This document shows, in pieces, positions 1 through 31,519 of a DNA stretch of 31,519 nt. Position numbers and translations under genes: made by a program. Source of the DNA: a virus; IMG/VR virus record IMGVR_UViG_3300036823_000176, positions 1 to 31,519 of that record; one strand, 5' to 3'. Within the stretch, counting starts at the first letter, position 1. Each line of letters starts with the position of its first letter. The notes beneath the pieces were generated by a model. That model saw only the letters and a program-made list of their open reading frames with translations. It made no database searches and had not been told where the DNA came from.

Positions 1-476
1 TACTCGATCACTAAATCCCGGAAGCTGTTGCCACTCGACACCGGCGTATTCGTGCTGTCGACCAGCAGGCCGACACACCCAGCCGTTTGGTTGCCGTGGA
101 TGTGCAGCCCATCGATATACAGACTTCTGGTGCCGAGAGCGCGGAACATTGCCGTGTTCGATGCGCCAATCCACTTGATCATTGATCCGGAAGGCGGGTC
201 TCCTAAGCCCGATATCTGACCCTTCACGCCGTGGATCCGCGAACTTGATTTCAGGTCGATTGTGCTCGCGATCGGGTAGAGGCCGGGCGGAACGAAAAGG
301 CAGTGGCTCCCGACATCGTTTATGGCTGCCTGAATGTAGCCGGACACGTCGGTCGTGCAGGTGCCGTTGAAGATCGAGACGCGCACCGGCTTGGGAATCC
401 AGGAGAGGACGGAAGGGTAATCTCCGAACCCCTCGCCGACGGTGCGGTCTCCTGACGCGTGCGGATATTTAGGCAT
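1..476 (-). CDS. Beta-helix tailspike / pectate-lyase-like protein, 3' truncated by window edge
   Basis: The start ATG is at 474-476 and the frame stays open to base 1, so only the N-terminal ~158 residues are visible. The protein begins MPKYPHASGDRT and has the pattern of the pectate_lyase_3 family entry domain: a Y-I-Q-A-A-I-N-D stretch, then a 'FVPPGLYPIAST' segment, then 'SSRIHGVKGQ' and 'YIDGLHIHGNQ', which look like the first rungs of a right-handed parallel beta-helix. Such proteins form receptor-binding or depolymerising tailspikes. The ATG overlaps the end of the collagen-like gene by 8 nt, and the gene is the last visible one of the tail block, which fits a tailspike. The catalytic region lies outside the window, so enzymatic activity cannot be judged. 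Confidence 0.75.
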   Translation of the reverse strand, partial: MPKYPHASGDRTVGEGFGDYPSVLSWIPKPVRVSIFNGTCTTDVSGYIQAAINDVGSHCLFVPPGLYPIASTIDLKSSSRIHGVKGQISGLGDPPSGSMIKWIGASNTAMFRALGTRSLYIDGLHIHGNQTAGCVGLLVDSTNTPVSSGNSFRDLVIE

Positions 477-654
477 GTTCGGGTCCCCACGTGGCCGACG
501 AGCCGTCGCCCGTTCCCGGAGGACCCGGCGGTCCCGCGGATCCGGTGGCGCCCGGTCCGAGCGCCTCGCTTATGCGCCGCAGCCGGTCATTGATCAGATT
601 GACCAGCGTTGTTCCGGTGCTGGCTTGGGGGATGGACGGTATCTGGAGACTCAT
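469..654 (-). CDS. Short collagen-like protein
   Basis: A 61-residue protein. Residues ~15-32 (LVNLINDRLRRISEALG) form a predicted amphipathic helix, followed by a glycine-proline-rich run of Gly-X-Y triplets (GATGSAGPPGPPG). Collagen-like stretches are common in phage tail fibres as trimeric rods, and the helix could be a trimerisation element. The start overlaps the stop of the 1165-residue tail protein as ATGA, and its end overlaps the tailspike start. It may be an adaptor between tail and spike; that role is inferred from position only. Confidence 0.7.
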   Translation of the reverse strand: MSLQIPSIPQASTGTTLVNLINDRLRRISEALGPGATGSAGPPGPPGTGDGSSATWGPEHA

Positions 655-3600
655 CCGTTGGTGACCTCAAATGGAATATCGACCCATTGCCACACCGGCG
701 TTGTTTCTTCGGCGATGAGGTCCTTCCAGGTCGGAACAACGTCCGACGCTTCGAGTGGAAAGTCTTCCCACTTCCACGCGCCGGACGGTTCGCTTAACGG
801 CCGTGTCCAGACCCGGATCCGGTAGATGCGCGCGGGGTCCGTCGAGCTCAGGAACAAGCGAAGCAACCGGCCCCGCACCCCGGGAGGCATGGGCACCATC
901 ACCGTTTTGCGCCCCGTCGTGGTCAGTCCAGTGGGTCCGGAGATCGTTCCGAGGGTTCCCGACTGATCCGTGATGACGCTCAGGTTCACGGTCCCCTCTG
1001 CCCGCATGTCGATCTCAAGCCGCCGGTAAACCTTCGTCCTCTCCGACGAGAAATCGAACTCGAGCGTGGTGAAAGCGTCGTCTGCCGCATCCGGAGCTGT
1101 GCCCATCAGATAGCGGCCGATGCGGTTGTACCGGGCCTGCACCTTGTAGAGCTTGAATCCCGTGTGTCCCGTCACCTGCAGCTGGATCGATCGGCCCTCG
1201 ATCGCCGAGTCGCCGTAAGGGTCCGGGAGGGGAACCGTGACCCAGGCGCGGGAAGTGGATCCACTTGTGAGCGCAAGGGCCCCGCCGCCCCGGGTAGCGA
1301 ACGCCTCGCCGGGCAGATCCGTCAGCATCGTGACCGACGAGGCGCCGCCGGCTTCCATGTCGAAGCGGAGCTGATCGAAGGTTTTCACGTCCCCATCGCC
1401 GCAATCCTGCTGCATCGAGTCCCACACGAACCCCGCTGTGGATTCATAACCTTCCACGTAAACGGCCAGGACGCGCATCAGGAGGCGCACGCTGTAAAGC
1501 TGGAAAAGATTGGCCCCGGCCGCCGTGACAAATACCTGCCACAGCAGGCCCTGCTCGACCGCGAACGGAAACTTGAGAATGCGCCGGAACGTCCCCTGCG
1601 GGATCGTGATCGGCGTGTGGTTGCCCATCGCATTGCCAGGCAGATCAGAAGCGACACGCAGGCTGGCGGTCCCCACGGGATTGTTGATGTCGAGCTCGAC
1701 CTCTTTGCACTCTTTGACTTTTCCGACGCCAAGATCCGATGGCAGCGTGCCGGCCGTCAGCGCCTGCCGCTCCTCGACGTAGAAGTAGATGTAGACGTTG
1801 TGGATGATGACTGCCGCGGCGGCCGGGACGTCGATCGCGATCGAAATATTCTTCGTCAGCGTTCCCACCGCCGAAAGTGGGAACGTCGCCTGGGTGCGTC
1901 CGGAGGTCGCTACGGTTCCGAGCGAGGCGAGAGCCGTCAGGCCGTTGCTGAAACCGGCGTACACGGTCGCCGTGTCACCCGCCAGCTCGATGTCGACCAC
2001 GAGATCCAGCCAGACCTTTGGGTTCTCCGGCAACCCGCAGTCGTCGTAGTGGGACTGATACACGCACTCGATCGCGGCGGAACCGGGGTCCTCCGTCAGG
2101 AAGCCGCGGAAGTCGTCGAGGTCATAGCCTTTTGCCGCCCCGCCGATGACTCCCGTCAGGCCGAGCATGTGCTTTCCGTCGAAGAAGAAGCCGAAGAAAC
2201 CGTTCTCGATGCTGGCGATCGCGTTCCGGTGATAGAACCACCTGCCCGGCTGCGCTCCCACGTAAGCGTTCGTTTCCGGCTGCTTGCCTTCGTTGTAAAC
2301 CAGCGTGTTGTACGTGCCGCCCAGCTCGGCATAAGAGACGTACAGCTTTCCGTTTGCGTGGCCGAGGCTCACGGCGTACGGCGCCAGTGAGCGTGAATTG
2401 AAAGCCGAACCAGCGAGCACAGAGCCGGGAGAAGTCAACGCGCCGGCATTTGTAATCGACTGATTGAAAATCGGCAGAACCGCGCCAGCGACTTCGTGCA
2501 CGGCGTTCATATCGAATACGTAGAGGGCGTTCGGACCGACGAAGTAATCGATCATGCCCGCCGGCGCAAGGCCGAACTGTCCCGCGAGGCCACACCCGTC
2601 GTACACTTTCTCGAGCGTTGCTGTCCCCGGATCGCTGCCGATCAGCATCCAGATCGAGCGCTCTTTGTAGATCACCTCAAGATTCGTGTGAATGGTGCAC
2701 CAGACGATTTCCTCGCCTTCGTCTCCCACGTCGACCCAGTTCCCCTCCTGCTCGTCGGCCGCGCCCGGCCAGTACTGCGGCAGATTCGGGTCGGTCCAGA
2801 ACAACCGGTTTTTGTGCGGCGCGGTGGACCAGGCGTACAGGCGCGAGAAGTGAGGCCCGATTATCCCAGCGGCTGCCGGCGGCGCGTCATTGTCGGTTGG
2901 CATGACAACCCCGTTGGCTGTCGCCTGCAAATCCGGCACGGTGTCGGCGAAGTCGGTCGCCGGCGATCCTGCCGTCGAGGCAACCTGCCCAACCTGGTAG
3001 GCCTGCGCGAGCGTGCCGCCCGTGGCATAGATCCGCACGAAGCCGATCCGCGCATCGACTGGCGCGTCAGCCGCGGGGATCGTGACATCGATCGATTGCG
3101 CCGTGACCGTGACGGCATCCGATGCCGGGCTGGGATTACTTTCGAGCGTCAGGTCCGCCGAGACGAAGGTCAGATAGAACTGGTACGTTCCGCTCGGCAG
3201 ACTGGTGATGGCGCCGTTTGCTACGTTCGCGTCGGCGTTCCCGTCCGAGCCGCTCAACGCTATCAGGGTGTTCGGAGGGATCGGGGTGATGACGACGTCC
3301 TGACCCGTCCCGACATACGTCACGCTGCAGTTGGGATCCACGCCCGCGATGCCGGCTATGAGCTGCGGAATCTGCGCCTGGCTATAACCGTTCTGCACGA
3401 ACGAATAAGTCACGCCAGCGATCGTGAGCGAGTGGACGTAATCGTAGTACGCCGCGAGAGAAGGCCCGGCGTGCGCGAACGTGAACACAGCATCGAAAGT
3501 GGTGCCCGTGACGCCGGTCACCGTGACGATCTCGTAGTCGCTGGAATTCGTGCCGAAGCCGAGCCGTGTCCCCTCGACGATCGAGCCCATTGATACCGGT

Positions 3601-4148
3601 GTGACGGTCTGCGCCCCGGCCGCGATGCTCGCCGTGATCGACTCGCCCTGAAAGTTGTACGTGAACGTCGCGTTCGCTGTCGGCGACGGCGAGGACCCAG
3701 CCGCGGCGGTCGGGCTCGCCGGCGGCGGCGTCAGGTTCCATGCCTCGAAGCCGGCCGCAACGCTGTGACGCCCCTGCTTGCCCCGGTTCATGATCCACAT
3801 GAAGCCGTTCTGCGAGGCGAACCCGATGCGACGCCCATCGAACCCGGTTGCGATCGCCGTCGCGTTCTGGTCGTAGTAGACGGCGCTTGTTGGATTCGAT
3901 ATGCCGGAATTACACCCGACGTAAAGCGGACTCGCCACGCCACCCGCACTCCCTGCGCTGTGCGCAAGACCGGCGTCCGCAATCGAGAGAACACTCGGGT
4001 AGCCGGCGCGTGAGACAAGACGGCCGAGCGCGTCGACGCGCCAGTTCTGCGCGAGAAGGTAGTCCGTGATCGGCACCTTGTCGACCGGCGGCACCATGTT
4101 GAAGCCGCCGCCGAGCAGTTGCAGAGATTTGCGTTCGTATCCGCTCAT
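651..4148 (-). CDS. Large tail protein, nozzle/stabilisation-like
   Basis: A 1165-residue protein and the largest gene in the window. The ATG at 4146-4148 overlaps the previous stop as ATGA and has a GGGGA ribosome site ahead of it, so I prefer it to the in-frame GTG 15 nt upstream. The N-terminus (LLAQNWRVDALGRLVSRAGYP, near residues 31-51) resembles the opening of P22 gp10-type and T7 gp12-type tail nozzle proteins, which state a set of positions and then a 'reference' value. The central part (about residues 440-600) is rich in W, Y and F and reads like a beta-propeller ('FWTDPNLPQYWPG', 'IYKERSIWMLIG'). The C-terminal third contains repeated beta-rich modules (RLEIDM, LRFDME, VELDIN). Its place after the adaptor genes and before the spike fits a tail hub or nozzle. 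Family membership is inferred from pattern. Confidence 0.6.
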   Translation of the reverse strand: MSGYERKSLQLLGGGFNMVPPVDKVPITDYLLAQNWRVDALGRLVSRAGYPSVLSIADAGLAHSAGSAGGVASPLYVGCNSGISNPTSAVYYDQNATAIATGFDGRRIGFASQNGFMWIMNRGKQGRHSVAAGFEAWNLTPPPASPTAAAGSSPSPTANATFTYNFQGESITASIAAGAQTVTPVSMGSIVEGTRLGFGTNSSDYEIVTVTGVTGTTFDAVFTFAHAGPSLAAYYDYVHSLTIAGVTYSFVQNGYSQAQIPQLIAGIAGVDPNCSVTYVGTGQDVVITPIPPNTLIALSGSDGNADANVANGAITSLPSGTYQFYLTFVSADLTLESNPSPASDAVTVTAQSIDVTIPAADAPVDARIGFVRIYATGGTLAQAYQVGQVASTAGSPATDFADTVPDLQATANGVVMPTDNDAPPAAAGIIGPHFSRLYAWSTAPHKNRLFWTDPNLPQYWPGAADEQEGNWVDVGDEGEEIVWCTIHTNLEVIYKERSIWMLIGSDPGTATLEKVYDGCGLAGQFGLAPAGMIDYFVGPNALYVFDMNAVHEVAGAVLPIFNQSITNAGALTSPGSVLAGSAFNSRSLAPYAVSLGHANGKLYVSYAELGGTYNTLVYNEGKQPETNAYVGAQPGRWFYHRNAIASIENGFFGFFFDGKHMLGLTGVIGGAAKGYDLDDFRGFLTEDPGSAAIECVYQSHYDDCGLPENPKVWLDLVVDIELAGDTATVYAGFSNGLTALASLGTVATSGRTQATFPLSAVGTLTKNISIAIDVPAAAAVIIHNVYIYFYVEERQALTAGTLPSDLGVGKVKECKEVELDINNPVGTASLRVASDLPGNAMGNHTPITIPQGTFRRILKFPFAVEQGLLWQVFVTAAGANLFQLYSVRLLMRVLAVYVEGYESTAGFVWDSMQQDCGDGDVKTFDQLRFDMEAGGASSVTMLTDLPGEAFATRGGGALALTSGSTSRAWVTVPLPDPYGDSAIEGRSIQLQVTGHTGFKLYKVQARYNRIGRYLMGTAPDAADDAFTTLEFDFSSERTKVYRRLEIDMRAEGTVNLSVITDQSGTLGTISGPTGLTTTGRKTVMVPMPPGVRGRLLRLFLSSTDPARIYRIRVWTRPLSEPSGAWKWEDFPLEASDVVPTWKDLIAEETTPVWQWVDIPFEVTNG

Positions 4149-4780
4149 TGACCGGGTCCCCACAATTGCTGTGCCACCTGGTCGTACATGTCCATGCGGG
4201 CTTTCGCGTGGGCCGCGATCTCCGGCATGGCGAAGTCGGACTCTTTGCCGCGCGCCCCGGCGAGGAGGGCATAACTGAAGTAATCCTGCAGAACTGGCGA
4301 CACCGCGACGCTAGGGGACCCCGAAGCGATCGCCGGATATTCCTGACAAATCTGGTTCAGTGTGCCGTTCGAAATCGGGATCGGATAGAGGGTCAGGGTT
4401 CCCACGCCGCCGGCATCGAGCGACGCCCGCGTGGGGTCTCCGGACGTTGTGGGCCAGTTCGCATCGAACGCGAACAATTGCCCGACGCTCGACATTCGCA
4501 GAATCTGCGTCGCCTGCCCCGCGTAGACGATGCACGCGAAAATAGTGAAGACGTGCGAGGCGGGCAGGGAATAAGCCGCGGTCGCGGCGAGGACCGAGAT
4601 CGAGGGATCGACCACAGCAAACAGGCCGGCGGTGTAGGAGAGACGTTTCCCGGCGTCGTCGGCGAATTGATAGAGCTCCGCGAGGGTCACCCAGTGGGCA
4701 TTGGTCGCGAGCTCGGTCGACGATAGAAATCCGAGCCTGAACCAGACATCGGCCACGGAATCGGCAACGTTGCACGCCAT
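4145..4780 (-). CDS. Phage structural protein, adaptor-like (hypothetical)
   Basis: A 211-residue protein starting MACNVADSVADVW. The frame is open much further upstream, but the ATG at 4778-4780 overlaps the previous stop as TGATG, so the short form is chosen. It looks mostly helical at both ends (ATNAHWVTLAELYQFADDAGKRL, then AMPEIAAHAKARMDMYDQVAQQLW) with a beta-rich middle. This resembles the four-helix connector proteins that bind under the portal. It lies between two other adaptor-type genes and the large tail protein. No catalytic motif is seen. Confidence 0.7.
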   Translation of the reverse strand: MACNVADSVADVWFRLGFLSSTELATNAHWVTLAELYQFADDAGKRLSYTAGLFAVVDPSISVLAATAAYSLPASHVFTIFACIVYAGQATQILRMSSVGQLFAFDANWPTTSGDPTRASLDAGGVGTLTLYPIPISNGTLNQICQEYPAIASGSPSVAVSPVLQDYFSYALLAGARGKESDFAMPEIAAHAKARMDMYDQVAQQLWGPGQ

Positions 4781-5490
4781 CAGCGGGCCTTCTTTCCGAG
4801 CGTCTTCCCGAGCAGCCTCGATCTGTCGAAGCTCTGCAGCTCGAACGGCTGGCTGTCGTAGAGAAAGCCCTTGTTGCGTGCCCTCACGTAGTCCGCATAC
4901 TTCTGCGCCGCGTCGAGAAAGCCGTTGAGCAGCGGCATGGCTTTGGCGAATTCGTCGCCGCCTTCCGACTGCCGGCAGCGATAGATGCCGTAGTCGACAA
5001 GAGACGGGTGATATTCCGCCGGGATCTCCGGAACATCGCTGTCCGCAGCCAGTGCAGCCGGCGCGCGGGCGTAGGTGACGTTGAGGGTAGCCCCGCCGGC
5101 CGGTTGCTGGTAGAGCCCGAGAAGGTCCGCGCCAACGTGAACGTAGCGGTAAGGGTTCCCCGCCGACGTCACCCACTGGCTGTCGAGCGACGTCAGGCCA
5201 TCGAGCCGGGACGGCCGGACCTTAGCCCCGCCCGTCGTCGTGATCCGAAGCGGAACGATCCAGTCCGCGAACAGACCGGCGTTTGTGGTCAGCATGTGAA
5301 AGAACGTCGTCGCCGCTGCGGCAGGCCAGGAGACGGTTTTCTCAAGCCCGATGGTGAGCAGGCAGAAGAAGCGTTGCGCCTCATTCAGTGCGCGGATGAT
5401 TTCGGCCGTGGGATAGGAGGTCGGACCGCCCTGATTCGCTCCTTCGTTGAGCCGTTGAGAGGCGAGGCCATACATGGTCGACAGCTGCAT
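4780..5490 (-). CDS. Head-to-tail adaptor-like protein
   Basis: A 236-residue protein. The N-terminus (MQLSTMYGLASQRLNEG... TAEIIRALNEAQRFFCLLT) matches the helix-turn-helix opening of phage head-to-tail adaptor proteins, where a 'I-x-x-A-L-N-E-A-Q-R' helix packs on the portal. The centre is beta-rich, and the C-terminus has helices with 'YHPSLVDYGIYRCRQSEGG', a pattern seen in structural adaptor families. It is coupled to both neighbours (TGATG at each end). Expected in virions at the head-tail junction; inferred from pattern and order. Confidence 0.65.
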   Translation of the reverse strand: MQLSTMYGLASQRLNEGANQGGPTSYPTAEIIRALNEAQRFFCLLTIGLEKTVSWPAAAATTFFHMLTTNAGLFADWIVPLRITTTGGAKVRPSRLDGLTSLDSQWVTSAGNPYRYVHVGADLLGLYQQPAGGATLNVTYARAPAALAADSDVPEIPAEYHPSLVDYGIYRCRQSEGGDEFAKAMPLLNGFLDAAQKYADYVRARNKGFLYDSQPFELQSFDRSRLLGKTLGKKAR

Positions 5491-5777
5491 CAGATTTCAC
5501 GTGAAACGTCTGCATTTATTGGGTCTGAAGTACGGTTCTCGACTTCGACTTTGACTACGACTGTCACCCGATGCAAAGGACAATAGGTTTTCGGGTGCCA
5601 TGGGTGATCGCCTGGTACCGAAATCAGACTCCAGCCATCAGGGACGGATGGTAGCCATGGAGCGCAGCCCGGTCCACCAAGCCGCGCTTCAAAATGCACC
5701 GCTCCGCACTCGAAACACTCCCACTTGTAGGCGATGCAGAACTTCCTGAAGCCGGTGTCTCCGGGGATAACATCCAT
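5490..5777 (-). CDS. Small cysteine-containing protein, possibly zinc-binding
   Basis: A 95-residue protein. I chose the ATG at 5775-5777 because it overlaps the previous stop as TGATG. A longer form from an ATG at 5810 is possible. It contains a CFECG pair (C-x2-C) early, a lone Cys in GPGCAPW and a YCPLH (C-x2-H) late, which together could bind one zinc. The product is otherwise unrecognised. It sits between two adaptor-like genes, so it may be carried in the structural transcript without being structural. Confidence 0.6.
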   Translation of the reverse strand: MDVIPGDTGFRKFCIAYKWECFECGAVHFEARLGGPGCAPWLPSVPDGWSLISVPGDHPWHPKTYCPLHRVTVVVKVEVENRTSDPINADVSREI

Positions 5778-6718
5778 CAATTCGCACCGCCCGGCGTCCC
5801 ACCGCGCCATCCGCCGGCCGCCGCGCCGCGCCCCATCCGGTGGCGGGTGAACCGGTTCGCCATCTTCACCGCGGTTTTCTTTCGGCGTTGCTGATGCTCC
5901 ACCCGCAGCAGGCGGGCGAGCTCGTCCTGGTAAAGCGCCTCGTAGCCCTTCGCCGCGGTGAAATCTTTCAGATGAAGCTGGATGTCGGCCCGCACGCCGT
6001 GTAGCAATACGGCGCTCGACAGGAACGGGAGCGGCGACCCGCTGGTGTTGGCCCCATCGAAGCCGATCGCCGCCCGCAGATACTCCAGCGCAAAGCCCCG
6101 CGCCCGCAGCGGAGGCGGATAGAACTCGATCTGATGCAGCACCGGGGGCGCGGTCTCCGGAGTGTCGTCATTGGCGTCCCAGGCTCGCGGATCTCCCACG
6201 AGTGTCCGTGGCCCCGCGCTGGCGTCCATGCCTTCCGCGGTGAACGAATTCATCGGCAAGCCGCTGATCGGATTCAGGACGGACACCACGCTCTGGCAGT
6301 CGGGCGGCAAGGTGTACAGGTTCGTCATCATGACGTAGGCGGCCTCGGCGTAGACAGTGCCGTCCGCATCCGTTCCGTTGCCTTCGTAAACGCGATCGAG
6401 CGTGAGCGAGGTACCACTCAAATAAGTGGCTGTGTAGATAACCGTGTCGCCCGGCCGGTAGAATCTCCGCCCGGTGATCCCGGACGTCCATGTGGTGCCG
6501 GCGCCGGTGACGGCGTTCGACCCGATCGTGAGAGTCACGGTGTCAGTTGTCGACTGGTAGGCGGCCGCTGTCTGGACCGAGGCGTGGGCTTTCAGGCCCT
6601 GCCAGTCCGTTGCCCCAAGGACCGCTTCGTAGCGCGTGTTCAGCCACTCATCGAGCAGATCGAGCGAGACGCCCGGCGCCGAGGTCTGGAGCTGAAGGCG
6701 AAGCTGGCCCCAAGTCAT
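5777..6718 (-). CDS. Head-to-tail adaptor protein (gp4/gp11-like)
   Basis: A 313-residue protein starting MTWGQLRLQLQTSAPG. The first 40 residues (VSLDLLDEWLNTRYEAVLGATDWQ) are typical of the P22 gp4-type and T7 gp11-type adaptor fold, with a helix that ends in a W-x-x-L turn. The middle is a beta-rich insert with a 'GSNAVTGAGTTW' strand and hairpin. The C-terminus has a helical hairpin (LLHGVRADIQLHLKDFTAAKGYEALYQDELARLL) and a basic tail. The ATG at 6716-6718 is 8 nt behind a YGTCGAAT motif and follows a 40-nt gap, so this may open a transcript. Confidence 0.7.
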   Translation of the reverse strand: MTWGQLRLQLQTSAPGVSLDLLDEWLNTRYEAVLGATDWQGLKAHASVQTAAAYQSTTDTVTLTIGSNAVTGAGTTWTSGITGRRFYRPGDTVIYTATYLSGTSLTLDRVYEGNGTDADGTVYAEAAYVMMTNLYTLPPDCQSVVSVLNPISGLPMNSFTAEGMDASAGPRTLVGDPRAWDANDDTPETAPPVLHQIEFYPPPLRARGFALEYLRAAIGFDGANTSGSPLPFLSSAVLLHGVRADIQLHLKDFTAAKGYEALYQDELARLLRVEHQQRRKKTAVKMANRFTRHRMGRGAAAGGWRGGTPGGAN

Positions 6719-6726
6719 GCAGGTTT

Positions 6727-6733
6727 ATTCGAC
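6727..6733 (-). promoter_or_regulatory. GTCGAAT start-proximal motif, copy 1
   Basis: CCCGTCGAAT on the minus strand ends 8 nt before the ATG at 6718. It lies in a 40-nt gap between genes. In the frame of the start codon it is followed by a TAA, so it is not there to encode protein. Role inferred as a promoter -10-like or initiation element. Confidence 0.5.
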
Positions 6734-6758
6734 GGGAACGCAGGCCGCGCGGGCGACA

Positions 6759-7652
6759 TCACTGCGCGATCAGCGGGAAGACTGGATTGGTCCACTGGTA
6801 GACCAGCGGTCCGAACAGCTCCGTTGTCGATGAAGTGGAGAACTCGTTATTGCCGATCCGACTGTAAGCGCAGTTGCCGATCGCTGCGTTTAGCTTGACC
6901 GCCACCGTGCTGCCGATTTGCGTACCGATGGCATTTCCGGCGCCGGCTGAATAGAGATTTAGCCTCGCAAGTGGGCATGGGCTTGTCCAATCCGGATGAT
7001 CGTCCGTTGGCAGGCAGGCAGGATCATCGACCGGCGTGCTGCTTTCCCAGAGCGACATCCAGACGCGCTGAGGAGGGAGCAGGTCAGTAATTTCCCCTGA
7101 GTGGAGCGTCCCGTCCCCATCGCTTTCGATATTTCCAAAATAAGGGACGCCATTGTTGACCTGGAACATCGTGTACTTGCCGGTTCCACCGAAAAGGCCC
7201 AAATCGTCATAGATCTGGAACAGGCTTGTCGGCTCGGTAAGAGTAATCCACCCCGCGGACGCGCAGACAGGATGTCCATCCGGAATGTCGATCTGGATCG
7301 TGCTGCCGCCCCCGGCCGAGTGATCGTAGGCCAGGCTCTGGGTGGCGTATGAAGCTGGGTATGTTGAGCCTCCAATCACGGTCACACTGCCCGGCAAGCC
7401 GCTCACCTGTCCCGCGTGGAAGGTCATGGGCACAGTGCCGTTTAATTCCCAGCCGACATAAGTGCCGTGCGTTGCGGTTCCCAGGTTTGTGCTCGTTACG
7501 GTCGTTCCAGTGGCCGTGCCGTTGCCATCGATAAACACATCCACGGATCCAAGGGACAGCGACGCTGACCCCTGCGAAATCAGCAATTGTTGGATGCTGC
7601 CAGCCTGCGCGAGGGTCGCGCTCGCCAGCAAATACAAAATAGCCGCGCGCAT
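6759..7652 (-). CDS. Predicted secreted protein of unknown function
   Basis: A 297-residue protein. Residues 1-17 (MRAAILYLLASATLAQA) form a clear Sec signal peptide: a basic start, a hydrophobic core and an AQA|GS cleavage site. The mature part is beta-rich with many Thr, Gly and Ser, resembling phage fibre or extracellular domains, plus a cysteine pair (PACLPTDDHPDW...SPCPLA) that could form a disulphide outside the cytoplasm. It directly follows a second secreted protein gene (TAG then ATG). Exported proteins inside a virion gene block are unusual. Possible roles are surface exclusion or host modification; there is no direct evidence. Confidence 0.7.
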   Translation of the reverse strand: MRAAILYLLASATLAQAGSIQQLLISQGSASLSLGSVDVFIDGNGTATGTTVTSTNLGTATHGTYVGWELNGTVPMTFHAGQVSGLPGSVTVIGGSTYPASYATQSLAYDHSAGGGSTIQIDIPDGHPVCASAGWITLTEPTSLFQIYDDLGLFGGTGKYTMFQVNNGVPYFGNIESDGDGTLHSGEITDLLPPQRVWMSLWESSTPVDDPACLPTDDHPDWTSPCPLARLNLYSAGAGNAIGTQIGSTVAVKLNAAIGNCAYSRIGNNEFSTSSTTELFGPLVYQWTNPVFPLIAQ

Positions 7653-8084
7653 CTATGTCAACCCCGCGCCGTTGATCATCCAGCGAGTACTCGTCATCTT
7701 GCAGGCGGTGGCAATGCCGTTGGCCGCCAGCGTTCGCGAGCCCGTTGTTCCGGCGCCGGCCAGCACAAGGGTGTCGCTCGTGATCGCGATGGTGAGGGTT
7801 CCCGCCGAGGCGTCGTTTACGAACGTCAGACAAGTGTTGATCGCGTACGCCACGTTCGCGTTCGAGTCGATCGTCCAGGTCCGCGCGCTGGTGTCGGCGG
7901 ATGGATGGTAAAGAAACGTGTTGGCGTCGCCGATGACCGTTGTGTATGCCGCGCTGATCGAGTGACTTGCGGGTGTAATCGACGCGACACAGATGCCGCC
8001 AGAGAGCGTGTAGCCCTGCGGGCATTGCTGGGCAAACGAAAGCGCGGCAAAAGCGATGAGCAGCGCGAACGCGCGGGAGATCAT
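7653..8084 (-). CDS. Predicted secreted protein of unknown function
   Basis: A 143-residue protein. The N-terminus (MISRAFALLIAFAALSFAQQ) is a good Sec signal peptide with likely cleavage after SFA. A short Cys loop follows (CPQGYTLSGGIC), then a Thr- and Ala-rich beta domain with two more Cys (NTCL, ATACKM). An even cysteine count in an exported domain suggests disulphides. The GTCGAAT motif lies 9 nt upstream of its start, and it is the first gene after a 28-nt gap, so it may start its own transcript with the next secreted gene. Confidence 0.65.
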   Translation of the reverse strand: MISRAFALLIAFAALSFAQQCPQGYTLSGGICVASITPASHSISAAYTTVIGDANTFLYHPSADTSARTWTIDSNANVAYAINTCLTFVNDASAGTLTIAITSDTLVLAGAGTTGSRTLAANGIATACKMTSTRWMINGAGLT

Positions 8085-8093
8085 GCCATCTGT

Positions 8094-8100
8094 ATTCGAC
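8094..8100 (-). promoter_or_regulatory. GTCGAAT start-proximal motif, copy 2
   Basis: CCCGTCGAAT on the minus strand, 9 nt before the ATG at 8084. It falls in the 28-nt gap after the 8113-8526 gene. It is the only copy in the set with a 9-nt spacing. Confidence 0.45.
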
Positions 8101-8112
8101 GGGTAGCCCGCT

Positions 8113-8526
8113 TTACGGAAGGGTTTCGGCGTCGACCGTGACGGTCGCGACCGATCCGACGGCGAGCACTATTTGAACCGCCCAGGTCGACGGCAGATAA
8201 ATGCCCGCGGCGCCCAGCAACTTGCCGCCGGCGGCGATCGCGCCGGGCAGCCAGGCGGACGGGTAGAAATCAGCGATGTAAACGCCGGCGACGCTCAGCA
8301 TGCTCACGCCGCTAAAGCCGACAAGCGGAACCGGGGTCGCGCTGCCAGGGGGAACCGCACAAAGCGAAAACGAATCGACGCCGCCAGTCGTCGTGGCTGA
8401 CGCCACGGTGATGAAAAACCGGATGCCGCTGCCCCACGTGTTCCGCTCGTTTTGCGAAGTTGTGGTGGTGTCGGCGAGCAGCGCCGTGGCCGGAAACACG
8501 TTCCGGCGTATGGCTTTGTTCTGCAT
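8113..8526 (-). CDS. Hypothetical phage structural protein
   Basis: A 137-residue protein, MQNKAIRRNVFPATALL at the start. It is rich in Ala, Val, Thr and Gly with a beta pattern throughout, has one Cys, and has no signal peptide. It begins 3 nt after the stop of the 205-residue gene, inside the block that follows the major capsid gene. It may be a small virion or fibre-like protein. The family is not recognised. Confidence 0.65.
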   Translation of the reverse strand: MQNKAIRRNVFPATALLADTTTTSQNERNTWGSGIRFFITVASATTTGGVDSFSLCAVPPGSATPVPLVGFSGVSMLSVAGVYIADFYPSAWLPGAIAAGGKLLGAAGIYLPSTWAVQIVLAVGSVATVTVDAETLP

Positions 8527-8529
8527 CGG

Positions 8530-9147
8530 CTACGCGTTCTGCGCGAGGACGTAGTAAACGAAAATTTCGACAATGCCGGTAAGGAGCGGCCCTGTGGCGA
8601 TCAGAACGGAAATCTGGCCGGCAGCGGACATCTTCACTGGCGCCGCGAGGGTCGGCACACCGTTGATAAGTGCGTCGATCGTGAGGGAGGCCTTCCCCGT
8701 CGCCGCCAGAATTGAGGTGGTGGTGGATCCGGCAGTTGTGCCGATGCCCACCGTCGCGGATCCGGACGCGGTTACGGCAGTGGGGACGTTGACGGTGGCC
8801 CCGATGAGGATTGCGTTCGCCGGGATGGTCGCGTTTAGCGCCGGCGTGCAGCTTGCCCCGCCGTCGGTGGCGAAACTGTAAACCGCGTGAGCGACGCCCA
8901 GATTACCGAGACCCGCGGCCGAACCGGGTCCGCTGGCGATCGCGCCCGACTTATCGATCTTGAAGAGAACGACGCCCGCCGCGGTTACGACCTCGAACGT
9001 GTCCACCGACTGCCCGGCCGGAATGATGATTTTGAAAGGAACGATGGCGCCCGCACCAACAGACGGTTCGTGCCCGCTGCCCCCGGCGCCGGGCGCTACG
9101 ACCTGCAGTTCCTTGAAACGCGAAGGTCTCTGCGTCTGTCCAGCCAT
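8530..9147 (-). CDS. Hypothetical phage structural protein, decoration- or fibre-like
   Basis: A 205-residue protein preceded by a good ribosome site (GGGGA five or six nt before the ATG). The first ~30 residues are polar and Gly-rich. The rest is an Ala-, Thr- and Val-rich beta pattern, including a 'FEVVTAAGVVLFKIDKSGAI' strand seen in tail-fibre head domains and a 'NAILIGATVNVPTAV' strand. The gene lies 9 nt after the capsid gene, a common position for head decoration proteins. Assignment as a virion protein is by composition and location only. Confidence 0.65.
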   Translation of the reverse strand: MAGQTQRPSRFKELQVVAPGAGGSGHEPSVGAGAIVPFKIIIPAGQSVDTFEVVTAAGVVLFKIDKSGAIASGPGSAAGLGNLGVAHAVYSFATDGGASCTPALNATIPANAILIGATVNVPTAVTASGSATVGIGTTAGSTTTSILAATGKASLTIDALINGVPTLAAPVKMSAAGQISVLIATGPLLTGIVEIFVYYVLAQNA

Positions 9148-9156
9148 GGTTTCCCC

Positions 9157-10077
9157 TTACGAGCTCGGCACGCCCGCGATGCCGTAGAAGCCGTTGTAGC
9201 CGACACTGAAGCGCATCCAGCCGGCCGTCTTCACCGATCGGGAATCAAAATCGATGTCGTGCACCGTGTTGAACGGTTCACGGTTGTAAAAGCGCAGCTC
9301 AGTGTCGCCTGTGTCCCCTTCGACGAACCAGGCGTCCGGATCGGTCAGGTAGTCCCAGACCATCCAGCTATCGAACGAAGGCAGGCCGCTGCGCCGCTTG
9401 AAAGCGTTGATCGCGCGGTTCGCGGTGTCGGGCCGGGTATCGCCGCCCAGCAATTCCGCCCCGATGAATTCGAGGTTCTGCGGGAAAATGGCCTTCTTCG
9501 GCGGGATGCGCAGCTTCTTGCCCCGGTGATCGACCGTCGACCGCATCAGGGTGAGAATCAGCTGCATGCTGGTGACGTCCGGATCGGTGGCGAATGACAG
9601 CCGGTTCGATTGCGTACCGCCGCCGATGAGCGGGTGGGCCGTCGAGAACAGCGAGACGCCGTCCGGTCCGGTGGCGGAGGTGAATCCCGTGTTGAACGGG
9701 TTCGCCGCTGTGACCTCTTTCGTCTCCTTGCCCGAGCGGCCGAGTTCTGTGGCGAGTTTCTTCACCACGCCGAACTTGTCGTCGTCCATCGCCACTTTCG
9801 TGACACGGAAGCCGAGCCCGTACTGCGCATGGACGTAAGTCTTGTTGAAGCCCGGCAGCGCTTCGTCGTACCGGGTGTCGCCGCCCTCGGGGATCACGGC
9901 CATCTGTCCGAAGCCGGTCACTTCCGTGGTCTGTTCGATCGAGCGGGCCGAGGACTCCATCCGGTAGACCTCGCTGAACTCGTCGGGAAACTGCGAGTAC
10001 TTCGTCATCACCACCTCGTCGATCGCCGGAAGCATCGACTGCAGGTAGAGATCCGGAAACAGTGTGCGAATGAACAT
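9157..10077 (-). CDS. Major capsid protein, HK97-fold
   Basis: A 306-residue protein starting MFIRTLFPDLYLQSMLPA. It carries a pattern typical of capsid proteins of the Mu gpT-like or related HK97-fold type: 'FPDEFSEVYRMESS', then an E-loop region (EGGDTRYDEALPGFNKTYVH), then 'LFSTAHPLIGG' and a C-terminal 'RFYNREPFNTVHDIDF'. An AGAGGA ribosome site lies just upstream of the ATG, consistent with strong expression. Gene order (scaffold, two minor proteins, capsid) is the usual one. It would assemble the icosahedral head. Confidence 0.85.
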   Translation of the reverse strand: MFIRTLFPDLYLQSMLPAIDEVVMTKYSQFPDEFSEVYRMESSARSIEQTTEVTGFGQMAVIPEGGDTRYDEALPGFNKTYVHAQYGLGFRVTKVAMDDDKFGVVKKLATELGRSGKETKEVTAANPFNTGFTSATGPDGVSLFSTAHPLIGGGTQSNRLSFATDPDVTSMQLILTLMRSTVDHRGKKLRIPPKKAIFPQNLEFIGAELLGGDTRPDTANRAINAFKRRSGLPSFDSWMVWDYLTDPDAWFVEGDTGDTELRFYNREPFNTVHDIDFDSRSVKTAGWMRFSVGYNGFYGIAGVPSS

Positions 10078-10101
10078 GAGGTGTCCTCTGCTTAAAAATC
10101 G

Positions 10102-10671
10102 TTAGGTCGAAGTCGTCGCCTGGCCGTTGGCGTGTTTGTTGATCATGACTTCGAGGATTGCGTTGACGCCCTCGACATTCGGGCCGATCATGGCGATCTG
10201 GCGGATGCGCAGATCGAGCGACGAAGTAGTCAGAACCGTGGTTGAATCCACCTGCATGGCGCTCATCTTTGTCGTCGCGGAGCCCGCCACGAGTTTCACG
10301 TTGGCATTCTGCCCCGCCGCCACAGCGGTGGTCATGCTGACGGCGCCCTGAGCCTGCGCAATGTAGATCACGTCGATCTCGTCGGTGACGGAGTGGACCG
10401 AAGCGACGGAAGCGGCGCCGTAGCCGATCGAAGAGCCGAGCCAGAGCGAAGTGCCCGGCGTGAGCTGCGAACCGGACTGGATCCGCGAGAGGTTATAGGT
10501 CGGGTTTTCCGGGAGCGCCATCGGCGTGCCGCCCGTGAGATGGCCCACCAGATCGAAGTGATAGATCGGGTTGGCGTCCGACGCTGCCTTGCCGTACTGC
10601 TGGACCGAGAACGGAGATCCGCCGGCGCGGATGATCGGCCGGAAACCAAATGGAGAATTCGGGTTTGCCAT
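10102..10671 (-). CDS. Head protein, capsid-associated (hypothetical)
   Basis: A 189-residue protein beginning MANPNSPFGFRPIIRAGG, an opening that recurs in small head-associated proteins encoded next to the capsid in podoviruses. It has beta-rich segments and a 'GQNANVKLVAGSATTK' strand. It is 24 nt upstream (in transcription) of the capsid gene and directly after the 318-residue gene. Most likely a head decoration or cement protein; family inferred from the N-terminal pattern. Confidence 0.75.
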   Translation of the reverse strand: MANPNSPFGFRPIIRAGGSPFSVQQYGKAASDANPIYHFDLVGHLTGGTPMALPENPTYNLSRIQSGSQLTPGTSLWLGSSIGYGAASVASVHSVTDEIDVIYIAQAQGAVSMTTAVAAGQNANVKLVAGSATTKMSAMQVDSTTVLTTSSLDLRIRQIAMIGPNVEGVNAILEVMINKHANGQATTST

Positions 10672-10677
10672 GGTGGA

Positions 10678-11634
10678 CTACAAGCTCCTGTCTGCTGTTT
10701 GCCTTTCGACTTTGAAGCCGGCGCTGCGTTCGCGGTTCAGGTACGAACCAGTGAGGGCCGCGTCTTCGAGGTCCCCTGCCGCATTCGACCGAACGTTCTC
10801 TCCCTGTCCAAGAACCGAAAAACCGCTTGCGCCGCCGTCGCGGATGGCCCGTGCGGCTGAATCTTCGAACTGTTCAGCAGCTTCGCGGACTTCCTGATCG
10901 GAGATTGCAGCGAAATGCCGCTGGCGGGCTTCAGCCATCCGGATCGGGATTTCACCCATGATGAGCGTGCCGACTTTCACCGGATCGCCCTTTTCGTCCT
11001 TCACCACGACGTAGCCGCGAAAGCCGAGGACACCGATACAGCGCTCGGATAAGAATTTGGGGGCCATGCCGGGCGTGCCGTACCGCATCACGGCTTCTTC
11101 CATCGGCTTGGCGAAGATCATGGCGTCCGAACGATCCGCCTCGACTTCGACGGTCCGCTCGGGGATTTTCAGAATGCGATCGCGAAAAGCAGCCGAGACC
11201 GACTCTTTGCCGAAGCGCGCGATCGCCGCGCGCAAGCCCTTCTGCATAATCGGATCCGGCACGGCCTTCTCCTCGAGCAGCAGAATCGTTTCGGCGGTCG
11301 TGTTCGCGTACTCCTGCAGGCCGATACGTTCGATCGTGGCCTTCATCTGCGGGCACGAGATCAGGAGTGGATCCGGGCCGTAGACGACGCGGGTGTAGGT
11401 GGGGATCGCATCGCCAAACGTCTTGCGGTCCCACTCTTCGGCAAGGAAGTCCACGACGTTGTCCGCCGTCGGTTCCGGATCTTTCAGATCAAGGCCGAGA
11501 TCGGTGGCCAGCGTCCGCACGGCCGACTGCGCATCGATGCGCGATTGCCGATCGGCGAGGATGCGTTTGTTCGCGTCCGTCGCGGGGTCAGTGGGGCGGG
11601 GAGGAGCGGGTCTGTTTCTGCGATTCGAACTCAT
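10678..11634 (-). CDS. Hypothetical protein in head block
   Basis: A 318-residue, largely helical and charged protein. The first ~25 residues are basic and proline-rich. The middle ('LISCPQMKATIERIGLQEYANTT', 'GLRAAIARFGKES') contains helices and two of the protein's three cysteines. The last third has a 'FRGYVVVKDEKGDPVK' beta hairpin and an acidic helix. It sits between scaffold and capsid-associated genes. No fold is recognised. A head-assembly or protease-like role is possible but no catalytic triad was found. Confidence 0.65.
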   Translation of the reverse strand: MSSNRRNRPAPPRPTDPATDANKRILADRQSRIDAQSAVRTLATDLGLDLKDPEPTADNVVDFLAEEWDRKTFGDAIPTYTRVVYGPDPLLISCPQMKATIERIGLQEYANTTAETILLLEEKAVPDPIMQKGLRAAIARFGKESVSAAFRDRILKIPERTVEVEADRSDAMIFAKPMEEAVMRYGTPGMAPKFLSERCIGVLGFRGYVVVKDEKGDPVKVGTLIMGEIPIRMAEARQRHFAAISDQEVREAAEQFEDSAARAIRDGGASGFSVLGQGENVRSNAAGDLEDAALTGSYLNRERSAGFKVERQTADRSL

Positions 11635-11637
11635 CTG

Positions 11638-12393
11638 CTACCCCAATCCCTTCATCGCGACGCCGGCTTTGGCGCGCTTGATGTACGCCTCTTCCGAGAT
11701 GCCCATCGCGGCGATCATGTGTTTCTGCTGCGGGGTGAGCGGTTCGTCGCTCTCGTCGCCGGCCGGAGCCGCGCCGCGACGTCCACCATCTCCGGACTGG
11801 GCCGCAATGCGAGCGAGGCGCGCGGTTTCCTTATCCGCCGCGGATGGCTCGCCGGCGGGGAGTTTAATTTTGCCGCCCTTGATGAAGGCCAGCTCCGTCT
11901 GGCGGGCGGCGTTGCCCATCGCAACAGCCTGTGGAACGCCGCTTTTCACCAGATCACCGTAAGCGACCGCGGTGGCCTTGAAGAATTCGGAATCCTTCTT
12001 CTTCAGGTCCGGATAGTCCTGGAGGAGCTGCTGCTCCTGGGTCAGGCTGGCTGCGCGCTGGCTGATGAGATTCTCGACCTCGTCGCGCTGAATGAAGCCG
12101 CGTTTCTTCGCGAGCGCATCGAACCCTTTGGCTCCGCCCGTCGTGATCGCCTCGAGGACGTCCGGTTCTTCTTCGGCAGCAGCCGCCACCGGTGTTCCAG
12201 CTTTGGCCCTGTCCGCCCAGTACTGCGCGGTGCGCTGGCCTTCTGCGACCTGCTCCTTCAACTCGTCGATCTGAGCCTGGAGGGCAGCAGCTTCGACGGC
12301 GGGAGCGGCGGCAACAGCGGCAGCCGCGGCCGCAGCTGCCGCCGGGACGGCTGCTGCAGGGGGAGTTCCGGAGACGATGGTTTCAGCGGGCAT
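11638..12393 (-). CDS. Capsid scaffold-like protein
   Basis: A 251-residue protein with a low-complexity Ala- and Pro-rich N-terminus (residues ~10-38), then a predicted coiled coil (ALQAQIDELKEQVAEGQRTAQYWADRAK), an acidic middle, a helical region (residues ~100-175) and a basic C-terminus. This is the layout of phage scaffold proteins: a coiled-coil core and a basic capsid-binding tail. Placement just before the head genes supports this. It is released from the mature head in related systems. Confidence 0.75.
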   Translation of the reverse strand: MPAETIVSGTPPAAAVPAAAAAAAAAVAAAPAVEAAALQAQIDELKEQVAEGQRTAQYWADRAKAGTPVAAAAEEEPDVLEAITTGGAKGFDALAKKRGFIQRDEVENLISQRAASLTQEQQLLQDYPDLKKKDSEFFKATAVAYGDLVKSGVPQAVAMGNAARQTELAFIKGGKIKLPAGEPSAADKETARLARIAAQSGDGGRRGAAPAGDESDEPLTPQQKHMIAAMGISEEAYIKRAKAGVAMKGLG

Positions 12394-12398
12394 AAGGC

Positions 12399-12761
12399 TC
12401 AGAGATTGATTTGAGTTCCGAACGGGGTACCGGCGTAGAGGTCAACGCGCTTCGACACATACGGCCGGATGCACGTTGCACAGAGCACCTGATAGATCCC
12501 ATCTTTCGGAACCACATAAAGCCGTACTTCGACGCCGGGAGTCGAATCGCGCAGAAACTCCCATGTGGCCAGACACGCCTGGCATCCTGGCATCGCCCCG
12601 CCGGCCAGAAACTCGATCGCCCTGGTATGCCAATCGAGACAGTAGTCACAAATCAGCTGCGCGTTCGCGCCGAGCCGATGGATCCGCCAGCTCTCCCGCT
12701 CCTTCGAGCAGTAGTGGCAGCGCAGCTTGACCACGTTCGGAACGTTGTGGACGGCGATCAT
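12399..12761 (-). CDS. Small zinc-binding protein with four CxxC pairs
   Basis: A 120-residue protein with four C-x2-C pairs: CHYC, CDYC, CQAC and CATC. This is enough to hold two zinc ions in a ribbon-type fold. The gene starts with an ATGA overlap with the upstream stop and ends 5 nt before the scaffold start. It may act as a DNA-, RNA- or protein-binding factor. The exact family is not recognised. Confidence 0.7.
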   Translation of the reverse strand: MIAVHNVPNVVKLRCHYCSKERESWRIHRLGANAQLICDYCLDWHTRAIEFLAGGAMPGCQACLATWEFLRDSTPGVEVRLYVVPKDGIYQVLCATCIRPYVSKRVDLYAGTPFGTQINL

Positions 12762-13357
12762 TGCACCAGGAGTACTTCGGTCCGCACGCTCGCGGCGAAC
12801 GTCCGCGCCACGACGAGGCCCGCGTGACAGGAATGCCCTGCCAGCTTCACGCCGGAGTTCTGCTGCAGAATGTCGGCCGACAGCGCCGCGATGTCGGCCG
12901 GAGAGTGAATTACCGGGAGAATCGCTCCGTAGATTTGTGGAGCGATCTGCAGCGCCGCGCCGATGACGGGGTCCAGGCGAAACGCCGCAGTGATGATCGC
13001 GGCGACGCTCGAAGCTGCTGTACCGGTCTTGAACAGTTTCGCGAACAGGTTGCGGTCCTGAAAAACCGCCAGGACCCGGGTAACCAGTTGGGAGTCGTAG
13101 AGCGTGAGCCCCTGGGTGGATCCGGAATTGATCCGCTGATACACCATGGCGAAATCGACCAGCTCGTCCGAATCGGTCTCGTTGCAGACCGTGGCGTCGA
13201 GCAGGCGCGTGCCGCCCAGCCTTGTTTCGGTCAGCAGGTTGAGCGGCGCCGCGCCCAGATCCGCGATCGTAACGGTGACGCGAGCGGCGGGAGGCTGCCC
13301 CCGGAGAACGTACGCCCCAAGCAGTAACCCGATCACGAAATAGGAAAAGTGGCTCAT
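12758..13357 (-). CDS. Membrane-anchored hypothetical protein
   Basis: A 199-residue protein. Residues 5-19 (SYFVIGLLLGAYVLR) form a single hydrophobic segment near a short N-terminus, so it could be an uncleaved anchor or a signal peptide with the bulk outside. The rest is a mixed helix-beta domain with two Cys (residues near 58 and 178). It overlaps both neighbours (ATGA). It may take part in entry, lysis or the host surface; no lytic enzyme motif is seen. Confidence 0.65.
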   Translation of the reverse strand: MSHFSYFVIGLLLGAYVLRGQPPAARVTVTIADLGAAPLNLLTETRLGGTRLLDATVCNETDSDELVDFAMVYQRINSGSTQGLTLYDSQLVTRVLAVFQDRNLFAKLFKTGTAASSVAAIITAAFRLDPVIGAALQIAPQIYGAILPVIHSPADIAALSADILQQNSGVKLAGHSCHAGLVVARTFAASVRTEVLLVQ

Positions 13358-13566
13358 TCGGCGGCGGGCGGGTCGGTCTTCCCAGCCTTCGCGGGCTTCG
13401 GTGCCGGCGTGGGCGGAAAACGCTTCAAGAGACTCGCCGCGTCGTCGCCTTCGAAAAGGAACGACTGGCCGCCCGAGTGGACCGTGGCCTGTCCTTCTTT
13501 TCGGAAGTCGATGAAGGAAATGCGGTCGAGGTTGATCGCGACGCCGTCGTGCGTGATGAAGTTCAT
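13354..13566 (-). CDS. Small acidic/basic hypothetical protein
   Basis: A 70-residue protein: an N-terminal beta hairpin pattern (NFITHDGVAINLDRISFIDF, HSGGQSFLFEGDDA) and a C-terminal Pro-, Lys- and Ala-rich tail. The start overlaps the stop of the previous gene by 4 nt, and a GTCGAAT motif lies 8 nt upstream inside that gene. The function is not recognised. Confidence 0.6.
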   Translation of the reverse strand: MNFITHDGVAINLDRISFIDFRKEGQATVHSGGQSFLFEGDDAASLLKRFPPTPAPKPAKAGKTDPPAAE

Positions 13567-13892
13567 ACAGTCCGATTCGACGGAACGCGCTCGGAAATGA
13601 AAGCCTTCATGTCCTCGCCCAGGTGTTCGATCTTGTTCTCAATTCCGCCGAACCGCTCTCGGGCTTCCTTGGCGAACATGTAACGGCCGTTGAGCTCCTG
13701 TTTCAACAGCTCGCTGATCTGCCGGTAATCCTGGACAGTCATGGCGCTGAGTCGTTCGCGCCGTTCGGGGCTGGTCTTGGGGTCGTCCCGATTGCGGAAG
13801 ATCACCGACTGCACGAATTGTTGGCCGATCCAGACTGCAGCTCCGCCGAGGATTGGCAGGCTCGCGTAGACCATCGGATCGGGTATATTCAT
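13563..13892 (-). CDS. Small membrane protein with coiled-coil, holin-like candidate
   Basis: A 109-residue protein. Residues ~9-27 (VYASLPILGGAAVWIGQQF) form one membrane-like segment. The rest is charged helix with a coiled-coil pattern (QISELLKQELNGRYMFAKEARERFGGIENKIEHLGEDM). The layout resembles one-TM holins or spanin-like proteins, but no lysis enzyme is visible nearby, so the role is uncertain. It starts 36 nt after the glycosyltransferase stop. Confidence 0.65.
   Translation of the reverse strand: MNIPDPMVYASLPILGGAAVWIGQQFVQSVIFRNRDDPKTSPERRERLSAMTVQDYRQISELLKQELNGRYMFAKEARERFGGIENKIEHLGEDMKAFISERVPSNRTV
13575..13581 (-). promoter_or_regulatory. GTCGAAT start-proximal motif, copy 3
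   Basis: CCGTCGAAT on the minus strand, 8 nt before the ATG at 13566. Unlike other copies it lies inside the end of the upstream reading frame (PSNRT), so it could be coding coincidence. Confidence 0.35.
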
Positions 13893-13928
13893 CGGTTTCC
13901 GCTTCCGCCGCGAGTACCGCGGCCAGGA

Positions 13929-14957
13929 TTAAAAGCTGCGTTTTGCCAACCACTTGTTCCACTGCCTCACGCCATCGTCGTTGTGATCGGTCAGGGCAGC
14001 GACCCCGTCGGTGCCGGTGTGGCTGTCACTCAGCAGAGCCCGGCCCACGCGCCCGATGCTGTTCGTATCGTCCGGCGAGCACTTCCAGTGATCCGGAGCC
14101 CATTCGATGCAGTCGGAAACGACCGAGGGCACGCCTTCTGCCACACCGTCAGCGGTCACGACGTTGAAACTTTCCGTAAAGCTGGGCTGCAGCAGCAGAT
14201 GCATGTGCCGCACCGAGCGCCGGAAACCGGCCCACGGGGCCCACGGCGCTTTGACCACCCTCGCGTTCGGCAGATCGGCGAAGATCGCGTCGACGGACCT
14301 GACCAGCTTGTCCGCCCAGCCGCCATCGTTGCGGCCGACATTGATGTGGAACTCCAGATCCGTCCCCAGATTCGATGCGATCGCAAGCGCCGCAAAAGCG
14401 GATCCGGTCGGGTTCTTGAGCGGGCGCAGCGCGCCGAAGGCGCCGATCCGCAGGGTCCCTCCGGACCATTTCGGCCGCTGCTGCCGGACCGTGTCGTCGA
14501 GGAAGTACATGTTCGGCAGGTACGTGGCCGGACATTCCCAGGCGTCCTGCATTCCGCGGGCGCCGGATTTCGAGTTCGCGGCTACGGCGAAGTTACCGAC
14601 GCTCGATTGCTCGAGGTCGACCGCATCGCGCAGCAACTGGATCCCCTTGGGCTCAACTTGCAGGAATGCCATGTTCGAGTGCACCAGCACCACGAACGAG
14701 ATCTCGGATCGTCTGTGGACGAGGGCCGCCAGTTCCTGCGACCGCAGCCAAAGCGCGTTGATGACAACGTGGGTGGGCTGTTCGATCGCGATCTTGGCTT
14801 CGAGGTCCTGCAGGTCCCGGACGGGGCGCACGACAGTGTTCGTCCCATTGGCGCGCAGCACCTTGGCCGTATTCAGCGCCGAAACGCCGAGGCCTGTGTG
14901 CGACACCTGGGACCATCCGCCGTAGTTCAGCGGGCACAGCATAAGTTTCGTAATCAT
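13929..14957 (-). CDS. Family 4-like (GT-B) glycosyltransferase
   Basis: A 342-residue protein with a GT-B layout. Residues ~172-183 (GAFGALRPLKNP) match the nucleotide-binding loop of GT4 enzymes, with a Lys for the sugar-nucleotide phosphates. Residues ~258-279 (PSFTESFN...VPSVV) match the C-terminal GT4 signature. The second acidic residue of the usual E-x7-E pair is Asp (E262, D270). It is coupled to the upstream gene by ATGA. It lies among virion and membrane genes, so it might glycosylate a capsid or tail protein or a host surface glycan; the substrate cannot be read from sequence. Confidence 0.75.
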   Translation of the reverse strand: MITKLMLCPLNYGGWSQVSHTGLGVSALNTAKVLRANGTNTVVRPVRDLQDLEAKIAIEQPTHVVINALWLRSQELAALVHRRSEISFVVLVHSNMAFLQVEPKGIQLLRDAVDLEQSSVGNFAVAANSKSGARGMQDAWECPATYLPNMYFLDDTVRQQRPKWSGGTLRIGAFGALRPLKNPTGSAFAALAIASNLGTDLEFHINVGRNDGGWADKLVRSVDAIFADLPNARVVKAPWAPWAGFRRSVRHMHLLLQPSFTESFNVVTADGVAEGVPSVVSDCIEWAPDHWKCSPDDTNSIGRVGRALLSDSHTGTDGVAALTDHNDDGVRQWNKWLAKRSF

Positions 14958-15145
14958 GACGTTTCGGTTCCTTCTTCTTCGACAGGTAGAACTTCAGGCG
15001 CGAGTTTGAACGCCGCGCGGGCAACGGCGCGCCATCGGTTCGGCGTATCCGTACCGGCGGGAGCGCCGTTGAATGCAGCCTCGAGGTCCTCGGCGAAGTT
15101 CCCGAGGGACTTCTTGCCGCTCGGCTGGGGCACAGGAACGGTCAC
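14954..15145 (-). CDS. Small hypothetical protein
   Basis: A 63-residue protein starting from GTG (GTGA overlap with the upstream 35-residue gene). It has an acidic C-terminus (PEVLPVEEEGTE) and a helix (RWRAVARAAFKLA). It ends with an ATGA overlap into the glycosyltransferase, indicating translational coupling to it. No known family was recognised. Confidence 0.6.
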   Translation of the reverse strand: MTVPVPQPSGKKSLGNFAEDLEAAFNGAPAGTDTPNRWRAVARAAFKLAPEVLPVEEEGTETS

Positions 15146-15249
15146 CTCTTACTCTTCCAGTGGGCGATCTCCCGTTCCACCAGCGCGAGGCGTTTCCGGA
15201 GCAGTATGATCGTGGTGCGGATCGAGAGGTCGAGGCGGGTCGGCTTCAT
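15142..15249 (-). CDS. 35-residue micro-protein
   Basis: A tiny reading frame of 35 codons plus stop. It starts with an ATGA overlap with the upstream 81-residue gene and ends with a GTGA overlap with the next gene, so it is coupled on both sides. The product (starts MKPTRLDLSIRTTI, ends EREIAHWKSKR) is a basic helix with a hydrophobic centre. It is below most gene-finder cut-offs. Its two-sided coupling is the main evidence. Confidence 0.55.
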   Translation of the reverse strand: MKPTRLDLSIRTTIILLRKRLALVEREIAHWKSKR

Positions 15250-15491
15250 TTCTTCATCTCCTTGAGCATGATTTCCGGCAGTGCGAGCACAGTGCGAAAC
15301 GCCTTAACCTGTCCCTGGGCGCGCGCTATCACCACCCGTTCATCGTGCGTCTCGCAATCGGCACGCGCCCGCTCCAGCTCCGCCGCGATCCGCGCTTTTA
15401 GAAGGGCGAAGGGCGGGGAAGCCAGCATCGCTTCGAAGCGCTCTGTGTCGAGCGCATCAAGACGGTTCGTGACGACAGCCGGCGCGCGCAT
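15246..15491 (-). CDS. Small helical hypothetical protein
   Basis: An 81-residue, charged, mainly helical protein (LDALDTERFEAMLASPPFALLKARIAAELERARADC). The start overlaps the previous stop as TGATG and its end overlaps the 35-residue gene. The layout suits a small nucleic-acid- or protein-binding protein. The family is not recognised. Confidence 0.65.
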   Translation of the reverse strand: MRAPAVVTNRLDALDTERFEAMLASPPFALLKARIAAELERARADCETHDERVVIARAQGQVKAFRTVLALPEIMLKEMKK

Positions 15492-15628
15492 CAGTAGGCG
15501 CTGGGGGCTTTTGCGGGCTTCGGAGCTTTCATCTTCGGTGCGGTCTTCTTCGGCGCGGCCGGCTGGTTCATTCCGCGTCCGCCGCGGGCGGCTATCATCG
15601 CTTCAAAGCTGGGGGTGGATTTTGCCAT
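15491..15628 (-). CDS. Small basic Pro/Ala/Lys-rich protein
   Basis: A 45-residue protein from the ATG at 15626-15628 (MAKSTPSFEAMIAARGG), with a lysine-, alanine- and proline-rich C-terminus like a histone-tail or nucleoid protein. The GTCGAAT motif lies 8 nt upstream. The frame stays open further upstream with coding-like codons (TTG then YCALRAVESHL), so a longer form from a non-ATG start, or a frameshifted joint with the previous mini-gene, is possible. Confidence 0.55.
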   Translation of the reverse strand: MAKSTPSFEAMIAARGGRGMNQPAAPKKTAPKMKAPKPAKAPSAY

Positions 15629-15722
15629 GAGGTGTGATTCGACGGCGCGGAGCGCGCAGTACAACGTCGTTCCATTCGCGATCGGCAGCTTCCGCGTCGA
15701 TGAAATCGAAGTCGTCGAACAC
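15603..15722 (-). CDS. 39-residue acidic mini-gene candidate
   Basis: A reading frame of 39 codons from a GTG at 15720-15722, 8 nt behind a GTCGAAT motif. The first ~20 residues are strongly acidic (FDDFDFIDAEAADREWND), but from there the codons look less coding and the end overlaps the next gene by 26 nt. A +1 frameshift near codon 18 would join it to the better-looking frame of the next gene. It is either a real mini-gene or the 5' part of a frameshifted gene. Confidence 0.4.
   Translation of the reverse strand: MFDDFDFIDAEAADREWNDVVLRAPRRRITPHGKIHPQL
15637..15643 (-). promoter_or_regulatory. GTCGAAT start-proximal motif, copy 4
   Basis: GCCGTCGAAT on the minus strand, 8 nt before the ATG at 15628. 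Copy 5 lies about 94 nt upstream, making a tandem pair. Confidence 0.45.
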
Positions 15723-15730
15723 GCCGGATC

Positions 15731-15737
15731 ATTCGAC
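15731..15737 (-). promoter_or_regulatory. GTCGAAT start-proximal motif, copy 5
   Basis: CCCGTCGAAT on the minus strand, 8 nt before the GTG at 15722. In the start-codon frame it runs into TGA, so it is not coding there. Confidence 0.45.
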
Positions 15738-15844
15738 GGGTACAATCGTCAGGAACGCCGCCAAGCCGTCACCTCGTGACGCAATTACGGGAGCCGGAGC
15801 CGGCGAACGACGGTCAGCGGCGTGTACACAGCAATGGTCAGGGA

Positions 15845-15850
15845 ATTATA
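15845..15850 (-). promoter_or_regulatory. Possible sigma-70 -10 box (TATAAT), leftward
   Basis: A perfect TATAAT on the minus strand in the 193-nt divergent gap between the leftward 15603-15722 and rightward 15916-16263 genes. No good -35 box lies 16-18 nt upstream, so the call rests on the -10 alone. On the plus strand a TTGACT lies at 15854-15859, but its -10 candidate is weak. Confidence 0.35.
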
Positions 15851-15915
15851 TACTTGACTACCTGAAGCGCGGCGTTTACGGCGTCTATCACCAAGTCAGC
15901 GCGATGGAGAACACA

Positions 15916-16263
15916 ATGAAACTGACTGTGGCGTTCGCGCCGGCAGATAAAGCCGTTCACGCGGCGCTACGCGAATTGATTCCGCCAGACGGGCTTGACG
16001 ACTTGCTCTTTGAACTTCAGGCAAAGGCCGATACCGGAGATCGCTCGGCCCCGAAATACCATCAGGAACTCTCCTATGAGGAAACTCCTGATATTCTCCG
16101 CGAGGTTGAAAAGATTGTGGGGCGACTACCGAATCATGATGAAACCTGCCAATCACTGTCCCTGCGTCGTACTGATGTCTGCGACTGCGATCTTGGCAGG
16201 CTCTCAAGGTTGATGAAAAGATTGCCGCTTCGACATCCGGGGTCACGGCAGCGGCTCGAGTGA
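15916..16263 (+). CDS. Rightward hypothetical protein
   Basis: A 115-residue protein on the plus strand. I start it at the ATG 15916-15918 because a GGAG lies 6 nt ahead; an ATG at 15904 is a weaker alternative. The N-terminal two thirds (MKLTVAFAPADKAVHAALRE, ILREVEKIVGRLPNH) have helix-strand coding character. The C-terminus is basic with a Cys-x-Cys. It runs against the flow of the leftward genes and its end overlaps the 16243-16482 gene by 21 nt. A rightward insert of this kind in a late block is typical of a moron. Function unknown. Confidence 0.6.
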   Translation: MKLTVAFAPADKAVHAALRELIPPDGLDDLLFELQAKADTGDRSAPKYHQELSYEETPDILREVEKIVGRLPNHDETCQSLSLRRTDVCDCDLGRLSRLMKRLPLRHPGSRQRLE

Positions 16264-16482
16264 AGTCCATCGTTTCCCGAGTCTGACACGCACCGCTCGC
16301 CGCGGGCAAGCCGAAATATCGATCCCGATGCTTAACGCGAACCGGATCGCTTCATCGACCTCGGACTGAGGTACCGAGCCGCAGATACCCCGACCCGCCG
16401 CCGCGTCGAGCGCGAGCAGCCGAATGTAACTGAAGCGAGCGAGGAGAGACTCATTGCTCGTGCAGGACCTCGGGATGGCCAC
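16243..16482 (-). CDS. Small hypothetical protein downstream of portal
   Basis: A 79-residue protein whose start lies 32 nt inside the portal gene, in another frame. The middle (DEAIRFALSIGIDISACPRRAVRV) has a helix-strand pattern. The ATG is the only usable start in this frame near the portal stop. It is antisense to the end of the rightward 15916-16263 gene. No known family was recognised. Confidence 0.5.
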   Translation of the reverse strand: MAIPRSCTSNESLLARFSYIRLLALDAAAGRGICGSVPQSEVDEAIRFALSIGIDISACPRRAVRVRLGKRWTSLEPLP

Positions 16483-18742
16483 TGTAGATATTCGGCCCCG
16501 TGGCCGCGGGGTTGCCTTTCGGTTCGGTGGGGCCCCTGCCTTCAGCCCGTTTGCCGCTGAGGCTGTTACCGAACAGGGTTGTCGGGAAATTCACCACGCC
16601 GCCCGGCTGTCCCGGCTGCCCGGCGCCCATTTGCTGCCCGATGTGCGCGACGGCCTGCTCGATGACAGCCTGCTGCAGCTTCTTCTGCTGCAACTGCGCG
16701 ATGTGTTGCATGTAGTGAGTTTCCAGGGCCTTGACGGCCTGCGGGTCGCGCTCGGGGTCGGTGATCGACGCCTCATGATCCTTCCAGTGGCGGATCATGT
16801 GGACCTGATCGTTGTCCATCGGATTGACGTGGACTTCCTCGCCCTCTTCCATGCGCGCCCACTCTTCGCGCGGATCGATCGAGATGTCGGGCGCCGGCGG
16901 TTCGGGAACCAGGTCCGGGAAGTTCGGATCTCCCAACGCTTCGTGCGCATCCCGGGTAACCTGCCAGAGAGCGCGCGGGTTCTGCACGATCAGCGGGTTT
17001 TGCAGGTCGAGCTGATACCGCGCCAGCGCCTGCTCTTTTTTGACTTCTTTACTCCAAACGCTGCTCGCAAACTTCAGCCGGAAGTCGTAACGCCCGTCGC
17101 GGTCCGCCACCGAGATGGCCGAACCGCCGTTACTCGTTGGAAACAAACCATCGGCATCTTCCTCCGTCACACGGAAGAACATCTGCGGAGGCGTGAACAT
17201 GTACTCGAGCTGCCAGAAATGCTGCAGCACGCCCGACATGTCCTCCTGCAGCACCTTCGTATCGAGCGAGATCCGGACGTTGCCCTCCTCGAGCAGCTTG
17301 ACCGTCTGTGTAGCCGTCCGCGGCGCGTTCGGCCGATCCGACTGCCTGCCCAGCTGCAGATCGCTCAGACCTGTGAGCTTCTCGATGTAGGCGAGCACCG
17401 TTTGTTCTTTCCACGTGATCGCGTCCAGGTTGGCGGTGACCGTCAGTTCGCGAATGTCAGTCGCGGGATTGTCGAGCGGAATGAACAACCCGGGCTCGGC
17501 CTGGAACGTGTCGGCGTTCACGCCGGCAGCCGGCCGGTAGCCGAACATCGGCGTCGCGGCGAACTGGGCGGATTCAGTCCCCTGGTTGTGATTCACACGC
17601 AGCTCGTCTTCGAGGTTGATGATCATCTCGGCCATGCCGGGCGACCAGTACGTGCCGTCTTTGCACATGCTCGACTCGACGAACGGGCGGCGGTTCTTCA
17701 TCGTCGGGTAGAGCTCCTCGAGCGACTGCACGCCGATCACGATGTGGAGATCCCAGAGGTACCGGACCACGAAGTCCTTCTGGTACATTTCCCGCTTATC
17801 GAAATCCCACTCGCCAGCGTCCTTCTGCGAACCGCCGCCCTTCTTCCCGACGCCAGCTTTGAGCGGTCGCCACTTCCCGTACCATTCGAGAACTGTCACC
17901 CATTCGCCGGAGGACAGCGGCCGCTGGTAGAGAACACCTTCGGCGAGGTCCTTTTCGAGCTTGATTTCTTCGCCCTCTGACTGCCGTTGCGTGCCGTGCT
18001 GCGACAGGTTGAGGATGGTTTTCCAGTTCTTCGCGATGTTCTGGTACTTGCCCGCGCGCTCTCCACGCAGCAGATCGTCGGGGGTGACCCTGTAGCGCCG
18101 AATCACGAAGGAAAATTCGTGCAGCGTCTTCACCTCTTCCGCCGGCACGATGAAATCATCGGGCCAGAGCGGATCGAACCCCGGCCCGTCGTAGTCGACG
18201 ACTTCCTTGCCGGCCACTTCGAACGTGTCCCGCTTCCACGGCGAGTATGCGACAGACTTGCCAAAGATGAGCTTCCGGAGAACGAACTCGCAGAACGGGT
18301 TCAGCAGCTTCATGCTGTTGAACACCCGCCAGGTCATGTAACGCGAGATCTTCTTGTCCTTGCGGTAGTCGCTGGGCCCCACCGGAACGGCCGTGATCTC
18401 CGCGTCGTCGCCAAACAGCGCGTCCATTTCCTTCGCCCACTTCGTGAAGATGTTCCACTGGATCGCCGGAACCGGAACATTCGAAGCGGTTTCCTCGCCC
18501 ATCGCCTGCGGATCGACCGCGGCGCGCCAGCGCCGGTAGTACTCGCGCCAGCGTTTCATCCGAAGGTTGTGATCGGAGACGGCAGCCCGGTAATCGGTCT
18601 GGATCTTCGAGGCAAGCCGCGAGATCTCGGCGTCCGGCCACTTTAGCTGGAACTCGTGCTGCTGTTGCGTCTGAGGCGGTGGTGCGGTCTGTTGCGGCGG
18701 AGCTGCGGGAGCCGGTGGCTGCGGTGTCACTACCGCTTTCAT
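16451..18742 (-). CDS. Portal protein (P22 gp1-like)
   Basis: A 763-residue protein from the ATG at 18740-18742, with a Pro- and Gln-rich N-terminus. The long helical 'wing and stem' character, a 'RRWRAAVDPQAMGEE' segment, a strong 'WNIFTKWAKEMDALFGDD' region, a 'GPGFDPLWPDDFIVPAEEV' stretch and the Gln-rich C-terminal helix (barrel-like) fit P22-type portal proteins, which are long. It forms the dodecameric DNA gate at one head vertex. A GTCGAAT motif overlaps the ATG. An in-frame GTG at 18728-18730, 10 nt past the motif, could be the true start. Confidence 0.85.
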   Translation of the reverse strand: MKAVVTPQPPAPAAPPQQTAPPPQTQQQHEFQLKWPDAEISRLASKIQTDYRAAVSDHNLRMKRWREYYRRWRAAVDPQAMGEETASNVPVPAIQWNIFTKWAKEMDALFGDDAEITAVPVGPSDYRKDKKISRYMTWRVFNSMKLLNPFCEFVLRKLIFGKSVAYSPWKRDTFEVAGKEVVDYDGPGFDPLWPDDFIVPAEEVKTLHEFSFVIRRYRVTPDDLLRGERAGKYQNIAKNWKTILNLSQHGTQRQSEGEEIKLEKDLAEGVLYQRPLSSGEWVTVLEWYGKWRPLKAGVGKKGGGSQKDAGEWDFDKREMYQKDFVVRYLWDLHIVIGVQSLEELYPTMKNRRPFVESSMCKDGTYWSPGMAEMIINLEDELRVNHNQGTESAQFAATPMFGYRPAAGVNADTFQAEPGLFIPLDNPATDIRELTVTANLDAITWKEQTVLAYIEKLTGLSDLQLGRQSDRPNAPRTATQTVKLLEEGNVRISLDTKVLQEDMSGVLQHFWQLEYMFTPPQMFFRVTEEDADGLFPTSNGGSAISVADRDGRYDFRLKFASSVWSKEVKKEQALARYQLDLQNPLIVQNPRALWQVTRDAHEALGDPNFPDLVPEPPAPDISIDPREEWARMEEGEEVHVNPMDNDQVHMIRHWKDHEASITDPERDPQAVKALETHYMQHIAQLQQKKLQQAVIEQAVAHIGQQMGAGQPGQPGGVVNFPTTLFGNSLSGKRAEGRGPTEPKGNPAATGPNIYSGHPEVLHEQ

Positions 18743-18747
18743 TCGAC
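18741..18747 (-). promoter_or_regulatory. GTCGAAT motif, copy 6, overlapping the portal start
   Basis: GCCGTCGAATG: the motif shares its last bases with the ATG at 18742. If it acts like the other copies, the portal start would be the in-frame GTG at 18730, 10 nt downstream. Confidence 0.35.
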
Positions 18748-18767
18748 GGCGGGTTAAACTCTCCGTC

Positions 18768-18950
18768 ATGCCAGCCTGCAGCGACGAACTGGATCCGTTC
18801 CACGGCGGCGATCGCGGGCCGGAAGGCACGACGGGAGTGACTCCGGAGCCGCGGCGTATCCCGGTCGCGATTCAGAGACTCATGGACGAGGTTCGGAACG
18901 GGCCCGCATCTGCCGGCTCAGCTTCGTACAACCGAGAGCACAACCGCTGA
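18768..18950 (+). CDS. Small rightward protein, YNREHNR C-terminus
   Basis: A 60-residue rightward protein (starts MPACSDELDPFHGG). It ends with a YNREHNR tail after 'RLMDEVRN', a pattern I associate with other small phage proteins. No Shine-Dalgarno is visible. A TAAACT box lies 7 nt ahead of the ATG, so a leaderless transcript is possible. It is divergent from the portal with 25 nt between starts, and the stop is 4 nt before the next gene's ATG. Confidence 0.55.
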   Translation: MPACSDELDPFHGGDRGPEGTTGVTPEPRRIPVAIQRLMDEVRNGPASAGSASYNREHNR

Positions 18951-18954
18951 TCAG

Positions 18955-19269
18955 ATGGCAACCGTACTTCCATCACCTGACTCGCCCAACGCCCCGAAGT
19001 ACTGGCGACACGAAACCGGCGGCGAGTTGCGTATCGCGGTCGAGACATTTCTCAACAACCGCACGATGACGATCCGGCAGATCGCGCTTATGCGGGCCTA
19101 CCTGCGGCAGTGGATCACGTCCCCGGTGTGGGATATGAACCCGGCCAAGGACGTCGCGTCGGAGCGGGCGCTCGCCCGGCTCAGAAGCGCTATCGAGACG
19201 CTGACGAGCGAAGCCGCGATCCGGAAGTGGATCCACCAGGCCCTGGATCAAGGGCACGATCCGCTCTAA
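18955..19269 (+). CDS. Rightward hypothetical phage protein
   Basis: A 104-residue rightward protein (starts MATVLPSPDSPNAPKYWRHE). It has two predicted amphipathic helices: residues ~25-53, with 'TMTIRQIALMRAYLRQWI', and a second near residues 65-95 (RALARLRSAIETLTSEAAIRKWI). It follows the 60-residue gene with a 4-nt gap, so the two form one small plus-strand operon. Its end lies 5 nt from the convergent 19275-19667 gene. A proteobacterial-type phage family seems likely, but no function is known to me. Confidence 0.65.
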   Translation: MATVLPSPDSPNAPKYWRHETGGELRIAVETFLNNRTMTIRQIALMRAYLRQWITSPVWDMNPAKDVASERALARLRSAIETLTSEAAIRKWIHQALDQGHDPL

Positions 19270-19274
19270 GGCAA

Positions 19275-19667
19275 CTAGCCTTTGTCAGCGATCGGGACCG
19301 GCACGTAAGACCGGCTGCCGGTTCGCGTGCTGACCGCCAGCGCATCGACGTCCGGCGCCGCGAGGAAGTTGCCGAGCGCCTTCAACGTCACGCTGCAGCA
19401 TTCGAGGAAAGCGGCCGCACCCAGTTTCTTGCGCGCCTTCTGAATATCCACCTTGCGCTCGATCGAGCAAGACGAGATCCGGAGCGTGTAGCGTTCGCCC
19501 GTGACGACGAACTCGGCTTCAGGATCGCCGGCAGCCGCCAGTCCGGACAGTTCGTTGCGCAGCTTCTGATACAGGCGCTCGGTGGGCGCGAATGCGTCAC
19601 GGAGTTTCACAACGTCGCCGAAGTCGTCGACCGTCTTCGGCGGAACTACTACAAGTTTTGCTTCCAT
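19275..19667 (-). CDS. Hypothetical phage protein
   Basis: A 130-residue protein (starts MEAKLVVVPPKTVDDFGD). It has an N-terminal beta-helix pattern, a 'FVVTGERYTLRISSCSIERKVDI' strand pair and two Cys next to each other (FLECCSV). The GTCGAAT motif lies 8 nt upstream of the ATG. Its role is unknown. It sits between the plus-strand pair and a small basic protein. Confidence 0.65.
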   Translation of the reverse strand: MEAKLVVVPPKTVDDFGDVVKLRDAFAPTERLYQKLRNELSGLAAAGDPEAEFVVTGERYTLRISSCSIERKVDIQKARKKLGAAAFLECCSVTLKALGNFLAAPDVDALAVSTRTGSRSYVPVPIADKG

Positions 19668-19675
19668 CCAGACGG

Positions 19676-19682
19676 ATTCGAC
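19676..19682 (-). promoter_or_regulatory. GTCGAAT start-proximal motif, copy 7
   Basis: CTGTCGAAT on the minus strand, 8 nt before the ATG at 19667 in a 19-nt gap. It differs from most copies in having T rather than C before GTC. Confidence 0.45.
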
Positions 19683-19686
19683 AGCT

Positions 19687-19857
19687 TCAGTGTTTAAACG
19701 TCTTCGCGTTCTTCGCGAACTGCGCTTCCTTGCGGGTGGCTGCGGAGGCGCTGTTCAGCGCTGCCTGTAATTTGCCCGCGGGAATGCTCTCCCCCTGCGG
19801 AACGCCCAGCTTCTTATGGAGGAGTCCCTTGCGGGACGGTTTGATCTTGATCGCCAT
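19687..19857 (-). CDS. Small basic phage protein, MAIKIKP type
   Basis: A 56-residue basic protein (MAIKIKPSRKGLLHKKLG). Its opening matches a small protein family widespread in phages, whose typical start is MAIKIKPSHKGLLH. The C-terminus is helical and Lys- and Ala-rich (KLQAALNSASAATRKEAQFAKN). The frame is open further upstream (from a TTG), but the short form is chosen because of this family start and because a GTCGAAT motif lies 8 nt before it. Confidence 0.7.
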   Translation of the reverse strand: MAIKIKPSRKGLLHKKLGVPQGESIPAGKLQAALNSASAATRKEAQFAKNAKTFKH

Positions 19858-19865
19858 GGAAGGCG

Positions 19866-19872
19866 ATTCGAC
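19866..19872 (-). promoter_or_regulatory. GTCGAAT start-proximal motif, copy 8
   Basis: ATGTCGAAT on the minus strand, 8 nt before the ATG at 19857. A near-copy (CCGTCGAAC) lies about 22 nt further upstream at ~19891-19899. Confidence 0.45.
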
Positions 19873-19970
19873 ATTTAACAGCCGCGCCCGTTCGACGGAA
19901 GCAGAACCGCGTGCCGCAGGCAGAACGTTGCCAGAGTACAAATCAGAACCGTGCGCCGCCGGCGACGGTG

Positions 19971-19997
19971 AAAAACGGTACGGTGCGGGCGCACCGT
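19971..19997 (-). terminator. Rho-independent terminator
   Basis: A hairpin with 7-bp arms (ACGGTGC / GCACCGT, loop GCCC) at 19980-19997 is followed on the minus strand by CCG and five Ts (19975-19971). It lies about 13 nt after the stop of the 50-residue gene and before the GTCGAAT-headed 19687-19857 gene, so it separates two transcription units. Confidence 0.65.
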
Positions 19998-20009
19998 CAG
20001 CCCGACGGT

Positions 20010-20162
20010 TCAGTAGGACACCTGCGCGAATGCCGCTGGCCCGCTCTTGCGTCGCAGTGCCAGCAGCAATGTGAACCCGGGCGCCGGCCGCCGCCGGGCG
20101 ATACAGGCGACGCCCCAGAGCACCAGCGCCGCCGCCGGGACAGCGTACCAGTGCCAGGTCAC
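20010..20162 (-). CDS. 50-residue single-TM protein
   Basis: A small frame from a GTG that overlaps the upstream stop as GTGA. Residues ~5-23 (WYAVPAAALVLWGVACIAR) form one membrane segment, followed by a basic region and a second short hydrophobic patch (FTLLLAL). It directly follows a Tat-like gene and is followed by a terminator. One-TM small proteins of this kind can be holin, antiholin or lysis regulators, but no lysis genes are visible. Confidence 0.55.
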   Translation of the reverse strand: MTWHWYAVPAAALVLWGVACIARRRPAPGFTLLLALRRKSGPAAFAQVSY

Positions 20163-20473
20163 GCTATCTCCACCACGTCGCCGTTCAGAAAGGACATCAG
20201 GTCGCCCGCTGCCCTTTCGTAGGCCCGCGCCTCCGCAACGCCAGGCTTGGGGAAAATGCCCCTACGGTTCGGATTGCCGACCCCATAAGCCCGCATGATT
20301 AAACGATCGATCTCATCGAGCATCGGTTGAATTTCAAACCGCGCGAGAACGAGCGGGTTCGCGTTCGGGACGCTTATGAACTTCGCGCCCCGCACCCAGA
20401 GCAACCGTTCGGGATCGAGGATAGCGGTAGCCGCGAAGCCGCCGAGTAAGCCGAGGAATCCGCGCCGGTTCAT
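20159..20473 (-). CDS. Tat-signal-like phage protein
   Basis: A 104-residue protein. I start it at the ATG 20471-20473, which overlaps the upstream stop as ATGA. The N-terminus (MNRRGFLGLLGGFAATAIL) has a twin-arginine-type motif (N-R-R-G-F-L) followed by a short hydrophobic core. The next segment (PERLLWVRGAKFISVP) recurs in small phage proteins that carry such a signal. Function is not known. It is coupled to the membrane protein downstream by GTGA. Confidence 0.65.
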   Translation of the reverse strand: MNRRGFLGLLGGFAATAILDPERLLWVRGAKFISVPNANPLVLARFEIQPMLDEIDRLIMRAYGVGNPNRRGIFPKPGVAEARAYERAAGDLMSFLNGDVVEIA

Positions 20474-20775
20474 TGTGCCGATTCCGCCGCCGTAGCGGAG
20501 CACGAGTAACAAACAATGGGAACATCCGGCCAGCGATCGGCGATAGCAGCGGCGCTTCCCGGCGAGAGTCCGACGTAATCCCCACACATCGAACAGACTG
20601 CCCGCCGGGCGCCAACACTGCGCGAGGGCCACGCGCCACCAGCAATGATGTCGGGCCTCTCCCCGTCGGCGACCAGGGCAAGTTTTCCCGCTTGCATCGC
20701 GGCATCGAGCCGTCCAAAGATCGCCGGATCGCTACGCGACCGCGCCCGATCGAAGGATTCACGCGCTGACTTCAT
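20470..20775 (-). CDS. Small zinc-binding hypothetical protein
   Basis: A 101-residue protein (starts MKSARESFDRARSRSDP). It has two C-x2-C pairs in its second half (CSMC, CYSC), separated by ~27 residues, suggesting a single zinc site. The first half is a charged helix. A GAGG lies about 5 nt before the ATG. It overlaps the Tat-like gene as ATGA. Confidence 0.6.
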   Translation of the reverse strand: MKSARESFDRARSRSDPAIFGRLDAAMQAGKLALVADGERPDIIAGGAWPSRSVGARRAVCSMCGDYVGLSPGSAAAIADRWPDVPIVCYSCSATAAESAQ

Positions 20776-20807
20776 CGCACCCTCAACATTTCCGCGGCCT
20801 CACGCAT

Positions 20808-20996
20808 TTAGTCGGCTCCTTCGGAGGCCGGTCCGATGCACTCACCCCACAGGGTCATGACTCGGCCATCGTCCATTCGGACTGAGACGCCGATCCTACA
20901 CTGCCGTTCTTCCTCTTCTATCACGCCCGGGGCACCATCCGAAATCCCCAGGTAGCTCCCAAAATCAAGGAATGGAGCAAAGCGAAAACGCCTCAC
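20808..20996 (-). CDS. Small hypothetical protein
   Basis: A 62-residue protein starting from a GTG (MRRFRFAPFLDFGSYLG). It has an acidic middle (GVIEEEERQ) and a beta hairpin pattern (RIGVSVRMDDGRVMTLWGE). Its GTG overlaps the stop of the 26-residue frame as GTGA. Function unknown. Confidence 0.55.
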   Translation of the reverse strand: MRRFRFAPFLDFGSYLGISDGAPGVIEEEERQCRIGVSVRMDDGRVMTLWGECIGPASEGAD

Positions 20997-21073
20997 CGCA
21001 CCCCCACATTCCCGCCACGCCGGTAATCCGGATCCCGCGCCGGGACCGTCAACCAGTAATAGTTAACGCTCAC
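20993..21073 (-). CDS. 26-residue micro-protein candidate
   Basis: A GTG-started frame of 26 codons (MSVNYYWLTVPARDPDYRRG...) that bridges two neighbours exactly: it begins 11 nt inside the end of the 21063-21275 gene and its stop overlaps the next GTG as GTGA. The translation has an aromatic start and charged end and looks protein-like. It fills what would otherwise be a 66-nt gap between the two genes. Coupling on both sides is the main support. Confidence 0.45.
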   Translation of the reverse strand: MSVNYYWLTVPARDPDYRRGGNVGVR

Positions 21074-21275
21074 GGAACCGCTCGGCCATCTCCATGACCT
21101 TTTCCCAGCTCACGAGGGCGATCCCGAAATCGGGGTGCGCTTCTGCGGCAGCAATCTCAATTCCCCTAGCCGAGAATGTGATCAGCGGCCCCTGCTTTGT
21201 CCTTTCGTAGCCGGCGGAGCCGGTCTCGACCGGGGTACGCCTCGGTCGATCCTCGCTGTCACCGTTGCCACTCAT
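21063..21275 (-). CDS. Small hypothetical protein downstream of terminase
   Basis: A 70-residue protein (starts MSGNGDSEDRPRR), acidic and Gly-rich at first, with a helix-strand pattern (PLITFSARGIEIAAAEAHP, ALVSWEKVMEMAERF). The ATG overlaps the terminase stop as ATGA, so it is co-translated with it. The role is unknown. Confidence 0.6.
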   Translation of the reverse strand: MSGNGDSEDRPRRTPVETGSAGYERTKQGPLITFSARGIEIAAAEAHPDFGIALVSWEKVMEMAERFRER

Positions 21276-23017
21276 CGAACCCTCACAGTTCCGCCGCGGC
21301 GGTCATCCCGCGCCGGCTGGCCATACTTTCGCACTTCCGGAGCCTTCAACAGCTCCCGCGCCACCGGCCGCGGCATCCGCATGATGACCACGATCGCCAG
21401 TGCCGTGGCGATGACCGTGTCGTCGTGGCACCCAGCCTGCGCCTCCGCGCGCCCGTTCGGTTTGATCACGAACGTCAGCAGCTCCTGTTGCGTGATCGGG
21501 TCGCGGATCGCGAGGGCCCCCTGCCGGATCGCCTCATCGAGATAACCGATCAGCAGCGGCCGGGACACCCCGGAAGTGTCCCAGCCGATGCGATCGCCCC
21601 TCACCTGCGGGTCCTGATCAGGTGTGACCGATCGGTGGTAGAGCAACGACGAGGGGTAATCCGCGTTCATCATGGCTTCGAGCATTGAGACTCCACCGCC
21701 GCCCGGGTTGCGCTCCCCGCAGCACTGAGCCATGTTGTACCACTGGCAGAACCGCGCCATGTACCGGCCGGTCTCCCCCGGCATCATGCGCGCGCGCAGG
21801 ACCGCGACCTGTTCGCCGGTGTCTCGATCGAGCATCGACCCGACGCTGTAATCCGGGTCCGATGTGCCATCCGCGGGGCCGACATCGAGACCCTGCGCGC
21901 AGTCGGCGCCGCAGGCGTAGAGCCTGCCTTTCTCCGGCCGCTTCCAGATCCGCACGGCGCCGCGATCGCCGGGCAGGAAGATCAGTTGCTTCTCGACGCC
22001 CACGGGATCGGCGACGAGCTCACCGCAAAGCGGATCGCGCTGTACGGGCATCCGCTGGAGGTGCGGCACGCTGAAGCGATTGCGAGAGGACGCGGTGAAC
22101 GCTTCCTCGGGCGTGGCGGGGTGCTCGCGCTGAAACCGGACGGTGTCGCCGGCGAAGTCGTTCTGGATGGTCCACCGGCGCCAGGCCAGCTGCTCGAGGT
22201 CGAGATTGAACTGGCCCTTGAGCTCCAACTCCTCGCGCGTGAGCGAGTTCATGAAGCGTTCGGCGGAGACCGCCGCCGGCATCCGGTTCGTGGGGTGTTC
22301 CCACCAGCCGAGGAAGAGACCGAGCCATTCCGTCTCGATCGAGGGATCGATCGCCTGTTGCCACATCTTGTGGAACGCGTCGCCGATGGTTTTGGCCGTG
22401 CCTTCGATTACTGCCGTGGTGTCGGGCAGCTTCGGGACCGCCGACATCACAGCGGCGAGGAGTTCCGCCGGCCGCGGATAGTAGGGGAACTCCGAAAAGT
22501 GGACGTTCGTCAAACGGAACGAACGCCCGAAGTTGGCGCTGCCCGCCGTCTTCACCTGGATGAAGGAGCTTTCGGGCTCGCCGCCGTATGCGTAATTGAT
22601 GCGCTCGCCGAGCACCTCCGACGGCGGCAGCCGGATCACGCCCGCGAACGGCCGGTAGCGATCGTGGAAGCGCTTGTAGATCGAGAAGATATTCTGCGTC
22701 GAGGTCTCGTCGTGCGCGATGACGGCCGTGTGGACGCCCGCCTGAAACGCCGTCCCGTGAAAGAACTGCGACGCCGTGCCGGTGGTCGCCTGGATGCGCC
22801 TACTCTTCAGGTATATGAGTCTGACGGGAACCCCTTTCGCGCGCTGCTTACGGATCGCTTCGTTCAGTCGGATCTGGCCGGGCCCGGGTTCCATCGGGAC
22901 AACGGCCTTCGCTTCCGTCTCGACCATCAGCGAGGATCGGCAGAACGAGGCGTGGTCGCGGAACTCGCGATAGATCAGGTCGAGGTCCGCGGCGCTTCGA
23001 TTCTCGACGCTGCTCAT
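21272..23017 (-). CDS. Terminase large subunit
   Basis: A 581-residue protein from the ATG at 23015-23017, chosen because it overlaps the previous stop as ATGA; a longer in-frame form exists. It has an atypical Walker A-like segment at residues ~70-79 (LKSRRIQATT), a Walker B-like segment near 168-176 (RLTNVHFSE) and a motif III-like segment (VIEGTAK, ~203-209). The C-terminal nuclease shows the acidic triad of RNase H-like terminases: D372 in CGADCAQG, E435 in GERNPGGGG and D532/D533 in GCHDDTV. It packages DNA through the portal. The order sigma, zinc protein, terminase is unusual; a clear small subunit is not seen. Confidence 0.85.
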   Translation of the reverse strand: MSSVENRSAADLDLIYREFRDHASFCRSSLMVETEAKAVVPMEPGPGQIRLNEAIRKQRAKGVPVRLIYLKSRRIQATTGTASQFFHGTAFQAGVHTAVIAHDETSTQNIFSIYKRFHDRYRPFAGVIRLPPSEVLGERINYAYGGEPESSFIQVKTAGSANFGRSFRLTNVHFSEFPYYPRPAELLAAVMSAVPKLPDTTAVIEGTAKTIGDAFHKMWQQAIDPSIETEWLGLFLGWWEHPTNRMPAAVSAERFMNSLTREELELKGQFNLDLEQLAWRRWTIQNDFAGDTVRFQREHPATPEEAFTASSRNRFSVPHLQRMPVQRDPLCGELVADPVGVEKQLIFLPGDRGAVRIWKRPEKGRLYACGADCAQGLDVGPADGTSDPDYSVGSMLDRDTGEQVAVLRARMMPGETGRYMARFCQWYNMAQCCGERNPGGGGVSMLEAMMNADYPSSLLYHRSVTPDQDPQVRGDRIGWDTSGVSRPLLIGYLDEAIRQGALAIRDPITQQELLTFVIKPNGRAEAQAGCHDDTVIATALAIVVIMRMPRPVARELLKAPEVRKYGQPARDDRRGGTVRVR

Positions 23018-23304
23018 GTGATGCGCACCAGTTCGATTCTTAGCGGGTCGATACTGACCAGCGTGACTTCCGCCGCGCACCGAAGGCAACGGTTGATGTT
23101 TAACTCGGGAGGACCGTCAAGAATCTTATGGTTGACGTACGACTCCTGCCCGCAGTGCGGGCATGCGATCAATGAGAAGCCGGGCCTATCGTTGCCTCTC
23201 CACGCCCGTCCTTCTTCCAGCGTGTAAGGGCACTTGTAGCTTCCCCAGTGCAGCCCACCGCAGTTCGCACACGGAGACTGCGATTCGTACTTCGTCTTCG
23301 TCAC
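23014..23304 (-). CDS. Zinc-ribbon-type small protein
   Basis: A 96-residue protein with three C-x2-C pairs: CANC, CPHC and CLRC. The second (ACPHCGQES) looks like a zinc ribbon. It starts from a GTG overlapping the sigma-factor stop (GTGA) and ends with an ATGA overlap with terminase. A zinc protein between sigma factor and terminase may be a nucleic-acid-binding partner of either. Confidence 0.65.
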   Translation of the reverse strand: MTKTKYESQSPCANCGGLHWGSYKCPYTLEEGRAWRGNDRPGFSLIACPHCGQESYVNHKILDGPPELNINRCLRCAAEVTLVSIDPLRIELVRIT

Positions 23305-23945
23305 GCCACCTCACCCCTGACCACCGCGCCGACCTGTTCCCGCGCCTCCGCAAGCTTCGCCCGCGTCCATGTCAGCGAGCGGCCCATTTGCTTCGCTGTC
23401 ACCGCCAGCGACTCGCCGTCGAGGTGGCCGCGCAGAACCCGCTGCTCCAGATCCGGAAGCCCCGCGATCGCATCGGTAAGCATACGGTGTATCTCCTCGC
23501 GCTCGGCGATCTCATCGGCGAGCGGCGCCGGATCCGTATCGAGCGCCGGCGGCAGCCAGCCATCGTGGGCTTCAGCCATGCCCTGCAGGGATACGTTGCT
23601 TTCCTCTCGATACACCCGCCGCTTTTGTGAATCGATGATAGCCCCGCGAACGCGGAACCAGGCGTATGGTTCGAAAGCGCCCTTCGCCGGGTGATATGAG
23701 TTCGCCGCGTGCACCAGACCTACAGACCCAGCCTGGGTCAGGTCGCGAAAATCCAGGTAAGGGGCAAACATCCACTTCACGTTACGCGCAATTCGATCGA
23801 CCATCGGGAGCAGATCGATCACCTGGTTTTCACGCTGCCACCGCCGCCAGGCTCCCAACCGCCCCGCATTCGATAGCTCGTTTCGCCTAAGCTCTTGATT
23901 CCGTTCACGCGCCTGGCAGATGTATGAGTCCCACAACTTATTCAT
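23301..23945 (-). CDS. Phage-encoded sigma-70-family RNA polymerase sigma factor
   Basis: A 214-residue protein from the ATG at 23943-23945, which overlaps the end of the previous gene by 8 nt. Region 2 is at residues ~42-109 (LLPMVDRIARNV, YLDFRDLTQAGSVGLVHAA, FEPYAWFRVRGAIID), with the DLTQAGSVGL core helix that contacts core RNA polymerase and the Y-A-W-F-R-V-R-G-A segment for the -10. Region 4 is at ~158-205 (AIAGLPDLEQRVL, QMGRSLTWTRAKLAEA), with a helix-turn-helix for the -35. Region 3 is short (~110-157). The layout suits a FliA-like or group 3/4 sigma factor. It would redirect host RNA polymerase to phage promoters; it lies just upstream of the terminase. Confidence 0.8.
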   Translation of the reverse strand: MNKLWDSYICQARERNQELRRNELSNAGRLGAWRRWQRENQVIDLLPMVDRIARNVKWMFAPYLDFRDLTQAGSVGLVHAANSYHPAKGAFEPYAWFRVRGAIIDSQKRRVYREESNVSLQGMAEAHDGWLPPALDTDPAPLADEIAEREEIHRMLTDAIAGLPDLEQRVLRGHLDGESLAVTAKQMGRSLTWTRAKLAEAREQVGAVVRGEVA

Positions 23946-24294
23946 CAGCGGCAGGGACGCGCCTCCGGTGGATCTGAATGAACTCGTCCCAGAGCACCTG
24001 CCCGTTGTCAGGCGCCGTCTCTTCGATCTTGCGGACAGCCACGACGCCGGCACGATTGAGCAGCTCGCGGATCGCAGTCAGCGAATGCTGTGGCTCGACA
24101 TGCTTGTCCTTCCCCTTGGCCAGCGCGATCGAGACCAGCCGCGCCGCAGCGGGATCCGCCGCCATCAGAATTCTACGGAGAGCGGCGGCGATCACCTGAG
24201 GCGCGGATCCGCCGTGGACGCGGCAGACAGTTCCTCCGGCGATCGCATGCGCTTTGCAGGGTTTCTTCTTACTGGTCTTACCCTTACACAGCAA
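23938..24294 (-). CDS. HGG-motif, Cys-rich small protein; small-terminase candidate
   Basis: A 118-residue protein with a TTG start and a GGAGG ribosome site 7 nt before it. The N-terminus has Cys-rich elements (LLCKGKTSKKKPCKAH, AGGTVCRVHGG) of the type 'C-x..C-x..C-R-x-H-G-G' found in small phage proteins that are sometimes annotated near the terminase. The rest is helical (LTAIRELLNRAGVVAVRKIEE). It overlaps the sigma-factor start by 8 nt and opens that operon. It might be a small terminase subunit or a regulator; this is inference. Confidence 0.55.
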   Translation of the reverse strand: MLCKGKTSKKKPCKAHAIAGGTVCRVHGGSAPQVIAAALRRILMAADPAAARLVSIALAKGKDKHVEPQHSLTAIRELLNRAGVVAVRKIEETAPDNGQVLWDEFIQIHRRRVPAADE

Positions 24295-24373
24295 TGCAGG
24301 CCCTCCCGCGTTGATCTGACACCGCGCACCTACGGCCTTTCATGGGTCGAGGGGTTTGATGGGTCTGGACCAA

Positions 24374-24392
24374 GTGTCGGATTATTCGACAC
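24374..24392. promoter_or_regulatory. Inverted repeat with GTCGAAT, upstream of sigma operon
   Basis: An inverted repeat with 6-bp arms (GTGTCG / CGACAC) and a 7-nt loop. Its right side contains the ninth GTCGAAT motif (minus strand, 24384-24390). It lies ~90 nt upstream of the TTG start of the HGG gene, in the 143-nt gap that heads the sigma-factor operon. A TTGCCC sits 16 nt upstream of the TCGAAT, as a possible -35. Role inferred as promoter/operator. Confidence 0.4.
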
Positions 24393-24437
24393 GTTCGGCA
24401 ACTTCGGGCAACCCGGGGGGAGGGTGGCTATAGTACT

Positions 24438-24644
24438 TTAGGCAGGGTAGCCGTCGGGCTTTACCAGCTCGGGACCGACTTCGACCACCTGATCGTTCCA
24501 GCTTTCTTCGATGCCGGCCCGCAGCCAGTCTGTGCCGGTCCACTGCGCTGGTTCCCATCCCCACGTGAACCGCACCCAGTAGAATCCCGGTCTACGGGGC
24601 GAGATCATCGTAATCGTGAGCCGCTGGACGACAGGCAAACTCAT
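24438..24644 (-). CDS. Small Trp-rich hypothetical protein
   Basis: A 68-residue protein from the ATG at 24642-24644 (MSLPVVQRLTITMISPRRPG), overlapping the HTH gene's stop as ATGA. It contains six Trp in 68 residues (WVRF, WGWEP, WTGTDW, SWND), a strand-rich pattern. It is the last gene before the 143-nt control gap. Function unknown. Confidence 0.6.
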   Translation of the reverse strand: MSLPVVQRLTITMISPRRPGFYWVRFTWGWEPAQWTGTDWLRAGIEESWNDQVVEVGPELVKPDGYPA

Positions 24645-25195
24645 TTCGCGAGCGCCGCCCGGTGAAATCTCCACCGTTGCTGTTTTGCCGTCCCCACGTT
24701 AATGGCACGGATCGAGGCCGCCCGCGCCTGGGCAAGCAAATACGACGCCGGCAGGCCGGAGTAATCCGCCGCTTCCGGCAACGTGAGCCATGGCTTCCTC
24801 GGTTCCGGCTGCCGCAGCGCAAACGGGAACGCCCTGGCAAGGTGCGCCGCGAGGGCCGCGATTGGATCAACGGCGCCGGACCGTAACGCCACGGCCATAC
24901 TGTCAGGATGAGCAGTATCATTTGATCCCGCCGGATGAGCGGCACCGCCGGATCCAGCCGGCACGACAGCGCGGTATGTGGGGCTCTCCAGATCCCGTTT
25001 GAGGGCTTCCACATCGGCGCGTTGGAAAATACCCGTCTTGCCGTTCGGGCCGTTGAAGTAGCCGACCCGCAGGCGCCCCGTCGCGGTGTAGCTGTCGATC
25101 GTGCGCTTCGACTTCCCGACGTACGCGCAGACCTCGGCCTTCGACATCGTCTCCGACAGTGCTGACAGTGCTTCTTTGGCCCCGCTGGATGGCAT
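24641..25195 (-). CDS. DNA-binding protein with two helix-turn-helix segments
   Basis: A 184-residue protein from the ATG at 25193-25195. Residues ~17-66 (MSKAEVCAYVGKSKRTIDSY, FNGPNGKTGIFQRADVEALK) are a MerR/excisionase-like helix-turn-helix and wing. Residues ~139-183 (WLTLPEAADYSGLPASYLL, INVGTAKQQRWRFHRAALAK) form a second such domain, with an Ala- and Gly-rich linker between. A tandem HTH protein could bind a direct or inverted pair of sites. A promoter and near-palindromic operator lie immediately upstream, so it may autoregulate. Other starts exist further upstream, but the -10 spacing favours this one. Confidence 0.7.
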   Translation of the reverse strand: MPSSGAKEALSALSETMSKAEVCAYVGKSKRTIDSYTATGRLRVGYFNGPNGKTGIFQRADVEALKRDLESPTYRAVVPAGSGGAAHPAGSNDTAHPDSMAVALRSGAVDPIAALAAHLARAFPFALRQPEPRKPWLTLPEAADYSGLPASYLLAQARAASIRAINVGTAKQQRWRFHRAALAK

Positions 25196-25203
25196 GCAGG
25201 GCA

Positions 25204-25233
25204 ATCGTAGCCTACCCATGCAACCGGATGCAA
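25204..25233 (-). promoter_or_regulatory. Sigma-70-type promoter for the HTH gene
   Basis: On the minus strand: TTGCAT (25233-25228), an 18-nt spacer and TACGAT (25209-25204). The -10 ends 8 nt before the ATG at 25195, which would put the transcription start at or near the start codon (leaderless or nearly so). Confidence 0.55.
25219..25232. promoter_or_regulatory. Near-palindromic operator candidate
   Basis: TGCAACCGGATGCA, symmetric in 12 of 14 positions (TGCA-A-CCGG-A-TGCA), overlapping the -35 and spacer of the HTH-gene promoter. A related half-site (GGTTGCA) lies about 60 nt away at ~25292-25298. Position between -35 and -10 suits a repressor. Confidence 0.5.
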
Positions 25234-25305
25234 GCGAAAACACACCCCCGCAATACATGCCCTTGCGCGGGTCTCGGATCTGTGTTTATGCGGTTGCATT
25301 CATCA

Positions 25306-25336
25306 GCGCGGGGACCCTGGAGGTAAGCCCCCGCGC
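25306..25336. repeat. GC-rich hairpin between early genes and HTH promoter
   Basis: A perfect 8-bp stem (GCGCGGGG / CCCCGCGC) with a 15-nt loop in the 189-nt gap. No T run follows on the minus strand, so it is not a standard terminator; it could be a pause or attenuation site. Confidence 0.45.
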
Positions 25337-25384
25337 CGCTTTTCCCGTGACGGCCACCTCCCCCGAGATCTGCCGCCGGGAAAC

Positions 25385-26071
25385 TCATTCGTCGCGCGTA
25401 CGCTCCCGGGTGATAACGTCCGCGAGCGCGGCCCAAACGGGCTCATCGCCGCCCTCAATCAGGAGAGCGTAGAGCCGATCGCCTTCAAATCCACTGACCG
25501 GAATGTTTTCGCAGCGCGAATCCGGAAAGACGCCACAGCGCCCGGCGTCGACGACGAACTCGCCCATGCCGCCCCGGTGATGGACTGCAACGTCGCACAT
25601 CGGGGTCACCCTCGCTCCGAACCGATGCTCGAGGCTCTTATGCCAGGCCTGAACGCCCGGAAGCATCCACGGTGTCATGAGCACCAGCTCTGCCGCCCAG
25701 TCGCCAGAGACGAGCTGCATTCGAATCTCAACCCCGTGCACTCCGCCATTTCTCCTCGGGTCTTCAGAACGCTTGTCCCACGCAGGAAGAAACTTTATGC
25801 GCCTCTCAGCGTCCACGGCGCCCTCATCATCGTGGAACACGTGGCAGCTTCCGCAGTACCGGTTTGCCACGTCGTGGGGGTTGCGGCTGCTCAGCCGGCA
25901 CTTCGTGCACGTGATCGAGTCGCCGCCCGGCGAGATCCAGTACCGGACGCCTTCCTCCGCCATGACGGCCGAGCCCAGTTCGGCCATGTCTTTCGCCGGG
26001 TCGGGGAAGTACACGGCAGACGCCCTCTCGAACGCGATCGCGCGCTTCGCCAATTCGATCGACGCCTTCAT
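25385..26071 (-). CDS. Zinc-ribbon protein, phage type
   Basis: A 228-residue protein from the ATG at 26069-26071, which overlaps the previous stop as ATGA. Residues ~52-82 carry a zinc ribbon with CTKC, then NPHDVANRYCGSCHVFHDD. A ribbon of this shape (C-x2-C...YCG-x-CH-x-FH) is a recurring small-protein domain in phages. The N-terminal ~50 residues are helical; the C-terminal ~120 residues are mixed with a few more Cys. It may be a nucleic-acid-binding or modification protein. Confidence 0.7.
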   Translation of the reverse strand: MKASIELAKRAIAFERASAVYFPDPAKDMAELGSAVMAEEGVRYWISPGGDSITCTKCRLSSRNPHDVANRYCGSCHVFHDDEGAVDAERRIKFLPAWDKRSEDPRRNGGVHGVEIRMQLVSGDWAAELVLMTPWMLPGVQAWHKSLEHRFGARVTPMCDVAVHHRGGMGEFVVDAGRCGVFPDSRCENIPVSGFEGDRLYALLIEGGDEPVWAALADVITRERTRDE

Positions 26072-26322
26072 CGCCGCCACCCCGGATGGCTCACAATACC
26101 CGCGAACATCTCGGCGGCGTTCTCCTTCGTGAAAACGATAAGCTCCTGTTCGAGGGCATCCAACTGGAAGAACAGTTCCTGGAGGCCCTTCGCTGAATTG
26201 TTCAGACCGGCGTCGAGCAAGACCGGCACGACGGGACGCGCGGCGCCGGCAATCTCCTCGATCACAGAGCGCCTACGCTTAACAAACTTCGCGAGCTGTT
26301 TTACGGTTTCATCAGGCGTCAC
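26068..26322 (-). CDS. Small helical hypothetical protein
   Basis: An 84-residue protein. I start it at the GTG 26320-26322, which overlaps the previous stop as GTGA; a longer upstream frame exists but is not needed. It is charged and helical (TVKQLAKFVKRRRSVIEEIAG, LQELFFQLDALEQELIVF). Function unknown. Confidence 0.6.
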   Translation of the reverse strand: MTPDETVKQLAKFVKRRRSVIEEIAGAARPVVPVLLDAGLNNSAKGLQELFFQLDALEQELIVFTKENAAEMFAGIVSHPGWRR

Positions 26323-26585
26323 ACGAAACTCCTTTTCCGCTTCGGGCGATTGAACCGGTCCGGATCGGCGTCCGCCTGCCTTGCCAGATACTCCGGAACA
26401 TACGGAAGGATCTGGCCGTCGTCGCCCCAGTGGTCCGCACAGTAAACACACTCGCCCGGTTCGCGCAGGTGCCGATAGCAGACCGGCTTGTCGCAGCGCT
26501 TAATTACGTTTCCAAGCCAATCCTTTTTCACCGGCCATGAACAAACACGGTCGGCAGGCTCGTCGCAGAACGCGCAGGCGATCAT
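26319..26585 (-). CDS. Small Cys-rich zinc protein
   Basis: An 88-residue protein from the ATG at 26583-26585, overlapping the HNH gene's stop as ATGA. It has CAFC, C, a CDKPVCYRH and CVYCADHW, a spacing that fits one or two treble-clef-like zinc sites (similar to HNH or RING-type ribbons). It could be a DNA-binding accessory protein next to the HNH-like gene. Confidence 0.65.
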   Translation of the reverse strand: MIACAFCDEPADRVCSWPVKKDWLGNVIKRCDKPVCYRHLREPGECVYCADHWGDDGQILPYVPEYLARQADADPDRFNRPKRKRSFV

Positions 26586-26935
26586 CCGAACAGACCCTCC
26601 TGCTTTTCCAAAACCCGCGCGGCCTTCGGCAGCATCCAAGCCGCGAACGGCGCATTCTCAACCTCCGGCCAGAGCCAGAGCTGCCCGTACCGTTTCGCGC
26701 GGTTCCGGCGCCCTACAGCGAGCCGGTGGCCGGAGTCATGGCGGTTATGGTCCCCGGGGCACATCAGCGCGACTGAGGAGGTCCTGGGATCGTGGCTCGT
26801 ATGGCACAGGTTCAGATATTTGGTAACCGTTCGGCCACACTTCGAGCAGCGGTTTCCGCGCACGCGAATCAGATCCGCGCGGTATGCCCGCCAGGCGGGG
26901 CCGTAGTACTTGCGCAGCTCCCGGCGGATCGGCAT
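26582..26935 (-). CDS. HNH-like endonuclease
   Basis: A 117-residue protein from the ATG at 26933-26935, chosen by TGATG overlap with the previous stop. It has CSKC (C30, C33), a LCHTSHDP stretch (H45, H48) and CPGDHNRH (C59, H63, H66). This resembles the betabeta-alpha-metal HNH pattern, although the usual second Cys of the C-x2-C next to the final H is replaced by Asp. HNH proteins of this size act with terminases or as nicking endonucleases; here it is 3.6 kb from the terminase. Confidence 0.65.
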   Translation of the reverse strand: MPIRRELRKYYGPAWRAYRADLIRVRGNRCSKCGRTVTKYLNLCHTSHDPRTSSVALMCPGDHNRHDSGHRLAVGRRNRAKRYGQLWLWPEVENAPFAAWMLPKAARVLEKQEGLFG

Positions 26936-27147
26936 CAGTTCGGTTGCTTCTCTTCGGTCACTGTCCGCTCGCCGAACGTGATCCGGATGACGACGCGGTG
27001 GCCCAGTTGCTTCGCCAGTGGTGGGATGTAGAGCTCGGTTTCCGGCGCATCGACGGTCTTGCTCCACACGACCGCGCCCGTCTTCGGATGCAACGCTTCA
27101 AACGTGATCGGGAAGTCCTCGGGCCGGAAATTGTATCTGGGTTTCAT
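26935..27147 (-). CDS. Small beta-rich hypothetical protein
   Basis: A 70-residue protein, MKPRYNFRPEDFPITFEALH at the start. It has a strand pattern through most of its length (AVVWSKTVDAPETELYIPP, RVVIRITFGERTVTEE). Three nt separate it from the upstream stop. Function unknown. Confidence 0.6.
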   Translation of the reverse strand: MKPRYNFRPEDFPITFEALHPKTGAVVWSKTVDAPETELYIPPLAKQLGHRVVIRITFGERTVTEEKQPN

Positions 27148-27150
27148 GTG

Positions 27151-27420
27151 TCACAACCAGGTGAACGTGAGCTCCGCCCAGTTGAGCTGGCCCGGGTCGT
27201 TCAGCGATGCCCAGTACTCCGTCGCCTCTTTGCGGCACGTTTCGAATCGCGTCGGCGGCTTCTCGGGGTGCGGGCCCGGCGTCTCGCCGATCGTGGCTTC
27301 GACGTCGGCGACATAATCCTCGGATGTGTAGAACCATTGTTTGTGGCGCTCGCGCATGCTCTCGACCTCGCCGGGGAACAGCCCGACCCGAACGGTCCAT
27401 GCTGCTTTCAACGCGCTCAT
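27151..27420 (-). CDS. Small hypothetical protein
   Basis: An 89-residue protein (starts MSALKAAWTVRVGLFPGE). The middle is acidic with a Trp (HKQWFYTSEDYVADVEAT), and the C-terminus has two more Trp. It is coupled to the upstream gene by ATGA. Family not recognised. Confidence 0.6.
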   Translation of the reverse strand: MSALKAAWTVRVGLFPGEVESMRERHKQWFYTSEDYVADVEATIGETPGPHPEKPPTRFETCRKEATEYWASLNDPGQLNWAELTFTWL

Positions 27421-27824
27421 CCTTGCGCCGCCCTTCCGAGGCGCTGCTCGATGTAGATCCGCCGGCCTTCCTCGTCGCGGAGCGACCCATCCGGTTCGAT
27501 CACGAACGCGGCTATCAGTTGTGTCCCGGCCGGCAGTTCAGGAAGGCCCCGGATAGCTCCACCGCCGGGGTACTCGAGTATCGGCGTCGACTCGGCAGCG
27601 GTCTGCAGGAGAAACTTCGCGAACCTCCCTCCAGCCGCGATGAATGCCTCGGTGTCCCGCTGCGTCAGCAGCGCACACACGCCGCCGCTCGCCGTCATGG
27701 CTTCATCGAGACTGCCAAAGATCCCATCGAACTGCGCGACGCGTTTCGTCTGATTGCCGCGCGCCTTCGGGCAGTTCAGCATTACGCGATCGCCGGGCGT
27801 CAGGTCGGTAACGAGGACCGGCAT
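27417..27824 (-). CDS. Hypothetical protein
   Basis: A 135-residue protein from the ATG at 27822-27824, overlapping the previous stop as TAATG. It starts with a strand-rich segment (PVLVTDLTPGDRVMLNC), has a helical middle and a beta-rich C-terminus (AAFVIEPDGSLRDEEGRRIYI). Two Cys. Not recognised. Confidence 0.6.
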   Translation of the reverse strand: MPVLVTDLTPGDRVMLNCPKARGNQTKRVAQFDGIFGSLDEAMTASGGVCALLTQRDTEAFIAAGGRFAKFLLQTAAESTPILEYPGGGAIRGLPELPAGTQLIAAFVIEPDGSLRDEEGRRIYIEQRLGRAAQG

Positions 27825-28204
27825 TACGTGCCCACTTTCCGCGGTTCTCGCACAATCCTGATGCCGAGACGTTCCCCATCCGAACGTTCGATGACGTGGT
27901 CCCAAAGCTCCAGCTCGTAGTAGAACGGGGTGCGAATTTCACTGACAGCTGTCAGATCCTCGGGCCGCCCCAACGGCGCAGCGTCCAGAAACTCCTCTCG
28001 CGTTGCTCGACGCTTGACCACCAGATGGCGCTCTCCGTCGCGGGCTACTGTGAAGCCATCGGCGACCGCCTCATTGGTTCCTACGACCACCCGGCCACCG
28101 CGCTCCAGCACCTCAGCCATTTTGCGGATTCCACGCTTCCTCATCTCTTCGTCCACGGGATTGTCGCCCTTAAGAAATACGGGTCTTTGATGCTGGTCCG
28201 TCAT
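27824..28204 (-). CDS. Hypothetical protein
   Basis: A 126-residue charged protein. The N-terminus is acidic and helical (PVDEEMRKRGIRKMAEVLER), then a beta segment (GRVVVGTNEAVADGFTVAR). It ends in a basic, strand-like tail. It overlaps both neighbours. The family is not recognised. Confidence 0.6.
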   Translation of the reverse strand: MTDQHQRPVFLKGDNPVDEEMRKRGIRKMAEVLERGGRVVVGTNEAVADGFTVARDGERHLVVKRRATREEFLDAAPLGRPEDLTAVSEIRTPFYYELELWDHVIERSDGERLGIRIVREPRKVGT

Positions 28205-28521
28205 GGCTTACTCCTCAGCGTCCGTAAAAAAGACAATGAAACAGCTGCGTCTTCGAGCCGCTTCATTTCCTGACGATCCGGGCCTTGAGCGCTGCGCGCG
28301 ATCTGCGTCGCGAAGAACTCCGGATTTCGTGGGCATTGCGGCCACGACGGTGCGCGGGCTTCCCCGACCTCCATCCAGCAGGGCGAGTGCGCGGATGTGA
28401 TCAGCGCACAGCGATTATTTCGCGCCGCGGGGAACCAGGCGAGTGCGGCGTGGATTGGCTCGCTTTCGGGGACCGGGGCCTGATCGAAATACAGCGCCTT
28501 ACCGTAGAACGGGCAGCTCAT
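28201..28521 (-). CDS. Small Cys-containing phage protein
   Basis: A 106-residue protein from the ATG at 28519-28521 (TAATG overlap). It has 'MSCPFYGKAL' at the start, 'NNRCALITSAHSPC' in the middle and 'PQCPRNPEF' later; the same C-P-x-Y-G ... C-A-L ... H-x-P-C ... C-P pattern recurs in small phage proteins. It has four or five Cys and might bind a metal. Function unknown. Confidence 0.6.
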   Translation of the reverse strand: MSCPFYGKALYFDQAPVPESEPIHAALAWFPAARNNRCALITSAHSPCWMEVGEARAPSWPQCPRNPEFFATQIARSAQGPDRQEMKRLEDAAVSLSFLRTLRSKP

Positions 28522-28718
28522 TACACGTCTGCCCTCCACCGACGGCCCTTGGATCTTCGTCGAACAGGTGCGGGTTCGGACACGGTAACAGGGATAGTGA
28601 CGATCCGGATCCGCTTCAATTTGGCGCGCAAGTCCGGCGGGATTGCTGCCAACACGCAGGCCGCGAATTCCTCGTCTGAAACGCTGCCATCACTCACAAC
28701 CGCGAATCGGTAAATCAT
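28521..28718 (-). CDS. Small hypothetical protein
   Basis: A 65-residue protein (starts MIYRFAVVSDGSVSD) with a helix (EEFAACVLAAIPPDLRAKL), a strand (IRIVTIPVTVSE) and a basic tail. It is coupled to both neighbours by 4-nt and TAATG overlaps. Function unknown. Confidence 0.6.
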   Translation of the reverse strand: MIYRFAVVSDGSVSDEEFAACVLAAIPPDLRAKLKRIRIVTIPVTVSEPAPVRRRSKGRRWRADV

Positions 28719-28924
28719 CGGAATTCCTCCGGAATCTCGTACGGCTGGAACTGCGGATTGCCGGCGTTCAACCGGTTAGTCAGCCCGATCCGCGACCAGA
28801 AAGAACGCGGGGTTGCGCTGACTGCGCCCGCCGAATATCCCAGACAAAGAAGCAACTCCTGGTAATCAGCGTTGCTCATCCGGATCGTGACGGTCTCGCC
28901 CTCGCGGCTGTAACCGAGTTCCAT
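28715..28924 (-). CDS. Small hypothetical protein
   Basis: A 69-residue protein (starts MELGYSREGETVTIRMS). A short strand start and a helix (ADYQELLLCLGYSAGA) are followed by a mixed tail. The overlap with the previous gene is TGATG. Not recognised. Confidence 0.55.
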   Translation of the reverse strand: MELGYSREGETVTIRMSNADYQELLLCLGYSAGAVSATPRSFWSRIGLTNRLNAGNPQFQPYEIPEEFR

Positions 28925-29169
28925 CAGATTGCCTCCCCGCGAGTCAGCGAGATTTTGCGGACAGGCACTTCGGCGCGCAGCAGCAGCCGGAACGCCTCGG
29001 TAATGGCCATCGTGCCTCGCAGTTCCGATACCGGATAGTTCTCCCAGCGCTCGCCGATCTTCACGCGCACGTAGATCGAGGCCGCGTGTTCGACGATGTA
29101 ATCCGCGCGCGCCTGCAGCGCCTTGCGCGTCAATTCATCCAGCAGGAAATAGATCGAGTCTTCGCTCAT
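28924..29169 (-). CDS. Small hypothetical protein
   Basis: An 81-residue helical protein (MSEDSIYFLLDELTRKALQA). It has a middle 'IYVRVKIGERWENYPV' strand and ends with a basic stretch. It overlaps the J-domain gene by ATGA at its start, so it would be translated after it. Not recognised. Confidence 0.6.
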   Translation of the reverse strand: MSEDSIYFLLDELTRKALQARADYIVEHAASIYVRVKIGERWENYPVSELRGTMAITEAFRLLLRAEVPVRKISLTRGEAI

Positions 29170-29813
29170 GATGCCCCCGCATTCGAACTAAGCCCGTGGT
29201 GCGCGTCGAGCAGCTTTTTCGCGTCAGCCAGTAGATTCCATTCGTGTGGGTTACCGCCGGCGTCTGGATGCAGCGCAGCGGCTGCCGCCCGATATGCCCG
29301 CCGATAAGCGGCCTCATCACGGATCAGCGCTTCGGGAATGGCGCCGCACTTGATGCCGAGGAACTGCGCCGCCTCTTCCACCGTCCACGGCCGCGCCGCC
29401 TCGATCTGCTTGAACCCGGCGTACTGCTCGCCCAGCTTCGTGACACCGAAGCGATCGACCGCGCGCAGCGCTTCGAGCGAGAGCGCGATCGCCCGAATGT
29501 TTTCCGTGTGGGTTACGAACGTGTCGCATGGGAACGAAAGCGGAGTGCCACTACTCTCCATCGCTTCCCGGAAGCTCAGGATCACCGCCGGGTGTGCAGG
29601 TGCTGCCTTTCCATACGGCCAGCCGTCCTGGCGGATCTGACTAGCCGCGAAGCCCGCCTGGATCACGATCTGTGTCGCGGCCAGGTTATAGAGTTCCTTC
29701 TCGAGCAGCTTCAGGGTTTTGTCCCACGAGGCTTTGAACTGCGAGCGGCGCCGCTTGTCGTGTGATCGAGGGGAAGGGAAGTCTTTCAGCTCGAGCGTGA
29801 CGAATTTGATCAT
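29166..29813 (-). CDS. J-domain-containing phage protein
   Basis: A 215-residue protein. The C-terminus (residues ~167-205, AYRRAYRAAAAALHPDAGG followed by an NLLADAKKLL helix) has a J-domain-like helical pair with an HPD motif (H182-P183-D184). The N-terminal ~130 residues are a mixed beta domain (FSASW-like start, 'AHPAVILSFREAM', 'NIRAIALSLEALRAVDR', 'RFGVTKLGEQYAGFK') that I recognise from other phage J-domain proteins. It could recruit a host Hsp70 for virion or replication-protein folding. A CXXCXGXG zinc-finger protein, another DnaJ hallmark, is encoded three genes upstream. Confidence 0.75.
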   Translation of the reverse strand: MIKFVTLELKDFPSPRSHDKRRRSQFKASWDKTLKLLEKELYNLAATQIVIQAGFAASQIRQDGWPYGKAAPAHPAVILSFREAMESSGTPLSFPCDTFVTHTENIRAIALSLEALRAVDRFGVTKLGEQYAGFKQIEAARPWTVEEAAQFLGIKCGAIPEALIRDEAAYRRAYRAAAAALHPDAGGNPHEWNLLADAKKLLDAHHGLSSNAGAS

Positions 29814-30082
29814 GCCGCCGTTCCCCCTTCGCCCGGCGCCGGCGTTTCGATTCGACCCGTGCGCCGCGCCCAGCTGCCCAGCGCATCGAGAAGCAGCGAG
29901 TACCGCAGGTGTTCCTGTGGCAGCTCTTCGTAGATCCAGCAGCGCAGATCACCCGCCGTGATGCCAAGCTCCTCCGCGCGGTTGATCAGCAGATCCGGCA
30001 GCGGATCGTCCGCCGGCAGCACGCACCCGGTTGCCTCCGCGATCGAGCCGTGCACATGGCCGCGGTCCCAGTCGGCCGCCAT
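29810..30082 (-). CDS. Small hypothetical protein
   Basis: A 90-residue protein (starts MAADWDRGHVHGSIAEA). It has an acidic helical centre (RAEELGITAGDLRCWIYEELPQ), one further Cys near the start and a basic, Pro-rich tail. It is coupled to the 60-residue gene by TAATG. Not recognised. Confidence 0.6.
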   Translation of the reverse strand: MAADWDRGHVHGSIAEATGCVLPADDPLPDLLINRAEELGITAGDLRCWIYEELPQEHLRYSLLLDALGSWARRTGRIETPAPGEGGTAA

Positions 30083-30264
30083 TACGCCACCCGCCGTTGC
30101 AGCTCATCCCGCAGCTCGCCAAGATACGAGGTGTAAAACTTCCGGAGTCTTTCGCAGTCGAGAAACGCGATGTTTCCCTTGATCTGCTCTGTCGTGAGGG
30201 CTTCAATCGATTCGCGGTGTCGCCGCGCTTCTTCGAGCACGATGTCGACGGATAGAAAATTCAT
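30082..30264 (-). CDS. Small helical hypothetical protein
   Basis: A 60-residue charged helix pair (MNFLSVDIVLEEARRHRESI, RLRKFYTSYLGELRDELQRR). It is coupled to both neighbours. The shape suits a small regulatory or structural protein, with no recognised family. Confidence 0.6.
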   Translation of the reverse strand: MNFLSVDIVLEEARRHRESIEALTTEQIKGNIAFLDCERLRKFYTSYLGELRDELQRRVA

Positions 30265-30650
30265 CGGCTTGCCTCCAGTTCTTTTTGCGCAAGAAGTTTT
30301 CGGGGATCCGCGGCCCCCGGAGACTTCCGCCGGTGGCTCTCAAGCAGGCCAGCCACACATGTGCACGGCCTGGTGCTCCCGTTCCCCCTGTCGACCTTGC
30401 CGCTCCCGTGACAGAGCTTGCAAAAGCCTTTTTTCTCCGGGGCGCTGGATCGCTGGAAAGCCGCTCTTGCGAACCGAAGGGAGCTGAAGAACGATTTCGG
30501 ACCGTGCCCCGCCTTGAGCGCTTTCTCCGCATTGAGCAGCAGCCCAGCGATTCCGTGCTCGAGATCCGGACTCACTGCCACACCGGCTTTTGCGAGTTTG
30601 ATTACTTCGTTCGCGATTCTGTTTGCCGCGTTCGCTTCGGTAATCGTCAT
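30261..30650 (-). CDS. DnaJ-type CXXCXGXG zinc-finger protein
   Basis: A 129-residue protein from the ATG at 30648-30650 (ATGA overlap). The C-terminal half has CKLCHGSGKVD and then CTC: a single CXXCXGXG unit plus a C-x-C pair (Cys 77, 80, 96, 98), the Cys layout of half a DnaJ zinc-finger region. The N-terminal ~70 residues are helical. With the J-domain gene nearby it suggests a split co-chaperone-like pair. Confidence 0.6.
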   Translation of the reverse strand: MTITEANAANRIANEVIKLAKAGVAVSPDLEHGIAGLLLNAEKALKAGHGPKSFFSSLRFARAAFQRSSAPEKKGFCKLCHGSGKVDRGNGSTRPCTCVAGLLESHRRKSPGAADPRKLLAQKELEASR

Positions 30651-30847
30651 CGGGAACCTCGCGGATGGCTGCGGTGCTTCGCCCGCGGCCGGATGATCGT
30701 CGCCTGCCGCCAGAATTTGGTGAACTCGTCCGGCGTCATGCGGGCAAGTTCCGCGAGCGTGGTCTGCAGCGTCATCAGAGCTTTCGCTTCCGAAGGCTCG
30801 TCTTCGCCGGCTTCGAGCTCGACACGAATTTTCACCTCGACTGTCAT
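30647..30847 (-). CDS. Small hypothetical protein
   Basis: A 66-residue protein from the ATG at 30845-30847 (ATGA overlap with the previous stop). It has a beta-strand start (TVEVKIRVELEAGEDE), then a helix and a basic tail (RPRAKHRSHPRGSR). Function unknown. Confidence 0.6.
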   Translation of the reverse strand: MTVEVKIRVELEAGEDEPSEAKALMTLQTTLAELARMTPDEFTKFWRQATIIRPRAKHRSHPRGSR

Positions 30848-31519
30848 CGGCCGGCTCCTTTCCACTTGCGCTGTTCGGCCACACGCCGCAGCAACTGATC
30901 GCGGAATTGTGGATTGGCATCAAGGCCCGGGTTGGAGAGTTGATCGAGAGTCTGCTGTTCGAGGGTTTGCTGCTCGCCGGTGAGAGATCTGCCGGCGAAT
31001 CGCTCGACGCGCAGCTTCGTGCGAGCTTGCTTGAGAACCAGCGGGTCGATGCCGCGGCGGCGCTGCAGCCCCACTGTGACGTACCAGGAGTACCGATGCC
31101 CCGGCTCCGGAGGCGGATGATCCCCCATCAACTCATGGATGAGGTTTTCGATTTCGATGGGACCGAAGATCGCGCACATCTGGGCGCAGATCTTGTCATC
31201 CGGAGGGTGGGGTTCGTACGGTCCTGCGGCCGGGTGCTCGTTGCGACCGAATTTTCTTTGGTAGCCGTACATCCACCTGCGAGCATGATCCAGATCGGTC
31301 GTCGAGGTGTTTTTGGGATCGGCTCTGAGAACTCGATCGATCGTATCGGTACTTATCGAATCGATCGACGCGCGCGCTGCGCGTGCTCCAGGCGCGTGTT
31401 CCTTATAGGGGGGTGGCGTCGTAGCAGCGCCACCCTGGCGCTGTAACAGCGCCACCTGGACGTCATTTTCAGCAGGGGGTGGCGTCGTAGCAGCGCCACC
31501 CTGGCGCTGTGAAATTTGC
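30844..31519 (-). CDS. Partial protein with N-terminal 22-residue repeat
   Basis: The frame is open from its stop at 30844 to the right edge (31519), so its start is probably outside the window; a GTG at 31453-31455 lies inside the repeat and is unlikely to be the true start. The visible ~225 residues show two copies of a 22-residue unit (QRQGGAATTPPP...), then a charged helical C-terminus with a HARRWMYGYQRKFGRNEHP segment, an acidic stretch (DDKICAQMCAIFG) and a basic, helical end. The repeat is encoded by a 66-bp-spaced direct repeat. Function is not recognised; a replication-type role is possible. Confidence 0.6.
   Translation of the reverse strand, partial: QISQRQGGAATTPPPAENDVQVALLQRQGGAATTPPPYKEHAPGARAARASIDSISTDTIDRVLRADPKNTSTTDLDHARRWMYGYQRKFGRNEHPAAGPYEPHPPDDKICAQMCAIFGPIEIENLIHELMGDHPPPEPGHRYSWYVTVGLQRRRGIDPLVLKQARTKLRVERFAGRSLTGEQQTLEQQTLDQLSNPGLDANPQFRDQLLRRVAEQRKWKGAGR
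31409..31444. repeat. Direct repeat, copy 1 (66-bp period)
   Basis: 36 bp identical to 31475-31510, offset by 66 bp, i.e. 22 codons in the frame of the 30844-31519 gene. Each copy carries a GGTGGCG...CGCCACC inverted pair. A third, shorter AGCGCCACC-like segment lies between (31447-31459). Confidence 0.7.
31475..31510. repeat. Direct repeat, copy 2 (66-bp period)
   Basis: Second copy of the 36-bp element. Bases beyond 31510 run to the window edge, so further copies outside cannot be excluded. Confidence 0.7.

Follow-up and report, generated by a model that had tools for sequence, protein, structure and literature searches.

In phage T4, late genes are served by promoters that consist of one 8-bp -10 box (TATAAATA) with no -35 and are read by the phage sigma gp55, which works with gp33 and the sliding clamp. 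Sigma region 4 usually reads the -35. In FliA/sigma-28, residues D81 and R84 are said to read the CG of GCCGATAA, a finding attributed to Koo and colleagues from 2009. This sequence is the consensus -10 of sigma-28 (PMC2859248), and it follows the -35 in promoters of the form TAAAGTTT-n11-GCCGATAA. In phages phiEco32 and 7-11, a phage sigma uses tAATGTAtA promoters at middle and late genes and has further boxes ahead of its own gene, and phiEco32-like phages are a precedent for a sigma self-activation loop (PMC4331800). The promoters of phage sigmas can usually not be inferred from homology (PMC4331800). The middle/late promoters of Thermus phage P23-45 are -35-independent and use host sigma-A (PMC7403470), and leaderless messages are a recognised class that is frequent among phage transcripts (PMC5312081).

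The window, the whole stretch of DNA analysed here, corresponds to a single IMG/VR virus record (31,519 bases, GC 63%), and its genes are almost all encoded on the minus strand. It carries the large terminase subunit (21272-23017, minus strand), the portal (16451-18730, minus strand), a capsid gene (9157-10077) and an SU10-type adaptor (5777-6718, minus strand). Searches with the window capsid and terminase gathered about 110 loci of this uncultured phage family. Its hosts are likely soil bacteria of the Acidobacteriota (Bryobacterales), since three of the four capsid relatives from cellular genome collections sit in Bryobacterales bins. One of these host bins, G002, also holds a second phage of the family (L241; terminase 60% and sigma 54% identical), and a capsid 83% identical was found in a bin labelled Streptosporangiaceae, on what is probably a mis-binned phage contig (L115).

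Adjoining the terminase, in the window as in relatives, is the gene for a phage sigma factor of 214 aa from its ATG (23301-23945, minus strand). The preliminary description had recognised a sigma-70-family protein with regions 2 and 4, and the gene is real by its Pfam and NCBIfam matches: Sigma70_r2 is found at 5e-11, above cut-off, the NCBIfam sigma70-ECF superfamily model also scores above cut-off, and Sigma70_r4_2 matches at 1e-3, below its cut-off. Region 2 spans about residues 45-112 and is FliA-like, region 4 spans about residues 154-204, and no domain match for region 3 was found between them. The AlphaFold2 model (pLDDT 84.5, pTM 0.45) has two domains joined by a loose linker, with a low-confidence stretch at about 111-140, and the top-ranked known structures in a comparison with this model were sigma factors. 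A PDB profile search places FliA (sigma-28) first (E 1e-22), mainly via region 2. The protein nevertheless lies outside the FliA/sigma-28 group (group 3), both on the FliA_WhiG subfamily score (56.4 bits, from region 2 only, vs a cut-off of 189.6) and on the missing region 3. Among isolated phages, no match to the sigma exceeded about 31% identity across 36% of its length.

The FliA likeness is closest in region 2.4, whose box-reading segment, RVRGAIID105SQK108RR, is of the RxRGAxxDxx(K/R) type. Among 49 sigma-bearing contigs, D occupies position 105 in all but three, and residue 108 is K or R in all but two (N). We take these residues to be the counterparts of FliA D81 and R84, from an alignment to FliA made by hand. 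The boxes described below, GTCGAATA and GGCGAATA, would suit a reader with a FliA-like region 2.4, and G-x-C-G-A is common to the phage and FliA boxes.

GTCGAAT occurs 12 times in the window against 6.2 expected, a count reached by 1 of 100 shuffles, and 11 of the copies are on the minus (coding) strand. Eight of these 11 end 8-10 nt ahead of an ATG or GTG (binomial p = 2e-7), with spacings of 8 nt in six cases and of 9 and 10 nt in one each; for an exact 8 nt followed by ATG, p = 1e-7. None of the eight genes has a Shine-Dalgarno sequence, which many other window genes possess. These putative promoter boxes, all on the minus strand, lie 8 nt before ATG at 19866-19872 (ATG 19857, gene 19687-19857), 19676-19682 (ATG 19667, gene 19275-19667), 15637-15643 (ATG 15628, MAKSTPSF...), 13575-13581 (ATG 13566, gene 13354-13566) and 6727-6733 (ATG 6718, the adaptor); 8 nt before GTG at 15731-15737 (GTG 15722, a small gene of about 39 aa); 9 nt before ATG at 8094-8100 (ATG 8084, gene 7653-8084); and 10 nt before GTG at 18741-18747 (GTG 18730, the portal). 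The portal start is probably this GTG (VTPQPP...) rather than the box-overlapping ATG at 18742, and the relatives L005, L008 and L011 agree. Three minus-strand copies are not at a start codon: one within a coding region (10783-10789, probably chance), one (29850-29856) separated from ATG 29813 by 36 nt that include a Shine-Dalgarno, and one ahead of the sigma operon (24384-24390), discussed below. The sole plus-strand copy, at 12541-12547, is probably also chance.

The same arrangement is found across the family. In pooled related IMG/VR contigs, GTCGAAT stands exactly 8 nt before ATG 58 times vs 1.9 expected, an enrichment that no other 7-mer reaches at that distance, and there are 165 coding-strand copies vs 41 on the other strand. 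In the phages with the GTCGAAT form of the box (GT-type), GTCGAATA is the top over-represented coding-strand 8-mer (34 vs 3.9 expected), with 6 copies on the other strand. In a logo of 77 sites the box is followed by an A (66%) and a run rich in C, with G at position 13 and a pyrimidine just ahead of the start codon; nothing is conserved in the 60 bases upstream of the box. The preliminary description had observed that GTCGAAT shares four of six bases with the usual -10 (literally correct for TCGAAT vs TATAAT) and that no consistent -35 accompanies its copies, and 207 sites bear out the latter. No 4-mer was enriched at any fixed offset, TAAAGT of the sigma-28 type was not above control at spacers of 15-19, and TAAAGTTT with an 11-bp spacer is absent at the phage boxes. 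The TTGCCC upstream of the sigma-operon copy was rejected as a -35 for want of upstream information in the 77 sites and of an enriched 4-mer in the 207.

The box and the sigma gene also occur together. Of the 18 large relatives, 17 carry the sigma gene, and the remaining contig, G019, is a fragment that lacks the terminase end, which the sigma gene normally adjoins, so the absence of the gene there refutes nothing and we rejected it as a counterexample. The comparison of motif and sigma presence that the preliminary description had suggested came out in favour of a link: four capsid/terminase relatives without a sigma gene have no start-linked GTCGAAT, which is weak support since all four are only distantly related and belong to other hosts.

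Two box types are found among the genomes, with T or G at box position 2, and the type varies with the sigma clade. Scored over 49 sigma-bearing contigs, phages with K108 have 83 start-linked sites, of which 74 carry T at base 2 and 6 carry G; of the 35 such sites in phages with R108, 6 carry T and 16 carry G. An example is the adaptor gene, whose box is GTCGAAT in the window and in G006, G011, G013 and G020 (all K108), and GGCGAAT at the same site in G009, G014 and G017 (all R108). In L241 (K108), found later in the host bin, GTCGAAT sites precede start codons by 9 and 8 nt. There are exceptions: L193 (K) has two T and two G sites, and the R phages G014 and L095 show a mixture or T. Because two K/R changes suffice to explain the sigma tree, the covariation is large in count but weak in independent events, and an independent-pairs test of K/R vs T/G yields 2 pairs only, of which one agrees and one does not differ.

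We think it likely that these boxes are phage-specific late promoters read by the phage sigma. In the proposed mechanism, the sigma operon would be transcribed early in infection from host-type promoters, and the FliA-like, region-3-less sigma would then bring the host core RNA polymerase to GTCGAATA, the sole recognition box (a -10 element with no -35), and activate the downstream portal-to-tail late module. At most genes transcription would start 0-2 nt ahead of the start codon, at the G six bases after TCGAAT that is followed by a pyrimidine and AUG, so that most messages would have no leader or hardly any; a few copies would drive leadered messages with a Shine-Dalgarno sequence. For the reader itself, the idea put forward in the preliminary description very probably holds: the synteny of the sigma gene, the FliA-like region 2.4, the link of box variant to sigma clade and the sigma-less relatives without the motif all point to the phage sigma. 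That description included neither the start-codon-locked box with its predicted leaderless or near-leaderless mRNAs, nor the likeness to FliA, nor the GT/GG variants. A wider claim, that the whole family has one-box, -35-less, leaderless late promoters, a minimal FliA-like sigma and a box base 2 that co-evolved with residue 108, we make only tentatively and hold at somewhat less than even.

Of the described systems, T4 late transcription shares with this family a phage sigma, a single -10 box with no -35 and late genes as targets. It differs in that the box here is unlike TATAAATA, gp55 lacks region 4 whereas the window sigma has it, and sliding-clamp co-activation characterises T4 whereas start-codon locking characterises the window family. 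From FliA promoters the phage box (GTCGAATA) differs by one more A and the lack of a -35. With phiEco32 and 7-11 the family shares a phage-encoded sigma and a short phage-specific box; the box is another one, and the sigma-operon copy is not conserved. P23-45 likewise has -35-independent promoters, but they are used by host sigma-A, in contrast to a phage sigma in the window family.

Against the proposed mechanism stand the few independent K/R changes, the exceptions L193, G014 and L095, the FliA of the host bins, and the fact that region 4 is kept in the sigma, yet no -35 was found. The kept region 4 and the missing -35 favour a refinement in which the sigma needs a phage co-activator that replaces the missing -35 contact, as for T4 gp55; we consider this addition to the mechanism rather unlikely. 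Less probable still is that the boxes are late promoters read by a host FliA-like sigma, the phage sigma having some other or accessory role. The phage box is similar to the FliA -10, and full-length FliA is found above cut-off in all three Bryobacterales bins holding a relative; because host bins carry FliA, a host reader retains some likelihood. However, the box differs from GCCGATAA, the sigma-28 -35 is not enriched, box variants track the phage sigma clades, and nearly every relative keeps its sigma gene. Four host bins give few GTCGAAT-N8-ATG matches, and these are without the phage-type bases after the box; GTCGAAT as a host-wide signal was rejected on this ground. Separately, we noted in the Bryobacteraceae bin G002, beside full-length FliA, about seven extra FliA-like sigma genes (L234-L240) of 234-293 aa, seemingly without region 3 (RIRGAMLDFLR...).

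Could GTCGAAT be a translation-initiation signal that replaces the Shine-Dalgarno? The fixed 8-nt gap to ATG or GTG and the lack of a Shine-Dalgarno at such genes are what this reading would predict, but GTCGAAT has no complementarity to the anti-Shine-Dalgarno, and two further observations speak against it. In the sister phages G007, G009, G017 and G019, GGCGAATAACC is found about 27 nt upstream of the start with a GGGGG Shine-Dalgarno in between. Further, G at box position 13 has frequencies of 61, 51, 61 and 58% at spacings of 8, 9, 10 and 11 nt, vs a background of 32% (p = 3e-4 for pooled spacings 9-11, one per N-terminus). As its frequency stays at a similar level at spacings 8-11, the G goes with the box rather than with the start codon, and it looks like an initiating-nucleotide signature. 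Given the leadered copies and the box-locked G, the GTCGAAT-type box is best read as a promoter and not a ribosome-binding site, and we rejected the translation signal as very improbable. Judged from sequence alone, the spacing and the G13/Y14 pattern match a leader of 0-2 nt: with TCGAAT taken as -12 to -7, position 13 would be +1 and the leader 2 nt, and a start at the A of ATG is possible as well. That the box is an operator for another phage DNA-binding protein and not read by a sigma is the least probable reading of all: the 24384 copy sits in a perfect inverted repeat (GTGTCG-7-CGACAC), but the remaining copies are not palindromic, and strand, fixed start distance and box-locked G suit a promoter.

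The preferred reading of the boxes as promoters for the phage sigma raises the matter of the sigma operon itself. The gene ahead of sigma (23938-24294, minus strand) overlaps its start, begins with TTG behind the Shine-Dalgarno GGAGG, and is probably small-terminase-like, from its position and an HGG motif. The minus-strand GTCGAAT(AAT) at 24384-24390 lies about 90 nt ahead of this first gene of the operon and is a possible leadered promoter. The preliminary description had placed this copy, with TTGCCC 16 nt before TCGAAT, in the 143-nt gap heading the operon, which is as we find it (the gap is bounded by 24294 and 24438), and had suggested a positive loop in which sigma switches on its own operon. 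As a general feature the loop did not stand up. An exact box is found ahead of the sigma operon in 3 of 28 comparable contigs, matches to at least 7 of the 8 box bases number 5 where control stretches predict 5.7, and in the nearest relative (sigma 77% identical) there is no box copy ahead of the operon; relatives thus do not conserve a promoter of this type ahead of the sigma gene. L065 has a copy at the matching place. Self-activation may hold for the window phage and is not a family trait. The inverted repeat around the copy (24378-24396, GTGTCG-GATTATT-CGACAC) is a possible operator or hairpin; at the aligned place G005, which is the nearest relative, carries another repeat, GTGTG...CACAC, and this one is imperfect.

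From the genomes of uncultured Acidobacteriota phages alone, a box, a start-site signature, a probable reader and a natural variant pair (T/G with K/R) can be named, so that one can test directly which promoters a FliA-like sigma lacking region 3 recognises. The suggested late regulon would have promoter and start codon fused, so that no leader or ribosome-binding site would be needed, and the box gives better start codons for family genes such as the portal. Between structural genes of the late module there is also a glycosyltransferase-like gene (13929-14957), with a weak GT4-conflict match below cut-off.
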